A DNA stretch of 64,000 nucleotides from Actinoalloteichus fjordicus (lineage in GTDB: Bacteria > Actinomycetota > Actinomycetes > Mycobacteriales > Pseudonocardiaceae), in the NCBI RefSeq assembly GCF_001941625.1, contig NZ_CP016076.1, forward strand, positions 1,798,001 through 1,862,000, read 5' to 3'. Made by a program: the position numbers and the translations under genes. The notes below the pieces were generated by a model, which was not told the DNA's origin, did not search any database, and saw only the letters and a program-made list of their open reading frames with translations. This document shows, piece by piece, positions 1-64,000 of this stretch; within the stretch, counting starts at the first letter, position 1; each line of letters opens with the position of its first letter.

Positions 1-275
1 GCGGGCCGGGAGTCGGATCCGCGTCGTGCCGGTGTGCCGAGGCGGCCGAAGCCTGCGAGGCTCTCGGGTGAGGCGAGGCGCTGCCTCGGAGCTCGACTGA
101 GGGAGCAGGGTCGCCTGCGTGGCTCCAGCCGACGAAGTGACTCTCGGTGCGGTTCGCCGTGCAGGTCCAGCCGCCGCGTGATCTTCGGCGCTGCTCGCCG
201 GGTGCCGTCCGTCGCGCCGCAGGCCGCCGGGACGACGAGATCGATCCTGCGGGGCGAGGGAGGTCGGTGCAGTCG

Positions 276-1562
276 ATGGAGTTGGAGATCGATCCGCTCG
301 ACGGCATGGCGGACCGGCCGCCTGTCGTCCGGGTGCGCGCTGCCTCACACGTCGGGGTCAAGCTGGAGCTGCGGATCACCGATGCGGCAGGCCATGCCTG
401 GACCTCGCTCAACACTTATGGCGCCGATGTCTCCGGACTGGTCGACCTCGGTACGCACGAGCCGCTGACCGGCACGTATCAGGGCATCGACCCCGCAGGT
501 CCGTGGTGGTCGATGCGCTTCGCCGCGCCGGGGCGGGCGCCCGTCGACTTCAGCGCCGCACCCGACTCGCTCACCTGCCGCGTGACCGCGCAGGCAGGCG
601 CGGAGACCGCGGTCGCGACGGTGGTGCGGCGGTGGGCCGCCGCTGGGGTGGAACGGCAGGACCATGACGTGCCGGGCAGCACCATCAGCGTCTTCACTCC
701 GGCGGGTTCCGGGCGCGGCCCAGGGGTGCTCATCGTGCCGGGGTTCACCGGCGGCGCGGCGATGCTGCCCAGAGCGGCCCTGCTCGCGTCGCGCGGCTAT
801 GTGGCGGTCGTCGTGGACTACCTGAGTGACGAGCGAACGCAGCCGGGGTTCACCGAGGTGCCGATCGAGACGATCACCGACGCTCTCGGCTGGTTGGCGG
901 CCCATCCCAGGGTCGACGCCGATCGGATCGGCGTGTTCGCCTCCTCGGCGGGCTGTGTGGGTGCCCTCGCCGCGCTGGCCTATCTCGATCACCATCCGAT
1001 TCGCGCCATCGCGCTGGTGTCCCCGAGTTCCGTCGTGTGGCAGGCCGCTGCCGCGGGCGGGCCGCCTGCCCGCACGTCCTCGTGGACTCATCGAGGCAGG
1101 CCGCTGCCGTGGGTGCGGGTCCGGGCAGGCAGGCTGCTTCCCGAACTGCTCGGGCAGGCCGTCCGACATCGGGTCGCCCGCCATCCCCGCCCGACTGCGC
1201 TGCACCTGCGCTCGTCCTACGCCGCAGGGCTGCGCAATCTCGCGGAGGTGGACCGCGCGACCATCCCGGTGGAGCGGATCGACGCCCCGCTGCTCCTGCT
1301 CTGCGGAGAGGACGACCAGCTCTGGCCCGCCGATCAGATGGCTCGCGCGATGGTGGCTCGACGCGGCGTGCACGGCATCGCTCATCAGGACGAGACCCGG
1401 ACCTTCCCCGACGCGGGGCACTTCCTGCGTCCGCCTCTGGTGCCGACCACCGCAGCATGGAGCGAGACCCTGATGGCGGGCGGCTCCGCCGAGGGGATCG
1501 CGCTCGCCCAGCAGGAGTCATGGGACGCGACCCTTTCCTTCCTCGCCCGGCGGCTGGCCTGA
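276..1562 (+). CDS. BAAT/acyl-CoA thioesterase-type alpha/beta hydrolase
   Basis: Probably hydrolyses or transfers an acyl group (bile-acid-CoA:amino-acid N-acyltransferase / acyl-CoA thioesterase family); the substrate is unknown. The 428-residue protein has an N-terminal beta-rich thioester-hydrolase-like part (roughly residues 10-130) and an alpha/beta-hydrolase C-terminal part with an oxyanion loop of the type VPGFTGG. The nucleophile elbow reads ASSAG with Ser224, so the first Gly of GxSxG is Ala. An acidic loop CGEDDQLWP and a late DAGHF motif supply the likely Asp and His. An open frame continues upstream to 147, but I chose the ATG at 276 because the family homology begins there and a GAGGGAGG purine tract lies about ten bases upstream. 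The 275 bases before it show no convincing gene. Fold is confident, substrate is not. Confidence 0.8.
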   Translation: MELEIDPLDGMADRPPVVRVRAASHVGVKLELRITDAAGHAWTSLNTYGADVSGLVDLGTHEPLTGTYQGIDPAGPWWSMRFAAPGRAPVDFSAAPDSLTCRVTAQAGAETAVATVVRRWAAAGVERQDHDVPGSTISVFTPAGSGRGPGVLIVPGFTGGAAMLPRAALLASRGYVAVVVDYLSDERTQPGFTEVPIETITDALGWLAAHPRVDADRIGVFASSAGCVGALAALAYLDHHPIRAIALVSPSSVVWQAAAAGGPPARTSSWTHRGRPLPWVRVRAGRLLPELLGQAVRHRVARHPRPTALHLRSSYAAGLRNLAEVDRATIPVERIDAPLLLLCGEDDQLWPADQMARAMVARRGVHGIAHQDETRTFPDAGHFLRPPLVPTTAAWSETLMAGGSAEGIALAQQESWDATLSFLARRLA

Positions 1563-1940
1563 TCGCGGCCAGGTGGGGGAGCGAGATCTCCTCGGGCACA
1601 TCCGGGGGGAGAGCGCGTGCTCCGACGTCGGCTCGGCGTCTGCCTGCGGTCGGCGGCGTCGCCGCGTCGCCGCTGATCACTGCGGCGGGTGGGGGCACGA
1701 TCTCGGCCGTGCACAGGCGGCCTTGGTGGTCTGGCCGGTCTGGCCGGAGCGTGCCGGTTCGCGGTTGCTCCGTCGAGCGGCGGCGTGGCCGGCCGGGAAG
1801 AGTCCAGTCGGGACCTCCTGGTGCCGCGACACGGAGGATCGGTGTCCTGCCTGCCTGCGAGCGGTGCGCCCGGCGGCAGGCCGACGGCGGCACGGTCGGT
1901 CGTGTGGGCAGTCCGGAGAGCTGTTGAGACGGAGGCGGAG
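1563..1940. other. intergenic region, no feature seen
   Basis: 378 bases between two same-strand hydrolase genes. Open frames on both strands are compositionally like out-of-frame GC-rich DNA (Arg/Pro/Ala rich). I see no clear hairpin terminator or promoter. The GGAGGCGG Shine-Dalgarno of the next gene lies at its right end. Confidence 0.5.
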
Positions 1941-2546
1941 ATGTCGGATCGACAGGTGCTCCTGCTGCACGGCTGGCGTACGCCCACGCCGGATCACTGG
2001 CAGCTGTGGCTGGCGCCCCGCGCCTACAAGCACGGCTGGGACGTCGACTTCCCGCGCCTGCCCGCAGCGGACACGCCGATGCTGGCCGACTGGCTGCCCG
2101 TGGTGCAGGCGCGAGTCGCCCGCGTCCCCCGTGCCACCGAGCTCGTGGTGGTCGCGCACTGTTGCGGGGCCTTGACCTGGATGCATCATGCTGCCGTGCT
2201 CGGCGGGCGAGGCAGGCGGGCGGATCGCGTGCTGCTGGTGGCCCCGCCCGGTCGTCGCTGGCGTCACCCCGATCTGAGCGGGATGCCGTATCCGCCGGTC
2301 GACGGGTGGAGCCTGCGCCGGGCGGCGGGAGTCACGCGCCTGGTCGCGGGCGTCGACGACCCGTGGGGCGGCGTCGCGGAGACCACCATCCTGGGCCGGA
2401 CGCTGGGGGTGGAGGTCGACGTGGTGCCCGGCGGGCGGCATCTGGACCCTGAGTCCGGCTTCGGGCCGTGGCCGCAGGTGTTGGACTGGCTGATGGACCC
2501 GGGGGCGGCGGACCTGAACACCGCCCGCCGAGACCCGCCGCGCTGA
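1941..2546 (+). CDS. RBBP9/YdeN-family hydrolase with Cys at the nucleophile site
   Basis: A small alpha/beta hydrolase (201 residues) of the RBBP9/YdeN (DUF1234-like) type. It starts with LLLHGWRTPTPDHWQLWL, the typical N-terminal oxyanion segment, and ends with DDPWGG and GGRHLDPESGFGPW, which carry the expected Asp and His. The nucleophile elbow is V71-A72-H73-C74-C75-G76, where relatives usually have (G/A)HSxG. The catalytic Ser is therefore replaced by Cys74, which gives either a cysteine hydrolase or an inactive protein. Start: ATG with GGAGGCGG seven bases upstream. The frame is open further upstream, but there it has no family-like sequence. It is followed by a convergent esterase gene. 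Confidence 0.8.
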   Translation: MSDRQVLLLHGWRTPTPDHWQLWLAPRAYKHGWDVDFPRLPAADTPMLADWLPVVQARVARVPRATELVVVAHCCGALTWMHHAAVLGGRGRRADRVLLVAPPGRRWRHPDLSGMPYPPVDGWSLRRAAGVTRLVAGVDDPWGGVAETTILGRTLGVEVDVVPGGRHLDPESGFGPWPQVLDWLMDPGAADLNTARRDPPR

Positions 2547-2670
2547 GCCTCCGACGGCGACTCGACGACGAGATCCGGCGGGCGGCGAGTACTGCCCCTG
2601 ACGTCGGTCGGTCCGATGCCTGCCCCGGCGGTGTGGCGGCCTGGGGCGTCTGCGGGTGCGGTGATGGAGG

Positions 2671-3579
2671 TCAGCGGAGTCGGCGCCCGACGAAGGCCAG
2701 CGCGGGTGGGACGGAGGAGTCGAAGAAGGCGCGAGTGTGGCCGCCGGGGCTCAGCTCCGCGACCTCGGGGCGGGCCTTCTCGATGAACTGCCGGGCTCCC
2801 TCGATGAAGCCGTCCTCGGTACCGCACCAGATGCCCACCGGGACGTTGCCGAGGGCAGGGATGTTGCGCAGCGGGTCCATGCTCGCCCAGTCCGCCTCGT
2901 CGTGGAAGGCGTTGCGCTGGCTCATCTCGTCCCAGCTGAGGATCAACGCCGGGGCGATCGCCCCGACCGCCCGCAGCGGCCTGCCCTGTTCCCGCCGCCT
3001 GCGCGCGTACAACAGGGCGCCGAAACCACCCATCGAGACGCCTACCGCCGCCTCCGGCATGCCGAGTCCCCGTGCCGCCGCCCAGACCGGCACCTCACGC
3101 AGCAGCATCCCCATCGAGTCGTCGCCCTTGGTGTGCTCATGCCAGTAGTCGTCGCCGCCGTCCACGGCCATCACGGCGAACGGGGTGCCGCCTGCCGAGA
3201 TCGTGGCGTCGAGCGTGTCGGGCATCGGTGCGGCGGTGACCTCCTCGGAGTTGCCGGTCCTGCCGTGCAGCACCACACAGACCGGGAGTCGACGGGCGTA
3301 CGACCCGGCGGGGATGAGGGTGACCAGACCGACGTTCCGGCCGCGTGCCTCCGACCACACCTGTTCGCGGCGGACCACCGCACGCGACATGCCGCCGCTG
3401 AGCAACTCCCCGAGGGACATGCCGCCCGCCATGCCGGTGGCCGGGTGCGCCGTGCCCTGTGTCAGCGCCCCGCCGGTGGCCACCGCGACCGCGCCGAGCC
3501 CGGACAGTCCCGCGATCATGGTCAGGAAACGGCGCCTGCCTGGATCGCGCGCCGAGTCGACAGTGGGGTCTGGTGCCAT
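2671..3579 (-). CDS. Tat-exported esterase (antigen-85/esterase D-like fold)
   Basis: A predicted secreted alpha/beta hydrolase of 302 residues. The N-terminus has a twin-arginine signal (RRRFLTM at residues 15-21) followed by a hydrophobic stretch, so export by Tat with a possible uncleaved anchor is likely. The mature part has a putative-esterase (PF00756-like) architecture: VVLHGRTG oxyanion region, nucleophile motif GVSMGG, an acidic loop GTEDGF and a C-terminal GGHTRAFF carrying the likely catalytic His. The start ATG at 3579 has GGAGG nine bases upstream. Substrate unknown; mycolyl transfer is not implied. It is convergent with the preceding hydrolase gene and co-oriented with fdhD upstream. 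Confidence 0.8.
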   Translation of the reverse strand: MAPDPTVDSARDPGRRRFLTMIAGLSGLGAVAVATGGALTQGTAHPATGMAGGMSLGELLSGGMSRAVVRREQVWSEARGRNVGLVTLIPAGSYARRLPVCVVLHGRTGNSEEVTAAPMPDTLDATISAGGTPFAVMAVDGGDDYWHEHTKGDDSMGMLLREVPVWAAARGLGMPEAAVGVSMGGFGALLYARRRREQGRPLRAVGAIAPALILSWDEMSQRNAFHDEADWASMDPLRNIPALGNVPVGIWCGTEDGFIEGARQFIEKARPEVAELSPGGHTRAFFDSSVPPALAFVGRRLR

Positions 3580-3691
3580 GGAAGGGCCTCCTCGACGTCA
3601 GGGTCTGGGAGCAGGTTCAGACCCACCGTCGTCGAGCCGTGCCGGGTCGGCCACCGCTGCTCACGTTTAGGCGAGTGACGTCGGAGTGAAT

Positions 3692-4570
3692 TCACCTGGA
3701 GGAGGGCGTGGCGGGTGATTCCGCGCGGTCCGCGTCCGTGTCGTGGGCGGTGGTCACCCGTTCCCGACCGACGTAGACGTTCATCGAGTCCCCTCGGAGG
3801 AAGCCGATCAGGGTCATGCCCTGTTCCTCGGCGAGGTCGACCGCCAGTGACGACGGTGCGGACACGGCGGCCAGCACGGGAACCCCCGCCATCGCCGCCT
3901 TCTGCACGAGTTCGAACGACGCCCGCCCCGACACCATGAGCACGCAGCCCGTCAGCGGGACGCGGCCGTCCAACAGCGCCCAGCCGAGCACCTTGTCCAC
4001 GGCGTTGTGTCTGCCGACGTCCTCGCGGGCGGCGAGCAGCCTGCCGTCCCCGGTGAACAGGCCTGCGGCGTGCAGGCCGCCGGTCGCGTCGAAGACCCGC
4101 TGTGCCTCGCGCAGGGCGACCGGCAGCCGCGTCAGAGTGTCGACGCTCACCCGCGCCTCGTCGGCGGCGGGGGAGAACCGGGTGCTCAGCCGGACCGCGT
4201 CGAGGGCGGCCTTACCGCAGACCCCGCAGGAGGACGTGGTGTAGAAATTCCGCTCGACGCCGGTCTCCGGCGGCGGGACTCCCTCGGCGAGCGCGATGTC
4301 CAGGACGTTGTAGGTGTTGCGTCCCTCGTCGTCGACACCGTCGCAGTACCGGGCGATCGAGACGTCCTCACGATGTGCGATGACGCCCTCGGTGAGCAGG
4401 AAGCCATGGGCGAGTTCGACGTCGCTGCCGGGTGTGCGCATCGTCACCGCGAGAGGGCGGCCGTTCACCCGAGTCTCGAGCGGTTCCTCGACCGCCAGCG
4501 AGTCCGGACGGGTCCTGGCTCCCGTCGCCGTGACACGCAGCACCTGCCTGCGCACGGTCACTCGTCCCAT
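3692..4570 (-). CDS. fdhD: formate dehydrogenase accessory sulfurtransferase FdhD
   Basis: Transfers sulfur from a cysteine desulfurase to the bis-MGD molybdenum cofactor, a step required for active formate dehydrogenase. The 292-residue protein contains the conserved stretches [21 protein letters not shown], the SSCGVCG motif with two Cys separated by two residues (the sulfur-relay cysteines of the family), GRHNAVDKV and [13 protein letters not shown]. Length matches the family. It is divergent from the OFA-type transporter and close to the molybdopterin oxidoreductase at 6626-8941, its likely client. Start is the ATG at 4570. A short 18-bp palindrome lies in the shared upstream region. Confidence 0.95.
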
Positions 4571-4992
4571 CTGCGTGCCTCCGTCGGGTTCGGGACGGGG
4601 TCCCGAGTCGGGGCCCTGATCACCCGACGGTACCTGGCACGACCAACCGCCATCGTCGTTGCGCTACGTGGCCAAGCTGCGGTTGTGTCGCTTGTTCGAG
4701 TGGTCACTCGAAGGGATGAGAGAACGGTCGGCGGGCGGGGACTTTCCTCGGCCGCGGATCGTCCGCGTGTCGGATTTCTGGGAGGTCTGCCGCCGTGCGT
4801 CGGGGTAGGCGCAACCACGCCGTGGTCAAAAGTACTGGTAGCGGATCTGATGCACCGGAAGCATCTCGGCGGGTCCGACCGGTGTCCGTGGTGGGGCCGA
4901 GAATTCGATCGGCCGGATGCTCGAAAGATCGGGGTCACCCGAGGTAGCGTCCCTTCACCCGTTCCGGTGTTAGTCGCGTGCTTGGAGTGGCG
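4571..4992. other. divergent fdhD / OFA transporter intergenic region
   Basis: 422 bases between two divergent genes. It holds an 18-bp inverted repeat (4695-4712, listed separately) and a somewhat more A/T-rich stretch around 4825-4850 that could carry a promoter. I could not settle on clear -35/-10 pairs. No convincing small gene. Confidence 0.5.
4695..4712. promoter_or_regulatory. 18-bp palindrome, candidate operator
   Basis: Perfect 8-bp arms TTCGAGTG / CACTCGAA around a central GT, between divergent fdhD and the transporter. Size and symmetry fit a dimeric regulator site (GntR, TetR or MarR type). No regulator gene is adjacent, so assignment is inference. Confidence 0.4.
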
Positions 4993-6414
4993 ATGTCTCA
5001 GGGTCTGCTCGATCGGTCGAGGATCGTCGCCGCGCCGGGGTGGAGTCGATGGCTCGTCCCGCCTGCGGCGTTGTCCGTGCACCTGGCCATCGGACAGGCC
5101 TACGCGTGGAGCGTGTTCAAACCCCCGCTGGAGTCCGCGATGGACCTATCGGGAACTCAGAGCGCGCTGCCCTTCCAACTCGGCATCGTCATGCTCGGGC
5201 TCTCGGCCGCATTCGGCGGCACCTTCGTCGAGCGCAACGGACCACGGTGGGCGATGTTCGTCTCACTGGTCTGCTTCTCCACCGGCTTCCTCGTCGCCGC
5301 GCTGGGCGTGGCCACCGGGCAGTTCTGGCTGGTGGTGCTCGGCTACGGCGGCATCGGCGGCGTCGGTCTCGGCATCGGCTACATCTCGCCGGTCTCGACG
5401 TTGATCAAATGGTTCCCAGACCGGCCTGGCATGGCCACCGGCATCGCCATCATGGGCTTCGGCGGCGGTGCGTTGATCGCCGCGCCCTGGTCGTCCTGGA
5501 TGCTCGACAGCTTCGGCGCGGACTCGTCGGGCATCGCCACGACGCTCGTCGTCCACGGTCTCGCCTATGCCGCGTTCATGTCTCTCGGCGTGCTGTTGAT
5601 CCGGGTTCCCGCAGCCGACTGGCGGCCACCTGGCCCGCCCCGCACGGCGGCCACGGCGCGACGGATGATCACGACCGCGAACGTGTCCGCCCGCAACGCC
5701 GTGCGCACCCCGCAGTTCTGGTGCCTCTGGGTGGTGTTGTGTCTCAACGTGACGGCGGGCATCGGCATTCTGGAGAAGGCCGCGCCGATGATCATCGACT
5801 TCTTCGCCGACACCGCGACGCCGGTGGCGGCGGGCGCGGCGGCAGGCTTCGTCGCGCTGCTGTCACTGACCAACATGGCGGGCCGCTTCATCTGGTCCTC
5901 GACCTCCGACGTGATCGGTCGTAAGAACGTCTATCGCGTCTACCTCGGGGCGGGCGCCCTGCTCTACCTGGTGATCGCCCTGGCAGGCAGCCTGTCCACG
6001 CCGGTCTTCGTGCTTGCCGCGATGGGCATCCTGTCCTTCTACGGCGGCGGGTTCGCCACCGTCCCGGCCTACCTCAAGGACCTGTTCGGGACCTACCAGG
6101 TCGGGGCGATCCACGGCAGGCTGCTGACGGCCTGGTCGGTGGCGGGCGTGCTGGGACCGTTGATCGTCAACGCCGTCGCCGACTCGCAGGAGGCGGCGGG
6201 CCGTACGGGCTCCGACCTCTACACCCTGTCCCTGTTCGTCATGATCGGGCTGCTCCTGGTCGGCTTCGTCGCCAACGAACTGATCCGCCCGGTGGACTCT
6301 CGACACCACGAGCCTGCCGAGGGCGGTCAGGCCCCCGCCGAGAAGTCAGAGAAGGCCGAGCAGACGGCGAAGCCTGAGCAGACGGCGAAGTCCGAGAAGG
6401 GAGCCACCCGATGA
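4993..6414 (+). CDS. OFA-type MFS transporter (oxalate/formate antiporter family)
   Basis: Twelve-helix major facilitator of the oxalate:formate antiporter (OxlT/OFA) family, about 473 residues. Seen: VHLAIGQAYAWSVFKPPL in the first helix, a Gly-rich GYGGIGGVGLGIGYISPVS segment in helix 4, KWFPDRPGMATGIAIMGFGGGA after it, and GRFIWSSTSDVIGRKN between helices 8 and 9. All are typical of OFA transporters. The C-terminus is a hydrophilic Lys/Glu tail with KPEQTAK-like repeats. I chose ATG 4993 (GGAG five bases upstream) over an in-frame GTG at 4978. The stop overlaps the next start (ATGA). Neighbours FdhD and a formate-dehydrogenase-like enzyme suggest formate or oxalate as the substrate; transport specificity is inferred. 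Confidence 0.88.
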   Translation: MSQGLLDRSRIVAAPGWSRWLVPPAALSVHLAIGQAYAWSVFKPPLESAMDLSGTQSALPFQLGIVMLGLSAAFGGTFVERNGPRWAMFVSLVCFSTGFLVAALGVATGQFWLVVLGYGGIGGVGLGIGYISPVSTLIKWFPDRPGMATGIAIMGFGGGALIAAPWSSWMLDSFGADSSGIATTLVVHGLAYAAFMSLGVLLIRVPAADWRPPGPPRTAATARRMITTANVSARNAVRTPQFWCLWVVLCLNVTAGIGILEKAAPMIIDFFADTATPVAAGAAAGFVALLSLTNMAGRFIWSSTSDVIGRKNVYRVYLGAGALLYLVIALAGSLSTPVFVLAAMGILSFYGGGFATVPAYLKDLFGTYQVGAIHGRLLTAWSVAGVLGPLIVNAVADSQEAAGRTGSDLYTLSLFVMIGLLLVGFVANELIRPVDSRHHEPAEGGQAPAEKSEKAEQTAKPEQTAKSEKGATR

Positions 6415-6557
6415 GCGCCGAGGACGCGCTGCCAGAGGGAACCCCGGCCCGCCGCCGGATCGGGCTGATGACCTTCGCCTGGCTGTGGGTCGGGCTGCCC
6501 TTCGCCTACGGGCTTGCGGAGCTCGTCCGCACCGTGACCAGGCTCTTCGTCGGCTGA
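6411..6557 (+). CDS. MFS transporter small subunit (48 aa)
   Basis: A short gene overlapping the transporter stop by ATGA. It encodes 48 residues: a polar N-terminus with ARRR, one hydrophobic helix (MTFAWLWVGLPFAYGLAEL) and a short tail ending RLFVG. The tight coupling, the charge pattern (positive side inside) and its position after an OFA-family transporter match the small proteins annotated in actinomycetes as 'MFS transporter small subunit'. Its role (assembly or stability of the carrier) is inferred from linkage. Confidence 0.75.
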   Translation: MSAEDALPEGTPARRRIGLMTFAWLWVGLPFAYGLAELVRTVTRLFVG

Positions 6558-6625
6558 CGCACCCGGACCGGCACTCGGCGTGCCGCCGAGGCCGGTCCGA
6601 CGTCCGAGCAGGTCCGAATCGGGCG

Positions 6626-8941
<2,316 letters not shown>

Positions 8942-9124
8942 TCTCACATCCTGCGACAAGGAGGGCGGGAGGACAAAGGGGTCTTGACGTCCTGTCTCGC
9001 CACGGCCTCGACACCGAACCCGCCGGGAGGGGGAGTCGGCGGGATCCGGTCGGTCAGGCCTGCCGTGGTCGGCGCGTAGGCGATGCGGCCGGCTACGGCA
9101 TGGGCGGCGCGGGCGTGCCGTCGC

Positions 9125-10120
9125 TCAGCAGTTGCCTTCGGTGGGCATGGGCTGCGTGGCGTCGAACATGCCCTGGATCTCGGTCTCGTCGGGCATCGCG
9201 ACGAGCTCCGGGCTCTCCTCGGCGAAGCCGGGGGCCAGGAAGCCGCGATCGGCGACGTCGCAGGCCATCCCGTAGCTGAAGCTCACCAGTTCCTCGGCCC
9301 ACAGCCCGTGTGAGGTGTCCGCCCATTCCTGCCCGGTCACATAGGAGTAGTCCTGTTCTATGCGGTTGAAGACCACCAGGTCGGTGTTGGTGAGGCCCGA
9401 GGTCTCCGCGAGGTCGGCAGGCGGTTCGAAGGCATAGGCGAACAGATAGTTGGTGCGCACCAGGATCTCGCCGTCCTCGTCCAGCTCGACGGTCATCTCC
9501 CCGTCCACCCTGGGCGGCACCGGCAGCAACGGGTCCTCACCGATCCGGGTGATCCACAGCCCCGCCTCGACGTCGTCCTCGGCGAAGGTCTCGCGCAGGC
9601 CGGTCTGGAGATCAGGCGCGAGCAGGGAGAGATAGCCCTCCGGATCGTGCTCGGTCAGCGATCGGGGGTCCAGCCTGGCAGCGATCAGTGCTTCGCGGAC
9701 CGCCTCGACGGCGGTCGCCACCTCGTCGGCGTCGTGATCGCCGACGGGCACGGCCTCCGCCCCCACGATGCCCGCCTCGCCCTCCGCCCAGCCGGCCGCG
9801 GCCGTGCGCTCATAGGGCCTGCTCAGATCGACCTGCTGGACCGGCGGGGTCGCGGGCGTCGGGACCGTCGAGGAGACGTCCGCCTCCTCGGTCTGCTGCG
9901 CGGTGGCGGCGGGGGCGTCATCGAGCTCGTCGGCGTCCAGCATGGCGTCCAGCGCCGTCGGGCCGTAGAGCACGGCCCCCACCACGGCGGTCGTGACGGC
10001 CAGCAGTGTGACGACGATCTTCACGCCGTGTTTCGGCGGGCCGTGGTGCCCGCCCGCCGCCATCGGCGTCTCACCCCCCGACGGCTCGTCTGGCGCAGGC
10101 CTGCTCGGCTGTTCTGTCAC
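9125..10120 (-). CDS. membrane-anchored hypothetical protein
   Basis: Not recognised as a named family. About 331 residues: a Pro/Gly/His-rich cytoplasmic N-terminus (to residue ~35), one transmembrane helix (VKIVVTLLAVTTAVVGAVLYG), an acidic Ala/Asp/Glu-rich linker, then a soluble extracytoplasmic domain with many acidic residues. A late Cys pair (MACDVADRG and the C-terminal GNC) could form a disulfide. The GTG at 10120 is preceded by GAGGGGGA, a better start than the upstream in-frame ATG at 10192. The final Cys is almost the last residue. Neighbours give no functional clue. Confidence 0.7.
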   Translation of the reverse strand: MTEQPSRPAPDEPSGGETPMAAGGHHGPPKHGVKIVVTLLAVTTAVVGAVLYGPTALDAMLDADELDDAPAATAQQTEEADVSSTVPTPATPPVQQVDLSRPYERTAAAGWAEGEAGIVGAEAVPVGDHDADEVATAVEAVREALIAARLDPRSLTEHDPEGYLSLLAPDLQTGLRETFAEDDVEAGLWITRIGEDPLLPVPPRVDGEMTVELDEDGEILVRTNYLFAYAFEPPADLAETSGLTNTDLVVFNRIEQDYSYVTGQEWADTSHGLWAEELVSFSYGMACDVADRGFLAPGFAEESPELVAMPDETEIQGMFDATQPMPTEGNC

Positions 10121-10136
10121 GACGTCCCCCTCTGAA

Positions 10137-10189
10137 AAGATCAAGCGAATGTCCGCAAGATAACAGTCGAGACCGACGCTCTTGATCTT
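10137..10189. repeat. 9-bp inverted repeat with 35-bp spacer
   Basis: AAGATCAAG at 10137-10145 and its exact complement CTTGATCTT at 10181-10189, in the divergent region between the membrane protein (minus) and valS (plus). The spacer contains A/T-rich TTATCT-like sequence on the minus strand that could be a -10 element. It may be two half-sites flanking a promoter. Confidence 0.4.
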
Positions 10190-10306
10190 CAATGGCGGTG
10201 CCGGAATGGTGGCGACCGGGGGTTCGTCCCGACGCGCAGCGGCCCGGACGGCACGGCGTCGGCGCCTGGCGTGGAGGACCGCCTCAACAGGCTCGACTGC
10301 GCTCCG

Positions 10307-10312
10307 TAGACT
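10307..10312 (+). promoter_or_regulatory. -10 element of leaderless valS
   Basis: TAGACT, seven bases before the GTG start at 10320. No Shine-Dalgarno lies between. The TANNNT hexamer at this distance puts the +1 on or next to the start codon, the usual leaderless arrangement in actinomycetes. A weak TCAACA lies 17 bases upstream. Confidence 0.55.
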
Positions 10313-10319
10313 TTTTCGG

Positions 10320-12964
<2,645 letters not shown>

Positions 12965-12968
<4 letters not shown>

Positions 12969-14332
12969 GCAGCGCGGAGTCGGACGCCTTGCAGCCGTTG
13001 CGGGAGGTCGAGGAGGAACTCGACACCCGCTGGCAGGAGTCGACGGTCGCGCCGTCGCTGGATCGGATCGCCGTCCTCACCGACCTGCTCGGCTCTCCCC
13101 AGCACGCCTACCCCGTCGTGCACGTCGGCGGCACCAACGGCAAGACCTCCACGGTGCGGATGATCGACGCGCTGCTGGGGCGGATCGGGCTGCGCACCGG
13201 TCGCTTCACCAGCCCGCACCTTCAGTCGGTGACCGAGCGGATCGCCGTGGACGGCACGCCGATCTCCCCGGAACGCTATGTCGAGGTCTACCGCGACATC
13301 GAGCCCTACGTGTCGATGGTCGACGGCCGAGGCGACATCAGGATGACGAAGTTCGAGGTGCTCGCGGGCATGGCGTTCGCGGCCTTCGCCGACGCGCCCG
13401 TCGAGGCGGCCGTGATCGAGGTCGGCCTCGGCGGCGGCTGGGACGCCACCAACGTCGTCAACGGCAGGGTGAGCGTGGTGACCCCGATCGCGCTGGACCA
13501 CGTCGAGTACCTCGGCAGCGACATCCTGGGCATCGCCAAGGAGAAGGCGGGCATCATCAAGCCCGACTCGACGGCGGTGCTGGCCGCGCAGGCCCCCGAG
13601 GTCACCCGAGTGCTGTTGGAGCACTGCATCGAGGTGGGCGCGACCGTCGCGAGGGAGGACGCGGAGTTCGGCGTCCTGGAGCGGTCCGTCGCCGTCGGCG
13701 GCCAGCTGCTGCGGCTGCAAGGCCTCGGCGGGGTGTATGAGGACGTCTTCCTCCCGCTGCACGGCGCCCACCAGGCGCGTAACGCGGCGATAGCCCTCGC
13801 CTCGGTGGAGGCGTTCTTCGGTGCGGGTCAGGATCGGATGCTCGACGTCGAGGTCATCCGGGAGGGGTTCGCCGAAGTGCACAGCCCCGGCAGGCTCGAA
13901 CCGGTCCGGTCCGCGCCGACCGTCCTCGTCGACGCGGCGCACAATCCACACGGCGCCACGGCGCTGCGCGAGGCCATCGCCGCCGAGTTCGCCTTCGACC
14001 GGCTGGTGGGCGTGGTGAGCGTGCTCGGCGACAAGGACGCCGCCGGAATCCTCACCGAGCTGGGGCCGGTCGTCGATCACTTCGTCGTCACCCAGAACTC
14101 GTCCCCGAGGGCGCTGTCCGCCGAGGCACTGGGTGAGCTGGCGGTCAGCCTCTTCGGTGAGTCGCGGGTGACGGTGACCCCGGCGCTGGGGGAGGCCCTG
14201 GAGACGGCCCTGCGGATGTCCGCCGAGACCGACGACCCCGACGAACCAGCCGCGGGCCGGGGCGTGGTCGCCACCGGATCCGTCGTGACCGCAGGAGAGG
14301 CCCGTGCCTTCTTCGGGAGGAAGCCGGAATGA
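12965..14332 (+). CDS. folC: bifunctional folylpolyglutamate / dihydrofolate synthase
   Basis: Adds glutamate to dihydropteroate and folates, using ATP. The 455-residue protein shows the P-loop GGTNGKTST (residues 55-63), the [11 protein letters not shown] segment, [21 protein letters not shown] and KEKAGIIKP, all hallmarks of the Mur-ligase-like FolC fold, and a C-terminal [11 protein letters not shown] domain. The start overlaps valS by four bases and the stop overlaps the next gene, so translation is probably coupled. Confidence 0.97.
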
Positions 14333-14817
14333 GCGATGACGTGACCGGTCCCGATGCGGTGCAGGCAGGCACAGCGCAGCGGGCCGCAGGCGCGGCCGGG
14401 ACCACCGAAGGCGCCGCCGAGCAGCCCGGGGCAGTGCCGCCGCCCGCCGTGGACCCCTGGAAGGGGCTGCGCGGTGTGCTGGCGGGGGCGCTGGTGCTGG
14501 AGGCGATCGTCGTCGCCCTCGCGTTGCTGGTCGTCGGCCGCCTCGGCGACGGGGCGGGCAGCCTCGGCTGGACCTTCGTCCTGGTGCTCGTCGTGCTCCT
14601 GCTCCTCGCCTCGGGCGTCCAGGGCCGCAGCTGGGGACTGACGGCGGCGCTCAGCCTCCAGGGCCTGCTGCTGGCCGCCGGGCTGGTCGAGCCGTTCCTA
14701 CTGATCCCCGGGGTGCTGTTCGCCCTGGTGTGGGCGGCGCTGGTGTGGTTCAAGCTCGACGTCGCCCGCCGGATGGACGAGGGCAGGCTGCCCAGCCAGC
14801 AGCCGCCGCCGGACTGA
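14329..14817 (+). CDS. DUF4233 family membrane protein
   Basis: 162 residues. An Ala/Gly-rich N-terminal extension of about 45 residues is followed by KGLRGVLAGALVLEAIVVALALLVV and three further hydrophobic helices, ending in WFKLDVARRMDEGRLPSQQ. This is the conserved actinobacterial protein that sits between folC and ndk. Function unknown. The start overlaps the folC stop (ATGA). Confidence 0.9.
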   Translation: MSDDVTGPDAVQAGTAQRAAGAAGTTEGAAEQPGAVPPPAVDPWKGLRGVLAGALVLEAIVVALALLVVGRLGDGAGSLGWTFVLVLVVLLLLASGVQGRSWGLTAALSLQGLLLAAGLVEPFLLIPGVLFALVWAALVWFKLDVARRMDEGRLPSQQPPPD

Positions 14818-14929
14818 TGATGATCACCCGTCGGTACGTGACTAGGCTTTCAGACGAAACGGACGGCAGACCCGCCGTCACTCGACGCCGACCGTCCGGG
14901 TCGGCCGACGTCAAGGAGAGAGAGCGGCC

Positions 14930-15340
14930 GTGAGCGAGCGCACCCTGGTCCTGGTCAAGCCCGACGGCGTGGCACGGGGCCTCGTCGGCGAGGTCGTGTC
15001 CCGCATCGAGCGCAAGGGCCTGCGCCTTGCCGCACTCGAACTGCGAGTGGTCACCCGTGACCTCGCCGAGCAGCACTACGCCGAGCACGACGGCAAGCCG
15101 TTCTTCGGATCGCTGCTCGACTTCATCACCTCCGGCCCCGTGGTGGCCCTGGTCGTCGAGGGCCCGAGGGCGATCCCGGCGTTCCGGCAGCTTGCGGGCG
15201 GCACCGACCCGGTCGAGAAGGCCACCCCCGGCACGCTGCGCGGCGACCTCGCGCTGGAGACGGAGTCGAATCTGGTCCACGGCTCCGACTCGCCGGAGTC
15301 GGCCGAGCGCGAGATCAAGCTCTGGTTCCCGAACATCTGA
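14930..15340 (+). CDS. ndk: nucleoside diphosphate kinase
   Basis: Exchanges the terminal phosphate between NTPs and NDPs through a phospho-histidine. 136 residues with the start [20 protein letters not shown], the conserved [10 protein letters not shown] segment and the active-site [16 protein letters not shown], where the His is residue 117. The GTG start has AAGGAG upstream. Last gene of the valS operon, followed seven bases later by a strong hairpin. Confidence 0.98.
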
Positions 15341-15346
15341 TCTCCG

Positions 15347-15380
15347 GGTCGATCGGCCCTGACCTCGGGGCCGATCGACC
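15347..15380 (+). terminator. Rho-independent-like hairpin after ndk
   Basis: Perfect 13-bp stem GGTCGATCGGCCC / GGGCCGATCGACC with an 8-base loop, starting six bases after the ndk stop. No long U-tract follows, as is common in actinomycetes. Confidence 0.75.
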
Positions 15381-15552
15381 GTTCGTCATCGATGCCGCTC
15401 CACAGGCGGGTCGAGGCCCGTCGGCCGGCAGACCCTCTTCCGCCGTCGATCTCCGTTCGACCGGTCGTTCGGCCGTCGCGTCTCCTTCGCACAGGCCGAG
15501 AACCGTCGAATTCGGTTTCTTCTGTCGGAGTCGAGGCATACCCTTCACTCTC

Positions 15553-16485
15553 GTGACGATGAACGGCTTCCTGGTGCATGCGGAGGGCCTGACCAAGCGG
15601 TTCGGCGATTTCGAGGCCGTCAGGGGGATCGACGTGGCCGTGCGAGCCGGGGAGGCCTTCGGCTTCCTCGGTCCCAACGGCGCGGGCAAGTCCTCGACGA
15701 TGCGGATGATCGCCTGTGTCTCCCCGCGCACCGGTGGCGAGCTGCGGGTGCTCGGCATGGACCCCGCCGTCGACGGCCCGAAGATCCGGGCCAGGCTCGG
15801 CGTCGTTCCCCAACAGGACAACCTCGACCTCGAACTGTCGGTCCGGGAGAACCTCCAGGTCTACGGCCGGTACTTCGGGCTCTCCCGCGCGGCCGTGCGG
15901 GAGAAGGCCGTGGAGCTGCTCGACTTCGCCCAGCTTGCCGACCGCGCCGCCGACAAGGTCGAACCGCTGTCCGGCGGGATGAAGCGCAGGCTCACGATCG
16001 CACGGTCGCTGGTCAACGATCCCGAGGTCCTGTTGTTGGACGAGCCGACGACCGGGCTTGATCCGCAGGCCAGACACGTGCTGTGGGATCGACTGTTCCG
16101 GCTGAAGCAGGCCGGGGTCACGCTCATCATCACCACGCACTACATGGACGAGGCCGAACAGCTCTGCGACCGGCTGGTGGTGATGGACGGCGGCCGGATC
16201 GCCGCCGAGGGCTCACCACGTGAGCTGATCAGGGACTACTGCACCCGGGAGGTCCTGGAACTGCGGTTCCCGCCCGGCGAGGTGCAGCAGTACGCCCCCC
16301 TGGTGGCCGACACCGCCGATCGCATCGAGGTGCTGCCCGACCGGGTGCTGCTCTACACCGCCGACGGCGAGGCGTCGCTGGCCGCCGTGCACCGGCGCGA
16401 CGTGGAGCCGCTGTCGAGTCTGGTCCGCAGAAGCACGCTGGAGGACGTCTTCCTCCGGCTGACCGGACGAACGCTGGTGGACTGA
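15553..16485 (+). CDS. ABC transporter ATP-binding protein (DrrA/ABC-2 type)
   Basis: ATPase of an ABC-2 exporter, 310 residues. Walker A GPNGAGKSS (40-48), Q-loop VVPQQDNLD, signature LSGGMKRR (from 139), Walker B LLLDEP (from 160) and switch TTHYMDEAE are all intact. It has a C-terminal DrrA-like extension after residue ~220. The start is GTG 15553 (or ATG 15559). TACCCT eight bases before the GTG could be a -10 of a leaderless message. It is followed by two permease genes two to three bases apart, forming an exporter; the substrate (drug or lipid) is unknown. Confidence 0.92.
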   Translation: MTMNGFLVHAEGLTKRFGDFEAVRGIDVAVRAGEAFGFLGPNGAGKSSTMRMIACVSPRTGGELRVLGMDPAVDGPKIRARLGVVPQQDNLDLELSVRENLQVYGRYFGLSRAAVREKAVELLDFAQLADRAADKVEPLSGGMKRRLTIARSLVNDPEVLLLDEPTTGLDPQARHVLWDRLFRLKQAGVTLIITTHYMDEAEQLCDRLVVMDGGRIAAEGSPRELIRDYCTREVLELRFPPGEVQQYAPLVADTADRIEVLPDRVLLYTADGEASLAAVHRRDVEPLSSLVRRSTLEDVFLRLTGRTLVD

Positions 16486-16487
16486 CG

Positions 16488-17324
16488 ATGACGACGCGAA
16501 CCTCGGACGCCGCACCGCCGACGGCCAGAGCCTCCACCGGCCGGGCATCGGGCTTCGTCCCCTCGGTCCTGCTGGTTCTGGAGGGCCAGTGGATCTGGTA
16601 CCGGCTGAACTGGCGCGCCACGCTGATCTCCAGCGTGCTGCTGCCGGTGCTGTTCCTGGTGGCGATGGGCATGGGCATGGGAGCGCTCGTCGAGCCGAGC
16701 GAGGCCACCCGAGGCCTGGACTACCTGGTGTACCTGGCGCCAGCGATGCTCGTGGTGGGTGCCGTGCAGACCGCGGCGGGCGAGGCCACCTATCCCGTCC
16801 TGTCCGGCTTCAAGTGGCAGAAGAACTTCTGGGCGGTGACCGCGACGCCGATCAGCCCGGAGCAGATCGCCTGCGGGAAGCTGCTGTGGATCATGCTGCG
16901 CCTCACCTTCTCCGGCGTGGCCTTCCTCGCCGTCGCGGCCCTGCTCGGTGCCGTGGCCGGCGTAGGCGTGCTGCTCTCCCTGGTGTTCGCGGTGCTCACC
17001 GGGATGGCGCTGGCCGCCCCGGTCGTGGCGGTCGCCGCGAGGATGCAGGGCGAGGGCGACGGCTTCAACGCACTCTTCCGATTCATCGTGCTGCCGATGA
17101 TGCTGTTCGCGGGCACCTTCTACCCAATCAGCAGGCTGCCGGAGCCGCTGCAGCCGATCGCCTGGGTCGCTCCGCTCTGGCATGGCACGGAGTTGGCCCG
17201 GGGTGCGGCGTTCGGCACGCTGGCCCCGCTGCCCACACTGGGCCACCTGACCTACCTGATCGGACTGTTCCTCGTCGGCACGGTGTTGTCCTGCCGGATG
17301 TTCCGCAAGCGGCTGGTGGTGTGA
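16488..17324 (+). CDS. ABC-2 type permease
   Basis: 278 residues with six hydrophobic helices (first about residues 42-62, SVLLPVLFLVAMGMGMGALV), a central APAMLVVGAVQTAAGEATYPVL segment typical of ABC-2 permeases, and FAGTFYPISRLPEPLQPIAWV near the end. The start follows the ATPase stop by two bases. It forms the membrane part of the exporter together with the next gene. Confidence 0.9.
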   Translation: MTTRTSDAAPPTARASTGRASGFVPSVLLVLEGQWIWYRLNWRATLISSVLLPVLFLVAMGMGMGALVEPSEATRGLDYLVYLAPAMLVVGAVQTAAGEATYPVLSGFKWQKNFWAVTATPISPEQIACGKLLWIMLRLTFSGVAFLAVAALLGAVAGVGVLLSLVFAVLTGMALAAPVVAVAARMQGEGDGFNALFRFIVLPMMLFAGTFYPISRLPEPLQPIAWVAPLWHGTELARGAAFGTLAPLPTLGHLTYLIGLFLVGTVLSCRMFRKRLVV

Positions 17325-17326
17325 GG

Positions 17327-18181
17327 ATGAGCGTCGAGCCGACGACGATCGAGCAGAGCGCACCGCCGCCCCGGCACGTCGCGGGGCCGCTGCTGCGGAT
17401 CTTCCCGCCCGGCCTGTACGCGGGTCGGGCGAGCAGGCTGGTCGAGCGGTCCATGCTCGCCGGGCGGGGCGCCTGGCTGGCCATCCTGTCCGGCTTCTTC
17501 GAGCCGCTGTTCTACCTGCTCTCGCTCGGCGTCGCCTTCGGCGGGATGGTCGGGCAGCTCAGCGCTCCCGGCGGCGCCCCGATCGACTACGCCGCCTTCA
17601 TCGCGCCCGGCCTGCTGGCCGTCTCGGCGATGAACGGCGCGGTGTACGACGCCACCTTCAACATCTTCTTCAAGCTCAAGCATGCGAAGCTCTACGACGC
17701 GGTGCTGGCCACCCCGATGGGGCCGCTCGACGTCGCGATCGCCGAGATCACCTGGGCGGTGCTGCGTGGCGGCGTCTACTCGGCGGGCTTCCTGTGCGTG
17801 ATGCTGGGCATGGGCCTGATCACCTCGCCGTGGGCGCTCCTCGCACTGCCCGCCGCCGTGCTGGTCTCCTTCGCCTTCGCCGCGGTGGGGATGGCGGCGA
17901 CCACCTTCATCCGCTCGACGCAGGACTTCGACTTCGTCCAGCTCGCCATCCTGCCGATGGCATTGTTCTCCACCACTTTCTTTCCGCTGGAGGTCTACCC
18001 GAGGGCCGCGCAGCTGCTGGTGCAGTGTCTGCCCCTGTTCCATGGTGTGGAGCTCATGCGGGGCCTGTCCACGGGTGCGGTGAGCTGGGGCCTGCTCGGG
18101 CATGTCGGGTACTTCGTGGTCATGGCCGGGATCGGCGTCGTCATCGCCACGCGGCGGCTGGAGCGCCTGCTGCTGAAGTAG
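17327..18181 (+). CDS. second ABC-2 type permease
   Basis: 284 residues, same family as the preceding permease: PLFYLLSLGVAFGGM, FIAPGLLAVSAMNGAVYDATFN, and FSTTFFPLEVYPRAAQLLVQCLPLFHGVEL are the matching conserved segments. The ATG at 17327 is two bases after the previous stop. Two distinct permeases imply a heterodimeric membrane channel. The frame is also open upstream through the previous gene, but that part is non-coding in this frame. Confidence 0.9.
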   Translation: MSVEPTTIEQSAPPPRHVAGPLLRIFPPGLYAGRASRLVERSMLAGRGAWLAILSGFFEPLFYLLSLGVAFGGMVGQLSAPGGAPIDYAAFIAPGLLAVSAMNGAVYDATFNIFFKLKHAKLYDAVLATPMGPLDVAIAEITWAVLRGGVYSAGFLCVMLGMGLITSPWALLALPAAVLVSFAFAAVGMAATTFIRSTQDFDFVQLAILPMALFSTTFFPLEVYPRAAQLLVQCLPLFHGVELMRGLSTGAVSWGLLGHVGYFVVMAGIGVVIATRRLERLLLK

Positions 18182-18184
18182 CGC

Positions 18185-18232
18185 GGTCGTCGCGTGGCGG
18201 GGGCGCCCCCGGCGGCCGCGCTCGCGACGGCC
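18185..18232 (+). terminator. candidate terminator of the ABC-2 operon
   Basis: A ten-pair outer stem (GGUCGUCGCG with CGCGACGGCC, one U-G) encloses a very GC-rich inner palindrome GGGGGCGCCCCC. It begins four bases after the permease stop. Confidence 0.45.
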
Positions 18233-18371
18233 TTCGTCCTGACGCCGATGTCCGTCCGCCGGTGTCCGTTCCCGCCGAATCCCCTCGGCCTGCGTCCGCT
18301 CGCCTGCGCCGGGCGGCTCCGCGCAGGCAGGCCCGCCGACTGCGCCTCCCGGCCTGCGGGAGCACGGCCGT

Positions 18372-18377
18372 TACCCT
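18372..18377 (+). promoter_or_regulatory. -10 element of leaderless radical SAM gene
   Basis: TACCCT seven bases before the GTG at 18385, with no Shine-Dalgarno between them. Leaderless arrangement as for valS. Confidence 0.5.
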
Positions 18378-18384
18378 GTTCGCC

Positions 18385-20352
18385 GTGAGCGTCGAGTCCG
18401 TCTTCCCCCGGTTGGAACCGCTGCTGCCCAGGGTGTCCAAGCCCGTCCAGTACGTCGGCGGTGAACTGAACGCGACCGTCAAGGACTGGGACACCACCAC
18501 CGTCCGCTGGGCGCTGATGTACCCCGACGCCTATGAGGTCGGACTCCCCAACCAGGGCGTCATGATCCTCTACGAGATCCTCAACGAGCAGCCGGACGTG
18601 CTCGCCGAACGGACCTACGCGGTGTGGCCGGATCTCGAGGCGTTGATGCGTGAGCACGACGTCCCGCAGTTCACCGTCGACGGACACCGACCGGTCGGCG
18701 CCTTCGACGTGCTCGGGGTCAGCTTTGCCACGGAACTGGGCTACACGAACCTCCTGACCGCGCTGGACCTCGCAGGCGTCCCGCTGCACGCGGTCGACCG
18801 CACCGAGGACCACCCGATCGTCGTGGGCGGCGGCCACGCGGCCTTCAATCCGGAGCCGATCGCCGACTTCCTGGACGCGGCGATCCTCGGTGACGGCGAA
18901 GAGGCCGTGCTGGAGGTCACCGACCTGATCCGTCGATGGAAGGCCGACGGCAGACCCGGCGGCCGGCCTGAACTGCTGACCAGGCTGGCCGAGACCGGCC
19001 AGGTCTACGTGCCGCAGTTCTACGAGGTCGACTACCTCGCCGACGGTGCCATCGACGAGGTGCGCCCCGTCGGCGACCGGGTTCCGGCGCGGATCGCCAA
19101 GCGCACGACCATGGATCTCGACGCCTGGCCGTACCCCAAACAGCCGCTGGTCCCTCTCGCGGAGAGCGTGCATGAGCGGATGAGCGTCGAGATCTTCCGC
19201 GGCTGCACCCGAGGCTGCCGGTTCTGTCAGGCAGGCATGATCACCCGTCCGGTGCGGGAACGCTCGGCCGAGGGCATCGGGGCGATGGTGCAGCGGGGAC
19301 TCGAGGCCACCGGCTTCGAGGAGGTCGGCCTGTTGTCGTTGTCGAGCGCCGACCATTCCGAGATCGCCGAGGTGACCAAGGGGCTGGCCGACCGGTACGA
19401 GGGCACTAACACCGGCCTGTCGCTCCCGTCGACCAGGGTGGACGCCTTCAACGTCGACCTTGCCAACGAGCTGGCCCGCAACGGTAGACGCTCGGGCCTG
19501 ACCTTCGCGCCGGAGGGCGGCAGCGAACGCATCCGGCGCGTGATCAACAAGATGGTGTCGGAGGAGGACCTGATCCGCACCGTCACCACGGCCTACGCCA
19601 ACGGCTGGCGGCAGGTGAAGCTGTACTTCATGTGCGGGCTGCCCACCGAGACCGACGAGGACGTGCTGCAGATCGCGCGGATGGCCAAGGAGGTCATCCG
19701 GGCGGGCCGGGCCGCCTCGGGCAACAAGGACATCCGGTGCACGGTGTCCATCGGCGGGTTCGTGCCCAAGCCGCACACGCCGTTCCAGTGGGCCGCGCAG
19801 TTCGACCCCGACACGATCGACGCGCGACTCCGCCGCCTCCGTGCCGCGGTCAACGAGGACCGCAGCCTGGGCCGCAGCATCGGGATGCGCTACCACGACG
19901 GCAAGCCTTCCTTGATCGAAGGCCTGCTTTCCAGGGGCGACCGGCGGATCGGCCGGGTCATCGAGCGGGTGTGGCGCCAGGGCGGGCGTTTCGACGGCTG
20001 GACCGAGCACTTCTCCTATCAACGCTGGCTGGACGCCTGCGCCGCCGAGTTGCCCCTGCTGGGTGTCGATATCGACTGGTTCACCACCCGCGAGCGGACC
20101 GAACACGAGACGCTGCCCTGGGACCACCTCGACTCTGGGCTGGAGAAGGAGTGGCTGTGGGCGGACTGGCGTGACGCGCTCGACGAGCAGGAGCAGGAGG
20201 ACTGCCGCTGGACGCCCTGCTTCGACTGCGGGGTGTGCCCGGCGATGGGCACCGACATCGAGATCGGGCCGACCGGTCGCACGATGCTGCCGATCAGTCC
20301 CGTCGGCCAGGGCAGCCCGGTACGAAATCCCTCCTTGTCCGCAGGCGGCTGA
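18385..20352 (+). CDS. TIGR03960-type B12-binding/radical SAM protein
   Basis: A radical SAM enzyme of the actinobacterial TIGR03960 type, about 655 residues. The N-terminal half is a cobalamin-binding-like domain (LNEQPDVLAERTYAVWPDLE, GGGHAAFNPEPIADFLDAAILGDGEE). The radical SAM cluster motif CTRGCRFC supplies Cys274, 278 and 281. FAPEGGSERIRRVINK and PKPHTPFQWAAQ are typical of the family. The C-terminus has a Cys-rich tail (CRWTPCFDCGVCPAMG). The partner TIGR03936-type gene is usually next door but here lies 2.7 kb downstream, with idi and a protease in between. The reaction is not established as far as I know. Confidence 0.92.
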   Translation: MSVESVFPRLEPLLPRVSKPVQYVGGELNATVKDWDTTTVRWALMYPDAYEVGLPNQGVMILYEILNEQPDVLAERTYAVWPDLEALMREHDVPQFTVDGHRPVGAFDVLGVSFATELGYTNLLTALDLAGVPLHAVDRTEDHPIVVGGGHAAFNPEPIADFLDAAILGDGEEAVLEVTDLIRRWKADGRPGGRPELLTRLAETGQVYVPQFYEVDYLADGAIDEVRPVGDRVPARIAKRTTMDLDAWPYPKQPLVPLAESVHERMSVEIFRGCTRGCRFCQAGMITRPVRERSAEGIGAMVQRGLEATGFEEVGLLSLSSADHSEIAEVTKGLADRYEGTNTGLSLPSTRVDAFNVDLANELARNGRRSGLTFAPEGGSERIRRVINKMVSEEDLIRTVTTAYANGWRQVKLYFMCGLPTETDEDVLQIARMAKEVIRAGRAASGNKDIRCTVSIGGFVPKPHTPFQWAAQFDPDTIDARLRRLRAAVNEDRSLGRSIGMRYHDGKPSLIEGLLSRGDRRIGRVIERVWRQGGRFDGWTEHFSYQRWLDACAAELPLLGVDIDWFTTRERTEHETLPWDHLDSGLEKEWLWADWRDALDEQEQEDCRWTPCFDCGVCPAMGTDIEIGPTGRTMLPISPVGQGSPVRNPSLSAGG

Positions 20353-20541
20353 GGTCTGATCCTGGAGGACACGGACGGCCTCGGCGCCATCACGTCGAGT
20401 CCTTCAGCGCGGTCTGTGGTCCGCCTCCCCTCGGGTGCGGAGGATGGAGCGGGCGAGCCGTGGCGGCCGAATCGCCCACGGCGAGTCGCTCGCTCGAGGT
20501 GCGGACCGACGATCAGGCCCCGACCCCCAGGAGGACCTCGG

Positions 20542-21111
20542 ATGACCGTCACGACGCAGGAGCAGCAGCGCATCCGTGAGGAGCGACTGGTCGAGCTGGT
20601 CGATCAGCAGGGCCGGACGCTGGGACGCTCCTCGGTTCATGAGGCGCACTCCGACGGCGGGCTGCTGCACCGTGCCTTCTCGGTGATGCTGGTAGACGGG
20701 CGGGATCGCGTGCTGCTACAGCAGCGCTCCTCGGCCAAGCTGAGATTCCCGACCAGATGGACCAACAGTTGCTGCGGACATCCGTGGCCCGGCGAGTCGG
20801 TCGTGGCCGCCGCACGGGTGCGGCTGCGCGAGGAGTTGGGCGTGGAGGTCGCCGACCTGAGCGAGGCAGGCGCCTTCGTCTACCGGGCTCCCGACACGGA
20901 ACAGGGTTACGTCGAACACGAGTACGACCACGTCCTGATCGGGCGCTTCGAGGGCGAGCCCGGCGCGGTCGATCCGAGTGAGGTCCGCGCCCTGCGCTGG
21001 ACCCCGTTGGCGGAGGTGCTCGCGACGCTGGACGGCGGCGGGCATGCGGACTTCACCCCGTGGTTTCCCCAGGTGGCAGGGGCGACCCGTGACTTCCTCG
21101 CGGCGCGCTGA
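20542..21111 (+). CDS. idi: isopentenyl-diphosphate delta-isomerase (type I)
   Basis: Interconverts isopentenyl and dimethylallyl diphosphate for isoprenoid synthesis. 189 residues, Nudix-like: VELVDQQGRTLGRSSVHEAH, LLHRAFSVMLVD, TNSCCGHPWPGE with the active-site Cys (77 or 78) and His80, and VEHEYDHVLIG with the catalytic Glu. The ATG at 20542 has AGGAGGA about ten bases upstream. It stands between the two radical SAM genes. Confidence 0.96.
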   Translation: MTVTTQEQQRIREERLVELVDQQGRTLGRSSVHEAHSDGGLLHRAFSVMLVDGRDRVLLQQRSSAKLRFPTRWTNSCCGHPWPGESVVAAARVRLREELGVEVADLSEAGAFVYRAPDTEQGYVEHEYDHVLIGRFEGEPGAVDPSEVRALRWTPLAEVLATLDGGGHADFTPWFPQVAGATRDFLAAR

Positions 21112-21330
21112 GCCCGTCCTAGGGCACGTCGGCCGGTCCTTTTCGACAGGAACCTGATCCTGGGCCGGGCCGGTCGGCGGGCGCAGGGTCGCGGCTGGGG
21201 AAGTGCGCCTCCGGCAGGACGGTCGACGGCTCGTCTGCGGTCGTTGAAGCAGGGAACGGCGCCTGCGGAGCGGACGCCGGGGACGGGTGATCACGGCGAC
21301 GGCTCGAGCCGTGGATCGCGGCGGCTGCCG

Positions 21331-22770
21331 TCAGTTCCGCACCGCACGAAGTGCGTCGACCAGGCCCGCGCCGTAGAAGCTGTTGTACGACTTGGCGCCG
21401 ACACAGTCGGCATCCGGCGTCCCGTCCAGATTGAGGTCGTACTCTTCGGGACAGGACAGCGGGTTGGCCTGGTGGCGCAGGACCGAGCGAAGCTCGGCGG
21501 GCGAGGCGTCGGGGCGCTGGGAGACCAGCAGCGCGGCCACGCCCGCGACGTGTGGCGCCGCCATCGACGTGCCGCACCGGTCCTCGTAGCCGCCGGGGAC
21601 CGTCGAGCGCACACACCGTCCCGGCCCGATGCCTGCCGGGTGCCGCCGGTCACCGCCCGGCGCCGCGAGATCCACCACGCCGAGGCCGTACGAGCTGTAG
21701 CGGGCCTTGGTCCCGTCGGCGGCCACCGCCGAGACGGTGACCACGTCGGAGAGGCCCGCGGGTAACGGGAGGCAGTCGCGCCCGCTCGATCCGGCCGACG
21801 GGCGGTCGGTCAGGGCCAGGAGGTCGACCGCGTCGTTTCCTGCCGCCGCCACGGCGAGCACGCCTGCATCGGTGGCGTGGCCCATCGCCCGCCGCACTGC
21901 CTCCGTCGCGACCTGGGCGCCGGGTTCCTGTTCGCAGTCGAGGTGCCACGGATCGATGATGTAGCTGTTGTTCGTGACGTCGACGCCCTGCTCGGCCGCC
22001 CACAGGTAACCGCAGACCGCGTACTCCGGGTAGATCAGGCCCGCCTCGTCGACGACGCGGACGGCGGCGAGTCGGACACCGGGCGCGACGCCGGTCATCC
22101 CCGCTCCGTTCGAGGAGATGATGCCTGCGACATGGGTGCCGTGCGCGGAGTTCGTCGGCGTCCATGCGGCCGTGGACACGTCGGGGGCACCGCTGAGACA
22201 GCCTGCCGAGGCTCCAGGGTCGACGGCGTCGGCCAGCGCGGGATGTCCGCCGTCGATCCCGGAGTCGAGGACGCCGATCAGGACGTCCGCACTGCCGAGG
22301 TCGAGTCGATGGGCGAGATCGCCCCGCACCTGGCGTAGCGACCAGCCCTCAGCGCGGACCTCAGGGTCCAGGGGGCGTGCATCCGGTCCAAGCTGCTCGG
22401 CCGCCTGCGAACCGAGCCGCGTACTCGGCGTGGACGTCGCACGCGTCGCTGTCGCCCGCTGCGCCGAGAAGGCCCGATCCGGCCCGAACCAGGTGTCGAA
22501 TCGGTCGTCTGCCGAGACAGCGACCGCGACGCCGATCTCCGGATAGTTCACCGTCGTCGTTCCGCAGGCCGCCTCGATCTCGGCCTCGGCCGCGTCGTCG
22601 GGCGTGCCGGGTTCGAAGAGCACCAGATACCGATACGCCTCGCCGTCGTCGTGACACGACGGCTGCCGAAGATCCGCAGGCGGCGTCATCTTGAGCGGGG
22701 CCGCGAGCTGGCCTGCGGCTAACAGCGCGACGCCTGCCACGGCTGCTGCCGCCGGGCTGAGCAGAGGCAC
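21331..22770 (-). CDS. secreted S8 subtilisin-like serine protease
   Basis: A 479-residue exported subtilase. It begins with a signal or anchor helix (residues 6-25, PAAAAVAGVALLAAGQLAAP), then a propeptide-like region to about residue 150. The catalytic triad is Asp169 in IGVLDSGIDGGHP, His210 in NSAHGTHVAG and Ser402 in GTSMAAPHVAG, with the oxyanion Asn at 312. The protein ends soon after the catalytic domain (GAGLVDALRAVRN), and I saw no C-terminal transmembrane helix, which argues against a mycosin. GTG at 22770 has AGGAGCGA upstream; the longer open frame upstream is not protease-like. Confidence 0.92.
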   Translation of the reverse strand: MPLLSPAAAAVAGVALLAAGQLAAPLKMTPPADLRQPSCHDDGEAYRYLVLFEPGTPDDAAEAEIEAACGTTTVNYPEIGVAVAVSADDRFDTWFGPDRAFSAQRATATRATSTPSTRLGSQAAEQLGPDARPLDPEVRAEGWSLRQVRGDLAHRLDLGSADVLIGVLDSGIDGGHPALADAVDPGASAGCLSGAPDVSTAAWTPTNSAHGTHVAGIISSNGAGMTGVAPGVRLAAVRVVDEAGLIYPEYAVCGYLWAAEQGVDVTNNSYIIDPWHLDCEQEPGAQVATEAVRRAMGHATDAGVLAVAAAGNDAVDLLALTDRPSAGSSGRDCLPLPAGLSDVVTVSAVAADGTKARYSSYGLGVVDLAAPGGDRRHPAGIGPGRCVRSTVPGGYEDRCGTSMAAPHVAGVAALLVSQRPDASPAELRSVLRHQANPLSCPEEYDLNLDGTPDADCVGAKSYNSFYGAGLVDALRAVRN

Positions 22771-23032
22771 GAACTCGCTCCTGTCGCGTCGATCACATTC
22801 TCGGTGTCTGTCGCTCGCGGCGGATCGTCGCCGTGCGTCGCAGCCCCCGTTCCCGGCAGCATCGCCCGGAATCCCTGCCCTGCTCGCGGCCGGGCAGGCA
22901 GGAGCTCGTTGCGGGGGGACAGACCGGTCGAGCATCGTGTCCCCACGATGTGCGGACGGTAACGAGTCCTGCGTCGCCGAGACAAGCAACGGACGATCAC
23001 AACGGCGCGGTACGGTCTTGCGCGACCCCCAC

Positions 23033-24169
23033 ATGCGGCGCCCAGGATGGTGTGAGCTGAGCGGCAGATCCGAACCGAACCCGTCCCCACCCTCGGTACA
23101 GCGACTCCGACTGAGGTTCGCCAAGCGCGACCGGCTCCGATTCACCTCACATCGTGATGTGGCGCGGTCCGTGGAACGGGCCCTGCGTCGAGCGGGCGTG
23201 CCGATGGCCTATTCGCAGGGCTTCAACCCGCATCCGAAGGTCTCCTGGGCCGGTGCCGCCCCGACGGGCGCTGCGAGTGAGGCCGAGTACGTCGAGTTCG
23301 CGCTGGCCGAGCGCGTCGATCCTCCGATACTCGGGCGTGAGCTGAACGCGGCCCTGCCGCCGGGACTCGACATCGTCGACGTGGTGGAGGCCGGTCCGGG
23401 TTCGCTGGCCGAGCGGTTGACGGCGAGCAGTTGGCGGATCGAGGTGCCGGGCGTCGATCCGGAGGTGCTGCGCGACGCCACCCGCCGGATGCTGGCCGAG
23501 GAGGTGGTGGAGGTCGAGCGGCTGACCAAGAACGGCCTCCGCACCATCGATGCGCGCGCCGCGATCGTCCGCGCGGAGGTCTACTCGTCGGCCGCGATGT
23601 GGTCGGACACCGCGTGCGCCGCGTGGTCGGATACCGCGACGTCGGCTGTCGCCGCCGACGGAGGGTCGGCGGCTGTTGCGGCGGCCACAGTGTCGTTGGA
23701 CACGGTCTCGTCGGACGCGGCCTCGTCGACCGGCCTGACCGTCGCCGCGTTCTCGTCGACGTCCGTCGCCGCCGACGCGGCGCCCGTGCAGGGCGGGGAC
23801 CTGCCCATCGTCGACGGCGGGCACGCGACGGCCACTCGGTCGTGGAACGGCATCGTCGCAGACCCGAGCCGTCCCCTCCCGACGGACGGACCTGCGGAGA
23901 CCGCCACGCATCGTGACGCCGTGGTGGCTCGGCGCGCCGGGACGGCTGATCGGCGCAGTGTGGAAAGACCGTATGGGATACTCGTGGTGGTAGTGCGGCA
24001 GGTGACTCCGACCGTGCGACCGGACGACGTGCTGAGTGCGCTTCGCGTCGTCGCTGCTGTGGAGCCGCCGGTACCCGCGAAGGCGACCCGGATGGCGCAG
24101 GGGCGGCTCGACGATGATGGGCGTCTAGTCGATCCGTTGACCGCTGATCGAGCGGTTGCCCGAGACTAG
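23033..24169 (+). CDS. TIGR03936/DUF2344 radical-SAM-associated protein with long insert
   Basis: Companion of the TIGR03960 protein. It starts VQRLRLRFAKRDRLRFTSHRDVARS with GFNPHPKVSWAGAAPTGAASEAEYVEF, and ends VTPTVRPDDVLSALRVVAAVEPPVPAKATRMAQG. Relatives as I know them are about 230-260 residues; this one is about 378. The excess is one Ala/Ser/Thr/Asp-rich stretch coded by 23580-23970 that includes a near-repeat MWSDTACA / AWSDTATS. The frame is kept through the insert and the conserved C-terminus resumes. I chose ATG 23033 over more distant starts; TACGGT 17 bases before it could be a -10. It directly precedes the RNase E gene, as in other actinomycetes. Confidence 0.85.
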   Translation: MRRPGWCELSGRSEPNPSPPSVQRLRLRFAKRDRLRFTSHRDVARSVERALRRAGVPMAYSQGFNPHPKVSWAGAAPTGAASEAEYVEFALAERVDPPILGRELNAALPPGLDIVDVVEAGPGSLAERLTASSWRIEVPGVDPEVLRDATRRMLAEEVVEVERLTKNGLRTIDARAAIVRAEVYSSAAMWSDTACAAWSDTATSAVAADGGSAAVAAATVSLDTVSSDAASSTGLTVAAFSSTSVAADAAPVQGGDLPIVDGGHATATRSWNGIVADPSRPLPTDGPAETATHRDAVVARRAGTADRRSVERPYGILVVVVRQVTPTVRPDDVLSALRVVAAVEPPVPAKATRMAQGRLDDDGRLVDPLTADRAVARD

Positions 24170-24283
24170 GTCGGGTAATCCCTGTCACAGGGGATGAGGG
24201 GCAGGCCCACACGGCGTCGTAGGCATCCGCCTGCGCTGCTTTTCGAGCTCCGGCTCGGAAACGGCAGGCTTCAAACAGGATTC

Positions 24284-24302
24284 CCGTCGCTCGACGCGAC
24301 GG
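24284..24302 (+). other. hairpin in the RNase E gene leader
   Basis: Perfect 7-bp stem CCGTCGC / GCGACGG with a 5-base loop, 68 bases before the rne start. A smaller imperfect stem lies at 24178-24195. RNase E genes in other bacteria are autoregulated through leader hairpins; that role here is only a possibility. Confidence 0.35.
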
Positions 24303-24369
24303 AGACGAACAGGAAGGCCCCTGCGCGGCCGCGTCCGGCCAAGGACGCGCCCGGGGGCGGAGGAGCTGT

Positions 24370-27225
24370 ATGTCGATGAAGAACGCGCCCGCTGACGAGC
24401 GCAGCGGGGTTGCCGATGCACGGGCAGGCGGGACGGAACTGCCCGCCAAGCTGCGAGTGCACGCCTTGGCGAAGCTGCTGGAGGTACGAAGCAAGGACGT
24501 GTTGACTGCGCTGGAGGCGTTGGGGGCCGAGGTTCGCAGCGCCCAGTCGAGCGTGTCCCGCGACCTGGCACTTCAGGTGATCGAGAAGCTGGCGCCCGCC
24601 GAGGAGGCCGCCGGGACCCCGAGCGCGGCCGCCGAGGAGTCTGCCGCCGCTGCCGAGCAGCCCGCCGAGGACTCCGGTCCGAGGGCTGCCGCCGCACCGG
24701 TCTTCGCGCCGCCGCAGCCGGTCTTCCTCCCGCCGCAGCCCGCGGCGGCGCCCGCCGCTCGCCAGGCACCCGCCAAGCAGGCCGCAGCGAAGCAGCCGCA
24801 GGCTGCCGAGCCGGTCGAACAGGCCGTAGTCTCCCCCTCGGCGCCCGAGGACGTCGACGAGGACGAAGACGCAGGCAGCAGGCGTCGCCGCCGACGCGGA
24901 CGCCGGGGACGGGGCCGAGGACGAGGCGGCCAGGACGCGGAGGGCGGCGAGGAGCCCGGCGACGACGAGGACGGCACGCCCGCCGAGACCGCCGCTGACG
25001 TCGTGCCCGAGGCCCCTGCGGAGGAGCAGGCGGCCGCCGAGCAGGACGGAGAGGACACCGAGGGCGAGCAGTCGGAGGGCAGCAGGCGCCGTCGACGTCG
25101 CAGGCGGCGGAAGGGCACTGCCGAGGACGACGCGGCCTCGCGGTCCGACGACCCGCCGAACACGGTGGTGCACGTCAGGGAGAGCAAGCCCGCGCAGGTC
25201 AAGGCCGAGCCAGTCGTCGAGGACGAGGTCCGTTCGGTACGCGGCTCCACCCGTCTGGAGGCCAAGCGCCAGCGACGGCGCGACGGCCGGGAGGCGGGCC
25301 GCAGGCGCGTGCCGGTGCTGTCGGAGGCCGAGTTCCTGGCTCGTCGTGAGTCGGTGGAACGTCGGATGGTCGTGCGTGAGCGCGGCGACCGCACGCAGAT
25401 CGCGGTGCTGGAGGACGGCGTCCTCGTCGAGCACTTCGTGACGTCGTCGGGCACCGGATCGATCGTGGGCAACGTCTACCTCGGCCGAGTCCAGAACGTG
25501 CTGCCGAGCATGGAGGCCGCGTTCGTCGACATCGGCCGCGGCCGTAACGCCGTGCTCTACGCGGGCGAGGTCGACTGGGACGCCGCAGGCCTGGAGGGCA
25601 AGGCCCGCAAGATCGAGCAGGCGCTGTCCACCGGGGACAGCGTGCTGGTCCAGGTCACCAAGGAGCCGGTCGGGCACAAGGGCGCCCGCCTGACCACCCA
25701 GATCAGCCTCCCCGGGCGATTCCTGGTCTACGTGCCCGGCGGCGGTGCCACCGGCATCAGCCGGAAGCTCCCCGACGTCGAGCGCAAGCGGTTGAAGGAG
25801 ATCCTCAAGCGGATCGTCCCCGACGAGGCAGGTGTGATCATCCGCACCGCGTCGGAGGGCACCAGCGAGGAGTCCCTGGATCGGGACGTCCGCAGGCTGC
25901 GTGCCCAGTGGGAGATCATCAAGGAGCGGGCCGCCATTCCGCGCGCCCAGGCGCCGCAACTGCTGTACGAGGAGCCGGACCTGCTCATCAAGGTCGTCCG
26001 TGACCTCTTCACCGAGGACTTCTCCGGCCTGGTCGTCCAGGGCGACACCGCGTGGGACACCATCGAGTCGTACGTGAACCACGTGGCGCCGGATCTGGTG
26101 GGCAGGCTCCGCAGGCACGTCGGCCTGAAGGACGCCTTCACCGAGCACCGGGTGGACGAGCAGCTGGCCAAGGCACTGGATCGGAAGGTTTGGCTGCCCT
26201 CCGGCGGTTACCTGGTGATCGACCGCACCGAGGCGATGACGGTCGTCGACGTCAACACCGGCAAGTTCACCGGCTCCGGCGGAAACCTGGAGGAGACGGT
26301 CACCAGGAACAACCTGGAGTCGGTGGAGGAGATCGTCCGGCAGCTCCGGCTGCGGGACATCGGCGGCATCATCGTCATCGACTTCATCGACATGGTCCTG
26401 GAGTCCAACCGTGACCTCGTGCTGCGCAGGCTGACCGAGTGCCTCGGCCGGGATCGCACTCGGCACCAGGTCGCCGAGGTGACCTCCCTGGGGCTGGTGC
26501 AGATGACGCGTAAGCGCGTCGGCACCGGGTTGCTCGAGGCCTACAGCACCACCTGTGAACACTGCCGGGGTCGCGGGGTGATCGTCTCGACCGAGCCGGT
26601 CGGCGCGGTGACGGGCAACGGCGCGTCGGGGACGGCCGGGGCGGCCGCAGGCAACGGCACGGCGAGCCACCAGCATCAGCATGCGGCGCAGGCCGGAGCC
26701 CAGGCCAACGGCGCGGGCGGTTCGGACAAGCAGAACGGCAGCGCTCCTGCTCAGTCGCGGCGGTCGCGGCCCAGGGGCAAGGGCAACGTCGCGCTCGACA
26801 CCGTCGCCGAGACGGCGGCCCAGGCGATGGAGCAGGTCGCCGAGGCTCAGGCGCCGGTCGAGAACAGCCGGGAGAACGGCGACGCACCCCGTCAGGGGCG
26901 TCGGCAGACCAAGGCCGAGGCTCGGGCCGAGGCCAAGGCCGCCCGTGAGGCCGACGCAGCTCGCGCGGCGGAGGAGGCGCGTGCGGCCGAGCCTGCAGGC
27001 GAGCCGCCCGCCGCCGAGGTGGTCGAGAAGCCCGCCGCCGAGCCCGCTCGGCGCAACGGGCACGCGGTGCGGACTCCAGCGGCGGCGCAGGAGACGGTCG
27101 TCGAGCCTGTCGCTCCGGCGGAGCCCGCCGCGACCCCTGCGGCGGCGCCTGCTCGCAGGCAGCGCAGGCGTGCCGCAGCGCGGCCGGCGGGCCCGCCGAA
27201 GGGGAGCCAGACCGACAACGCGTGA
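24370..27225 (+). CDS. rne: Rne/Rng family ribonuclease with IF2_N-like N-terminus
   Basis: Endoribonuclease E/G, about 951 residues, for mRNA turnover and rRNA/tRNA processing. Order: an IF2_N-like domain (residues 24-75, KLRVHALAKLLEVRSKDVL); a Pro/Ala/Glu-rich disordered region with basic SRRRRRRGRRGRGRGRGG clusters; the S1-containing catalytic core from about residue 320 (GNVYLGRVQNVLPSMEAAFVDIG), with metal-binding Asp627 and Asn629 in VDVNTGKF and Asp671 in VIDFIDMV; the zinc-link CEHC (729-732); and an Ala/Glu-rich C-terminal tail. AGGAG is four bases before ATG 24370 and ten before ATG 24376, so the second Met is an equally good start. A terminator follows. Confidence 0.95.
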   Translation: MSMKNAPADERSGVADARAGGTELPAKLRVHALAKLLEVRSKDVLTALEALGAEVRSAQSSVSRDLALQVIEKLAPAEEAAGTPSAAAEESAAAAEQPAEDSGPRAAAAPVFAPPQPVFLPPQPAAAPAARQAPAKQAAAKQPQAAEPVEQAVVSPSAPEDVDEDEDAGSRRRRRRGRRGRGRGRGGQDAEGGEEPGDDEDGTPAETAADVVPEAPAEEQAAAEQDGEDTEGEQSEGSRRRRRRRRRKGTAEDDAASRSDDPPNTVVHVRESKPAQVKAEPVVEDEVRSVRGSTRLEAKRQRRRDGREAGRRRVPVLSEAEFLARRESVERRMVVRERGDRTQIAVLEDGVLVEHFVTSSGTGSIVGNVYLGRVQNVLPSMEAAFVDIGRGRNAVLYAGEVDWDAAGLEGKARKIEQALSTGDSVLVQVTKEPVGHKGARLTTQISLPGRFLVYVPGGGATGISRKLPDVERKRLKEILKRIVPDEAGVIIRTASEGTSEESLDRDVRRLRAQWEIIKERAAIPRAQAPQLLYEEPDLLIKVVRDLFTEDFSGLVVQGDTAWDTIESYVNHVAPDLVGRLRRHVGLKDAFTEHRVDEQLAKALDRKVWLPSGGYLVIDRTEAMTVVDVNTGKFTGSGGNLEETVTRNNLESVEEIVRQLRLRDIGGIIVIDFIDMVLESNRDLVLRRLTECLGRDRTRHQVAEVTSLGLVQMTRKRVGTGLLEAYSTTCEHCRGRGVIVSTEPVGAVTGNGASGTAGAAAGNGTASHQHQHAAQAGAQANGAGGSDKQNGSAPAQSRRSRPRGKGNVALDTVAETAAQAMEQVAEAQAPVENSRENGDAPRQGRRQTKAEARAEAKAAREADAARAAEEARAAEPAGEPPAAEVVEKPAAEPARRNGHAVRTPAAAQETVVEPVAPAEPAATPAAAPARRQRRRAAARPAGPPKGSQTDNA

Positions 27226-27230
27226 CCGAG

Positions 27231-27263
27231 ACGGCGGGGCCTGGATTCATCGGGCCCCGCCGT
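27231..27263 (+). terminator. terminator after rne
   Basis: Perfect 11-bp stem ACGGCGGGGCC / GGCCCCGCCGT with an 11-base loop, five bases past the rne stop and followed by TCTCGT. It separates rne from the ABC-like cassette. Confidence 0.8.
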
Positions 27264-27928
27264 TCTCGTCCCGAGGGGATATCACGGGACCGGCGCGGTG
27301 GGCCGGGTGCGTACGGCGGCTGAGTACCGGCCGGGACGTGCACGACACGGCCACGCCGCGTCGGCGACCGGGCTCCTCCCCACCCCCGACGTGCTCATCG
27401 GTGAACTCTCACAGGCAGCCGGGACGACGCCGAATCGTCAGCCGTCGAGGGCGGCCGCAGGAGAATCACGTTCGGACGCGGTTTGCGTAATCCGTCATCG
27501 AATGCCGGCCCACTTCGTCGCGAATCGCCGTCGACTTCTGGTCGCCGACCCCTCGATCGGCAGAACCGGGCTTCGTGAATGGCGATTCGCAGGCCGGTGC
27601 GTCGATCTGCGGATAGGTCGCGGTCGCGGTCGGCTGTCCGGGTGAATGGTTGCCGCCGGACAGCAGACGCCGGTCTCCCCAACGCCCCGCAGGCGTCCAC
27701 CGGAACCGATCGTCGCCAGCCCCGTCGCCTCTCGAGGCGGGTCACGGCGGTCGGATCGTCGATTCGACCGTATTCGCCGAGATTCGATGTACCCGACGGC
27801 CTGCTCGGCGGGCGAATAGTCGCCGCCGCCGCGAATTCCCGGCCGAGCACTCTCTTGTCTCTCGGGCCGCCGTCGCAGCGATATCGCGCCGATATTCCGA
27901 TCGCAATTCTGTCGGGTCGCCCCGCCGC
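27264..27928. other. 665-bp non-coding region before the ABC-like cassette
   Basis: No convincing gene on either strand. It contains a 10-bp inverted repeat, GCGAATCGCC at 27520-27529 and GGCGATTCGC at 27581-27590, a short tandem GGTCGC repeat near 27616, and towards its right end a slightly A/T-richer stretch with the palindrome GCGATATCGC (27878-27887). Its length and composition suggest a regulated upstream region for the next operon. Confidence 0.5.
27878..27887. promoter_or_regulatory. 10-bp palindrome upstream of the ABC-like cassette
   Basis: GCGATATCGC, a perfect palindrome about 40 bases before the candidate -10 element. The position suits an activator or repressor site; the regulator is unknown. 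Confidence 0.3.
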
Positions 27929-27934
27929 TATGCT
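27929..27934 (+). promoter_or_regulatory. candidate -10 element of the ABC-like cassette
   Basis: TATGCT, 39 bases before the ATG of the pseudo-ATPase gene. A TTCTGT lies 16 bases upstream. It is the best promoter-like sequence in the region. Confidence 0.4.
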
Positions 27935-27973
27935 AGGTGTGATGCAGGGCACTGCGTCGTGCGGGGGTTTCAG

Positions 27974-28642
27974 ATGGGGGCAGGTCTGGTTCTCGACGCC
28001 GTTCGGGCCGACGGGATGGCTCGGTCGGTGAGCCTTGCCGTGCCGGTCGGTGGCATCGCCGGTGTCGTCCTGCCGGACTCGGCGACGTTATGCCGATTCT
28101 CGGACGCGGTGATCGGCACGGGCGACGGCTGGACCGGCCTGGTCACCGTCGGCGGACGACCACGAGCCCGACCGGACACCGCAAGCCTCGACGGGGCGCA
28201 GCCGTTGATCGGCCTCGTCACGGCTGACGGCGGGCTGCTCCCACACCTGAGCCTCCGCGAGAACATCGTCTTCGGCAGGCTGAGCGCCGGTGGCGGGGCG
28301 AGCCCGCGACTGGCAGACGAGGCCGACAAGGCCGCCGAACGGGCAGGCCTGCTGATGAGTCTGGACCGCCATCCGCATCGAGCCACGCCAGGCCAACGAC
28401 AGCAGGCAGGCTTCGCCAGGGTGCTGTTCCGTCGGCGCCCGGCCGTCGTCGTTGAGGATCGGACGGGATTCCCGCGCTGGGCGGGCAGACTCGACGCGGC
28501 TGCCGCCCGGACCGGCGTCGCCCTGCTGGTCGTCACCGATGACCGACGTCGGCTCGACGGATTCGTGCCCGCTGCCGACGTCGTCGATCTGACGCTGCCC
28601 GAGGGTGTCTCCTCGTCGACCGTTCCACCGGATCCGGGATGA
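27974..28642 (+). CDS. degenerate ABC-type ATPase homologue (pseudo-ATPase)
   Basis: 222 residues that follow the layout of an importer ABC ATPase but with every nucleotide-contact motif altered. The Walker A position reads GVVLPDSATLCR (30-41) with no GxxGxGK[ST]. The Q-loop region is GLVTADGGLLPHLSLRENIVFGRL (Gln absent, the LPHLSLRENI helix well kept). The signature position is ATPGQRQQAGFARVL (137-151) instead of LSGGQQQR. Walker B is VVVEDRTG instead of LLLDEP, and the switch is VVTDDRRR instead of VTHD. The fold is therefore recognisable and ATP hydrolysis improbable. ATG 27974 has GGGGG six bases upstream. The stop overlaps the lipoprotein start (ATGA). Likely role: structural or regulatory partner of the permease. 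No frameshift is visible, so this is not a fresh pseudogene. Confidence 0.75.
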   Translation: MGAGLVLDAVRADGMARSVSLAVPVGGIAGVVLPDSATLCRFSDAVIGTGDGWTGLVTVGGRPRARPDTASLDGAQPLIGLVTADGGLLPHLSLRENIVFGRLSAGGGASPRLADEADKAAERAGLLMSLDRHPHRATPGQRQQAGFARVLFRRRPAVVVEDRTGFPRWAGRLDAAAARTGVALLVVTDDRRRLDGFVPAADVVDLTLPEGVSSSTVPPDPG

Positions 28643-29967
28643 CCGCGCGGGGTTCGTCAAGGGCACGCAACGGCGTCTCCCGACGCGCCGTTCTCGGGGC
28701 GCTGGCCCTTCCGCTCGGTGCCGTGGTCGGCATGGGCCCGATCGCAGGCTGCTCGGCCGTCACCGGGTCGCTGCGCGTCGCGGTGACCTGGAGCGGGCGG
28801 GAGCTGGCGTCCTTCCGGCGGGTCCTCGACGTCTTCTCCGCTCAGCACGGTGTCGGCACGGAGATCGTGCCGATGGGCGATGACATCGCCGCGGCACTCG
28901 GCGACCGGCCGGTGGGCTCGCCGGACGTGATCATGCTGCCGCGCCCGGGGCTCCTGCGTTCCGGTGTCGCCTCGGGCGGGCTGGTTCCGCTGGAACTCGA
29001 CGACGACGCGGCCCCGGCAGGCTGGCGGTCGGTCATGTCGGTGGACGGTCGTCGATACGGGTTGCCCTTCAAGATCGTGCACAAGTCCTGTGTCTGGTAC
29101 CGACCGCAGGCACTGGCCGATCTCGGCGAGGACGTCCCCACCACCTGGGAGGAGTGGACGTCGCTCAACGCCAGGCTCGCCGCCGCGGGCCGTACTCCGC
29201 TGGCGTTGGGGGCCGCCGACGGCTGGGTGCTCACCGACTTCTTCGAGAACGTGCTGCTCAGCATCGACCCCGGTGCCTACCGGACACTGGCCGAGACCGG
29301 CATCGGCTGGCGCGGGGACGGCGTGCAGGAGGCGCTGCGCCGGGTCGGGGGGATGTGGGGCGCCCCGTACGCGCTGGCGGGCGGGGCGGTGTCGGCGCTG
29401 GCCACCCAACTCGACGAAGCGGTGCTCGACGTCTTCGCCAGGGACAGGGCCGTGATGACGACCGGCTCGGACTTCGTCTACTCGGTGATCGCCGAGCACA
29501 GCCCGGCCGATCAGGACGGGCGCTGGCAGTGGGATCTCTTCCGGTTCCCCCGTGCCGAGGACGGCGGCGTTGCGCCGCTGGTGATCGGCGGCGACGTCGC
29601 CGTGGTGACGGCCCAGGCGCCGTCGACGGCGACGGACCTGGTCGAGTGGTTGGCCGGGGCGGACGCGGCCACGATCTGGGCGGGCGAGGGCGGGTTCCTC
29701 TCGCTGCGGGCCGACCTCCTCGACAACCGGTATCGCCATGCCCGGCTCGCCCGGCTGGCCAAGGAGGTCCGCGATCCGCCGGGCGGACTGTCCTTCGACC
29801 TCTCTGACCAGCTCGGTGCGCGAGGGGGCAGGCTGTGGGCCGAGTTGCAGCGATTCCTCCGGGAGGTCGAGGGCGCCGACGAGCAGCGCATCGCCCGGCT
29901 CGCCTTCCAGCTCGGCGAGCGGATGGACCGGCCGGTCCACGGCGGCGCCAGGGTCCCGGTGGGCTGA
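28639..29967 (+). CDS. extracellular solute-binding lipoprotein (sugar-type)
   Basis: A 442-residue ABC binding protein of the carbohydrate type (PF01547-like). The signal has a twin-Arg SRRAVLGALALPLG stretch and a lipobox IAGC, so lipidation at Cys38 after Tat or Sec export is expected. The mature protein has LRVAVTWSGRELASFRRVLDVF, GLPFKIVHKSCVWYRP, TWEEWTSL, and DAATIWAGEGGFLSLRAD, all typical of cluster-D/B sugar binders. The start overlaps the preceding gene. It presumably delivers ligand to the fused permease downstream; the ligand is unknown. Confidence 0.88.
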   Translation: MTARGSSRARNGVSRRAVLGALALPLGAVVGMGPIAGCSAVTGSLRVAVTWSGRELASFRRVLDVFSAQHGVGTEIVPMGDDIAAALGDRPVGSPDVIMLPRPGLLRSGVASGGLVPLELDDDAAPAGWRSVMSVDGRRYGLPFKIVHKSCVWYRPQALADLGEDVPTTWEEWTSLNARLAAAGRTPLALGAADGWVLTDFFENVLLSIDPGAYRTLAETGIGWRGDGVQEALRRVGGMWGAPYALAGGAVSALATQLDEAVLDVFARDRAVMTTGSDFVYSVIAEHSPADQDGRWQWDLFRFPRAEDGGVAPLVIGGDVAVVTAQAPSTATDLVEWLAGADAATIWAGEGGFLSLRADLLDNRYRHARLARLAKEVRDPPGGLSFDLSDQLGARGGRLWAELQRFLREVEGADEQRIARLAFQLGERMDRPVHGGARVPVG

Positions 29968-29970
29968 CCC

Positions 29971-32415
29971 GTGGACGAACCGACCCGCGACGGCGGGGAC
30001 CCTCCTGAGCGCCCGGCAGCAGTCCGCCCGGCGCGCAGCCCTCGATCCCGTGCCGCCGACGGTTCCGAGTCCGCCCCGGGGGAGGCGCCGAGCCCCGCGT
30101 CCTCCCCAGGGCCGGAGCCTGCGCCGGAACCGGAGCCTGTTCGCGACTACGTGGAGCTGGAGACGGTCGGACGCGATGTGACCGGGCCGTCGGTGCACGG
30201 CGTGGCGGCTCGACCACAGCGCGCGCACTTCCTGTCCGTCGTCAGCCTCCGCGTCGTGGCGAACGTCTTCGCGGTGCTCCTGGCCGCGCTGCTCGTCACC
30301 TCGATCCTGGCGACCATCTGGCGCAGCATCCGGCTGGACGGACCGACCGGCGGCCTCGGCATGTCGCACTACGTCGCGGTGCTGTCCGACCAGACGATGC
30401 GCGCTGCGCTGCTGCGCAGCGGACTCTGGGCGGCGGTGGCCGTCGGCGTGGCCCTGCTCGGACTGATCGTGGCCGCGCTCGGGCGATTCGTCGGCGACGC
30501 CTCGCGGTTGCTCACCCTGCCCCTGCTCATCCCGCTGGCCGCCTCGATGCTGGTGACCGGCGCGGCCTTCCGCCTGCTCGTCGACCCCGACCCCGACCGA
30601 GGGATGATCAGCGCCGTCGCCGTCGCAGGCTACGAGGCCCTGGCCGACCCTGCCCCTGCCGGCGGGGCACGACCCGACGAGACGGCACCGGAGGAATCGC
30701 GCCTGTACGACCAGGGCGACCTGGTCACCACGTTCAACTACCGGGCGGGATGTCACGTCGACCTGCGGGTGGTGACCCCTCGCGAGGCTCCCGAGCCCCG
30801 TCCCGGCTCGCCTGAGTCGTCGGACGAGACGTCCGACCGAGATCCCGTGTCCTGCGTCGACCCCGATTCGCAGCCGCCGAACCGGATCACCGGCACCCTG
30901 CATGACCAGTCAGGGGCACTGCCCGGGGTCACGGTGCGAGCCGACGCCTTCGGCATCGACCCGGTGGAGACGGTGACCGACGACCGTGGTCGTTTCGCCG
31001 TGGAACTCGGGCCTGCCGGGGCGACCGAGTCCGTCGATCACCGACTGATCATCCCGGAGCGGTCGACCACGCCCCCCTGGCCCGGACCGCAGCCGTATCG
31101 AGCCGAGGTGATCTGGATTCCCTTGGTGCTGGCCTTCACCTGGGCCTGGCTGGGCTTCGCCGTCTCACTGTTCCGGACGAGGCTCAACGTCATCCCGCCG
31201 GACCTGGTGCGGGTCGCGAAGGCCGAGGGCCTGCGCCCCCTGCACCGGCTCACGCGCGTGATCGTGCCGCTGCTGAGACCGGTGATCACCGTCGTGCTGT
31301 TGACCTTGATGGTCGCCGCGGTTCGGCTGTTCGACCTGATGCTGGTCATGGTCCCCGGCCCGCTCCAGGCCGACGTCGAGGTCGGCGCGCTGCTCTGGTG
31401 GCGCTCGCCCGAGGCGACGCCGGGGGAGCGGGCGGCCATGGCCACGCTGCTGTTCGGCATGGTCGCGGTGGTCGCGCTCGGCGCGGTGTGGGGCGTTCGA
31501 CAGGCGCGCGGCGTGACCAGCGTGATCCTGCCGGTGCCCGCACCCGCCGAGCGAGTCCCGCTCATCGGCCCGCCGATGCGACAACGGACTCTCCTGCGTC
31601 GATCGATCGCGGTCCTGCTCGGGCTGCTGGGGCTGATCTGGCTGTCGCCCCTCATCGTGCTCGTCGGGACCTCCCTGCGGTCGCCTGCCGACGCCGCGCT
31701 GACGGGATTCTGGAACGGCGGCATCGACGGTCTCGGGCTCGCCTCGTTTCGCGCGGCGCTGGACAACGGCCTGATCGGCGCGCTCGGGGCGAGTCTGTTC
31801 ATGGCGGGCACCACGGCGCTGCTGGTGGCGGTGATCGCAGGCTCGGTCGGCCACGCACTGGCCTGGAGCGTCGCAGGCCCACGCCTGGTCAGCGCCGTCG
31901 TGATCGTGTTGGCGCTGCTCGCCGTGGCGCCTGTGCAGCTTTACGCCGCGCCGATGGCCGAGTGGTTCGCCGCCACCAATCTGACCGGGACCTCCCTCAA
32001 CCTCGCGTTGATCCTCGCGCACACGGCGGCTGGCCTGCCGTTCGCGATCCTGCTGATGCGCGGCGCATTCCTCACCACCTCCTCCCCGCTGGACCAGACG
32101 TTGACGGGCGAGATCGACCGCCAGGCCGAGGGCCTCGGGCTCATCCGGCGACACTGGGACGCCGTCGTCGCCGTCGCGGTGCTCGAGTTCGTCCTGGTCT
32201 GGAACGACCTGGTGATGGGGCTGCTGCTCGGCGGGACGCCCGCCTCGCCGCTGACGCTGCTGCTGTGGGGCGAGCTTCGTTGGTTCCACACCTCGGCGGG
32301 CCCGATCGCGGCGGCGGCGGTCTTCTCGCTGATCGTGCCGTTGATCGTGCTCGGACTGGGATGGCGAACGGCCGTCCGAGGGCTGACGGGGGTGCGTCGC
32401 CGTGCAGGCCGATGA
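29971..32415 (+). CDS. fused MalF-MalG-type permease with extracytoplasmic insert domain
   Basis: 814 residues made of two ABC sugar-permease halves. Order: a Pro/Glu-rich cytoplasmic N-terminus (1-85), three helices (about 90-113, 142-166, 175-198), an extracytoplasmic insert of about 150 residues (222-375), further helices, a first EAA-like loop RVAKAEGLRPLHRLTRVIVP, then from about residue 540 a second permease half whose EAA-like loop is degenerate (RQAEGLGLIRRHWDAVVAV). The insert contains two Cys (near 261 and 295) and a segment RITGTLHDQSGALPGVTVRA ... TDDRGRFAVEL that resembles carboxypeptidase-regulatory-like beta-sandwich domains. It lies after the third helix, where E. coli MalF carries its P2 loop that touches the binding protein. 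GTG start four bases after the lipoprotein stop. Confidence 0.82.
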   Translation: MDEPTRDGGDPPERPAAVRPARSPRSRAADGSESAPGEAPSPASSPGPEPAPEPEPVRDYVELETVGRDVTGPSVHGVAARPQRAHFLSVVSLRVVANVFAVLLAALLVTSILATIWRSIRLDGPTGGLGMSHYVAVLSDQTMRAALLRSGLWAAVAVGVALLGLIVAALGRFVGDASRLLTLPLLIPLAASMLVTGAAFRLLVDPDPDRGMISAVAVAGYEALADPAPAGGARPDETAPEESRLYDQGDLVTTFNYRAGCHVDLRVVTPREAPEPRPGSPESSDETSDRDPVSCVDPDSQPPNRITGTLHDQSGALPGVTVRADAFGIDPVETVTDDRGRFAVELGPAGATESVDHRLIIPERSTTPPWPGPQPYRAEVIWIPLVLAFTWAWLGFAVSLFRTRLNVIPPDLVRVAKAEGLRPLHRLTRVIVPLLRPVITVVLLTLMVAAVRLFDLMLVMVPGPLQADVEVGALLWWRSPEATPGERAAMATLLFGMVAVVALGAVWGVRQARGVTSVILPVPAPAERVPLIGPPMRQRTLLRRSIAVLLGLLGLIWLSPLIVLVGTSLRSPADAALTGFWNGGIDGLGLASFRAALDNGLIGALGASLFMAGTTALLVAVIAGSVGHALAWSVAGPRLVSAVVIVLALLAVAPVQLYAAPMAEWFAATNLTGTSLNLALILAHTAAGLPFAILLMRGAFLTTSSPLDQTLTGEIDRQAEGLGLIRRHWDAVVAVAVLEFVLVWNDLVMGLLLGGTPASPLTLLLWGELRWFHTSAGPIAAAAVFSLIVPLIVLGLGWRTAVRGLTGVRRRAGR

Positions 32416-33811
32416 CGAGCGTCGAGGCGACGGCGAGGTGCGGGAGCGGGTCGTCAAGATCCTGGCCTGGCTGCCTCTCGGACTGCTCTCGGCCGCGTTC
32501 GCGGAGGCCGTCCTCGCGCGGCCGGACAGCCGGATCTCGCTGGCGATCATCGTGTCCGCCGGTGCCTGCACGGCTGCGCTGGCGTGGATCGGCGTCGCGG
32601 CCGTGCGTTCCTGGCGTCGGCGCAGGCCCGCCGACGTGGAGCGCCCCGCGCCCGCGCGCCCCGGCCGCCGACGCGCTGCGGCCGGGACGATCCGCTTCTA
32701 TGCCCGCCGTGCCGAGTTCCATGCGGCCGACCTGGCCGTCCCCACCCGTCGCACCGGGGCCGAGAAATGGTTCGCCGAGGAGGAGGACCGGATGGTCGCG
32801 CTCCTGTGGAGCGGCGACGTCCGACTGAACGAGCTGCGTCGACTTCGGGTCATCGCGAGTGCCCTGGAGGTCTGGTTCTCGCGGCAGCGCCGCTACGTCG
32901 ACCTGCGGGGACTCGCCGATGCGATCGAGGCGGCGTGCGAGCAGGCCGCCCGGCGACGGGTCGACGACCTCCGACGTCGGTTGCGGCGATCACCGGGTCG
33001 GGTGACGCGGCAACCGGATGCAGAGGTACGCAACCTCGCGCGGATCACCCGCGCCACCGCGCTCCGACTCGAGGGACAGGCCGAGCTGGCCGAGAAGGAA
33101 CTCGGCTCGATCACCATGACGGACTCGGGCGCGCTCTCGGGTCGGGAGAACAACGCGTGGGCCGTGCTTCGCCTGCTCGAGGCGGAACACGGCAGGCTCA
33201 CCGGGACGCTGTCCGCCCATCAGGAGGACGACGCCCTGCAAGAGGCGGAGAGCTGTCTTCGGGACGCCGCCGAGCGGCTGCCCTCCTCCGATCTGCACGC
33301 CTGGATCGGCGTTCGGATCAACCTGGGCGTCCTGCGGCTGCGTCGAGGGGAGCCGCAGCACGCCCTCCACCACCTCAATGAGGCGGAATGGCTGGCCAGA
33401 CAGGTCGAGGACCACTCGGCCGAGGCCCACGCGGTGGAGCTGTGCGGAGTGGCCGAGTGGCGGCTCGGCGATCGGGCGCACGCGTGTCGGCGGTGGCGCG
33501 CGGCCGAGGAGGTCTTCAGGGATCTCGGCGATGACGCGGGCCTGGCGCGCTGTCTGCTGCACGGTGGCACCGCACTGCTCGTCCAGCCGGACCTCGGTAA
33601 GGCGCTGTCCGACGATACGGAGTCGTGGACGGTGGAGCATGCGGCGGCCGTCGCGCTGGACCGCCTCGACCGCAGTATCGAGCTTCGAGGCGGGGAACCC
33701 GCCGACTCACCGGGACTCGTGCTCGCTCATCGGTATCGTGACCAGGCAGAACGCCTCCTGAGGGGGAGTGGGCGGCCGGGGGCCTCCGCAGCGGACGCCA
33801 CCCCGGTTTGA
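32402..33811 (+). CDS. membrane-anchored TPR-like protein of the ABC cassette
   Basis: 469 residues, not recognised as a named family. An N-terminal pair of hydrophobic segments (about residues 22-68, ILAWLPLGLLSAAFAEAV and IIVSAGACTAALAWIGV) is followed by an Arg/Pro-rich linker and a long helical region. That region has Ala/Leu/Glu periodicity like tetratricopeptide repeats (RLEGQAELAEKELGS, WIGVRINLGVLRLRRGEPQHALHHL, LCGVAEWRLGDRAHACRRWRAA). The GTG start lies 14 bases inside the permease gene, so the two are translationally linked. Probably a cytoplasmic scaffold held at the membrane; function unknown. Confidence 0.75.
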   Translation: MQADDERRGDGEVRERVVKILAWLPLGLLSAAFAEAVLARPDSRISLAIIVSAGACTAALAWIGVAAVRSWRRRRPADVERPAPARPGRRRAAAGTIRFYARRAEFHAADLAVPTRRTGAEKWFAEEEDRMVALLWSGDVRLNELRRLRVIASALEVWFSRQRRYVDLRGLADAIEAACEQAARRRVDDLRRRLRRSPGRVTRQPDAEVRNLARITRATALRLEGQAELAEKELGSITMTDSGALSGRENNAWAVLRLLEAEHGRLTGTLSAHQEDDALQEAESCLRDAAERLPSSDLHAWIGVRINLGVLRLRRGEPQHALHHLNEAEWLARQVEDHSAEAHAVELCGVAEWRLGDRAHACRRWRAAEEVFRDLGDDAGLARCLLHGGTALLVQPDLGKALSDDTESWTVEHAAAVALDRLDRSIELRGGEPADSPGLVLAHRYRDQAERLLRGSGRPGASAADATPV

Positions 33812-33837
33812 CCCTCTGCCCGCCGGGCACGTAACCT
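33808..33837 (+). promoter_or_regulatory. rplU promoter
   Basis: TTGACC (33808-33813), 18-bp spacer, TAACCT (33832-33837). It matches the vegetative consensus well. The predicted start near 33844 gives a leader of about 110 bases. The -35 overlaps the stop of the TPR-like gene. Confidence 0.7.
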
Positions 33838-33869
33838 GAGCGCCGGTCGCCCGTCCGGGCTGACCCAGC

Positions 33870-33915
33870 CGTGCGAGGTCTCACAGAATCCGCTTCATCG
33901 ATCTGTGTTCGCACG
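33870..33915 (+). other. structured leader hairpin before rplU
   Basis: Outer 7-bp stem CGTGCGA / TCGCACG with an inner 5-bp stem CACAG / CTGTG around a 16-base loop, inside the predicted rplU mRNA leader. It could be an autoregulatory binding site for a ribosomal protein, as known for r-protein leaders in other bacteria. Confidence 0.45.
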
Positions 33916-33954
33916 CCGTCCATCATCGTCGAGTAGCAGGAGACTTCCGTCCTG

Positions 33955-34266
33955 ATGTACGCGATCGTCAAGACCGGCGGCAAACAGTACAAGGTGGCTG
34001 TCGGCGACGTCGTCGAGGTCGAGAAGCTTGAGGGCGAGCCGGGCACCGCGGTCAACTTCCCGGCGCTGCTCGTCGTCGATGGCAACGACATCACGCACGA
34101 CGCGTCCGCCCTGGAGAAGTTCTCGGTGACCGGCAAGGTCGTCGAGCAGTCCAAGGGCCCCAAGATTCGCATCCACAAGTTCAAGAACAAGACCGGCTAC
34201 CACAAGCGGCAGGGTCACCGGCAGAAGCTGACCCGCGTCGAGGTCACCGGCATCTCCGACAAGTGA
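33955..34266 (+). CDS. rplU: 50S ribosomal protein bL21
   Basis: 103 residues beginning [25 protein letters not shown] and ending [14 protein letters not shown], the standard bL21 sequence. Binds 23S rRNA in the large subunit. AGGAG lies about 13 bases upstream of the ATG. Co-transcribed with rpmA. Confidence 0.99.
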
Positions 34267-34280
34267 GGACCTGAGCAGCC

Positions 34281-34538
34281 ATGGCACACAAGAAGGGCGC
34301 ATCCAGCTCCCGGAACGGCCGCGATTCCAATGCCCAGCGGCTCGGTGTGAAGCGCTTCGGCGGTCAGGTCGTCAGCGCGGGTGAGATCCTGGTGCGTCAG
34401 CGCGGCACCAAGTTCCACCCTGGCGTGAACGTCGGCCGAGGCAACGACGACACGCTGTTCGCACTGTCCGCAGGCGCGGTCGAGTTCGGCAGCAAGCGTG
34501 GTCGTAAGACCGTCAACATCGTCCCGGCGCAGGGCTGA
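34281..34538 (+). CDS. rpmA: 50S ribosomal protein bL27
   Basis: 85 residues: [42 protein letters not shown] and a basic C-terminus. The N-terminal tail of bL27 reaches the peptidyl transferase centre. It has the direct MAHKKG start, without the cleavable Firmicutes-type extension. Fourteen bases after rplU. Confidence 0.99.
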
Positions 34539-34567
34539 GCCCCGCCGCCGACGACGTCAACGACCCC

Positions 34568-34608
34568 GGCGAGGGGCGGGCCCGGAGAGTTCCGGCCCGC
34601 CCCTCGCC
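34568..34608 (+). terminator. strong terminator between rpmA and obgE
   Basis: GGCGAGGGGCGGGCC pairs perfectly with GGCCCGCCCCTCGCC (15 bp). With one bulged G the stem extends by four further pairs to a four-base GAGT loop; TTGTGT follows. It should end or strongly attenuate the rplU-rpmA transcript. Confidence 0.85.
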
Positions 34609-34667
34609 TTGTGTCGTTCCGGCCCGGTGATCCGCCGGCCCGGACAGTCAGGGGAAGGAGTACCGCC

Positions 34668-36110
34668 GTGTCCCGTTTCGTCGACCGCGTGGTGATCCAT
34701 GTGGCCGCAGGCAACGGCGGCAATGGCTGCGCCTCCGTGCACCGTGAGAAGTTCAAGCCGTTGGGCGGCCCGGACGGCGGAAACGGCGGGCGCGGCGGAG
34801 ACGTCGTCCTCGTCGTCGACTCCAACGTGCACACGCTGTTGGACTTCCACTACCGACCGAACGCCCGCGCCACCAACGGCAGGCAGGGCCAGGGCAACAA
34901 CCGCGACGGAGCGACCGGTGTTGACCTGGAGCTGAAGGTCCCCGACGGCACGGTGATCACGGACGCCGACGGCAACATCCTGGCCGACCTCACCGGCCAC
35001 GGAACCCGGCTCGTCGCAGCTCAAGGCGGCCGAGGCGGGCTGGGCAACGCCTCGCTGGCGTCCAAGGCCCGTAAGGCTCCCGGCTTCGCGCTGCTCGGTG
35101 AGCCAGGCGAGGAGCGCGAGCTCGTCCTGGAGCTCAAGTCCGTGGCCGACGTCGGCCTGCTCGGCTTCCCGTCGGCGGGCAAGTCCTCCCTGATCGCCGT
35201 GCTCTCCGCCGCCCGCCCCAAGATCGCCGACTATCCGTTCACGACCCTGGTGCCGAATCTGGGCGTGATCACGGCGGGCGAGACCGTGTTCACCATGGCC
35301 GACGTGCCGGGACTCATTCCGGGCGCCAGCGAGGGCAAGGGCCTCGGACTCGACTTCCTGCGGCACATCGAGCGTTGTGCGCTGCTGGTCCACGTCCTGG
35401 ACTGCGCGACGGAGGAACCCGGCCGCGACCCCGTCTCCGACCTGGAGGCGCTGGAGGAGGAGCTGGCCCGCTACACGCCCTCACTCGGCGGGGACCTGGC
35501 CGACCGCCCCCGGATCGTCGTGCTCAACAAGATCGACATCATGGAGGCGCGCGAACTGGCCGACATGGTCCGGCCCGACCTGGAGGAACGTGGACTCCAG
35601 GTGTTCCCGGTCTCCACCGCGACCAGGGAGGGCCTCCGCGAGCTGACCTTCGCCCTCGGCAAGGTCGTGGCCGAGTACCGGGCCGCACAGCCTGCCCCGG
35701 AGGCGACGCGCCTCGTGCTGCGCCCCACCGCCGTCGACGACAGCGGGTTCACCGTGACCCCGAATCCCGCCGAGCCGGGCGCGTTCGTGGTGCGTGGCGA
35801 CCGTCCGGAGCGATGGGTGCTGCAGACCGACTTCAACAACGACGAGGCGGTGGGCTATCTCGCCGACCGGCTCGCCCGCCTCGGGGTCGAGGACAAGCTC
35901 GCGGCCCTGGGCGCCGAGCCCGGTGCGTCGGTGACCATCGGCGGCCTCACGTTCGACTGGGAGCCCACCACCCCCGCAGGCGTGGCGATGTCGATGACCG
36001 GCCGGGGAACCGACCGGCGACTGGAACGCAACGACCGGGTGCCCGCGAAGGACCGCAAGGCGGCCTCCCGGATCCGGCGCGGCATCGACGTGGAGGACAC
36101 GACGGGATGA
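34668..36110 (+). CDS. obgE: GTPase ObgE/CgtA
   Basis: Essential ribosome-associated GTPase, about 480 residues. N-terminal glycine-rich Obg fold ([26 protein letters not shown]), then the G domain with G1 GFPSAGKSS (from residue 166), switch [10 protein letters not shown]3 [16 protein letters not shown] and G4 NKID, and a C-terminal OCT domain ([26 protein letters not shown]). The GTG at 34668 has GGAAGGAG upstream. The stop overlaps proB by four bases (ATGA). Confidence 0.98.
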
Positions 36111-37237
36111 GCGGTGGCGCGGCGGTGCTGTCGGAGACGCGACGGCGGGTCGGCGCGGCGCGCAGACTCGTCGTCAAGGTCGGCTCCTCGTCGCTGACCA
36201 CCGCCTCGGGCGGGCTGGACACGGCGAGGCTGGACGCGCTGGTGGACGCCGTCGCGGGGCGATGCGCGCGCGGCGGTCAGCTCGTACTGGTCTCGTCCGG
36301 CGCGATCGCCGCCGGGCTGGCGCCGCTGGCGTTGGCCCGCCGTCCTCGTGACCTGGCGACGCAGCAGGCCGCCGCAGGCGTGGGTCAGCTCGCGCTGGCA
36401 CACGCCTACGCCACGTCCTTCGGTCGTCATCAGCGGGTGGTCGGCCAGGTGTTGTTGACCGCCGACGACGTCGTCCGCCGGGCGCACTACCGCAACGCCC
36501 AGCGCACCTTCGAACGGCTGCTCGCGCTCGGGGTGGTGCCGGTCGTCAACGAGAACGACACCGTCGCCACCGATGAGATCCGCTTCGGTGACAACGATCG
36601 ACTGGCCGCCCTGGCGGCGCACCTCGTCGGCGCCGACGCACTGGTCCTGCTCTCCGACGTGGACGCGTTGTACGACGGCGATCCTCGGCACGGCGGGGCC
36701 CGGCGGATCACCGAGGTCGAGGGCGCGGGCGACCTGGCCGAGGTCCGGGCGGGAGACGGGCGGGCCGACGGGCTGGGCACCGGCGGGATGGCCTCTAAAC
36801 TCGCCGCAGCGCGCATGGCGTCCTCGGCGGGCATCCCGGTCCTGCTCGCGGGCGCCGACGACGCGGTGCGGGCTCTGGGCCCCGCCGACGTGGGTACCGC
36901 CTTCGGCGTCACGGGCGCCCGGCTGTCCGCCCGCCGGTTTTGGCTCGGTCACGCCGCGAGCGCGACCGGCCGGATCAGACTGGACGACGGCGCGGTCCAG
37001 GCCGTCACGCAGCGCAGGCGGTCGCTGCTGGCTGCGGGGATCACCGGGACGACGAGCGACTTCCACGCCGGCGACGTCGTGGAGCTGGTCGACGGCACGG
37101 AGCGCGTCGTGGCCAGAGGGGTCGTCGCCTACGACGCAGCCGAACTGCCGGAGCTGATCGGCCGGTCCTCCCATGAGCTCCCCGCCGAGTTCCGCCGCGA
37201 GGTCGTGCATGCCGACGATCTCGTCGTCGTGAGCTGA
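36107..37237 (+). CDS. proB: glutamate 5-kinase
   Basis: First step of proline synthesis: phosphorylates glutamate to gamma-glutamyl phosphate. 376 residues with [45 protein letters not shown], and a C-terminal PUA domain ([30 protein letters not shown]). Translationally coupled to obgE; proA lies 4.5 kb downstream rather than adjacent. Confidence 0.98.
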
Positions 37238-37450
37238 TCCGGCGCGTTCGCAGGCTTCAGTGCCCGGACCGGGCCGCGCGGGCTGTGCGGCGGTGCACTG
37301 GGTGATCCCGGCGGGAAGTCGATCGCACGGTACGGCCAGAATGGGTGTCGTCCGGTGACTGAGCGTGTCGGCGGACGACACGTCGATCGACTCGCGTGGG
37401 GGTTCGCGGGGCAGACCGGCGCTCGATGATCGAGCGGACGAGGGGTACCG

Positions 37451-39340
37451 GTGAACGTGTGTGACGGTTGTGGGCGCACCCTTTCGAGCGGGAGTCGCTG
37501 TGCCGACTGCGGTGCGGCACGCCACGGCGGGCTGATCCCGCCGGTAGCGGGAGGTCCACTACGCGGCGACGCGCCGCCGGGCTTCGCGTCCGGTGGTCAC
37601 GTCCGGTCTGCCGCGCCACCCATGCCCTATCCGCGCATTCCGGTGTCGGACCGGGTCCGGGACGGCGTCGCACTGGTGCTCATCCTCGTGTCGCTGGCCC
37701 TGCCGTGGGACGGTCATGGCCTGGCTGCCGACCGGATCGACGTGGTGCTGACCTCGATCCTCGCGCTGCTCTGTCTGACCGTGCCGTACATCCTCCGATC
37801 CGGGGCGCTGTCCGGGCGGGCCGACCTGTTGCGGGCCTGGCTGCTGCGGGCGTCCTTCGTCCTGCCGTATGTGGCCGTCGTCATCACGACGCTGGTCCTC
37901 GACATCGTGATGGGCGAGACCCCGGAGACGCTCGCCTCGGTGGAGGGACTGGTCCTCGGCGTCGACACGGCAGGCGGCTTCGGCTCCGGCCTGGGCATCG
38001 GCCTGGCAGGCGTGCTGCTCGCCGCCGCCCCTCGCGTCGCGGAGCTGCCCAGGGTCCCGCGTGGTCTGGACGAGGCCTGGCGGATCGCCTCGGTCGGCGT
38101 CGCGACGCTGACCGTCCTGTGCCTGCTGTTGAGCACCGTCCTGGGGCTGATCGACGTGGCGAGCGGCGTGCCGACGACGGCGTTGACCGGCCTCGCGTCG
38201 CTGCTGCTGACCATGATCGTGTTCACCGTGCCTCCGTTCGTCGGGCTGGTGATGGGCGATCTCGGCTGGCGGCGCATCGTGTTGTGGCTCGGTGCGGCGG
38301 TGACGGCGGTGATGGTGTTCGCCCCGGCCGTCGAGTCGATCTACCGTCCGTTGAGCGGCCTGGTCTTCTGGCCTGCCGCCGCCGCGCTGGCCGCTGCACC
38401 AGGGGTGGTCCGCACGATGAACCAGTCGCCGCGCAACGTGCAGCGGGTGGGTGCGGTCGTGCGAGCGCTGGAGCTGATCGCGGTCACCAGCGTGGCCGGT
38501 TTCATCTACGGGCTCATCATGTTCCTCAACGTCGCGACGCAGCGCGGCGCACAGGTGATGACCTTGATCCTGGCGGTGGCACTGGTCGTCGGGTCGCTGA
38601 CCGCCCATGCCGTCCTGCGACGCGATCCTCGACGTGGCAGGCGCACCGCCCTGATCGCCGCGACGGTGTTCCTGCTGTTCGGGCTGGTCGACCTCGTCGT
38701 GTGGTCCACCGTCCTCGGCGAGCCTGCCACCGACCCGATGTCGTTCGCGGTGAGCTTCGCACTGCCGTCGGTCGTGATCGCCTCGCTCGTTCCCACCTGG
38801 TCGCTACGGTGGCGGCTCGGCACGCTTCCGGCCGCAGGCCCGCCCGTGGCGCCCCATGAGCAGGTCACCCCGGCCGCCGAGGGACCGGCCGCACCGCAGA
38901 CCGGGCCGATCCAGGTGTTCGGCCGCCCGCTGACGGGCAGCCGGCCTGCGGGTGCGCAGGCTCCCCGACCCCCGTACCTCATCGGTGCCGACGACTCGTC
39001 GCCGCAGGGCGTGCCTGCGGAGCTCGTCCGTCACGTCGACGTGGCGTCTCGGCCCGCCTCTGCGGTGTCGAGTCCGACTGGCGGACCGCAGTCGGTGTCC
39101 GGCGCTGATCAGGCACTCGGCCCGACGACCGGCCCTTCCGAGGCGTCGCAGGACGCGCCGGTGCGTGCTGAGCAGGCCGAGGACGAGCCGTCTCCGGTCG
39201 TCCTGTCCCGGGTAGCACACGCTCAGCCGGAGTCGCCTCGGGTCGAGTCGCCGATTCCTGCCGCGGAGGTGCCGCCTGCCGACTCCGGCTCGCCGGGCGG
39301 GGACGCCGGCCCTGGGACGGCGTCCGCCGACCCTGGCTGA
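37451..39340 (+). CDS. zinc-ribbon polytopic membrane protein
   Basis: 629 residues of unknown function. The N-terminus is a small zinc ribbon (CDGCGRTLSSGSRCADCG, two CxxC knuckles). The middle has roughly ten hydrophobic helices from about residue 75 to 455 (for example VALVLILVSLALPWDG and IVLWLGAAVTAVMVFAPAV). The C-terminal ~170 residues are Pro/Ala/Ser-rich and hydrophilic. The GTG at 37451 has GAGGGG six bases upstream. Neighbours proB and the divergently oriented recQ give no clue. Confidence 0.8.
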   Translation: MNVCDGCGRTLSSGSRCADCGAARHGGLIPPVAGGPLRGDAPPGFASGGHVRSAAPPMPYPRIPVSDRVRDGVALVLILVSLALPWDGHGLAADRIDVVLTSILALLCLTVPYILRSGALSGRADLLRAWLLRASFVLPYVAVVITTLVLDIVMGETPETLASVEGLVLGVDTAGGFGSGLGIGLAGVLLAAAPRVAELPRVPRGLDEAWRIASVGVATLTVLCLLLSTVLGLIDVASGVPTTALTGLASLLLTMIVFTVPPFVGLVMGDLGWRRIVLWLGAAVTAVMVFAPAVESIYRPLSGLVFWPAAAALAAAPGVVRTMNQSPRNVQRVGAVVRALELIAVTSVAGFIYGLIMFLNVATQRGAQVMTLILAVALVVGSLTAHAVLRRDPRRGRRTALIAATVFLLFGLVDLVVWSTVLGEPATDPMSFAVSFALPSVVIASLVPTWSLRWRLGTLPAAGPPVAPHEQVTPAAEGPAAPQTGPIQVFGRPLTGSRPAGAQAPRPPYLIGADDSSPQGVPAELVRHVDVASRPASAVSSPTGGPQSVSGADQALGPTTGPSEASQDAPVRAEQAEDEPSPVVLSRVAHAQPESPRVESPIPAAEVPPADSGSPGGDAGPGTASADPG

Positions 39341-39505
39341 TGCGGGCTCGCTCGGTCGGGCGAGCCGTCACGCGACCCTCGCCGGGCTGATCGGGAGCGC
39401 TGCTCTTCTGTGCGCCGCGCCGCCCGAGCCGAAGTCGGGTCGGGCGGTCTCGGTCCGCGCCGCGTGCGTCGACGCGGACGGCCACCCGTGGCGAGACGGT
39501 CGGTG

Positions 39506-41629
39506 TCAGCTGGTGACGGCGAGGGCGAAGGGCAGGACGGCCGGCACGCCCGCCTGGCGGAGCAGCCTCGCGGTGATCGTCATGGTCCAGCCGGTGTCCA
39601 CCCGGTCGTCGATCAGCAGCACCGGTCCGTCGATCTCGGCGAGTCTGCTCACCAGCGGCTCCCGCACGGCGAAGGACTCCCACAGCCCGGCGACCCGCTG
39701 CGCACTGTTCGCTCGGCGCGGCGCCTCACCGACCACGGCGATCTCGCCGAGGACGGGAAGCCTGCCCAGCGCACCGATGCGCTCGGCGAGGCTGCGGATC
39801 AGTCGGGTCCGCGTCCGGGAGCCCACGGCGACGATTCCGACCGGGCGCCGTGCCCAGTCCCAGGCCGCCAGCACCGAGACACAGGCCGTGACGACGTCCG
39901 CAGGCACCGGTTGATCGTCACGGGCGTCGGGGGCCAGCAGCTCGCGCAGCCTGCCGCCCCACCCGATGTCGGTGAGCCTGCCCAGCGCTCTTCCCTCCGC
40001 CGCCGACTCGCCCGCGTCGATCCGGCCGGTCGCCTCGATTCCCAATGACGCCATTCCGGTGGGCCACTGTCTGCGCGTGCCGATCTCCACACCGGGCCTG
40101 CGCAGTCGCTCACCGGCCGCGGCCTGCTCGGCGGCGGACACCTCGTCGGACCAGCGTCGGCCGGTGCAGTTGTCGCACCGCCCGCAGGACGCCGCAGCCG
40201 GGTCGTCGAGCTGGGTGCGGAGGAACTCCATCCGGCAGCCGGTCGAGTCGAGGTAGGCGAGCATGGCGTGCTGCTCGGACTGCCTGGCCTGCTCGATCCG
40301 CTGATACCGCGTGGCGTCGTAGGTCCACGTCTCCCCGGTGCCCTCCCAGCCGCCGCGCACCCGACGCACCGCGCCGTCGACGTCGAGGACCTTGAGCACG
40401 ACCTCCAGCCGATTCCTGGACAGTTCGACCCTGGGCTCCAGCGCCGAGGTCGACAACGGTCGGTCCGAGGCGTTCAGCACGGCGAGCACCTGTGTGACGA
40501 CCGCCTCCGGGGGGAAGGCCAGGGAGGCGAAGTACCGCCAGATCTCGGCGTCCTCCCGACCCGGCAGCAACAGCACGTCCGCGCGGGCCACGCCACGCCC
40601 GGCCCGACCGATCTGCTGGTAGTAGGAGATGGGGGAGGCGGGCGCGCCCAGGTGCAGGACGAACCCGAGATCGGACTTGTCGAAGCCCATGCCCAGCGCG
40701 GAGGTGGCGATCACCGCCTTGACCCGGTTGGCCAGCAGGTCCGCCTCGATCTGCTCCCGCTCCGCCGGTTCGGTGCGACCGGTGTAGGCGACGACCTCGT
40801 GCCCGCGTTCCCGTAGGTAGGCGGCCACTTCGCCCGCGGTGGCGACGGTCAGCGTGTAGACGATGCCCGAGCCGGTGAGCCGCGGCAGGTTCTCGGCGAG
40901 CCAGGCGAGCCGGGCCTCGGCGGTCGGCAGCCGCAGCACCCCGAGGTGCAGGCTCTCGCGGTCCAGCGGTCCGCGCAGCACCAGGGTCTGCGCCTCGGCC
41001 TGCCCGAGTCCGAGCTGCTCGGTGACGTCGTGAACGACCCGGTCGTTGGCCGTCGCCGTCGTGGCCAGCACCGGAACCCCCTCCGGGAGTTCCGTGAGCA
41101 GGGTTCGCAGCCTGCGGTAGTCGGGTCGGAAGTCGTGTCCCCAGTCGGAGACGCAGTGGGCCTCGTCGACCACCAGCAGCCCGGCGCTCTCGGTCAGGGC
41201 GGGCAGCACGGTGTCTCGGAAGTCGGGGTTGTTCAGCCGTTCCGGGCTGACCAGCAGCACGTCGACCTCGCCTGCGGCCACCGAGTCCTGCACCGCCTCC
41301 CACTCGGTGACGTTGGCCGAGTTGATCGTCGCCGCGTGCACGCCCGCACGGGCCGCCGCCTCCACCTGGTTGCGCATCAGCGCCAGCAGTGGCGAGACGA
41401 TGATCGTGGGGCCTTCGCCCAGTTCACGGAGCAGCGCCGTCGCCACGAAGTAGACGGCCGACTTGCCCCAGCCGGTCCGTTGCACGACGAGCGCCCGTCG
41501 GCGGTCCACCACCAGGGCACTGATCGCGGCCCACTGGTCTTCTCGCAAACGTGCCTGCGGGCCCGCCAACGCGCGCAACCGCTCCTCGGCCAGTTCTCGC
41601 AAACCCTGCTCGTCCACGGTGTCAGGCAT
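39506..41629 (-). CDS. recQ: RecQ-family helicase fused to a phosphoribosyltransferase-like domain
   Basis: 3'-5' DNA helicase, about 707 residues. Walker A is QRTGWGKS with Lys56, motif [21 protein letters not shown], and motif [12 protein letters not shown] RecQ-type zinc site (SCGRCDNC) follows the helicase core. The last ~200 residues are not a standard RecQ tail: they include [23 protein letters not shown] and near residues 670-682 [13 protein letters not shown], which matches the PRPP-binding loop of type I phosphoribosyltransferases. A helicase-PRT fusion of this kind occurs in actinobacteria as I recall; its ligand is unknown. Start ATG 41629 lacks an obvious Shine-Dalgarno. Divergent from proA. 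Confidence 0.9.
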
Positions 41630-41698
41630 ACCGCAGAGCGCGGCCGGGCCCTCCACCGGGCGTCGAGAAGTCGCTCGATGCCCGTGCCGACGAGGCTC

Positions 41699-41704
41699 TA
41701 CGCT
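41699..41704 (+). promoter_or_regulatory. -10 element of leaderless proA
   Basis: TACGCT six bases before ATG 41711, with no Shine-Dalgarno between them. This supports both leaderless initiation and the long N-terminus of ProA. Confidence 0.5.
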
Positions 41705-41710
41705 GGGCAG

Positions 41711-43150
41711 ATGACCAGCACGACGATGGGTGAGGCAGAGCGGTTCTCCGAGAAGGACGCTGTCGACGCTGCTGCGGCTGCCGCCGAGGACACCACCGCG
41801 AACGCCGGTGCCGAGGCCGCCTCCGCCGCAGGGCAGCCGGGGACCAGTCCTGCGGAGGCCCCGCCCGCCTCGCCTGCCGACGCCGATGCGGCCCTTCGTG
41901 CCGAGGTCCTCGACGCGGCCCGCCGGGCCAGGGCGGCCGCCGCCGACACGGGGCTTGTGACGAGTGCCGAGAAGGACGCGGCCCTCGTGGCGATGGCGCA
42001 GGCCTTGCTGGATCGGACCCCGGAGATCCTCGCCGCGAACGAGGCCGATCGGACGGCCGCCCGCGAGAACGACATGCCCGCGAACCTCGTGGACCGGCTG
42101 ACCCTGACCGAAGAGCGCGTGGCGGCGGTCGCACAGGGGCTGCGGGACATCGCCGAGCTGCCCGACCCGGTGGGCGAGGTGGTGCGCGGCAGTGTGCTGC
42201 CCAACGGGCTGGAGCTGCGTCAGCTGCGGGTTCCGCTCGGCGTGTTGGGCATGGTCTACGAGGGCAGGCCGAACGTGACGGTCGACGCCGCCGGGCTGTC
42301 CCTGAAATCGGGCAACGCGGTCCTGCTGCGCGGGTCCTCCTCGGCGGAGCGATCCAACACCGCGCTCGTCGCGATCCTGCGTGACGTGCTGGTCGCCGCC
42401 GGGCTGCCTGCGGACGCCGTCCAGCTCCTGCCGTGCCACGACCGGGCCTCCGTCCGCCACCTGATCACCGCGCGGGGCCTGGTCGACCTGGTCATCCCGA
42501 GGGGCGGAGCGGGCCTCATCGCCGCAGTGGTCGAGCAGGCCACCGTGCCCACCGTCGAGACCGGGATCGGCAACTGCCACGTCTACGTGGACTCCTCCGC
42601 CGAACTCGACCAGGCCGTTCGCATCGTGCTGAACTCCAAGACCCGGCGTCCCAGCGTCTGCAACGCGGCCGAGACACTGCTGGTGCACCGGGCCGTCGCC
42701 GAGGACTTCCTGCCGATGATGGGGTCGAAACTGCGTGCTGCCGAGGTCGTGGTGCACGCCGACGAGTCCTCGGCCGCACTGCTCTCGGAGTCGGTGCCCG
42801 CCACGGAGGAGGACTGGGACACCGAGTACCTCTCGATGGATCTCGCGGTGAAGGTGGTCGACTCGCTGGACGAGGCGGTCGAGCACATCGCGCGGCACGG
42901 GTCGGGTCATACCGAGGCCATCGTCACCAGTGACCTTCGCGCGGCCCGTCGATTCGTCGCCAGGGTCGACGCCGCCGCCGTCGTGGTGAATGCCTCCACC
43001 GGGTTCACCGACGGCGCGGAGCTGGGCATGGGAGCCGAGATCGGCATCTCCACGCAGAAGCTGCACGCCAGGGGCCCGATGGGGCTTCCAGAGCTGACGT
43101 CGACGAAATGGGTCGTCTGGGGGGACGGGCAGGTCCGACCCAGGTCGTGA
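41711..43150 (+). CDS. proA: glutamate-5-semialdehyde dehydrogenase with N-terminal extension
   Basis: Second step of proline synthesis: NADPH-dependent reduction of gamma-glutamyl phosphate. 479 residues, with [38 protein letters not shown] and the catalytic Cys317 in [14 protein letters not shown]. The family is usually about 415-420 residues; the extra ~60 at the N-terminus are Ala/Glu/Pro-rich and disordered-looking. The conserved part begins near [16 protein letters not shown]. The leaderless -10 at 41699 fixes the upstream ATG as the likely start. Confidence 0.97.
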
Positions 43151-43196
43151 CGGCCGCCGCCGGGCAGGCGGGCGCGGGGCCTCACGAAAGGGTGTA

Positions 43197-43225
43197 TTGA
43201 CCCAAGGTAGTCACCTGCTTACTTT
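43197..43225 (+). promoter_or_regulatory. promoter of the P450 gene with possible operator
   Basis: TTGACC, 17-bp spacer, TACTTT, about 50 bases before the GTG start. The spacer and -10 contain an imperfect palindrome (GTAGTCACCTGCTTAC), a candidate repressor site. This stretch is more A/T-rich than its surroundings. Confidence 0.6.
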
Positions 43226-43273
43226 CGGTGCTGTCATGTGGTTGGCAGACACCGTGAGTGAGGAAAGCAGCGA

Positions 43274-44467
43274 GTGACGATCCCCCACGAGGTCAGGTCT
43301 TACCCCTTCGAGATGAGTGAACGACTGATGCTCGACCCGCTCTACTCGGAGCTGCGCGCGACCGAGTCCGTGTGCCGAGTGAGCCTGCCCTTCGGCGAGG
43401 ACGGCTGGTTGGTGACCCGGTTCGAGTACGCGAGGGTGGTGCTGGCCGATCCCCGGTTCAGCCGCGCCGCGTCGGTGGACCGTGACGAGCCGAGGCTCGG
43501 CAGGCATCAGCACAACGTCGGCATCACGACGATGGATCCGCCGCACCACACCCGCCTGCGCGGTCTGGCGGCCAAGGCGCTCACCGCCAGGCGGGTGGAG
43601 GAGTTGCGCCTGAAGACACGGGAGACGGCGCAGCGGCTCGTCGAGGATCTGGTGCGACACGATCCGCCGGTCGATCTGGTCGAGCACTTCGCCCTGCCGT
43701 TCCCGATCGCCGTGATCTGCGAGTTGATGGGCGTGCCGCCGGAGGACCGGGGTCGGCTGCGGTCCTGGGCCGAGGTGATCCTGTCCACGACAGGGGCGTC
43801 CCCCGAGGAGGTCGGGCGGCAGCGGCTCGCCATGCACGACTATCTGACCGAGCTGGTCGCGCGTCGTCGTCGCGAGCCGACCGACGACCTGCTCGGCGCG
43901 ATGGTGCTGGCCAGGGACGGGGAGGACCGACTCACCGACGACGAGATGGTGCTGCTGGCTGGCGCCATCCTCACCGCAGGCCATGAGACGATCGCCACTC
44001 AGATCCCCAATTTCGTCTACGTGCTGCTCACGACGCCCAGGCTGATCGATCGAGTGCGTGCCGCCCCGGATCTCCTCGAATCCACGGTGGAGGAGCTGAT
44101 GCGATCCGTACCGTTGACCACCGTCCTCGCCGCACGCTACGCACTGGAGGACGTCCGCCTCGGCGATGTCGTGATCCGCGCGGGCGATCCCGTCGTGGTG
44201 TCGCTGGCCTCGGCGAACATGGACGAGGAGGTCTTCTGCGGGGCGAGTGAGATCGATCCTGGCCGTAAGCACAACCCTCATCTGGGATTCGGGCACGGGA
44301 GTCATCACTGCATCGGTGCGCAGTTGGCGAGAATGGAGCTTCAGGTCGCGTTGGAGACGTTGCTCCGGAGGCTTCCGGGACTGCGACTCGGCGTCGAGGA
44401 GGATGCTCTCGAATGGAAGAGCGGGATGCTGGTCCGGGGGCTTCGCAGCCTGCCGGTCGGTTGGTAG
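43274..44467 (+). CDS. cytochrome P450
   Basis: Heme-thiolate monooxygenase, 397 residues, bacterial class I type. The I-helix oxygen-binding motif is AGHETI, the K-helix ExxR is ELMR, and the heme loop is FGHGSHHCIGA with the ligand Cys. Other P450 landmarks: DPPHHTRLRGLAAKALTARRV and DEEVFCGASEIDPGR. It is the first gene of a two-gene unit with the ferredoxin; GTG start with AGGAAAG upstream. The substrate cannot be told; an oxidation step in secondary metabolism or sterol/terpenoid turnover is possible. Confidence 0.95.
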   Translation: MTIPHEVRSYPFEMSERLMLDPLYSELRATESVCRVSLPFGEDGWLVTRFEYARVVLADPRFSRAASVDRDEPRLGRHQHNVGITTMDPPHHTRLRGLAAKALTARRVEELRLKTRETAQRLVEDLVRHDPPVDLVEHFALPFPIAVICELMGVPPEDRGRLRSWAEVILSTTGASPEEVGRQRLAMHDYLTELVARRRREPTDDLLGAMVLARDGEDRLTDDEMVLLAGAILTAGHETIATQIPNFVYVLLTTPRLIDRVRAAPDLLESTVEELMRSVPLTTVLAARYALEDVRLGDVVIRAGDPVVVSLASANMDEEVFCGASEIDPGRKHNPHLGFGHGSHHCIGAQLARMELQVALETLLRRLPGLRLGVEEDALEWKSGMLVRGLRSLPVGW

Positions 44468-44480
44468 GGAGGATCACGTC

Positions 44481-44705
44481 ATGGGTCGCTGGAAGATCGA
44501 CGTCAATCAGGGTGCGTGCGTCGGTTCGGGGATGTGCACGGGCACCGCGCCGGACCACTTCCGGCTCGACGGTGCTGCGGCCAGTGCCGTCGCCGAGGAG
44601 ATCGACGCCCACGACGAGGTGATCGACGCGGCGGAGAGCTGCCCCGTCGAGGCGATCCTCGTGCGTGAGGCGGTGGGCGGGAAGGTCCTCGCACCGACGG
44701 ACTGA
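44481..44705 (+). CDS. 3Fe-4S type ferredoxin partner of P450
   Basis: 74 residues, small and acidic. Cys13 and Cys19 (ACVGSGMC) and Cys54 (SCPVEAI) give a three-cysteine pattern CxxxxxC...CP typical of [3Fe-4S] ferredoxins that reduce actinomycete P450s. It starts 13 bases after the P450 stop with GGAGGA upstream. Electron donor for the adjacent P450. Confidence 0.93.
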
Positions 44706-44740
44706 GTCTCGGGTCGGCCGCCGCCTGTCAGACCGACGGG

Positions 44741-44746
44741 TAAGCT
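44741..44746 (+). promoter_or_regulatory. -10 element of leaderless nadD
   Basis: TAAGCT eight bases before the GTG at 44755; no Shine-Dalgarno in between. Confidence 0.5.
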
Positions 44747-44754
44747 GCCCGCTC

Positions 44755-45378
44755 GTGGCCGAAACGACGGCGGTGAGCTCGGCAGCACGTCCTGCGCGTC
44801 GACGCGTCGGTGTGATGGGCGGCACCTTCGACCCGATCCACCACGGTCACCTCGTGGTCGCCAGCGAGGTGCAGGCTCGTTTCGAGCTGGACGAGGTGGT
44901 GTTCGTTCCCACCGGCAGGCCGTGGCAGAAGGACGACCAGACGATCAGCGCCGCCGAGGACCGCTATCTGATGACGGTCATCGCGACCGCCTCGAATCCT
45001 CGTTTCTCGGTCAGCCGCGTCGACATCGATCGCAGCGGCCCGACCTTCACCGTGGACACGCTCAAGGACCTCCAGCGAGCCCTCCCGGACGCCGATCTCT
45101 TCTTCATCACCGGTGCCGACGCCCTGGAGCAGATCCTGTCGTGGCGTCGGGTCGAGGAGCTGTTCGCCCTCGCTCACTTCGTCGGCGTCACCAGACCCGG
45201 CTACCAGCTGGTGGACCACCACCTGCCTGCGGGCTCGGTCACCCTGATCGAGGTTCCCGCGATGGCGATCTCCTCCACCGACTGCCGCACACGGGTGGCC
45301 GGGGGGATGCCGGTCTGGTACCTGGTGCCCGACGGAGTCGTCCAGTACATCTCCAAACGGAGCCTGTACCAGGGCTGA
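44755..45378 (+). CDS. nadD: nicotinate-nucleotide adenylyltransferase
   Basis: Adenylates nicotinate mononucleotide in NAD synthesis. 207 residues with the nucleotidyltransferase signature [38 protein letters not shown] and the late ISSTDCRTR motif (second position of the usual ISSTxIR). The N-terminal ~19 residues before VGVMGGTF are non-conserved. The first gene of the nadD-rsfS-gpgP-octT block. Confidence 0.95.
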
Positions 45379-45509
45379 GACCGCCGTCGCGCGTCGTGGA
45401 CGGCCGGGCCGTGTCGTCCGTGTTTCTCGGCGCGTCGACGTGCCGTGCCGCACCGGTACGCTCAGGCATTCGAGCGGGCGACGAGTGTGCCCGCCACGGA
45501 GGGAGAACT

Positions 45510-45941
45510 GTGGTTGCGACCGACGAGGCGCGGGAGACGGCGCTCGTCGCCGCCCGTGCGGCGGCGGACAAGAAGGCCCACGAGATCGTGGTGCTGGACG
45601 TGTCCGATCAGCTTGTCATCACCGATTGTTTCGTGATCGCCTCGGCCCCCAACGAGCGCCAGGTGTCGGCCATCGTCGACGGCATCGAGGAGAAGCTGCG
45701 GGCCGTAGGCGTCAAGCCGGTGCGCCGGGAGGGCGCCCGCGAGGGACGCTGGGTGCTGCTGGACTTCATCGACGTCGTCGTGCACGTCCAGCACGCCGAG
45801 GAACGTGCCTTCTACGGGCTGGAGCGGTTGTGGAAGGACTGTCCTCGGGTGCCGTTCGACGGCGGTGATCCGGGTGACACGGCCGGCTCGGGGGCTCAGG
45901 ACGCCGATGCGGCGGCCAGCGTCGGGGACGACCAGGCGTGA
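45510..45941 (+). CDS. rsfS: ribosome silencing factor RsfS
   Basis: Binds ribosomal protein uL14 and blocks subunit joining during starvation. 143 residues with KKAHEIVVLDVSDQLVITDCFVIASAPNERQV, GRWVLLDFIDVVVHVQHAEER and YGLERLWKDCP, the standard RsfS core, plus an acidic C-terminal tail. GTG start with GGAGGGA upstream. The stop overlaps the next start (GTGA). Confidence 0.96.
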   Translation: MVATDEARETALVAARAAADKKAHEIVVLDVSDQLVITDCFVIASAPNERQVSAIVDGIEEKLRAVGVKPVRREGAREGRWVLLDFIDVVVHVQHAEERAFYGLERLWKDCPRVPFDGGDPGDTAGSGAQDADAAASVGDDQA

Positions 45942-46552
45942 GCCTGTCGCGACTAGTGCTCTGGCGGCACGGCGAGACGGACCACAACGCCACGGGCAGG
46001 CTGCAGGGACAGCTCGACACGCACCTCACCGAGAAGGGGCGTGCCCAGGCGCGGCGGGCGGCGCCCGCCCTGGTCCGTTTCGAGCCGGGCGTCGTGGTGA
46101 CCTCCGATCTGCGGCGCGCCTCGGACACGGCTGCGGCGTTCCACGCCATCACCGGGATCGACACTCGGGTCGACACCCGGCTGCGGGAGACGCACATCGG
46201 TGACTGGGAGGGCCTGAGCGGCATCGAGGTCGAGGAGGGCTGGCCCGGCGGTCTGACGCGGTGGCGGGAGGACCCGCAGTGGGGCCCACCCGGCGGCGAG
46301 AGCCGGGTTCAGGTTGCGGAACGGTCGGAAGCGGTGGTCGCCGAGCTCGACGCGGAACGCACGGGGACCGCGATGCTGTGTGCGCACGGCGGGCTGATCG
46401 TCGCGCTCACCGGCAGGCTGCTCGGCCTGAGTCCGGCGCAGTGGCCGCAGCTCATCGGCATCGGCAACTGCCACTGGACGGTGTTGGAACGGCGGGCGGA
46501 CGACGGTCTGCGGTGGCGACTGCGTCAGTACAACGCAGGCGTCGTCGAGTGA
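45938..46552 (+). CDS. gpgP: histidine phosphatase, probable glucosyl-3-phosphoglycerate phosphatase
   Basis: 204 residues of the phosphoglycerate-mutase-like phosphatase family. Catalytic RHGETDHN (His11), TSDLRRASDTA, and CAHGGLIVAL with the second His. In mycobacteria the orthologous position (between rsfS and octT) is GpgP, which removes phosphate from glucosyl-3-phosphoglycerate in methylglucose lipopolysaccharide synthesis. Function is inferred mainly from the conserved order and the octT neighbour. Overlaps both neighbours by four bases. Confidence 0.8.
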   Translation: MSLSRLVLWRHGETDHNATGRLQGQLDTHLTEKGRAQARRAAPALVRFEPGVVVTSDLRRASDTAAAFHAITGIDTRVDTRLRETHIGDWEGLSGIEVEEGWPGGLTRWREDPQWGPPGGESRVQVAERSEAVVAELDAERTGTAMLCAHGGLIVALTGRLLGLSPAQWPQLIGIGNCHWTVLERRADDGLRWRLRQYNAGVVE

Positions 46553-47385
46553 GTCCGGTGGACTCGGCGAGGGGAACGCTGCTGGTGCTGGGCGACTCCC
46601 TCACTTTCCACGGTCCCCGAGGCCCGCACCCGGCCGACGAGCCGGGGTTGTGGCCCAACGTCGCCTCGGCGCGGCTGGGAACGCGCGCCGAACTGGTCGC
46701 GGGCCTCGGCTGGACGGCACGGGATGCCTGGTGGGCGTTGACCCGTGACCCGAGGTGTTGGGCCGCGCTGCCGCATGCGCGGGCGGTGGTCCTGGCGGTG
46801 GGCAGTATGGACACGCTGCCCTCTCCGCTGCCGACCGTGCTGCGGGAGGGCATGCGCTATCTGCGTCCCGACGGTCTGCGACGTCGCGTCCGCGCGGGTT
46901 ATCGCCGTCTGCAGCCGGGACTGGCCAGGATGCTCGGCGGGAGGCCGGTGGCGCTGCCGCCCAGGCTGACGGTCCGCTACCTGGAGGACTGCCGAGCCGC
47001 GGTCACAGCCCTCCGCCCGGACGTCACCGTGATCGGGATGCTTCCCTCGGTGCATCGGGCCGCCGAGTACGCCGGGGTCCACACCGGTCACGCCCCGGCC
47101 GTCGCTGCGGTTCGGACCTGGGGCTCGCGTACCGACACTCCGCTGCTCGACCTGCCCGCGCTGGTGACGGCGCACCTCGCCGCGGGTCTGGGCAATCCCG
47201 ACGGGATGCACTGGGGCTGGCAGGCCCATCAGGACGTCGGCGTCGCCGTGGCGGAACTGCTGCTCGCGGGCGCTGCCTGCGACTCTGCCGACGGGCCCGC
47301 CGCGGAGCAGGCCGCCGACGAGGCGACCGGTGTCGATCCGGATCATGACGACCGGCAGATGCCTGCCACTCGGGTCACCAGGTAA
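46549..47385 (+). CDS. octT: diglucosylglycerate octanoyltransferase (SGNH fold)
   Basis: 278 residues of the SGNH/GDSL hydrolase-like type. LLVLGDSLTFHG with the nucleophile Ser17, PNVASARLG, VVLAVGSMDTLPSPLP and the block V NPDGMHWGW with Asp218 and His221. By sequence type and by position after gpgP it matches the mycobacterial OctT, which acylates diglucosylglycerate, an early precursor of polymethylated glucose lipopolysaccharides. The C-terminal ~30 residues are acidic and non-conserved. The start overlaps gpgP (GTGA). Confidence 0.85.
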   Translation: MSPVDSARGTLLVLGDSLTFHGPRGPHPADEPGLWPNVASARLGTRAELVAGLGWTARDAWWALTRDPRCWAALPHARAVVLAVGSMDTLPSPLPTVLREGMRYLRPDGLRRRVRAGYRRLQPGLARMLGGRPVALPPRLTVRYLEDCRAAVTALRPDVTVIGMLPSVHRAAEYAGVHTGHAPAVAAVRTWGSRTDTPLLDLPALVTAHLAAGLGNPDGMHWGWQAHQDVGVAVAELLLAGAACDSADGPAAEQAADEATGVDPDHDDRQMPATRVTR

Positions 47386-47388
47386 ACC

Positions 47389-48249
47389 GTGACCGTGGCC
47401 GTGGTGACCGACTCCACCGCCTACCTTCCGGAGGGGTTCGCGGAGCGGAGGCGTGTGCGGGTGGTGCCCCTGCACGTGCTGGTGGACGGGCGGTCGCTGC
47501 GGGACGGCGTCGACATGGGCGCAGCGGAACTGGCCGACGACCTGCGGGCGCACCGTCAGGTCACGACCTCCCGCGCGACCCCGGTCGAGTTCGCCGCCGT
47601 CTATCGCGAGCTGCTGCGCGACGGTGCGGAGGAGATCGTCTCGGTGCATCTGTCCTCGGATCTCTCCGGCACCTGGGACGCCGCCTGGTTCGCGGCCGAG
47701 GAGATCGGCTCCGATCGGGTCCATGTGATCGACTCCCGCTCCACCGGGATGGGACTCGGCTTCGCGGTCCTGGTGGCGGCCGACGCCGCGGGCGCGGGCG
47801 CGACGGGCGACGAGGTGGCGCGGGTCGCCGGGCAGACGGCCGCCCGCACCAGGACGTTCTTCTGCCTGGACACCCTCGAGTACCTGCGGCGTGGTGGTCG
47901 CATCGGCACGGCGGCGGCGTTCCTTGGCACGGCGTTGGCGGTGCGGCCCCTGCTGCACGTCGACGACGGGCGCATCGTGCCGCTGGAGAAGGTTCGCACC
48001 TCGGCGCGGGCGCTGACCAGGCTGGTCGACCACGTCGCCGAGGCGGCCGGTTCGGGGGAGACCGGTGTCGCCGTGCATCATCTCGACGCGCCGGAGCGCG
48101 CCGTGGAGCTGGCCGCGAGGATCGAGGAGCGGGTGCCCGGCTGCCGCGCCTGCCTGATCTCGGAGCTCGGCGCGGTGGTGGGCGCGCACACCGGCCCCGG
48201 CGTGCTCGGGGCCGTCGTGCTTCCCGGCGGACCCGACGGTGCAAGCTGA
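47389..48249 (+). CDS. DegV family fatty-acid-binding protein
   Basis: 286 residues with VAVVTDSTAYLPEG, VPLHVLVDG, TSRATPVEF, SVHLSSDLSGTWDAAW, DSRSTGMGLGF and TLEYLRRGGRIG, the full DegV signature. Binds a fatty acid in a deep pocket and can supply it to a fatty acid kinase; no kinase subunit is in the window. GTG start three bases after octT, so co-transcribed. Confidence 0.96.
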   Translation: MTVAVVTDSTAYLPEGFAERRRVRVVPLHVLVDGRSLRDGVDMGAAELADDLRAHRQVTTSRATPVEFAAVYRELLRDGAEEIVSVHLSSDLSGTWDAAWFAAEEIGSDRVHVIDSRSTGMGLGFAVLVAADAAGAGATGDEVARVAGQTAARTRTFFCLDTLEYLRRGGRIGTAAAFLGTALAVRPLLHVDDGRIVPLEKVRTSARALTRLVDHVAEAAGSGETGVAVHHLDAPERAVELAARIEERVPGCRACLISELGAVVGAHTGPGVLGAVVLPGGPDGAS

Positions 48250-48382
48250 CCCCGACCCACCGACGTTACGCCCCACGTCCGTCGCCTCGTCCTTTTCGCG
48301 TGTCGCTCCCGGCGAGTTGTCCACAGCGCTCCAGCCATCCACATCTTGATCTTGCAACCCCGCCCCGCCACCGCATCCTGCA

Positions 48383-48388
48383 TACGGT
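48383..48388 (+). promoter_or_regulatory. -10 element of leaderless comEA
   Basis: TACGGT six bases before ATG 48395, with no Shine-Dalgarno. Confidence 0.4.
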
Positions 48389-48394
48389 GCCGTC

Positions 48395-49369
48395 ATGGCT
48401 GTTTCGACGACGGCACGCAGGCCGACCTGCGCCGACCCACGACGACGGCTCGACGTCATCGTCACGGGGGACGACTGCGCGAACACTCCGGCCGTCGGCG
48501 GGAGTGCTCCCGCGCGAGGTCCCACCGGACCCGGCGCCGTAGGACGTCGTCCGGTCTCCGACGCCCCACTGGTCGCGGCGGGCGGCGGCAGACACCGCAG
48601 CGACCCCGGTCCGACCCGCATGGGACGGGCCGGGCCGCCTGCCGCGCCACGGCGGCTGGGCAGACTCGTTCGACGCTGGGTCCCGGCAGGCATCGGATCG
48701 GCCAGGCTGGACCCGGGCCGATCCGGCGCGCTCGCGGTGGGTGGTGTCGCCGTGATCGCCGTGGCCGTCGTCCTGATCGGGCTGCTCTGGCGGCCCGCTC
48801 CGACGGAGGAGCGGCTTCCCGCGCTGCCTCTCGCGGCGTCCGGTGTGTCGGCCGCGGACGGATCACCGGGGCAGTCGGCGGTGGTGTCGACGAGCGCCAC
48901 GCCTGCGCCTGCGGCGGAGCTCGTGGTCAGCGTGGTCGGGCGGGTCCACGTCCCGGGCCTGGTCACCCTGACTGCTCCTGCTCGGGTGGCTGATGCGGTC
49001 GCGGCGGCGGGTGGTGCGCACCCCGATGCCGATCTCGACACGGTGAATCTCGCTCGAGCCTTGGCGGACGGCGAGCAGATCCACGTCGACGCGCCTGCTC
49101 CGCCGGGGGCCGAGGTCGATGGTGGGGTGATCGGCGGCGGGGTGGGCGGTGGAGCCGCTCAGGCATCGGCGGGGTCCGCACCGATCGATCTGAACACCGC
49201 GTCCGCCGCCCAGCTCGACGCGCTTCCCGGCGTCGGTCCGGTCACCGCGCAGGCGATCGTCGACTGGCGGGCCGCTCACGGCCGTTTCACCTCGGTCGAG
49301 GATCTGCGGGAGGTCGACGGGATCGGTCCGACGCGCTATGAACGGCTGAAAGACCTGGTGACGTCATGA
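48395..49369 (+). CDS. comEA: ComEA family DNA-binding protein
   Basis: 324 residues: a long Arg/Pro/Gly-rich cytoplasmic N-terminus, one transmembrane helix (ALAVGGVAVIAVAVVLIGLLW), a SLBB-like domain (VVSVVGRVHVPGLVTL, RVADAVAAAGGAHPDADLDTVNLAR), a Gly-rich linker, and a C-terminal helix-hairpin-helix domain (IDLNTASAAQLDALPGVGPV). Binds DNA outside the membrane for uptake. The stop overlaps comEC. Confidence 0.94.
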   Translation: MAVSTTARRPTCADPRRRLDVIVTGDDCANTPAVGGSAPARGPTGPGAVGRRPVSDAPLVAAGGGRHRSDPGPTRMGRAGPPAAPRRLGRLVRRWVPAGIGSARLDPGRSGALAVGGVAVIAVAVVLIGLLWRPAPTEERLPALPLAASGVSAADGSPGQSAVVSTSATPAPAAELVVSVVGRVHVPGLVTLTAPARVADAVAAAGGAHPDADLDTVNLARALADGEQIHVDAPAPPGAEVDGGVIGGGVGGGAAQASAGSAPIDLNTASAAQLDALPGVGPVTAQAIVDWRAAHGRFTSVEDLREVDGIGPTRYERLKDLVTS

Positions 49370-51735
49370 TGAGGCCGACGGCACGACGGGATCTCCGGCT
49401 GGTGCCCTCCGCCCTGTCAGTGTGGGCGGTGACCCTGGTCGGCATCCACGCGGGCCACCTCGCCGCAGCGTGCTTCGGCGCCCTGGCCTGTCTGGTGATG
49501 CTCGGATGCGGTCTCTGTGCCCGTCACGGGGTGCGGGTCGCACGACGCATGACGGCGGGCGTGCTGGCGGCGGGCCTGCTGACTGCTGCGGCGGCCGTCG
49601 GGGTAGGAGTCCGGGAACGCCATGCGAGTGCCCACCCGCTGCGGGAGGCCGCGGAACGAGGCGACGAGGCGCGGGTGCGGATGCAGCTCACCGACGACCC
49701 GGCTCGACTGATGACGGCGGGCTACGCGGGCGATCCAGGTGATGGGCGGCTGCTGGTTCGTGCCCGGCTGGCCGCGATGGAGCTCGACGGACAGCGTCGC
49801 GACACGCGTGGGCGACTGATCGTTCTCGCGGACGACCCCGGCTGGTCGGCGCTGCTGCCGGGCCAACAGGTGACCGCCGAGGGAGCGTTGCTGCCGCCTC
49901 GTCCCGGTGATCTGACGGTGGCGGTGCTTCGGGTACGCGGCCCGCCGCTCGACATCGGGCCGGTCTCGTGGTGGCAGAGCGCCGCAGACACGGTGCGCGG
50001 CGGTCTGCGCACGGCGGCGGAGGTGCTGCACCCTGATCCGGCGGGTCTGCTGCCCGCCTTGGTCGTCGGTGACACCGGGGGACAGTCTCCGCAGGTGGAG
50101 GAGGAGTTCCAAGCGGCAGGCCTGACTCACCTGACGGCAGTGTCCGGGGCGAACCTCGCGATCCTGTGCGGGGCGGTGCTGCTGCTCTGCCGGGCGGTGA
50201 GTCTGGGGCCGGTCCCGTCCACAGTGGCCGCAGCCGTGGCGCTGGTCGGTTTCGTCATCCTGGCTCGACCGGAGCCGAGCGTGCTTCGGGCGGCGGCGAT
50301 GGGCTCGGTGACCCTGCTTGCGTTGGTGTTGGGCAGGCGGCGTTGCGCGCTGCCCGCGCTGGCAGGCACGGTGATCGCCTTGCTGTTGGTGTTGCCTGAA
50401 CTGTCGACGCATCCGGGTTTCGCCTTGTCGGTGGCGGCGACAGCCGGCCTGGTGCTGTTGGCGCCCGGTTGGGCCGGGGCGTTGCGGGATCGGGGAGTGC
50501 CGATCGGTGTCGCCGAGGCCCTTGCGGTCGCGGTGGCGGCGCAGGTCGCGACGGCGCCGTTGATCGCGGGGCTGTCCGGTGAGGTGAGTCTGATCTCGAT
50601 CCTGGCGAACCTCCTGGCCGCTCCCGTGGTCGCGCCCGCGACGCTGCTCGGGGTGTTGGCGGCGCTGGTCTCGCCGTTTCATCTGGGCACCGCCGAGCTG
50701 CTCGTGTATCTGGCGGGGCCGGAGGTGTGGTGGCTGATCCTGGTCGGGAGGCACGCCGCTGCCGTCCCGGCAGCCCGGATCGACTGGCCTTCAGGCGTGA
50801 CGGGCGGGGTGCTGCTCACGGTGCTGGCGCTGATCCTGGTGCTGATCGTGCGCTTCCGGCGGGTCCGTGTCCTCCTGGTGGCGATGCTGTTGGTGACGGT
50901 CCTGTTCCTGTTGCCTGCCAGGCTTGTCTCGCCGGGCTGGCCGCCGAAGGACTGGGCGGTGGTGGCGTGTGACGTCGCGCAGGGCGACGCGGTCGTGCTG
51001 GCCACCGGAGAGCCGGGTCGCGTGGTCCTGGTGGACGTCGGACCGGACACCGGGGCGGTGCACGCCTGCCTCCGCGATCTGGGGGTGCGGTCGATCGCCT
51101 TGATCGTCCTGAGCCATCTTCACGCCGATCACGTCGGGGGACTCACCTCTGCGTTGACCGGCCGGGAGGTCGGGGCGATCGCTCTCGGCCCGGTACGCGT
51201 TCCCGACTGGGCGCACACCAGGGTCCGGGAATCAGCGGCAGCGGCCGACGTACCGGTGGTCGAGCTGCAGGCCGGGCGTCGACTGGCGTGGAGCGATCTC
51301 CTCCTGGAGGTGCTGGGGCCGGTGGACCCCTCATCGAGGGTCGACGCGGAATCGGGAACGGAGGTGAACGACAACTCGCTGGTGCTTCGGGCGACCACGC
51401 CGGCGGGCCGGGTGCTGTTGACCGGCGACATCGAACTCGCCGGACAGTCCGAGCTGTTGCGGTCGGGGGCAGATGTCGGCGCTGAGATCCTCAAGGTGCC
51501 GCACCACGGTTCGCGCTACACCTCACCGAGGTTTCTCGCGGCGGTCCGGCCCCGGACAGCTCTGATCAGCGTGGGAGGTGACAACCGTTACGGGCATCCG
51601 AGCGCCACGGTGGTCGAGGAGCTGTCGGCTCTAGGGGCCGTGGTGTTGCGCACCGATCGCGGCGGTGACGTGGCCGTGGTGGTTCGAGACGGTGACCAGG
51701 CCGTCGTCAGGAGAGCGGTGGAGAGCACTCCGTAG
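49366..51735 (+). CDS. comEC: ComEC/Rec2 competence channel
   Basis: 789 residues. Several N-terminal helices, a DUF4131-like soluble segment, the Competence domain (HLTAVSGANLAILCG, PSVLRAAAMGSV) with many helices, and a C-terminal metallo-beta-lactamase-like domain with SHLHADHVGG and HHGSRYTSP. Forms the inner-membrane DNA channel. Two adjacent ATGs at 49366 and 49369 are both possible starts. Confidence 0.96.
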   Translation: MMRPTARRDLRLVPSALSVWAVTLVGIHAGHLAAACFGALACLVMLGCGLCARHGVRVARRMTAGVLAAGLLTAAAAVGVGVRERHASAHPLREAAERGDEARVRMQLTDDPARLMTAGYAGDPGDGRLLVRARLAAMELDGQRRDTRGRLIVLADDPGWSALLPGQQVTAEGALLPPRPGDLTVAVLRVRGPPLDIGPVSWWQSAADTVRGGLRTAAEVLHPDPAGLLPALVVGDTGGQSPQVEEEFQAAGLTHLTAVSGANLAILCGAVLLLCRAVSLGPVPSTVAAAVALVGFVILARPEPSVLRAAAMGSVTLLALVLGRRRCALPALAGTVIALLLVLPELSTHPGFALSVAATAGLVLLAPGWAGALRDRGVPIGVAEALAVAVAAQVATAPLIAGLSGEVSLISILANLLAAPVVAPATLLGVLAALVSPFHLGTAELLVYLAGPEVWWLILVGRHAAAVPAARIDWPSGVTGGVLLTVLALILVLIVRFRRVRVLLVAMLLVTVLFLLPARLVSPGWPPKDWAVVACDVAQGDAVVLATGEPGRVVLVDVGPDTGAVHACLRDLGVRSIALIVLSHLHADHVGGLTSALTGREVGAIALGPVRVPDWAHTRVRESAAAADVPVVELQAGRRLAWSDLLLEVLGPVDPSSRVDAESGTEVNDNSLVLRATTPAGRVLLTGDIELAGQSELLRSGADVGAEILKVPHHGSRYTSPRFLAAVRPRTALISVGGDNRYGHPSATVVEELSALGAVVLRTDRGGDVAVVVRDGDQAVVRRAVESTP

Positions 51736-52067
51736 CTTGTGCCCGGCTCGGGCCGGACCCGGCAGCGTGCATCCTCTGCAGGCTGCTCCGAGGCAGTCTG
51801 CCCTGCCCACCTGCGTGAGAGAAGGGACGCCGCGTCGCTCGGCGGGTGGCTGGAAGGCAGGCGCCGCCGGAGAACAGGACGACAACGACTGGGCCTGCCC
51901 TGACGTCGTGGGCACCGACTCGGGTCGTCCCCGGACATGACGTGGCGCCGCCGGCGGGCGCCGGGCTTCGGGTACTGACACTCGACGGGCCGTACATCGG
52001 ATGGCCGCCCATGCCGAGTTGGGCGGTCCCGCCATCCGGCGGGTGCCGATGCCACGGCAGAACCTGC

Positions 52068-52114
52068 CACCCGGCGGGCGCGCCGGGTGAGTCTTGCCTG
52101 CCGACGCGGCAGGC
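52068..52114. repeat. two consecutive GC-rich hairpins
   Basis: CACCCGGCG / CGCCGGGTG (9-bp stem, 4-base loop, 52068-52089), then GCCTGCCG / CGGCAGGC (8-bp stem, 3-base loop, 52096-52114). Related GGCGGG-containing short sequences recur near 51950 and 52035. It lies about 330 bases after comEC, too far for an ordinary terminator. Confidence 0.5.
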
Positions 52115-52172
52115 GGGTGGAACGAACCGCCACGGCGCAGAACCAACGGGAAGGGCGGAGGTGGAGGCGGGC

Positions 52173-52200
52173 GGGTGGGGAGGGGGAGGGGGAGGGAGGG
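52173..52200 (+). repeat. G-quadruplex-prone polypurine tract
   Basis: Six runs of three to five G separated by single A or T bases, inside a longer purine-only stretch. On the plus strand it satisfies the four-run G-quadruplex pattern several times over. Confidence 0.6.
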
Positions 52201-52996
52201 AGACAACCCCGGCGGTCTCGGTCTCGGCCGCCGCCGCATTTCCGTGCGGCACGAGGCCGGTCGATGTGAGCCTGCATCTCAGCGCGGCGCCGGAGTCGGC
52301 CACGTCATGGACGGGCGATGCCGCCTGCCGCGCGCCGTTGCCAGCCGGCGCTACCCGGTGCTGGGGTACCGCTGTCCGGTTCACCTGACCGGGTCGTCGA
52401 TCACGTCCGATGCCGCTGGGCCGGGGGTGTGACGGCTTGGCGTCGCCGCATACGTGGCTGCCACTCACCGAGTGGGCGTTGCCGCCGCACACACGGGCGC
52501 CGCAGATGCAGACGCCGCTCACACAGACGCGGTTTCTCGTCCCGGGCCGTCATTCGGCAGCCGACGTCCATCGCCGCGCCACGGAGAGACGCGGCGACCG
52601 ACGGCAGCCGCCTGCCCCGGCGTAGCGGGGCGGCGCCGGTAGTTCAGCGGCGCCTGATGGAGCTGAACTGCGGTCCTGCTCCGGACCGGACCGAGCGACC
52701 GCGCCCGCGAATCCCGATCGCAGCGGAGACGGAGGACCGGTATTCGCCGCCGACTTCGCCTGTGGCGTCGACCCGGCACGTATTCCATGACTGCGCCCGG
52801 CCGATTCGTCCCGCCGAATCCGCCCTGGCCGAATGCGCCCGGCCCCACGTGCAGGGTCTGCTCGCCAAGCCCAGAGAGGACCGACTGGACGGCACCGCCT
52901 TAGACGCACCGCGCCGAACTGCCGTGAGGTGCCCCGACTGAAGACACTCCAGCCGGAGGACTTCGGCGGAACGGCGGGAACAGGCCTCGCCGTTAG

Positions 52997-53040
52997 CGCG
53001 CCGTCGGAGGGGAGACGACTGTCTGCACTCCGACGGCGCG
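52997..53040 (-). terminator. terminator after thrC
   Basis: Perfect 13-bp stem CGCGCCGTCGGAG / CTCCGACGGCGCG with an 18-base loop, itself partly paired. It lies 31 bases past the stop of the minus-strand thrC gene. Confidence 0.65.
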
Positions 53041-53071
53041 ACTGTCCGGCTTCGGCACAGGCTTCCGGTCG

Positions 53072-54334
53072 TCAGTACCCGAGTGCCTCGTGCACTGCCT
53101 TCGAGGAGGGCGGCACCGTGGCCTTGGGACCGACATGGTCCTGAATGGCATCGAGCGTCTTGAGCCCGTCGCCGGTGATCAGCAGTACGGTCTCGGCCTC
53201 CGGATCAAGCTTGCCCGCCTCGATGAGCTTCTTCGTCGTGGCCACGGTGACCCCGCCTGCGGTCTCGGTGAAGATCCCCTCGGTCCGGGCCAACAGGCGG
53301 ATGCCCGCCACCACCTCGTCGTCGCTGACGTCCTCGATCGCTCCGCCCGTCCGCCGTACGGCGTCCAGCACGTAGGGCCCGTCGGCGGGCGCGCCGATCG
53401 CCAGCGAGCGAGCGATCGTGTCCGGACGCACCGGTTGCACCACGTCGCTGCCCGCTCGGAACGCGGCCGACACCGGCGAGCAGCCGGTCGCCTGGGCACC
53501 GAAGACGCGGTAGGGCGTGGGCTCCACCAATCCGAGCGTCCCCAGCTCCTGGAAGCCCTTGTCGACCTTCGTGAGCTGGGCCCCGGAGGCGATCGGCACG
53601 ACGATCTGTTCTGGCAGCCGCCAGCCGAGTTGTTCGGCGACCTCGAAGGCGAGTGTCTTCGAGCCCTCGGCGTAATAGGGCCGCACGTTGACGTTGACGA
53701 ACGCCCAGTCCTCGTGTTCGGCGGCCAGCTCGGTGGCGAGTCGATTCACGTCGTCGTAGTTGCCGTCCACGGCGATGAGCGCGCCGTCGTAGACGGCGGT
53801 CGTCAGCACTTTCGCCCGCTCCAGGGAGGAGGGGATCAGCACGATGGACCGCCAGCCCGCCCTGGCCGCCGCGGCGGCGACGGCGTTGGCGAGATTGCCG
53901 GTGGAGGGGCAGGCCAAGACCTGGAAGCCCAATTCACGGGCGGCGGCCAGTGCCACGGCGACCACGCGGTCCTTGAACGAATGGGTGGGGTTGCCGGTGT
54001 CGTCCTTGACCCACAGGTTCTTCAACCCCAGTTCGGCGGCGAGGCGATCGGCGCGAACCAGTCGGGTGAGGCCTGGCTGGGTGTTGGCGTGGTCGTCGAC
54101 GTCGGCGGGCACCGGGAGAAGCCCGCGATACCGCCAGATCGATCGAGGCCCGGCCTCGATGTCCTCCCGGCGAATCCTGCCGAACTCGTAGGCCACCTCC
54201 AGCGGCCCGAAACACTCGGCGCAGGCGAACTCGGCGGCCAGCGGAGTTCGATTCCCGCATTCCCGACAGGACAGGGCGGCGGCGGGACCAAGGTCCAGCG
54301 TGGCGTTCGTGGGCGTGCGCAGGGTCGTCGTCAT
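53072..54334 (-). CDS. thrC: threonine-synthase-like PLP enzyme under SAM riboswitch control
   Basis: A fold-type II PLP enzyme, 420 residues. N-terminal zinc-ribbon-like segment with Cys23, 26, 38 and 41 (CREC...CAEC), substrate-region DDTGNPTHSFKDR with the PLP Lys121, a phosphate-binding SGAQL-type loop (VPIASGAQLTKVDKGFQEL) and a C-terminal ETAGGVTVATTKKL. By family it converts O-phosphohomoserine to threonine. However, it stands alone (no hom or thrB) and is preceded by a SAM-I riboswitch. That fits the threonine-synthase homologues described in Streptomyces (from memory) that make homocysteine from O-phosphohomoserine with a thiocarboxylated carrier protein. No such carrier gene is adjacent. 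Start ATG 54334 with GGAGAGG upstream. Confidence 0.88.
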   Translation of the reverse strand: MTTTLRTPTNATLDLGPAAALSCRECGNRTPLAAEFACAECFGPLEVAYEFGRIRREDIEAGPRSIWRYRGLLPVPADVDDHANTQPGLTRLVRADRLAAELGLKNLWVKDDTGNPTHSFKDRVVAVALAAARELGFQVLACPSTGNLANAVAAAAARAGWRSIVLIPSSLERAKVLTTAVYDGALIAVDGNYDDVNRLATELAAEHEDWAFVNVNVRPYYAEGSKTLAFEVAEQLGWRLPEQIVVPIASGAQLTKVDKGFQELGTLGLVEPTPYRVFGAQATGCSPVSAAFRAGSDVVQPVRPDTIARSLAIGAPADGPYVLDAVRRTGGAIEDVSDDEVVAGIRLLARTEGIFTETAGGVTVATTKKLIEAGKLDPEAETVLLITGDGLKTLDAIQDHVGPKATVPPSSKAVHEALGY

Positions 54335-54346
54335 CGCGAGGCCTCT

Positions 54347-54474
54347 CCTCATCTTTCCCGCAGCGCGGGCCGGAATTGGCACCGTGATCGTCGAATGCCG
54401 CTGGACGCGGCCGGGCTGTCGACGCCGGTTGCCGGGGTTTCGCAGGGCCGGACCCTCTACCCCTCTGGATGAAG
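54347..54474 (-). promoter_or_regulatory. SAM-I (S-box) riboswitch
   Basis: Read 5' to 3' on the minus strand, the RNA has P1 CUUCAUC / GAUGAGG, then CAGAGGGGUAGAGGGUCCGG and CCCUGCGAAACCCCGGCAACC (P2, kink-turn and pseudoknot), a P3 helix GGCGUCGA / UCGACGAUC, and the hallmark J3/4 GGUGCCAAUUCC followed by P4 and AAAGAUGAGG. These are the conserved S-box elements in the correct order. The 3' strand of P1 overlaps the start of the AGGAGAGG Shine-Dalgarno of thrC and there is no room for a terminator, so translational control is likely: SAM binding should hide the ribosome site. A TAGGGT (54498-54493) just upstream is a possible -10. Confidence 0.92.
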
Positions 54475-54854
54475 TGTTCAGTTGTGTCACCAACCCTAGG
54501 GCATCGAAACGGGTCGAAACCACCCTCTGTCCGAGGTGTGGGACCGCCGAGCCTCGGAGGTGCCCTGGGGGACGTCGAGCCGGGCCGACGAGCGGGCGGT
54601 CCGACTGACCAGGTGCAATCCCGGCTGCCGACCAGGGCAGACCCGAGCGGCGAGCACAGCGCGGCGCCGACGTCGGACATGCCACGTCCGTACCTCGGCT
54701 GTACTGCGACGAGGTCCTTCCCGACCCCGGAGGACCGCGCCGCCCCGCCGGGGTCTGCGGACCCGCTCCGACACCGAGGTCGCGGCTGGCCGGTCGCCGG
54801 CTGCCGGACTCGACTCCACGGAGGTCGGTCGGGGACCCGTGCCAGGATGAGCGG
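54475..54854. other. divergent region between the riboswitch and holA
   Basis: 380 bases with no recognisable gene. It should hold the thrC promoter (TAGGGT at 54493-54498, minus strand) and the holA promoter; CAGGAT, six bases before the holA GTG, is a candidate leaderless -10. Confidence 0.5.
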
Positions 54855-55835
54855 GTGAACACGCGAGTCGCCCCACCTGCTCCGGTTCAGCTCGTCCTCG
54901 GTGAGGAGGAGCTGCTCGTCGAGCGTGCGGTGCGGGCGGCGTCGGAGGCGGCGCGACAGGTCGACCCGATGACCGAGACGGTGCGGGTCAAGGCCGGCGA
55001 ACTGACCCTCCCCCGGTTCACCGAGCTGGTGAGCCCGTCGCTGTTCGGGGAAGGGCGGGTCGTCGTCGTGGACGCCGCGCAGGATGCCGGACAGGAACTC
55101 GCAGAAGCGCTCGTCTCCTATCGGCCGCAGCCCGACGACGGGATCGTGCTGGTCGTGGTCCATTCCGGCGGTGGTCGGGCCAAACTCGCGAAGCAGCTTC
55201 CCGCCACCCTCCGCAAGGCGGGCGCGGACGTCCGGGAGTGCGGGAAGATCACCAGAGCCGCTGAGCGGGAGAACTTCGTTCGCAACGAGGTTCGCCAGGT
55301 GGGCGGACGGATCGATCCCGGCGGGGTCACCGCCTTGGTCGAGACGGTGGGGTCGGACCTGCGAGAACTCGCCGCCGCCGCCACTCAGCTCGTCGCCGAC
55401 ACCGAGGGGCCGATCGACGAGGCGACGGTGCGCCGCTACCACCGGGGCCGGGCCGAGGTGACCGGGTTCGCGGTCGCGGAGAAGGCCGTGACCGGCGATC
55501 GAGCCGGTGCGCTCGAAGCGCTGCGGTGGGCACTCCAGCTCGGCGTGCCCGCCGTACTCGTCGCCGACGCCCTGGCCGACGCCGTGCGCAGCATCGCGTT
55601 GGTGCGCGGGGCGCGCAACGGCGACCCGTTCCAGCTCGCGGGGGAGTTGGGCATGCCGCCGTGGAAGATCAAGAAGGTGCGTACCCAGGTTCGCGGTTGG
55701 GAGGAGGCCGGACTCGCCGAGGCGATGCACCTGGTCGCCCGACTCAACGGCGAGGTCAAGGGGCAGGCGGCCGACGCGAGTTACGCATTGGAACGCGCGG
55801 TCTTCGGCATCATCGACGCCCGCGCCCGGCACTGA
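54855..55835 (+). CDS. holA: DNA polymerase III subunit delta
   Basis: Clamp-loader subunit that opens the sliding clamp. 326 residues: PVQLVLGEEELLVERAVRAA at the start, the clamp-binding region LTLPRFTELVSPSLFGEGRVVVV, and the C-terminal collar (GDPFQLAGELGMPPWKIKKV, ALERAVFGI). The GTG at 54855 is probably leaderless (CAGGAT six bases upstream). Convergent with rpsT. Confidence 0.95.
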   Translation: MNTRVAPPAPVQLVLGEEELLVERAVRAASEAARQVDPMTETVRVKAGELTLPRFTELVSPSLFGEGRVVVVDAAQDAGQELAEALVSYRPQPDDGIVLVVVHSGGGRAKLAKQLPATLRKAGADVRECGKITRAAERENFVRNEVRQVGGRIDPGGVTALVETVGSDLRELAAAATQLVADTEGPIDEATVRRYHRGRAEVTGFAVAEKAVTGDRAGALEALRWALQLGVPAVLVADALADAVRSIALVRGARNGDPFQLAGELGMPPWKIKKVRTQVRGWEEAGLAEAMHLVARLNGEVKGQAADASYALERAVFGIIDARARH

Positions 55836-56008
55836 CTCCGCGCCCTCGGCGACGGGCGGGTGGTCGAAGCTCGTCCGCAACGGTCTCGGCAGCCGCCTGA
55901 GCCCACAGCCGGGCCTCACTGCCGACGTTCAGCGCACCGCACTCCCGCGACGGTGCCGACACGGCCAGCGATGACACCTGTCATGGCTGTGACCAGGCCG
56001 GACGCAGA

Positions 56009-56039
56009 AAGGACGCCTCGGGCAACCCGAGACGTCCTT
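56009..56039 (-). terminator. terminator after rpsT
   Basis: Read on the minus strand, AAGGACGUCUCGGG pairs with CCCGAGGCGUCCUU over 14 positions with one U-G wobble and a UUG loop, followed by UCU. On the plus strand the same pair is an A/C mismatch, so the structure is better for minus-strand (rpsT) transcripts than for holA. Confidence 0.8.
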
Positions 56040-56149
56040 CCGATGGTGCTGAAACCTGCCCCGCGTCTTTCCGGTGCCGTGGCGGCGACTCGTTCACAGC
56101 GCCGTCGGGAACCGGAGGTCTTTGCGGGCCGAAGCCCTTCCGGGACGGC

Positions 56150-56410
56150 TCAGAGCTGGTTCGCGCGCTGCGCGATCGCCGACTTCTTGTTCGCGGCCTG
56201 GTTGGCGTGGATGACGCCCTTGCTCGCGGCCTTGTCCAGCTTGCGGCAGGCCTCACGGCTCAACTCGACGGCCTTGGCCTTGTCACCGGCGTCGGCGGCC
56301 TCGCGGAACTTGCGGATCGCGGTCTTGACCGAGGACTTCACCGACTTGTTCCGCAGCCGGGCCTTCTCGTTGGTCTTGATCCGCTTGACCTGTGACTTGA
56401 TGTTCGCCAC
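56150..56410 (-). CDS. rpsT: 30S ribosomal protein bS20
   Basis: 86 residues beginning (M)[29 protein letters not shown] and ending [20 protein letters not shown]: the classic bS20 sequence. Binds 16S rRNA. The GTG at 56410 has GAGGGG about seven bases upstream; upstream in-frame codons are not conserved. A TAGACT (56555-56550, minus strand) is a possible -10 for a leader of about 130 bases. Confidence 0.98.
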
Positions 56411-56651
56411 GCGACAACCCCTCGGTCTCGATGTGTGTTCTGTCGTGCCGCGTTCGTCGTGGCGCTGCCGGGATGACCCGTGAGCGACGAGGCTCGACGG
56501 TCGCTGGCAGCCTTCCTCCATAGCGGAATGCCACACGGCACGACGGCGAAGTCTAACAGCCCCGGATCAGGGCTTTTGTCGCCCGCCGACCTGCGAGAAC
56601 GCTGTGACGATTCTCGCGCCGCGCGGCCCCTCCGGCGATGGTCGTGCTCCG

Positions 56652-56657
56652 TAGGCT
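56652..56657 (+). promoter_or_regulatory. -10 element of leaderless TauE-like gene
   Basis: TAGGCT six bases before the GTG at 56664; no Shine-Dalgarno between. Confidence 0.5.
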
Positions 56658-56663
56658 CGACGG

Positions 56664-57470
56664 GTGTTCAACCCTCTCGACTGGCCTGGCTTCGCCGACG
56701 TGTCGATGGCCGCACTGCTGTTCCTGTGCGTCGCCGCGTTCGCTGCGGGCGCGGTCGATGCGATCGTCGGCGGTGGCGGGCTGATTCAGCTGCCCGCCCT
56801 GCTGCTGATCATGCCGGGTGGAGACACCTTGTTGAGCCTGGCGACGAGCAAGGTCGCCGCCTTCGCAGGCACTGCGTCTGCGGTTCCCACTTATGCGCGG
56901 CGGACTCGCATCGACTGGTGGACCGCCGTGCCGATGGCGTCGATCGCGTTCGGCGGAGCGGTCGGCGGTGCCGCGTTCGCGAATCTGCTGCCGGGGCGGG
57001 TGTTGAACGGGGTCGTGCTCTTCGCGCTGGTCGCCGTCGGGATCTACACTTGGCGCAAGCCTTCGCTCGGGTCCGTCGAGACGCCGCGCTTCGGACGGCG
57101 TGTGCAGATCCTGCTCGCCGGACTCGGCGGCATGACGATCGGCTTCTGGGATGGGCTCGCCGGGCCGGGCACCGGGTCCTTCCTGGTGTTCCTGCTGGTG
57201 GGGCTGCTGGGCTTCGCGTTCTTACACGCCTCGGCGACGGCCAAGCTGGTCAACACCGCCACCAATCTGGGGGCGCTCTGCTATTTCATCCCGGCAGGCA
57301 AGGTTCTGTGGGGGCTCGGGCTGGTGATGGCTGTGTGCAACATCGCCGGCAGCGTCTCGGGAGCGTTGCTCGCGACCAGCCGAGGCTCGACCTTCGTGCG
57401 CAAGGTCTTCCTGTCGGTGGTCGCCGCGATGGCCCTGACGCTCGGCGCTCGGCTGTTCTTCGGTACCTGA
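56664..57470 (+). CDS. TSUP/TauE-SafE family permease
   Basis: 268 residues, seven to eight helices, of the sulfite/sulfoacetate exporter family. Diagnostic segments: AGAVDAIVGGGGLIQLPALLLI near the N-terminus, LATSKVAAFAGTASAVPTYARR, and the second-repeat GFWDGLAGPGTGSFLVFLLVGLLG followed by ATAKLVNTATNLGALCYF. Transports an anion such as sulfite or a sulfonate; the substrate is not determined by context. Confidence 0.93.
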   Translation: MFNPLDWPGFADVSMAALLFLCVAAFAAGAVDAIVGGGGLIQLPALLLIMPGGDTLLSLATSKVAAFAGTASAVPTYARRTRIDWWTAVPMASIAFGGAVGGAAFANLLPGRVLNGVVLFALVAVGIYTWRKPSLGSVETPRFGRRVQILLAGLGGMTIGFWDGLAGPGTGSFLVFLLVGLLGFAFLHASATAKLVNTATNLGALCYFIPAGKVLWGLGLVMAVCNIAGSVSGALLATSRGSTFVRKVFLSVVAAMALTLGARLFFGT

Positions 57471-57563
57471 CTCCCTCGCCTGTTCGTCGCCCGCTCGCAT
57501 AGGTCCGGTATCGGTTCCCGCCGGGAGGTCGACAAGCGGTGCCCATGGCCAGAAGATGGCCGC

Positions 57564-58034
57564 GTGCAGTCTCGGCCAGACACGTCCTATACCCCGCGTC
57601 CGGTTCGTTTCCTCGGCATCGAGGAGGCAGGTGGGTGGCGGATCAAGTGCTACGGCATAGCCGAGGGCTCGCGATATCCGAGGGCCGAGTTGGTCGATGC
57701 GGGTGTCGCGCGCGCCGTCGAGGTCCTCGCGTCGGTCCGAGGCGATCAGGGCGCGCACGGTGTCGCCTACCTGATGGCCCACGACTCACGGGACCAGTGC
57801 GTGGTGTCGGTGGACTGGTGGATGCGTTCTCATGAACTGTGGCAGCGGTCGTTCCGCTCGTCGGTGGAACGGCCGGAGGAGTTCTCCGAGATCCGTGAGG
57901 TGCTGGTGGCGCAGGTGTGGGAGTTGGCCGTGATCGGGTACGAGCGCGCGGCGTGGATGCGACACGTGCTGGCGAACCGCAGCGGCCCCGATTTCGGCGC
58001 CTATCTCGACGACGCCTTCGAAGGGCTCGTCTGA
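57564..58034 (+). CDS. conserved hypothetical protein
   Basis: 156 residues, no named family recognised. Soluble, with many aromatic residues (RFLGIEEAGGWRIKCYGIA, VSVDWWMRSHELWQRSFRSS, YERAAWMRHVLANRSGPDF), a pattern of a globular cytosolic protein rather than random reading. A GTG start at 57564 places the family-like sequence right after a short tail; no strong Shine-Dalgarno. Convergent with the DAHP synthase gene. Confidence 0.75.
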   Translation: MQSRPDTSYTPRPVRFLGIEEAGGWRIKCYGIAEGSRYPRAELVDAGVARAVEVLASVRGDQGAHGVAYLMAHDSRDQCVVSVDWWMRSHELWQRSFRSSVERPEEFSEIREVLVAQVWELAVIGYERAAWMRHVLANRSGPDFGAYLDDAFEGLV

Positions 58035-58240
58035 GCCCTGCGGCCTTTCACGTGAGCGGCGTGGGGGAGAGGGAGACCGGAACCTGACTCCGAGCGTGCG
58101 CGGCCTGCCTGACCCCGCCGCCCAGCCGCCTCCGCGACGTCGGCTCCCGTCTCGCTCTCCCCGCGTCGCCTCTGTCCCATCCGCAACGCACGTACCCCTG
58201 ATCAGCCCGATCGGCCGGGGTCGGAAGAGACCGCTCCGGG

Positions 58241-59329
58241 TCAGCCGCGCCTGGCCGATCGGCGCTCGGCGACGGCGGCGGCGAGCCCGCGCAGCGTCGA
58301 CTCGGTCGTCTCCCAGTCCATGCAGGCGTCGGTGATGCTCTGGCCGTACTCGAGTTCCCTGCCGGGGGCCAGATCCTGGCGGCCCGCCACCAGGAAGCTC
58401 TCCAGCATCACGCCGACGACGCCGTGCTCGCCCGCCGCGAGCCGCCCGGCCACCTCGGCAGCCACGACAGGCTGCCTGCGGTGGTCCTTCCCGCTGTTGC
58501 CGTGGCTGGCGTCGATGACGGTCCGTTCGGGCAGCCCGGCGGCACGGAGCAGGGCCGTCGTCGAGGCGACGGACTCCGCATCGTGGTTGGGGCCGGCGGT
58601 GCTGCCCCGCAGCACCACATGGCAGTCGGGGTTGCCGGTGGTGCGGAGGATGGCGGCCAGCCCGCCGTCGGTGATGCCGGTGAAGACGTGGCTTGATCCG
58701 GCGGCGGCGATGGCGTCGACCGCGACCTGGACGTCTCCGTCGGTGGCGTTCTTGATGCCGATGGGCATCGACAGCCCGCTGGAGAGCTGGCGGTGCACCT
58801 GGCTCTGTGCGGTCCGTGCCCCGATAGATCCCCAGCTGACGGCGTCGGCGATGTACTGCGGCGTGATCGGGTCCAGGAACTCGCAGCCCACGGGCAGGCC
58901 GAGCTCGAGGATGTCCAGCAGGAGCCGACGGGCCAGGCGCAGCCCCTTGTTGACCTGGAAGCTGCCGTCCAGGTCGGGATCGTTGATCAGACCCTTCCAC
59001 CCCAGGGTGGTGCGGGGCTTCTCGAAGTAGACCCGCATGACGATGCGCAGGTCGTCGCGAACCGTCTCCGCCAGCGCCGCGAGCCGACGCGCGTAGGCCA
59101 GGGCCGCTGCGGGATCGTGCACCGAGCACGGCCCGACGACGACGAGGAGACGGTCGTCGCGGCCCGTGAGGACGTTGATCACCTCGTCGCGGCCGTCGGT
59201 GACCACCTGCGCGGCCTGGTCGCTCAGCGGCAGTTCGTCGCGCAGCAGCGCGGGAGAGACCAGCGGTCGGATCTCGGCGATGTGTCGATCTCGAATGAGA
59301 TCCGAGGTGGAGGGAAGCGTGCTGGTCAT
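58241..59329 (-). CDS. 3-deoxy-7-phosphoheptulonate synthase, type I (AroF/G/H-like)
   Basis: First enzyme of the shikimate pathway: condenses phosphoenolpyruvate and erythrose 4-phosphate. 362 residues with LLVVVGPCSVHDPAAALAYA, VYFEKPRTTLGWKGLINDP, GCEFLDPITPQYIAD, WGSIGARTAQSQVHRQLSSG, VLRGSTAGPNH and IDASHGNSGKDHRRQ, all characteristic of the E. coli AroF/G/H type rather than the plant-like type II enzyme common in actinomycetes. Preceded by an attenuator with an aromatic leader peptide, so expression should follow Trp/Tyr/Phe supply. Confidence 0.96.
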   Translation of the reverse strand: MTSTLPSTSDLIRDRHIAEIRPLVSPALLRDELPLSDQAAQVVTDGRDEVINVLTGRDDRLLVVVGPCSVHDPAAALAYARRLAALAETVRDDLRIVMRVYFEKPRTTLGWKGLINDPDLDGSFQVNKGLRLARRLLLDILELGLPVGCEFLDPITPQYIADAVSWGSIGARTAQSQVHRQLSSGLSMPIGIKNATDGDVQVAVDAIAAAGSSHVFTGITDGGLAAILRTTGNPDCHVVLRGSTAGPNHDAESVASTTALLRAAGLPERTVIDASHGNSGKDHRRQPVVAAEVAGRLAAGEHGVVGVMLESFLVAGRQDLAPGRELEYGQSITDACMDWETTESTLRGLAAAVAERRSARRG

Positions 59330-59367
59330 GATCGACGCCTTTCCGCAGACCGCACCCCTTGCGACAT

Positions 59368-59442
59368 CAGAGCCGGCCTGCCGTCAGTGGGCAGTGCACG
59401 CGAGAACAGGGCGGAAGATCCCTGTTCGCCGGCTCTGGATGG
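59368..59442 (-). promoter_or_regulatory. attenuator RNA helices before DAHP synthase
   Basis: On the minus strand: segment 2 (59442-59428, CCATCCAGAGCCGGC) can pair with segment 1 inside the leader-peptide gene (59490-59476, 14 of 15 positions) or, through CAGAGCCGGC, with segment 4 (59377-59368, GCCGGCTCTG, perfect 10 bp). Between them is a separate hairpin, GAACAGGG / CCCTGTTC (59427-59404). The two pairings exclude each other, the standard logic of ribosome-mediated attenuation. No U-tract follows, so the output could be termination or access to the DAHP synthase ribosome site. Confidence 0.7.
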
Positions 59443-59450
59443 GGTTGTGG

Positions 59451-59516
59451 TCAGCGCGTGGTCTCGCCGCCCGGCCCATCCAGGGCCGGCTCGGTAAACC
59501 ACCAATAGCGCTGCAC
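59451..59516 (-). CDS. aromatic leader peptide (Tyr-Trp-Trp-Phe)
   Basis: A 21-codon gene starting GTG CAG CGC, then TAT TGG TGG TTT, and ending with TGA, read as MQRYWWFTEPALDG and a further seven residues. Four consecutive aromatic codons cover all three end products of the pathway. Its codons 9-14 form part of RNA segment 1. The start lies seven bases after a TAGCAT -10, so it is probably translated from a leaderless message. Confidence 0.8.
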   Translation of the reverse strand: MQRYWWFTEPALDGPGGETTR

Positions 59517-59523
59517 GGCGGCG

Positions 59524-59529
59524 ATGCTA
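59524..59529 (-). promoter_or_regulatory. -10 element of the DAHP synthase leader
   Basis: TAGCAT on the minus strand, seven bases before the GTG of the leader peptide. No clear TTGACA-like element 17 bases upstream. Confidence 0.6.
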
Positions 59530-59717
59530 CCGGACGTGCAGGACCGAGTTTGCGTGCCGGGTCGATCCACTCATCGGAGCGTCGTCGTTCCTGGTCACGG
59601 CGGGTGGGCAGCCGTGGGGGCGAGCGCGGTGTGCGCCGCGCACGTCGTGGAACGGCTGACGGTCTGCCCGAGGTGCCGTCGACGAGAGGGAGCCCGGCGG
59701 CCTGGGTGCCGCCGGGC

Positions 59718-59960
59718 TCACTTCTCCGGCTCTCCTTCGGGAGCAGCCTGCGGAGGTGTCTCGGTCTGTTTCTTGGGCGGCCTGCCGCGTCGGGCGGGTT
59801 TCCCTGCGTCCTTGGGCAGTCGGCCGGCCGTGGTCAACGACCGGCGGAGGAGAAACTCGATCTGCGCGTTGGCACTGCGCAGATCGTCGTTCGCCCACCG
59901 CACCAGCGCGTCGTGCACCGCCGGATCCAGACGGAGTAGGAAGCTCTTGCGGTCCGCCAC
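59718..59960 (-). CDS. ribbon-helix-helix protein with AT-hook-like tail
   Basis: 80 residues. The N-terminus ([41 protein letters not shown]) is an Arc/CopG-type ribbon-helix-helix DNA-binding domain. The C-terminus has [12 protein letters not shown], an AT-hook-like GRP motif, then an acidic Gln/Pro tail. GTG start four bases after the SPFH gene stop, so co-transcribed with it. Likely a DNA-binding regulator of its own operon, whose promoter carries a perfect palindrome. There is no toxin gene next to it. Confidence 0.8.
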
Positions 59961-59964
59961 GGCG

Positions 59965-60882
59965 TCAGTGGTACAGCGAGCCCGCGTTGACCACCGGCTG
60001 GGTGGACCGGTCGCCGCACAGGACTACGAGGAGATTGCTGACCATGGCTGCCTTCCGTTCCTCGTCGAGTTCGACGACGCCCTGTTCGGCGATCTTGTCC
60101 AATGCCATCTCCACCATGCCCACCGCGCCTTCGACGATACGAGTCCGTGCCGCCACCACCGCGCCCGCCTGCTGACGCTGCAGCATGGCCTGGGCGATCT
60201 CGGGAGCGTAGGCGAGGTGGGTGAGGCGCGATTCGATCACTCGCACGCCTGCCGACTCGACGCGCACGCCGATCTCGGTCGACAGCTGCTCGGTGATGTC
60301 CTCGGCATTCTCCCGCAACGACGTGCTCTTCGGGTCGTCGCTGTCATAGGGGTAGCTCGTCGCGATGTGTCGAACGGCGGTCTCGGTCTGGGTCTGGACG
60401 AAGCGAACGAAGCTGTCGACCTCGAACATCGCCCGCGCCGAGTCCTCCACATGCCAGACCACCACGGCGGCGATCTCGATGGGGCTGCCGTCTGCGTCGT
60501 TGACCTTGAGGACGGTCGTCTCGTGGTTGCGGATTCGGGTCGACACCTTGGTGCGGGTGGTGAGCGGATTGACCCAGCGCAGGCCGTCGTCGCGGACGGT
60601 GCCGGTGTAGCGGCCGAGGAACTGGATCACGCGCGCCTCGCGCGGCTGCACCATGATCAGGCCCGCGAGGACGATGATTCCGATGAGCAGGATTCCGACT
60701 GCGAGTCCGATGAGCAGGCCGCTCTGGTCGTTGATCCCCATGATCCCCACGGTGACGCCTGCGGCGAGCAGGATGAGACCGAGGCATGCCATGAGGCCGC
60801 CCGGCAGCACGAAGGCGCGTTGTTCGCGAACCGACGGGGCGGGCATGGCCACCTGATCGATTGCCGAGGTCGTGTTGGTCAT
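59965..60882 (-). CDS. SPFH/band 7 (prohibitin-like) membrane protein
   Basis: 305 residues. Two N-terminal helices (about residues 28-47 and 56-79) anchor an SPFH domain: [100 protein letters not shown]. Forms membrane-associated oligomers linked to membrane stress and microdomains. ATG 60882 with CAGGAG upstream (minus strand). Operon with the ribbon-helix-helix gene. Confidence 0.93.
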
Positions 60883-60912
60883 CGTGTTCTCCTGTTGTCC
60901 TTGACTGCCCCG

Positions 60913-60933
60913 ACTATAGCAAACTGATATCAG
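60913..60933 (-). promoter_or_regulatory. SPFH operon promoter with palindromic operator
   Basis: On the minus strand a strong -10 TATAGT (60918-60913) is preceded after five bases by the perfect palindrome CTGATATCAG (60933-60924), which would lie between -10 and -35. A/T-rich relative to the genome. The position predicts repression by a bound dimer. Confidence 0.6.
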
Positions 60934-61074
60934 ATTTCTACGGGGGTGGACGGACGCTCGTCTACAGCGCTGGTCGTGTCTACCCGATCATGCGACGCTG
61001 GGAGGCTCAGCGCCGGCAGGTGCAGGCTCGGACGCGGGTGCATCCGAGCGGGCGGAAGACGAGAGGGGCAGGCG

Positions 61075-61458
61075 ATGGAGGTCTTGAGCGGTCGGATCCT
61101 CGTGCGGCCGGTGGACCGTGCTCGTACCGTCGCCTTCTATCGCGACACCCTCGGTCTTGCGATTCACCGCGAGTTCGCGGTGGGCACCGTGTTCTTCCTG
61201 GGCACCGGCCTGCTGGAAGTCTCCGGCGAAGGGGGCGGGGGTGCGAGCCCCGATCAGTCGTTGTGGCTCCAGGTCCGAGACCTGGCGGCGACGTTGGACG
61301 AACTGCGGCAGGGCGGCTTGGAGATCAAGCGGGATGCCCGCCGTGAACCCTGGGGCCTCGACGAGGCCTGGATCGAGGACCCGGACGGGATGCGGATCGT
61401 CCTGGTCGAGATTCCGCCAGACCATCCGTTGCGGCGGGACGCCCGGACGCCCGAGTAG
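61075..61458 (+). CDS. VOC/glyoxalase family protein
   Basis: 127 residues with the beta-alpha-beta-beta-beta repeats of the vicinal-oxygen-chelate fold: GRILVRPVDRARTVAFYRDTLGLAIHREF, TVFFLGTGLLEVSG, SLWLQVRDLAATLDELRQGG, EPWGLDEAWIEDPDGMRIVLVE. The usual metal His/Glu set is only partly evident, so function (resistance, dioxygenase or binding) is open. ATG 61075 with AGGGGCAGG just upstream. Confidence 0.88.
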   Translation: MEVLSGRILVRPVDRARTVAFYRDTLGLAIHREFAVGTVFFLGTGLLEVSGEGGGGASPDQSLWLQVRDLAATLDELRQGGLEIKRDARREPWGLDEAWIEDPDGMRIVLVEIPPDHPLRRDARTPE

Positions 61459-61559
61459 GCCGTAGGGCAGCAGGCTCCGAGGCCTCCCTACGCCTTCTCC
61501 GGCGGTCGGGACGTCCGGCGCGATGTGAGACCGCTGCGGCCGTCGAGCAGTCCTGCGGC

Positions 61560-62348
61560 TCAGTCGATCGTCAACGTCGAGGCTCCCGTCGACCAGCCGT
61601 CGGCCAGGCTCGTGATCGCGATCACCGTGTAGTCGCCCCGTGCCAGCGGTTCTCCGGTGTGAATCCACTTCCGTTCGCGCAGTTCGGGGCGCTCCCACTC
61701 CTCGGCCGCATCCTCGCCTTGTTCATGGTCGAGCTTGGCCTGTTCCACGAGATGCCGCGGCGGATGGGAGCTGAGCGGCTCCAGCGGTGCCAGCCTTCCG
61801 TCGCCGTCCACGAGCAGGACGATGCCGCTCCCGTCGTCGTCCGGGTGGACGACGACGGGAGCGGACCCCGCATGCAGGATCTCGGCGGGGGTACCGGCCT
61901 GCCTGCTCGGATCCACGGTGCCGGGATCGCCCGTGGCGCGGTCGTGGACGACCGCCGTGACCCACGGCCCGCCGGGAAGCGTGCCCAACACCAGCCATGC
62001 GGTCTCCGCGTCGTAACTCATGGCGTGATCCGACACGACGATCCAGCGCGCGGCCGGGTCGGTCAGCGCCGTCCACCTCGCCTGCTCGTCCGCAGCAGGC
62101 GCCTGCGCGTCGGGGCTCAGCAACTCGCGCACCGCCGCCGAGTCGTCCTCGGCGAGCGCCTGGGCGAACCGCTGCACGGTCGGGATCACCTCGCTGTCGT
62201 CGGGCGGGAGCGCGCAGCCGCAGGCCTGCGGGCCGGAGCCGAACAACCCGCAGGAGGCCGTCAGCAGCACGGCCGTCAGCACGCTGCCGAGCCTGAGGTG
62301 GCGACGGTGGCGAGCCGAGAGAGGAGGATGCCGTCGGTCGCTGTTCAT
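61560..62348 (-). CDS. secreted lipoprotein, unknown function
   Basis: 262 residues. A basic start (RRHPPLSARHRRHLRLGS), hydrophobic core VLTAVLLTA and lipobox LTASC with the lipidated Cys. Two further Cys close to the N-terminus (QACGCALPP). A mixed alpha/beta soluble domain follows (VQRFAQALAEDDSAAVRELLSPDAQ, AWLVLGTLPGGPWVTAVVHD) and the C-terminus ends GWSTGASTLTID. Divergent from the next lipoprotein gene. Confidence 0.82.
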   Translation of the reverse strand: MNSDRRHPPLSARHRRHLRLGSVLTAVLLTASCGLFGSGPQACGCALPPDDSEVIPTVQRFAQALAEDDSAAVRELLSPDAQAPAADEQARWTALTDPAARWIVVSDHAMSYDAETAWLVLGTLPGGPWVTAVVHDRATGDPGTVDPSRQAGTPAEILHAGSAPVVVHPDDDGSGIVLLVDGDGRLAPLEPLSSHPPRHLVEQAKLDHEQGEDAAEEWERPELRERKWIHTGEPLARGDYTVIAITSLADGWSTGASTLTID

Positions 62349-62484
62349 GTCTGATCAGATGCCGCGGTCTCTGTGGTCGTTCCCGGCCCACGATGCCGGA
62401 TCGCACCCCGGCCGGATTGCATAACGAACGGATAACCACCGCATTCGGAGCAACCGGCGGTCTCCCGGGGTCCGTCCTAGAGGC

Positions 62485-62964
62485 ATGAGACGCCTGATGA
62501 ATGCAGTGAGTGCGGGCGTCCTGCTTCTGGCAGTCTCCGCGTGCGCCGATACTGGAGACGATGTCGGATACGGCGGGACGCCCTCGGCCGAGCAAGCCGA
62601 GACGACCGAGTCCAACAGCCGGGACATGTCCTCGCCCGAGATCCCACCGATCGAGGAGGCGCCCGCCGACGCTGCACCGGTCGCGACCGAGCGGGTGGAC
62701 AGTTCCGCGCTTCCGGACGACTACCCGGTGGAGGTGTGGACCAGCGAGGACGGCACCGTGGTCGGTGCCAACGGCCAGGAGGGCGGCTGCACCGTCGTCA
62801 GCGCCGAACTGGCGGAGGAGACCGCAGAGTCGGTCACCATCGCCCTCGTCGAGACCGGCCCCGGCGAAGAGGCGGTGTGCACCATGGACATCCGCATCCG
62901 TCCGGTGAGCGTCGAGCTCGCCGAGCCCATCGGCGAGCGCACGGTGATCCTCGAGGCGAGCTGA
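62485..62964 (+). CDS. small secreted lipoprotein, unknown function
   Basis: 159 residues. Signal MRRLMNAVSAGVLLLAVSAC with a lipobox at the Cys, then a disordered Glu/Pro/Ala-rich linker (to about residue 75) and a compact C-terminal beta-rich domain with a likely disulfide between Cys near GGCTVVSAEL and EEAVCTMDIRI. No family recognised. Confidence 0.78.
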   Translation: MRRLMNAVSAGVLLLAVSACADTGDDVGYGGTPSAEQAETTESNSRDMSSPEIPPIEEAPADAAPVATERVDSSALPDDYPVEVWTSEDGTVVGANGQEGGCTVVSAELAEETAESVTIALVETGPGEEAVCTMDIRIRPVSVELAEPIGERTVILEAS

Positions 62965-63004
62965 GCGATCGGCTCCGATGACCAACTGACCAGCCCCCCA
63001 GCAG

Positions 63005-63036
63005 GTGCCCGGTCCCGCGAACGCGGGGCCGGGCAC
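63005..63036 (+). terminator. terminator after the small lipoprotein gene
   Basis: GTGCCCGGTCCCGCG pairs with CGCGGGGCCGGGCAC (15 positions, one U-G), with a GAAC-type loop, 40 bases after the stop, followed by TGTGCTG. Confidence 0.8.
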
Positions 63037-63848
63037 TGTGCTGTGCGGCGGCGGGTGCCGAACTCGCCGCCGTTCTGCTGCCGGAACCGGTTCCGCAGGA
63101 CCCCCGACGCCGCATCAGCGGCGCCGTGCACTGTCGTCGTCGGCCTCGTCGAGCGGGCGCTGGCTGGGGAGGAGATCGACCGCTGAGCCAGGGTGACGTC
63201 CTCCGTGACGGCGTTTGCGCGCGGGGCGTCTCGCCGAACGGAGGCGGGCCGAGTCACCTGTTCGTCCAGGCGTGCCCCCGATGCCTGTCTGACTGGTCGG
63301 GTGCGGCAGACGGGGAGCACTCTGCGCAGCGGTGGTCGCCTGCCACCGGCTCCAGGGGACCTCGGCCGTCCCGGCAGGCTCGCACGCGGGCATCGACCAC
63401 GGCCGTCACCGAGACGGCTCCGGACGGTGCCCACGTCACAGGAGGTCCCGCAGCACCGTGCTGCTGGTCCGCTCCTGGCGGTCTCCGCCCTGTCGCCGCG
63501 ACCGGTCAGCTTCGCCCGCGGTAGGGCTTGGTTGCCTGTACGCGAGACGAGGCCGCCTCCGGGCCGTTCGGGGCTCTCAGCGCCTGTTGCCGCGGGCTGG
63601 TGCGAGCCCACCGCCGAAGCGAACCCGGCGTGGATCGCTGTGCCCGGTGCCGGTGGCCTCAGCTGCTCCGGCACGCCGACGCACAGCGCACATGGCTGGT
63701 GCCCGGCAAGTCGCGGGGAGAGGCAGGCCCTGGACTACGGGCACCTCCTGGCGCCGTGCACCAGCGCGGCGCACCGGCACTGCCTGGCGCGTCCCCTGGT
63801 GCGATTCGGTGCGGCGGGGTCCGCTCGGGCGTCTCCGGTACACGTGGA
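63037..63848. other. about 0.8 kb without a supported gene
   Basis: Several open frames of 60-250 codons on both strands overlap here, none with recognisable motifs, good starts or protein-like composition. A real gene in this stretch cannot be excluded because the window ends 150 bases later. Confidence 0.4.
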
Positions 63849-63887
63849 CGGGAGGTCGGACCCGCCCCCGACGGGTCCGACCTCCCG
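63849..63887. terminator. strong GC-rich hairpin near the window end
   Basis: Perfect 15-bp stem beginning CGGGAGGTCGGACCC and closing GGGTCCGACCTCCCG with a nine-base loop. No U-tract on either side; it could act on transcripts from both directions. Confidence 0.65.
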
Positions 63888-63946
63888 GAAGGACGCGGCA
63901 GCGGGCGGCACACGGCCGACCGCCCCCGCTCACGTTGTCGTACAAA

Positions 63947-63975
63947 ACAGTGCCGTGATGTGAATCACAAGTCAA
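63947..63975 (-). promoter_or_regulatory. candidate promoter with CRP-like box
   Basis: On the minus strand TTGACT (63975-63970), 17-bp spacer, CACTGT (63952-63947). The spacer is filled by a CRP/GlxR-type site, read on the plus strand as CGTGATGTGAATCACA (63954-63969), with perfect GTGAT / ATCAC arms. Transcription would run left into the 63849-63887 hairpin. The site could alternatively serve a plus-strand gene beyond the window. Confidence 0.45.
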
Positions 63976-64000
63976 CGCGGCCGTTCGGGTGATGCGGCGG

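Follow-up and report, generated by a model that had tools for sequence, protein, structure and literature searches.

A catalytically dead carbohydrate-type ABC importer with a STAND/TPR-derived partner: a candidate non-transporting receptor in actinobacteria

The window analyzed here is a 64,000-nt stretch of the Actinoalloteichus fjordicus genome. Four open reading frames on its forward strand (positions 27974-33811) adjoin as one cassette, and their conservation in two further species of the genus, at dN/dS of 0.16-0.33, marks them as genuine genes. Genes 1 and 2 overlap by 4 nt, genes 2 and 3 are separated by 3 nt, and genes 3 and 4 overlap by 14 nt. By Pfam, the cassette is flanked by RNase_E_G on one side and by ribosomal protein L21 (rplU), L27, and Obg on the other. 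These data confirm the first-pass annotation, which had described a four-gene ABC-importer-like cassette of overlapping or near-touching genes between rne and rplU. The locus comprises the following features (sources in brackets):

27226..27973, + strand: non-coding spacer from the RNase E/G gene to the cassette, 748 nt (ORF list, comparison, Rfam)
27974..28642, + strand: gene 1, pseudo-ATPase, homologue of ABC nucleotide-binding domains, 222 aa (Pfam, motif reading, dN/dS)
28639..29967, + strand: gene 2, solute-binding lipoprotein (SBP) with twin-arginine motif, SBP_bac_1, carbohydrate type, 442 aa (Pfam, PDB matches, patterns)
29971..32415, + strand: gene 3, fused MalF+MalG-like permease, 814 aa, GTG start (Pfam, PDB match, alignments)
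30586..31095, + strand: extracytoplasmic insertion in permease half 1, about residues 206-375, boundaries approximate (alignment)
32402..33811, + strand: gene 4, membrane protein with two hydrophobic helices followed by a TPR-fold domain (Pfam, alignments, model)

The long non-coding leader proposed earlier is real in its 748 nt, but it varies in length (748, 946, 203, and 110 nt in four genomes) and keeps little sequence. Set against the final 700 nt of the spacer in one congener, that of the window shows clear likeness over the last ~46 nt (78%), and the other congener's spacer shows none. Since no Rfam family matches the spacer either, a conserved riboregulator was rejected; judging from these comparisons, the leader looks like an unconserved spacer.

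A search for the four-gene order in other genomes, as suggested by the first-pass annotation, recovered the cassette or clear variants of it at 36 further loci (37 including the window), distributed over several chromosomal sites. The four genes occur together in 29/29 loci read in family f3, contrary to the possibility, raised at the outset, that they do not co-occur, and 4-nt overlaps between cassette genes recur in most rows viewed. Four genomes in the window's family have it next to rne-rplU, and other genomes carry the cassette at other sites. Two further species of the window's genus keep all four genes (tblastn), with identities of 82 and 67% for the SBP and 79 and 69% for the permease. 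The distribution is patchy: an SBP match is present in 35 of the 91 genomes of the best-sampled genus (g49), and 2/148 class genomes matched the cassette at the threshold used. The Nonomuraea SBP as a single-sequence query matched one of the 148 class genomes and nothing in the sister-importer group described below; because this search missed that group as well as genome G167, it says little on breadth. Loci L068 and L069 are represented by a distant SBP alone, and permease-query scans of genome contigs yielded no useful relative. An ABC exporter gene lies directly 3' of the cassette in 16/29 family-f3 loci and was considered as a partner; as none was seen beside the window's cassette, it is no general part of it. 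The cassette is undescribed among the literature matches listed, which is weak evidence of absence given that most subscription papers fell outside their coverage.

Gene 1 scores 18.2 bits against ABC_tran, below the cut-off of 25, and its 222 residues leave no room for a MalK-type C-terminal domain. In the window's protein, the Walker A lysine, Q-loop glutamine, signature, Walker B glutamate, and switch histidine are all replaced. Across the cassettes, the Walker A lysine, Q-loop glutamine, Walker B glutamate, and switch histidine are each present in 0/34 pseudo-ATPases, as opposed to all four in 12/12 control ATPases; the Q-loop position is alanine in 34/34. These counts bear out the initial identification of a pseudo-ATPase, and intact Walker motifs in cassette homologues, which had been named as evidence against it, were found in none of the 34. 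By these motif alignments, the protein is shown to have lost the residues that usual ATP binding and hydrolysis require. Among three congeners, dN/dS ranges from 0.16 to 0.33 across the four genes, with no internal stops, and is lowest for the pseudo-ATPase (0.16-0.19, against 0.22-0.33 in the remaining genes). The pseudo-ATPase is thus held by purifying selection in the window's genus. A structural model built from the lone sequence (pLDDT 35.5) was of no use.

The product of gene 2 matches SBP_bac_1 with 53.8 bits (cut-off 26) and sugar-binding SBPs in the PDB (best E 9e-12). Direct reading of its N-terminus (SRRAVL ... IAGC) identifies a twin-arginine motif and a lipobox-like cysteine; by simple patterns, these are found in 36/36 and 35/36 SBPs, respectively, leaving out L073, which is cut by a contig end. 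Five divergent members retain invariant residues, for example in a DGW-L-D-FEN-L stretch, which suggests that a ligand or docking site is still in use.

Gene 3 matches BPD_transp_1 with 37.4 bits (cut-off 26.4) and contains both MalF/MalG-like halves. Its best solved sequence match is the LpqY-SugABC trehalose importer (8ja7 chain A, E 4e-11), which has two separate permeases rather than one fused protein and an active ATPase. The extracytoplasmic domain reported initially is present, but it is no peculiarity of the cassette, as it aligns with the insertion of Streptomyces MalF-type importer permeases; its residues 306-350 include a sub-threshold CarboxypepD_reg stretch. In the window, the coupling (EAA) loop is recognizable in half 1 and destroyed in half 2. 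Loop 1 is retained in 35/37 loci and broken in two, which are the same two in which no ATPase-like gene was found and which are sisters, so that both losses possibly reflect one event. This coincidence suggests that the pseudo-ATPase itself may dock at coupling loop 1. The window's genus has no intact loop 2, and loop 2 was scored as kept in 0/37 loci, a score that is partly an alignment effect, since shifting a gap renders it near-canonical in the 29 family-f3 permeases (e.g., RDARLGG). Re-read in this way, the family-f3 permeases still have coupling features, and we dropped the view that loop 2 is dead in all members.

Gene 4 had been described as a two-helix TPR-like protein. The helices and TPR fold hold, but a STAND ancestry and a dead P-loop in its relatives had gone unnoticed. 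Comparison with these relatives reveals that the window's protein consists of the two ends of a STAND-TPR protein, with the ATPase module missing in between. An AfsR-like STAND module is present in the fourth protein of 32/37 loci and absent from that of the window; by this comparison, the window's genus has lost the module and gene 4 is a STAND-TPR remnant. In all 32 modules the P-loop lysine is replaced, by threonine in 31 and serine in one, giving the reading G-x4-G[T/S]S; the pattern G-x4-GK[ST] occurs in no pseudo-ATPase or STAND row. A six-row profile of the relatives' fourth proteins matches AfsR over its ATPase and TPR parts (E 5e-41; PDB 8k60, 8jke), and their STAND membership depends on this match, as no single relative protein scored reached the NB-ARC or AAA Pfam cut-offs and three of four further relatives scanned had no NB-ARC or AAA match at E <= 0.01. 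Streptomyces AfsR shares the ATPase (NB-ARC/STAND) and TPR architecture but begins with a DNA-binding part and keeps a functional P-loop, whereas the cassette proteins have membrane helices and STAND modules without the P-loop lysine. Four relatives (families f3 and f47) exceed a Pfam TPR cut-off, and the proteins of the window, G034, and Nonomuraea score below. Residues about 245-455 of a model of the fourth protein match the TPRs of LGN and Rap (best E 1.5e-4).

The first-pass annotation had also overlooked the spread of the cassette and a live sister importer. This actinobacterial system (SBP, MalF with insertion, MalG, and in some cases GH13) provides the closest SBP and permease relatives found and has the insertion domain in common with the cassette permease. 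Cassette and sister-importer SBPs split on one branch with support of 100/100, and one genome (G397) carries both systems. The sister importer's permeases are separate rather than fused, both coupling loops are canonical in its Streptomyces SAT1 reference, and its adjoining SugC-type ATPases are intact, in contrast to the dead ATPase of the cassette. Sister loci with an adjacent ATPase are arranged as ATPase-SBP-permease-permease. An intact ATPase occupies the position of cassette gene 1, upstream of the SBP, in ten sister-group loci, nine of them separate-permease importers and one (L088) cut off after the SBP. A STAND-like stretch lies near the sister importer in 1/32 loci (L082), on the opposite strand.

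Two described systems resemble parts of this arrangement. To our knowledge, the actinobacterial GlnH-GlnX-PknG operon includes neither a permease nor an ABC-fold subunit. For this system, a signal path is proposed from a lipoprotein SBP sensor through a membrane relay to a TPR-bearing kinase, the TPR acting as a proposed scaffold (PMC8546545). That system has three genes and a kinase output, unlike the cassette, where no kinase is present among the four genes and the Pfam-named flanking genes. The E. coli MalFGK2-MalE/MalT system has a carbohydrate-type importer core like that of the cassette, and its ATPase subunit touches a STAND protein with a helical-repeat sensor, and the importer state governs the regulator; MalK anchors MalT while no sugar is transported (PMC10427625). 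MalK, however, is active and supports sugar transport, and MalT is a soluble transcription regulator that cycles between ATP and ADP, whereas the ATPase sites of the cassette are dead and its STAND/TPR protein carries membrane helices and is encoded within the cassette.

We consider it reasonably probable that the cassette is a catalytically dead carbohydrate-type ABC importer acting as a non-transporting transmembrane receptor together with a STAND/TPR-derived partner. The SBP lipoprotein would bind a solute, probably a sugar given its family, outside the membrane; the loaded SBP would then dock on the fused permease and shift it, as in MalFGK2-type importers. The pseudo-ATPase may read this shift via coupling loop 1 and pass the state to the fourth protein, a membrane-anchored scaffold whose STAND/TPR descent is evident in the relatives, which would hold or release a putative cytoplasmic partner. 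The scheme would resemble MalK holding the STAND regulator MalT, minus transport and ATPase activities. With the STAND module gone from the window's genus, the STAND step cannot be the full present mechanism there. The coupling features of the family-f3 permeases and the patchy distribution of the cassette also count against this reading.

One of two main competing views, which we regard as unlikely, is that of a working importer borrowing an active ATPase of the MsiK/SugC type that is shared and encoded at another locus, with the pseudo-ATPase as a regulator or half of a mixed dimer. MsiK-type ATPases are shared among importers, and ABC proteins pairing one active and one degenerate site exist. 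The window's genome encodes a SugC-type ATPase with all motifs, none was found in the stretch read for 22/32 sister importer loci, as expected under sharing, and the retention of loop 1 (35/37) and the near-canonical loop 2 of the 29 family-f3 cassettes fit as well. However, an importer served by a shared ATPase needs both coupling loops intact, for two ATPase copies, whereas the window's genus has a destroyed loop 2, and loop 1 is broken in the very two loci where no ATPase-like gene was found and borrowing should be most important. Borrowing also leaves unexplained the constraint on the dead ATPase and the constant STAND/TPR partner. Between the two options originally offered, a borrowed ATPase or a sensor without transport, the sensor is favored because loop 1 breaks only where no ATPase-like gene was found. 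Nothing in these data pointed to adhesion, the other role that had been suggested for a complex without transport.

The invariant SBP residues also weigh against a transport-free scaffold without solute sensing, in which the dead importer would serve only to keep the STAND/TPR protein membrane-bound, for instance in cell-envelope organization. Loss of catalytic residues with retention of fold and linkage would suit such a scaffold, as would the resemblance of the TPR-part model to scaffold TPRs such as LGN, but the model fits the signal-peptide-binding TPRs of the Rap type as well, and we give this explanation little credence. A decaying operon heading for loss is very improbable: some lineages do lack the STAND module, some the ATPase-like gene, and 35/91 g49 genomes have an SBP match, but the low dN/dS and intact frames in three congeners, and the recurrence of the same replacements across families (Q to A in 34/34; P-loop K to T or S in 32/32), speak against it.

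Beyond the receptor reading itself, we more tentatively propose that a whole ABC importer (SBP, permease, and ATPase fold) became, in actinobacteria and perhaps in a single event, a signaling device independent of ATP, in which the pseudo-ATPase would talk to a membrane-anchored pseudo-STAND protein and both nucleotide sites would be fixed dead; this could represent an altogether new category of bacterial transmembrane receptor. Automatic annotation probably labels such genes as sugar transporters, which would be wrong if the receptor reading is true. The idea derived from MalK and MalT, that the state of an importer controls a STAND protein, would then extend to a dedicated cassette at different chromosomal sites. 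With no transport to interfere, the cassette would also allow one to follow how docking of the SBP is relayed across to the cytoplasm, a step usually clouded by ATP turnover. It would further mean that evolution can turn an ABC importer into a receptor that neither moves substrate nor uses ATP, each half of the relay containing a pseudoenzyme.

The four open reading frames that the first-pass annotation had described at 27974-33811 are confirmed in the window sequence. In Pfam, the first scores 18.2 bits against ABC_tran (cut-off 25), a weak match to an ABC ATPase. A solute-binding protein (SBP; 53.8 bits against a cut-off of 26) is encoded by the second and a permease (37.4 bits against 26.4) by the third; the TPR matches of the fourth are all sub-threshold. 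The permease has about 12 hydrophobic segments (overlaps merged). In NCBIfam its halves come nearest to GlcT and GlcU, glucose permeases of archaea, with scores far under the cut-offs; among solved proteins, SugA of the trehalose importer is closest in sequence. The flanks also agree with the earlier description (Pfam RNase_E_G upstream; ribosomal L21, L27, and Obg downstream). Features in and beside the spacer are as follows:

24370-27225: RNase E/G protein whose N-terminal domain is IF2_N-like (36.3 bits in Pfam against a cut-off of 25.3)
27227-27268: imperfect inverted repeat (~82 % over 44 columns) directly past the stop codon of the RNase E/G gene; a possible terminator for that gene
27974-33811, forward strand: four-gene cassette

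The spacer at L037, another locus read, likewise holds an inverted repeat.

In total, 37 cassette loci were read, including the window, and 34 of their ATPase-like proteins were aligned; L073 is missing because its contig ends, and no ATPase-like gene was found in the loci read beside the cassettes of genomes G167 and G399 (L067 and L070). The 12 intact controls comprised the window genome's own SugC-type ATPase and 11 (E <= 1e-90 to SugC) from loci of a sister importer, which pairs a related SBP with separate MalF and MalG permeases; L052 contributed two, and L088 ends after its SBP. Judged by this alignment, the cassette ATPases have lost their catalytic residues, which bears out their designation as pseudo-ATPases. 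The Walker A lysine, Q-loop glutamine, Walker B glutamate, and switch histidine are each present in 12/12 controls and 0/34 cassette homologues, with alanine in all 34 at the Q-loop position and leucine (29) or aspartate (5) in place of the glutamate; the G-x4-GK[ST] pattern is absent from all 34. The Walker B aspartate is retained in 29/34 and the signature serine in 27/34, and glycine occurs at the two signature positions in none and three of the 34. The proteins are still ABC-fold homologues, since ABC_tran scores of relatives exceed the cut-off of 25 (54 bits in one member of family f3, 33.6 in Nonomuraea, 26.5 in genome G034). Agreement with the intact consensus peaks, by a modest difference, between Q-loop and signature (0.33 vs 0.25 and 0.17 elsewhere), the subdomain that docks on the permeases in known importers.

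Purifying selection acts on the cassette in the window's genus. Two further species carry all four genes at the same location, with 79/69 % identity to the window in the permease and 82/67 % in the SBP. Among the four genes, the strongest constraint is on the dead ATPase: its dN/dS across the three species (Nei-Gojobori) is 0.156, 0.189, and 0.181, compared with 0.223-0.294 for the SBP, 0.247-0.301 for the permease, and 0.283-0.327 for the fourth gene (truncated in one congener); Obg gives 0.102 (one pair).

The genes also remain linked well beyond this genus. The fourth protein was matched in 3/60 genomes of the window's family (its own, one congener, and G034), and G034 has the full cassette, again between rne and rplU-rpmA-obgE. 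The same four-gene order was read in Nonomuraea gerenzanensis, found by tblastn of the permease against a plasmid collection; its SBP, as a single-sequence query, matched 1/148 class genomes. An SBP alignment search of these 148 genomes (E <= 1e-40) matched 29 places in 23 genomes. As the 28 places outside the window genome comprised 25 sister importers, only one cassette (G167), and two that are neither, the cassette occurs in 2/148 by this search, own genome included. A second such search, of 219 order genomes, matched 21 places in 20 genomes, of which 13 have the cassette (own and G167 counted) and seven the sister importer, one of the latter loci (L088) being cut off; G397 has both systems. 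In genus g49 of family f3, 35/91 genomes had an SBP match at E <= 1e-85. All four genes are present in 29/29 family-f3 loci read (28 from g49, one from genus g156), upholding the co-occurrence proposed earlier; one fourth gene runs past its contig end, and neighbouring genes overlap by 4 nt in most of the rows listed.

In the relatives, profile and motif comparisons show a STAND-like ancestry for the fourth protein. Hydropathy indicates one or two membrane helices in the Nonomuraea (757 aa) and G034 (787 aa) proteins, which also have an NB-ARC/AAA-like module, sub-threshold in Pfam, and TPR-like repeats; among four further relatives scanned, one gave a sub-threshold AAA match and three no NB-ARC/AAA match. 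A six-protein profile matches AfsR over positions 97-686 (E 5e-41); behind it rank TPR proteins, LGN among them, with plant NLRs matching more weakly. In 31/32 modules the P-loop motif is G-x4-G-T-S, and in the remaining one it is G-x4-G-S-S. The module is absent from 5/37 loci, namely the three of the window's genus, L067, and L070. By alignment, the window's fourth protein corresponds to both ends of the STAND-TPR architecture; its identity to the C-terminal part is 38 % over 374 aa for the G034 protein and 25 % over 341 aa for that of Nonomuraea. In a single-sequence model, residues ~245-455 are fair to confident and resemble the TPRs of LGN and Rap proteins; elsewhere pLDDT is largely < 50. 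A stretch at L082 7195-8124 (+), near one sister importer and on the opposite strand to it, is STAND-like (30 % to the protein of Nonomuraea).

Coupling loop 1, the EAA loop of the first permease half, keeps alanine at position 2 or 3 and glycine at 7 in 35/37 permeases. The exceptions are L067 and L070, the two loci without a detected ATPase-like gene; as sisters in the SBP tree, they may reflect one event. With neither a pseudo-ATPase gene nor a STAND module, both consist of the SBP, the fused permease, and a membrane TPR protein, which may be a minimal core. In L067, the TPR part scores 17.2 bits against the MalT TPR family, below the cut-off of 45. The loop 2 motif is kept in 0/37 on the alignment, but the 29 family-f3 rows show a near-canonical motif once a single gap is shifted; we therefore claim its loss only for the window's genus (QTLTGEI, RRAAAAD, RMLTGEV) and Nonomuraea.

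Four of the 37 permeases, each > 650 aa (window, both congeners, G034), carry an insertion that aligns with that of a Streptomyces MalF-type permease; in the sister importer's Streptomyces MalF, this is extracytoplasmic and carboxypeptidase-regulatory-like. The sister importer family is actinobacterial (SBP, MalF, MalG; GH13 in some loci). An intact SugC-type ATPase lies upstream of the SBP in ten sister loci, nine of which continue with MalF and MalG. Among the 32 loci L042-L066 and L081-L087, nine have it intact and one its end only (L084, at the contig edge); none was found in the stretch read at 22/32. The SBP tree sampled 16 of the 37 cassette SBPs and, from 32 loci, 22 importer SBPs, plus two distant ones; a single branch with 100/100 support separates cassette from importer. 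The cassette may have a single origin, short of proven because of the midpoint root, the long L033 (Nonomuraea) and L073 branches, and skewed composition in many rows. The simplest history would start from a live importer ordered ATPase-SBP-MalF-MalG, in which the permeases fused, the ATPase died, and a STAND-TPR partner was gained. L068 11459-13174 and L069 3177-4526 encode a solute-binding lipoprotein distantly related to the SBP of the cassette; no permease was detected next to it within the stretch that was read.

Genes beside the relatives' cassettes were named by eye. A WYL-type regulator precedes the cassette in 19/29 family-f3 loci, and an ABC exporter-like ATPase gene follows on the same strand in 16/29:

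L071, L072, L075, L093-L097, L099-L101, L103, L105, L106, L108, L110: exporter-like gene, ~+5400 from the SBP

These genes may represent a local output. Next to the cassette of Nonomuraea, but encoded on the other strand, are a putative anti-sigma factor and a putative ECF sigma factor, also recognised by eye (L033 9525-10899).

MalK holds MalT at the membrane while no sugar is transported (PMC10427625), and GlnH-GlnX-PknG is a proposed relay (PMC8546545). By membership tests, the cassette belongs to neither system; they are its closest functional analogies, and by analogy it may work like these. SBP ligand binding, docking, signal direction, and output are all steps that we infer for such a mechanism. 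On a bold reading, the cassette would constitute a categorically new receptor class.
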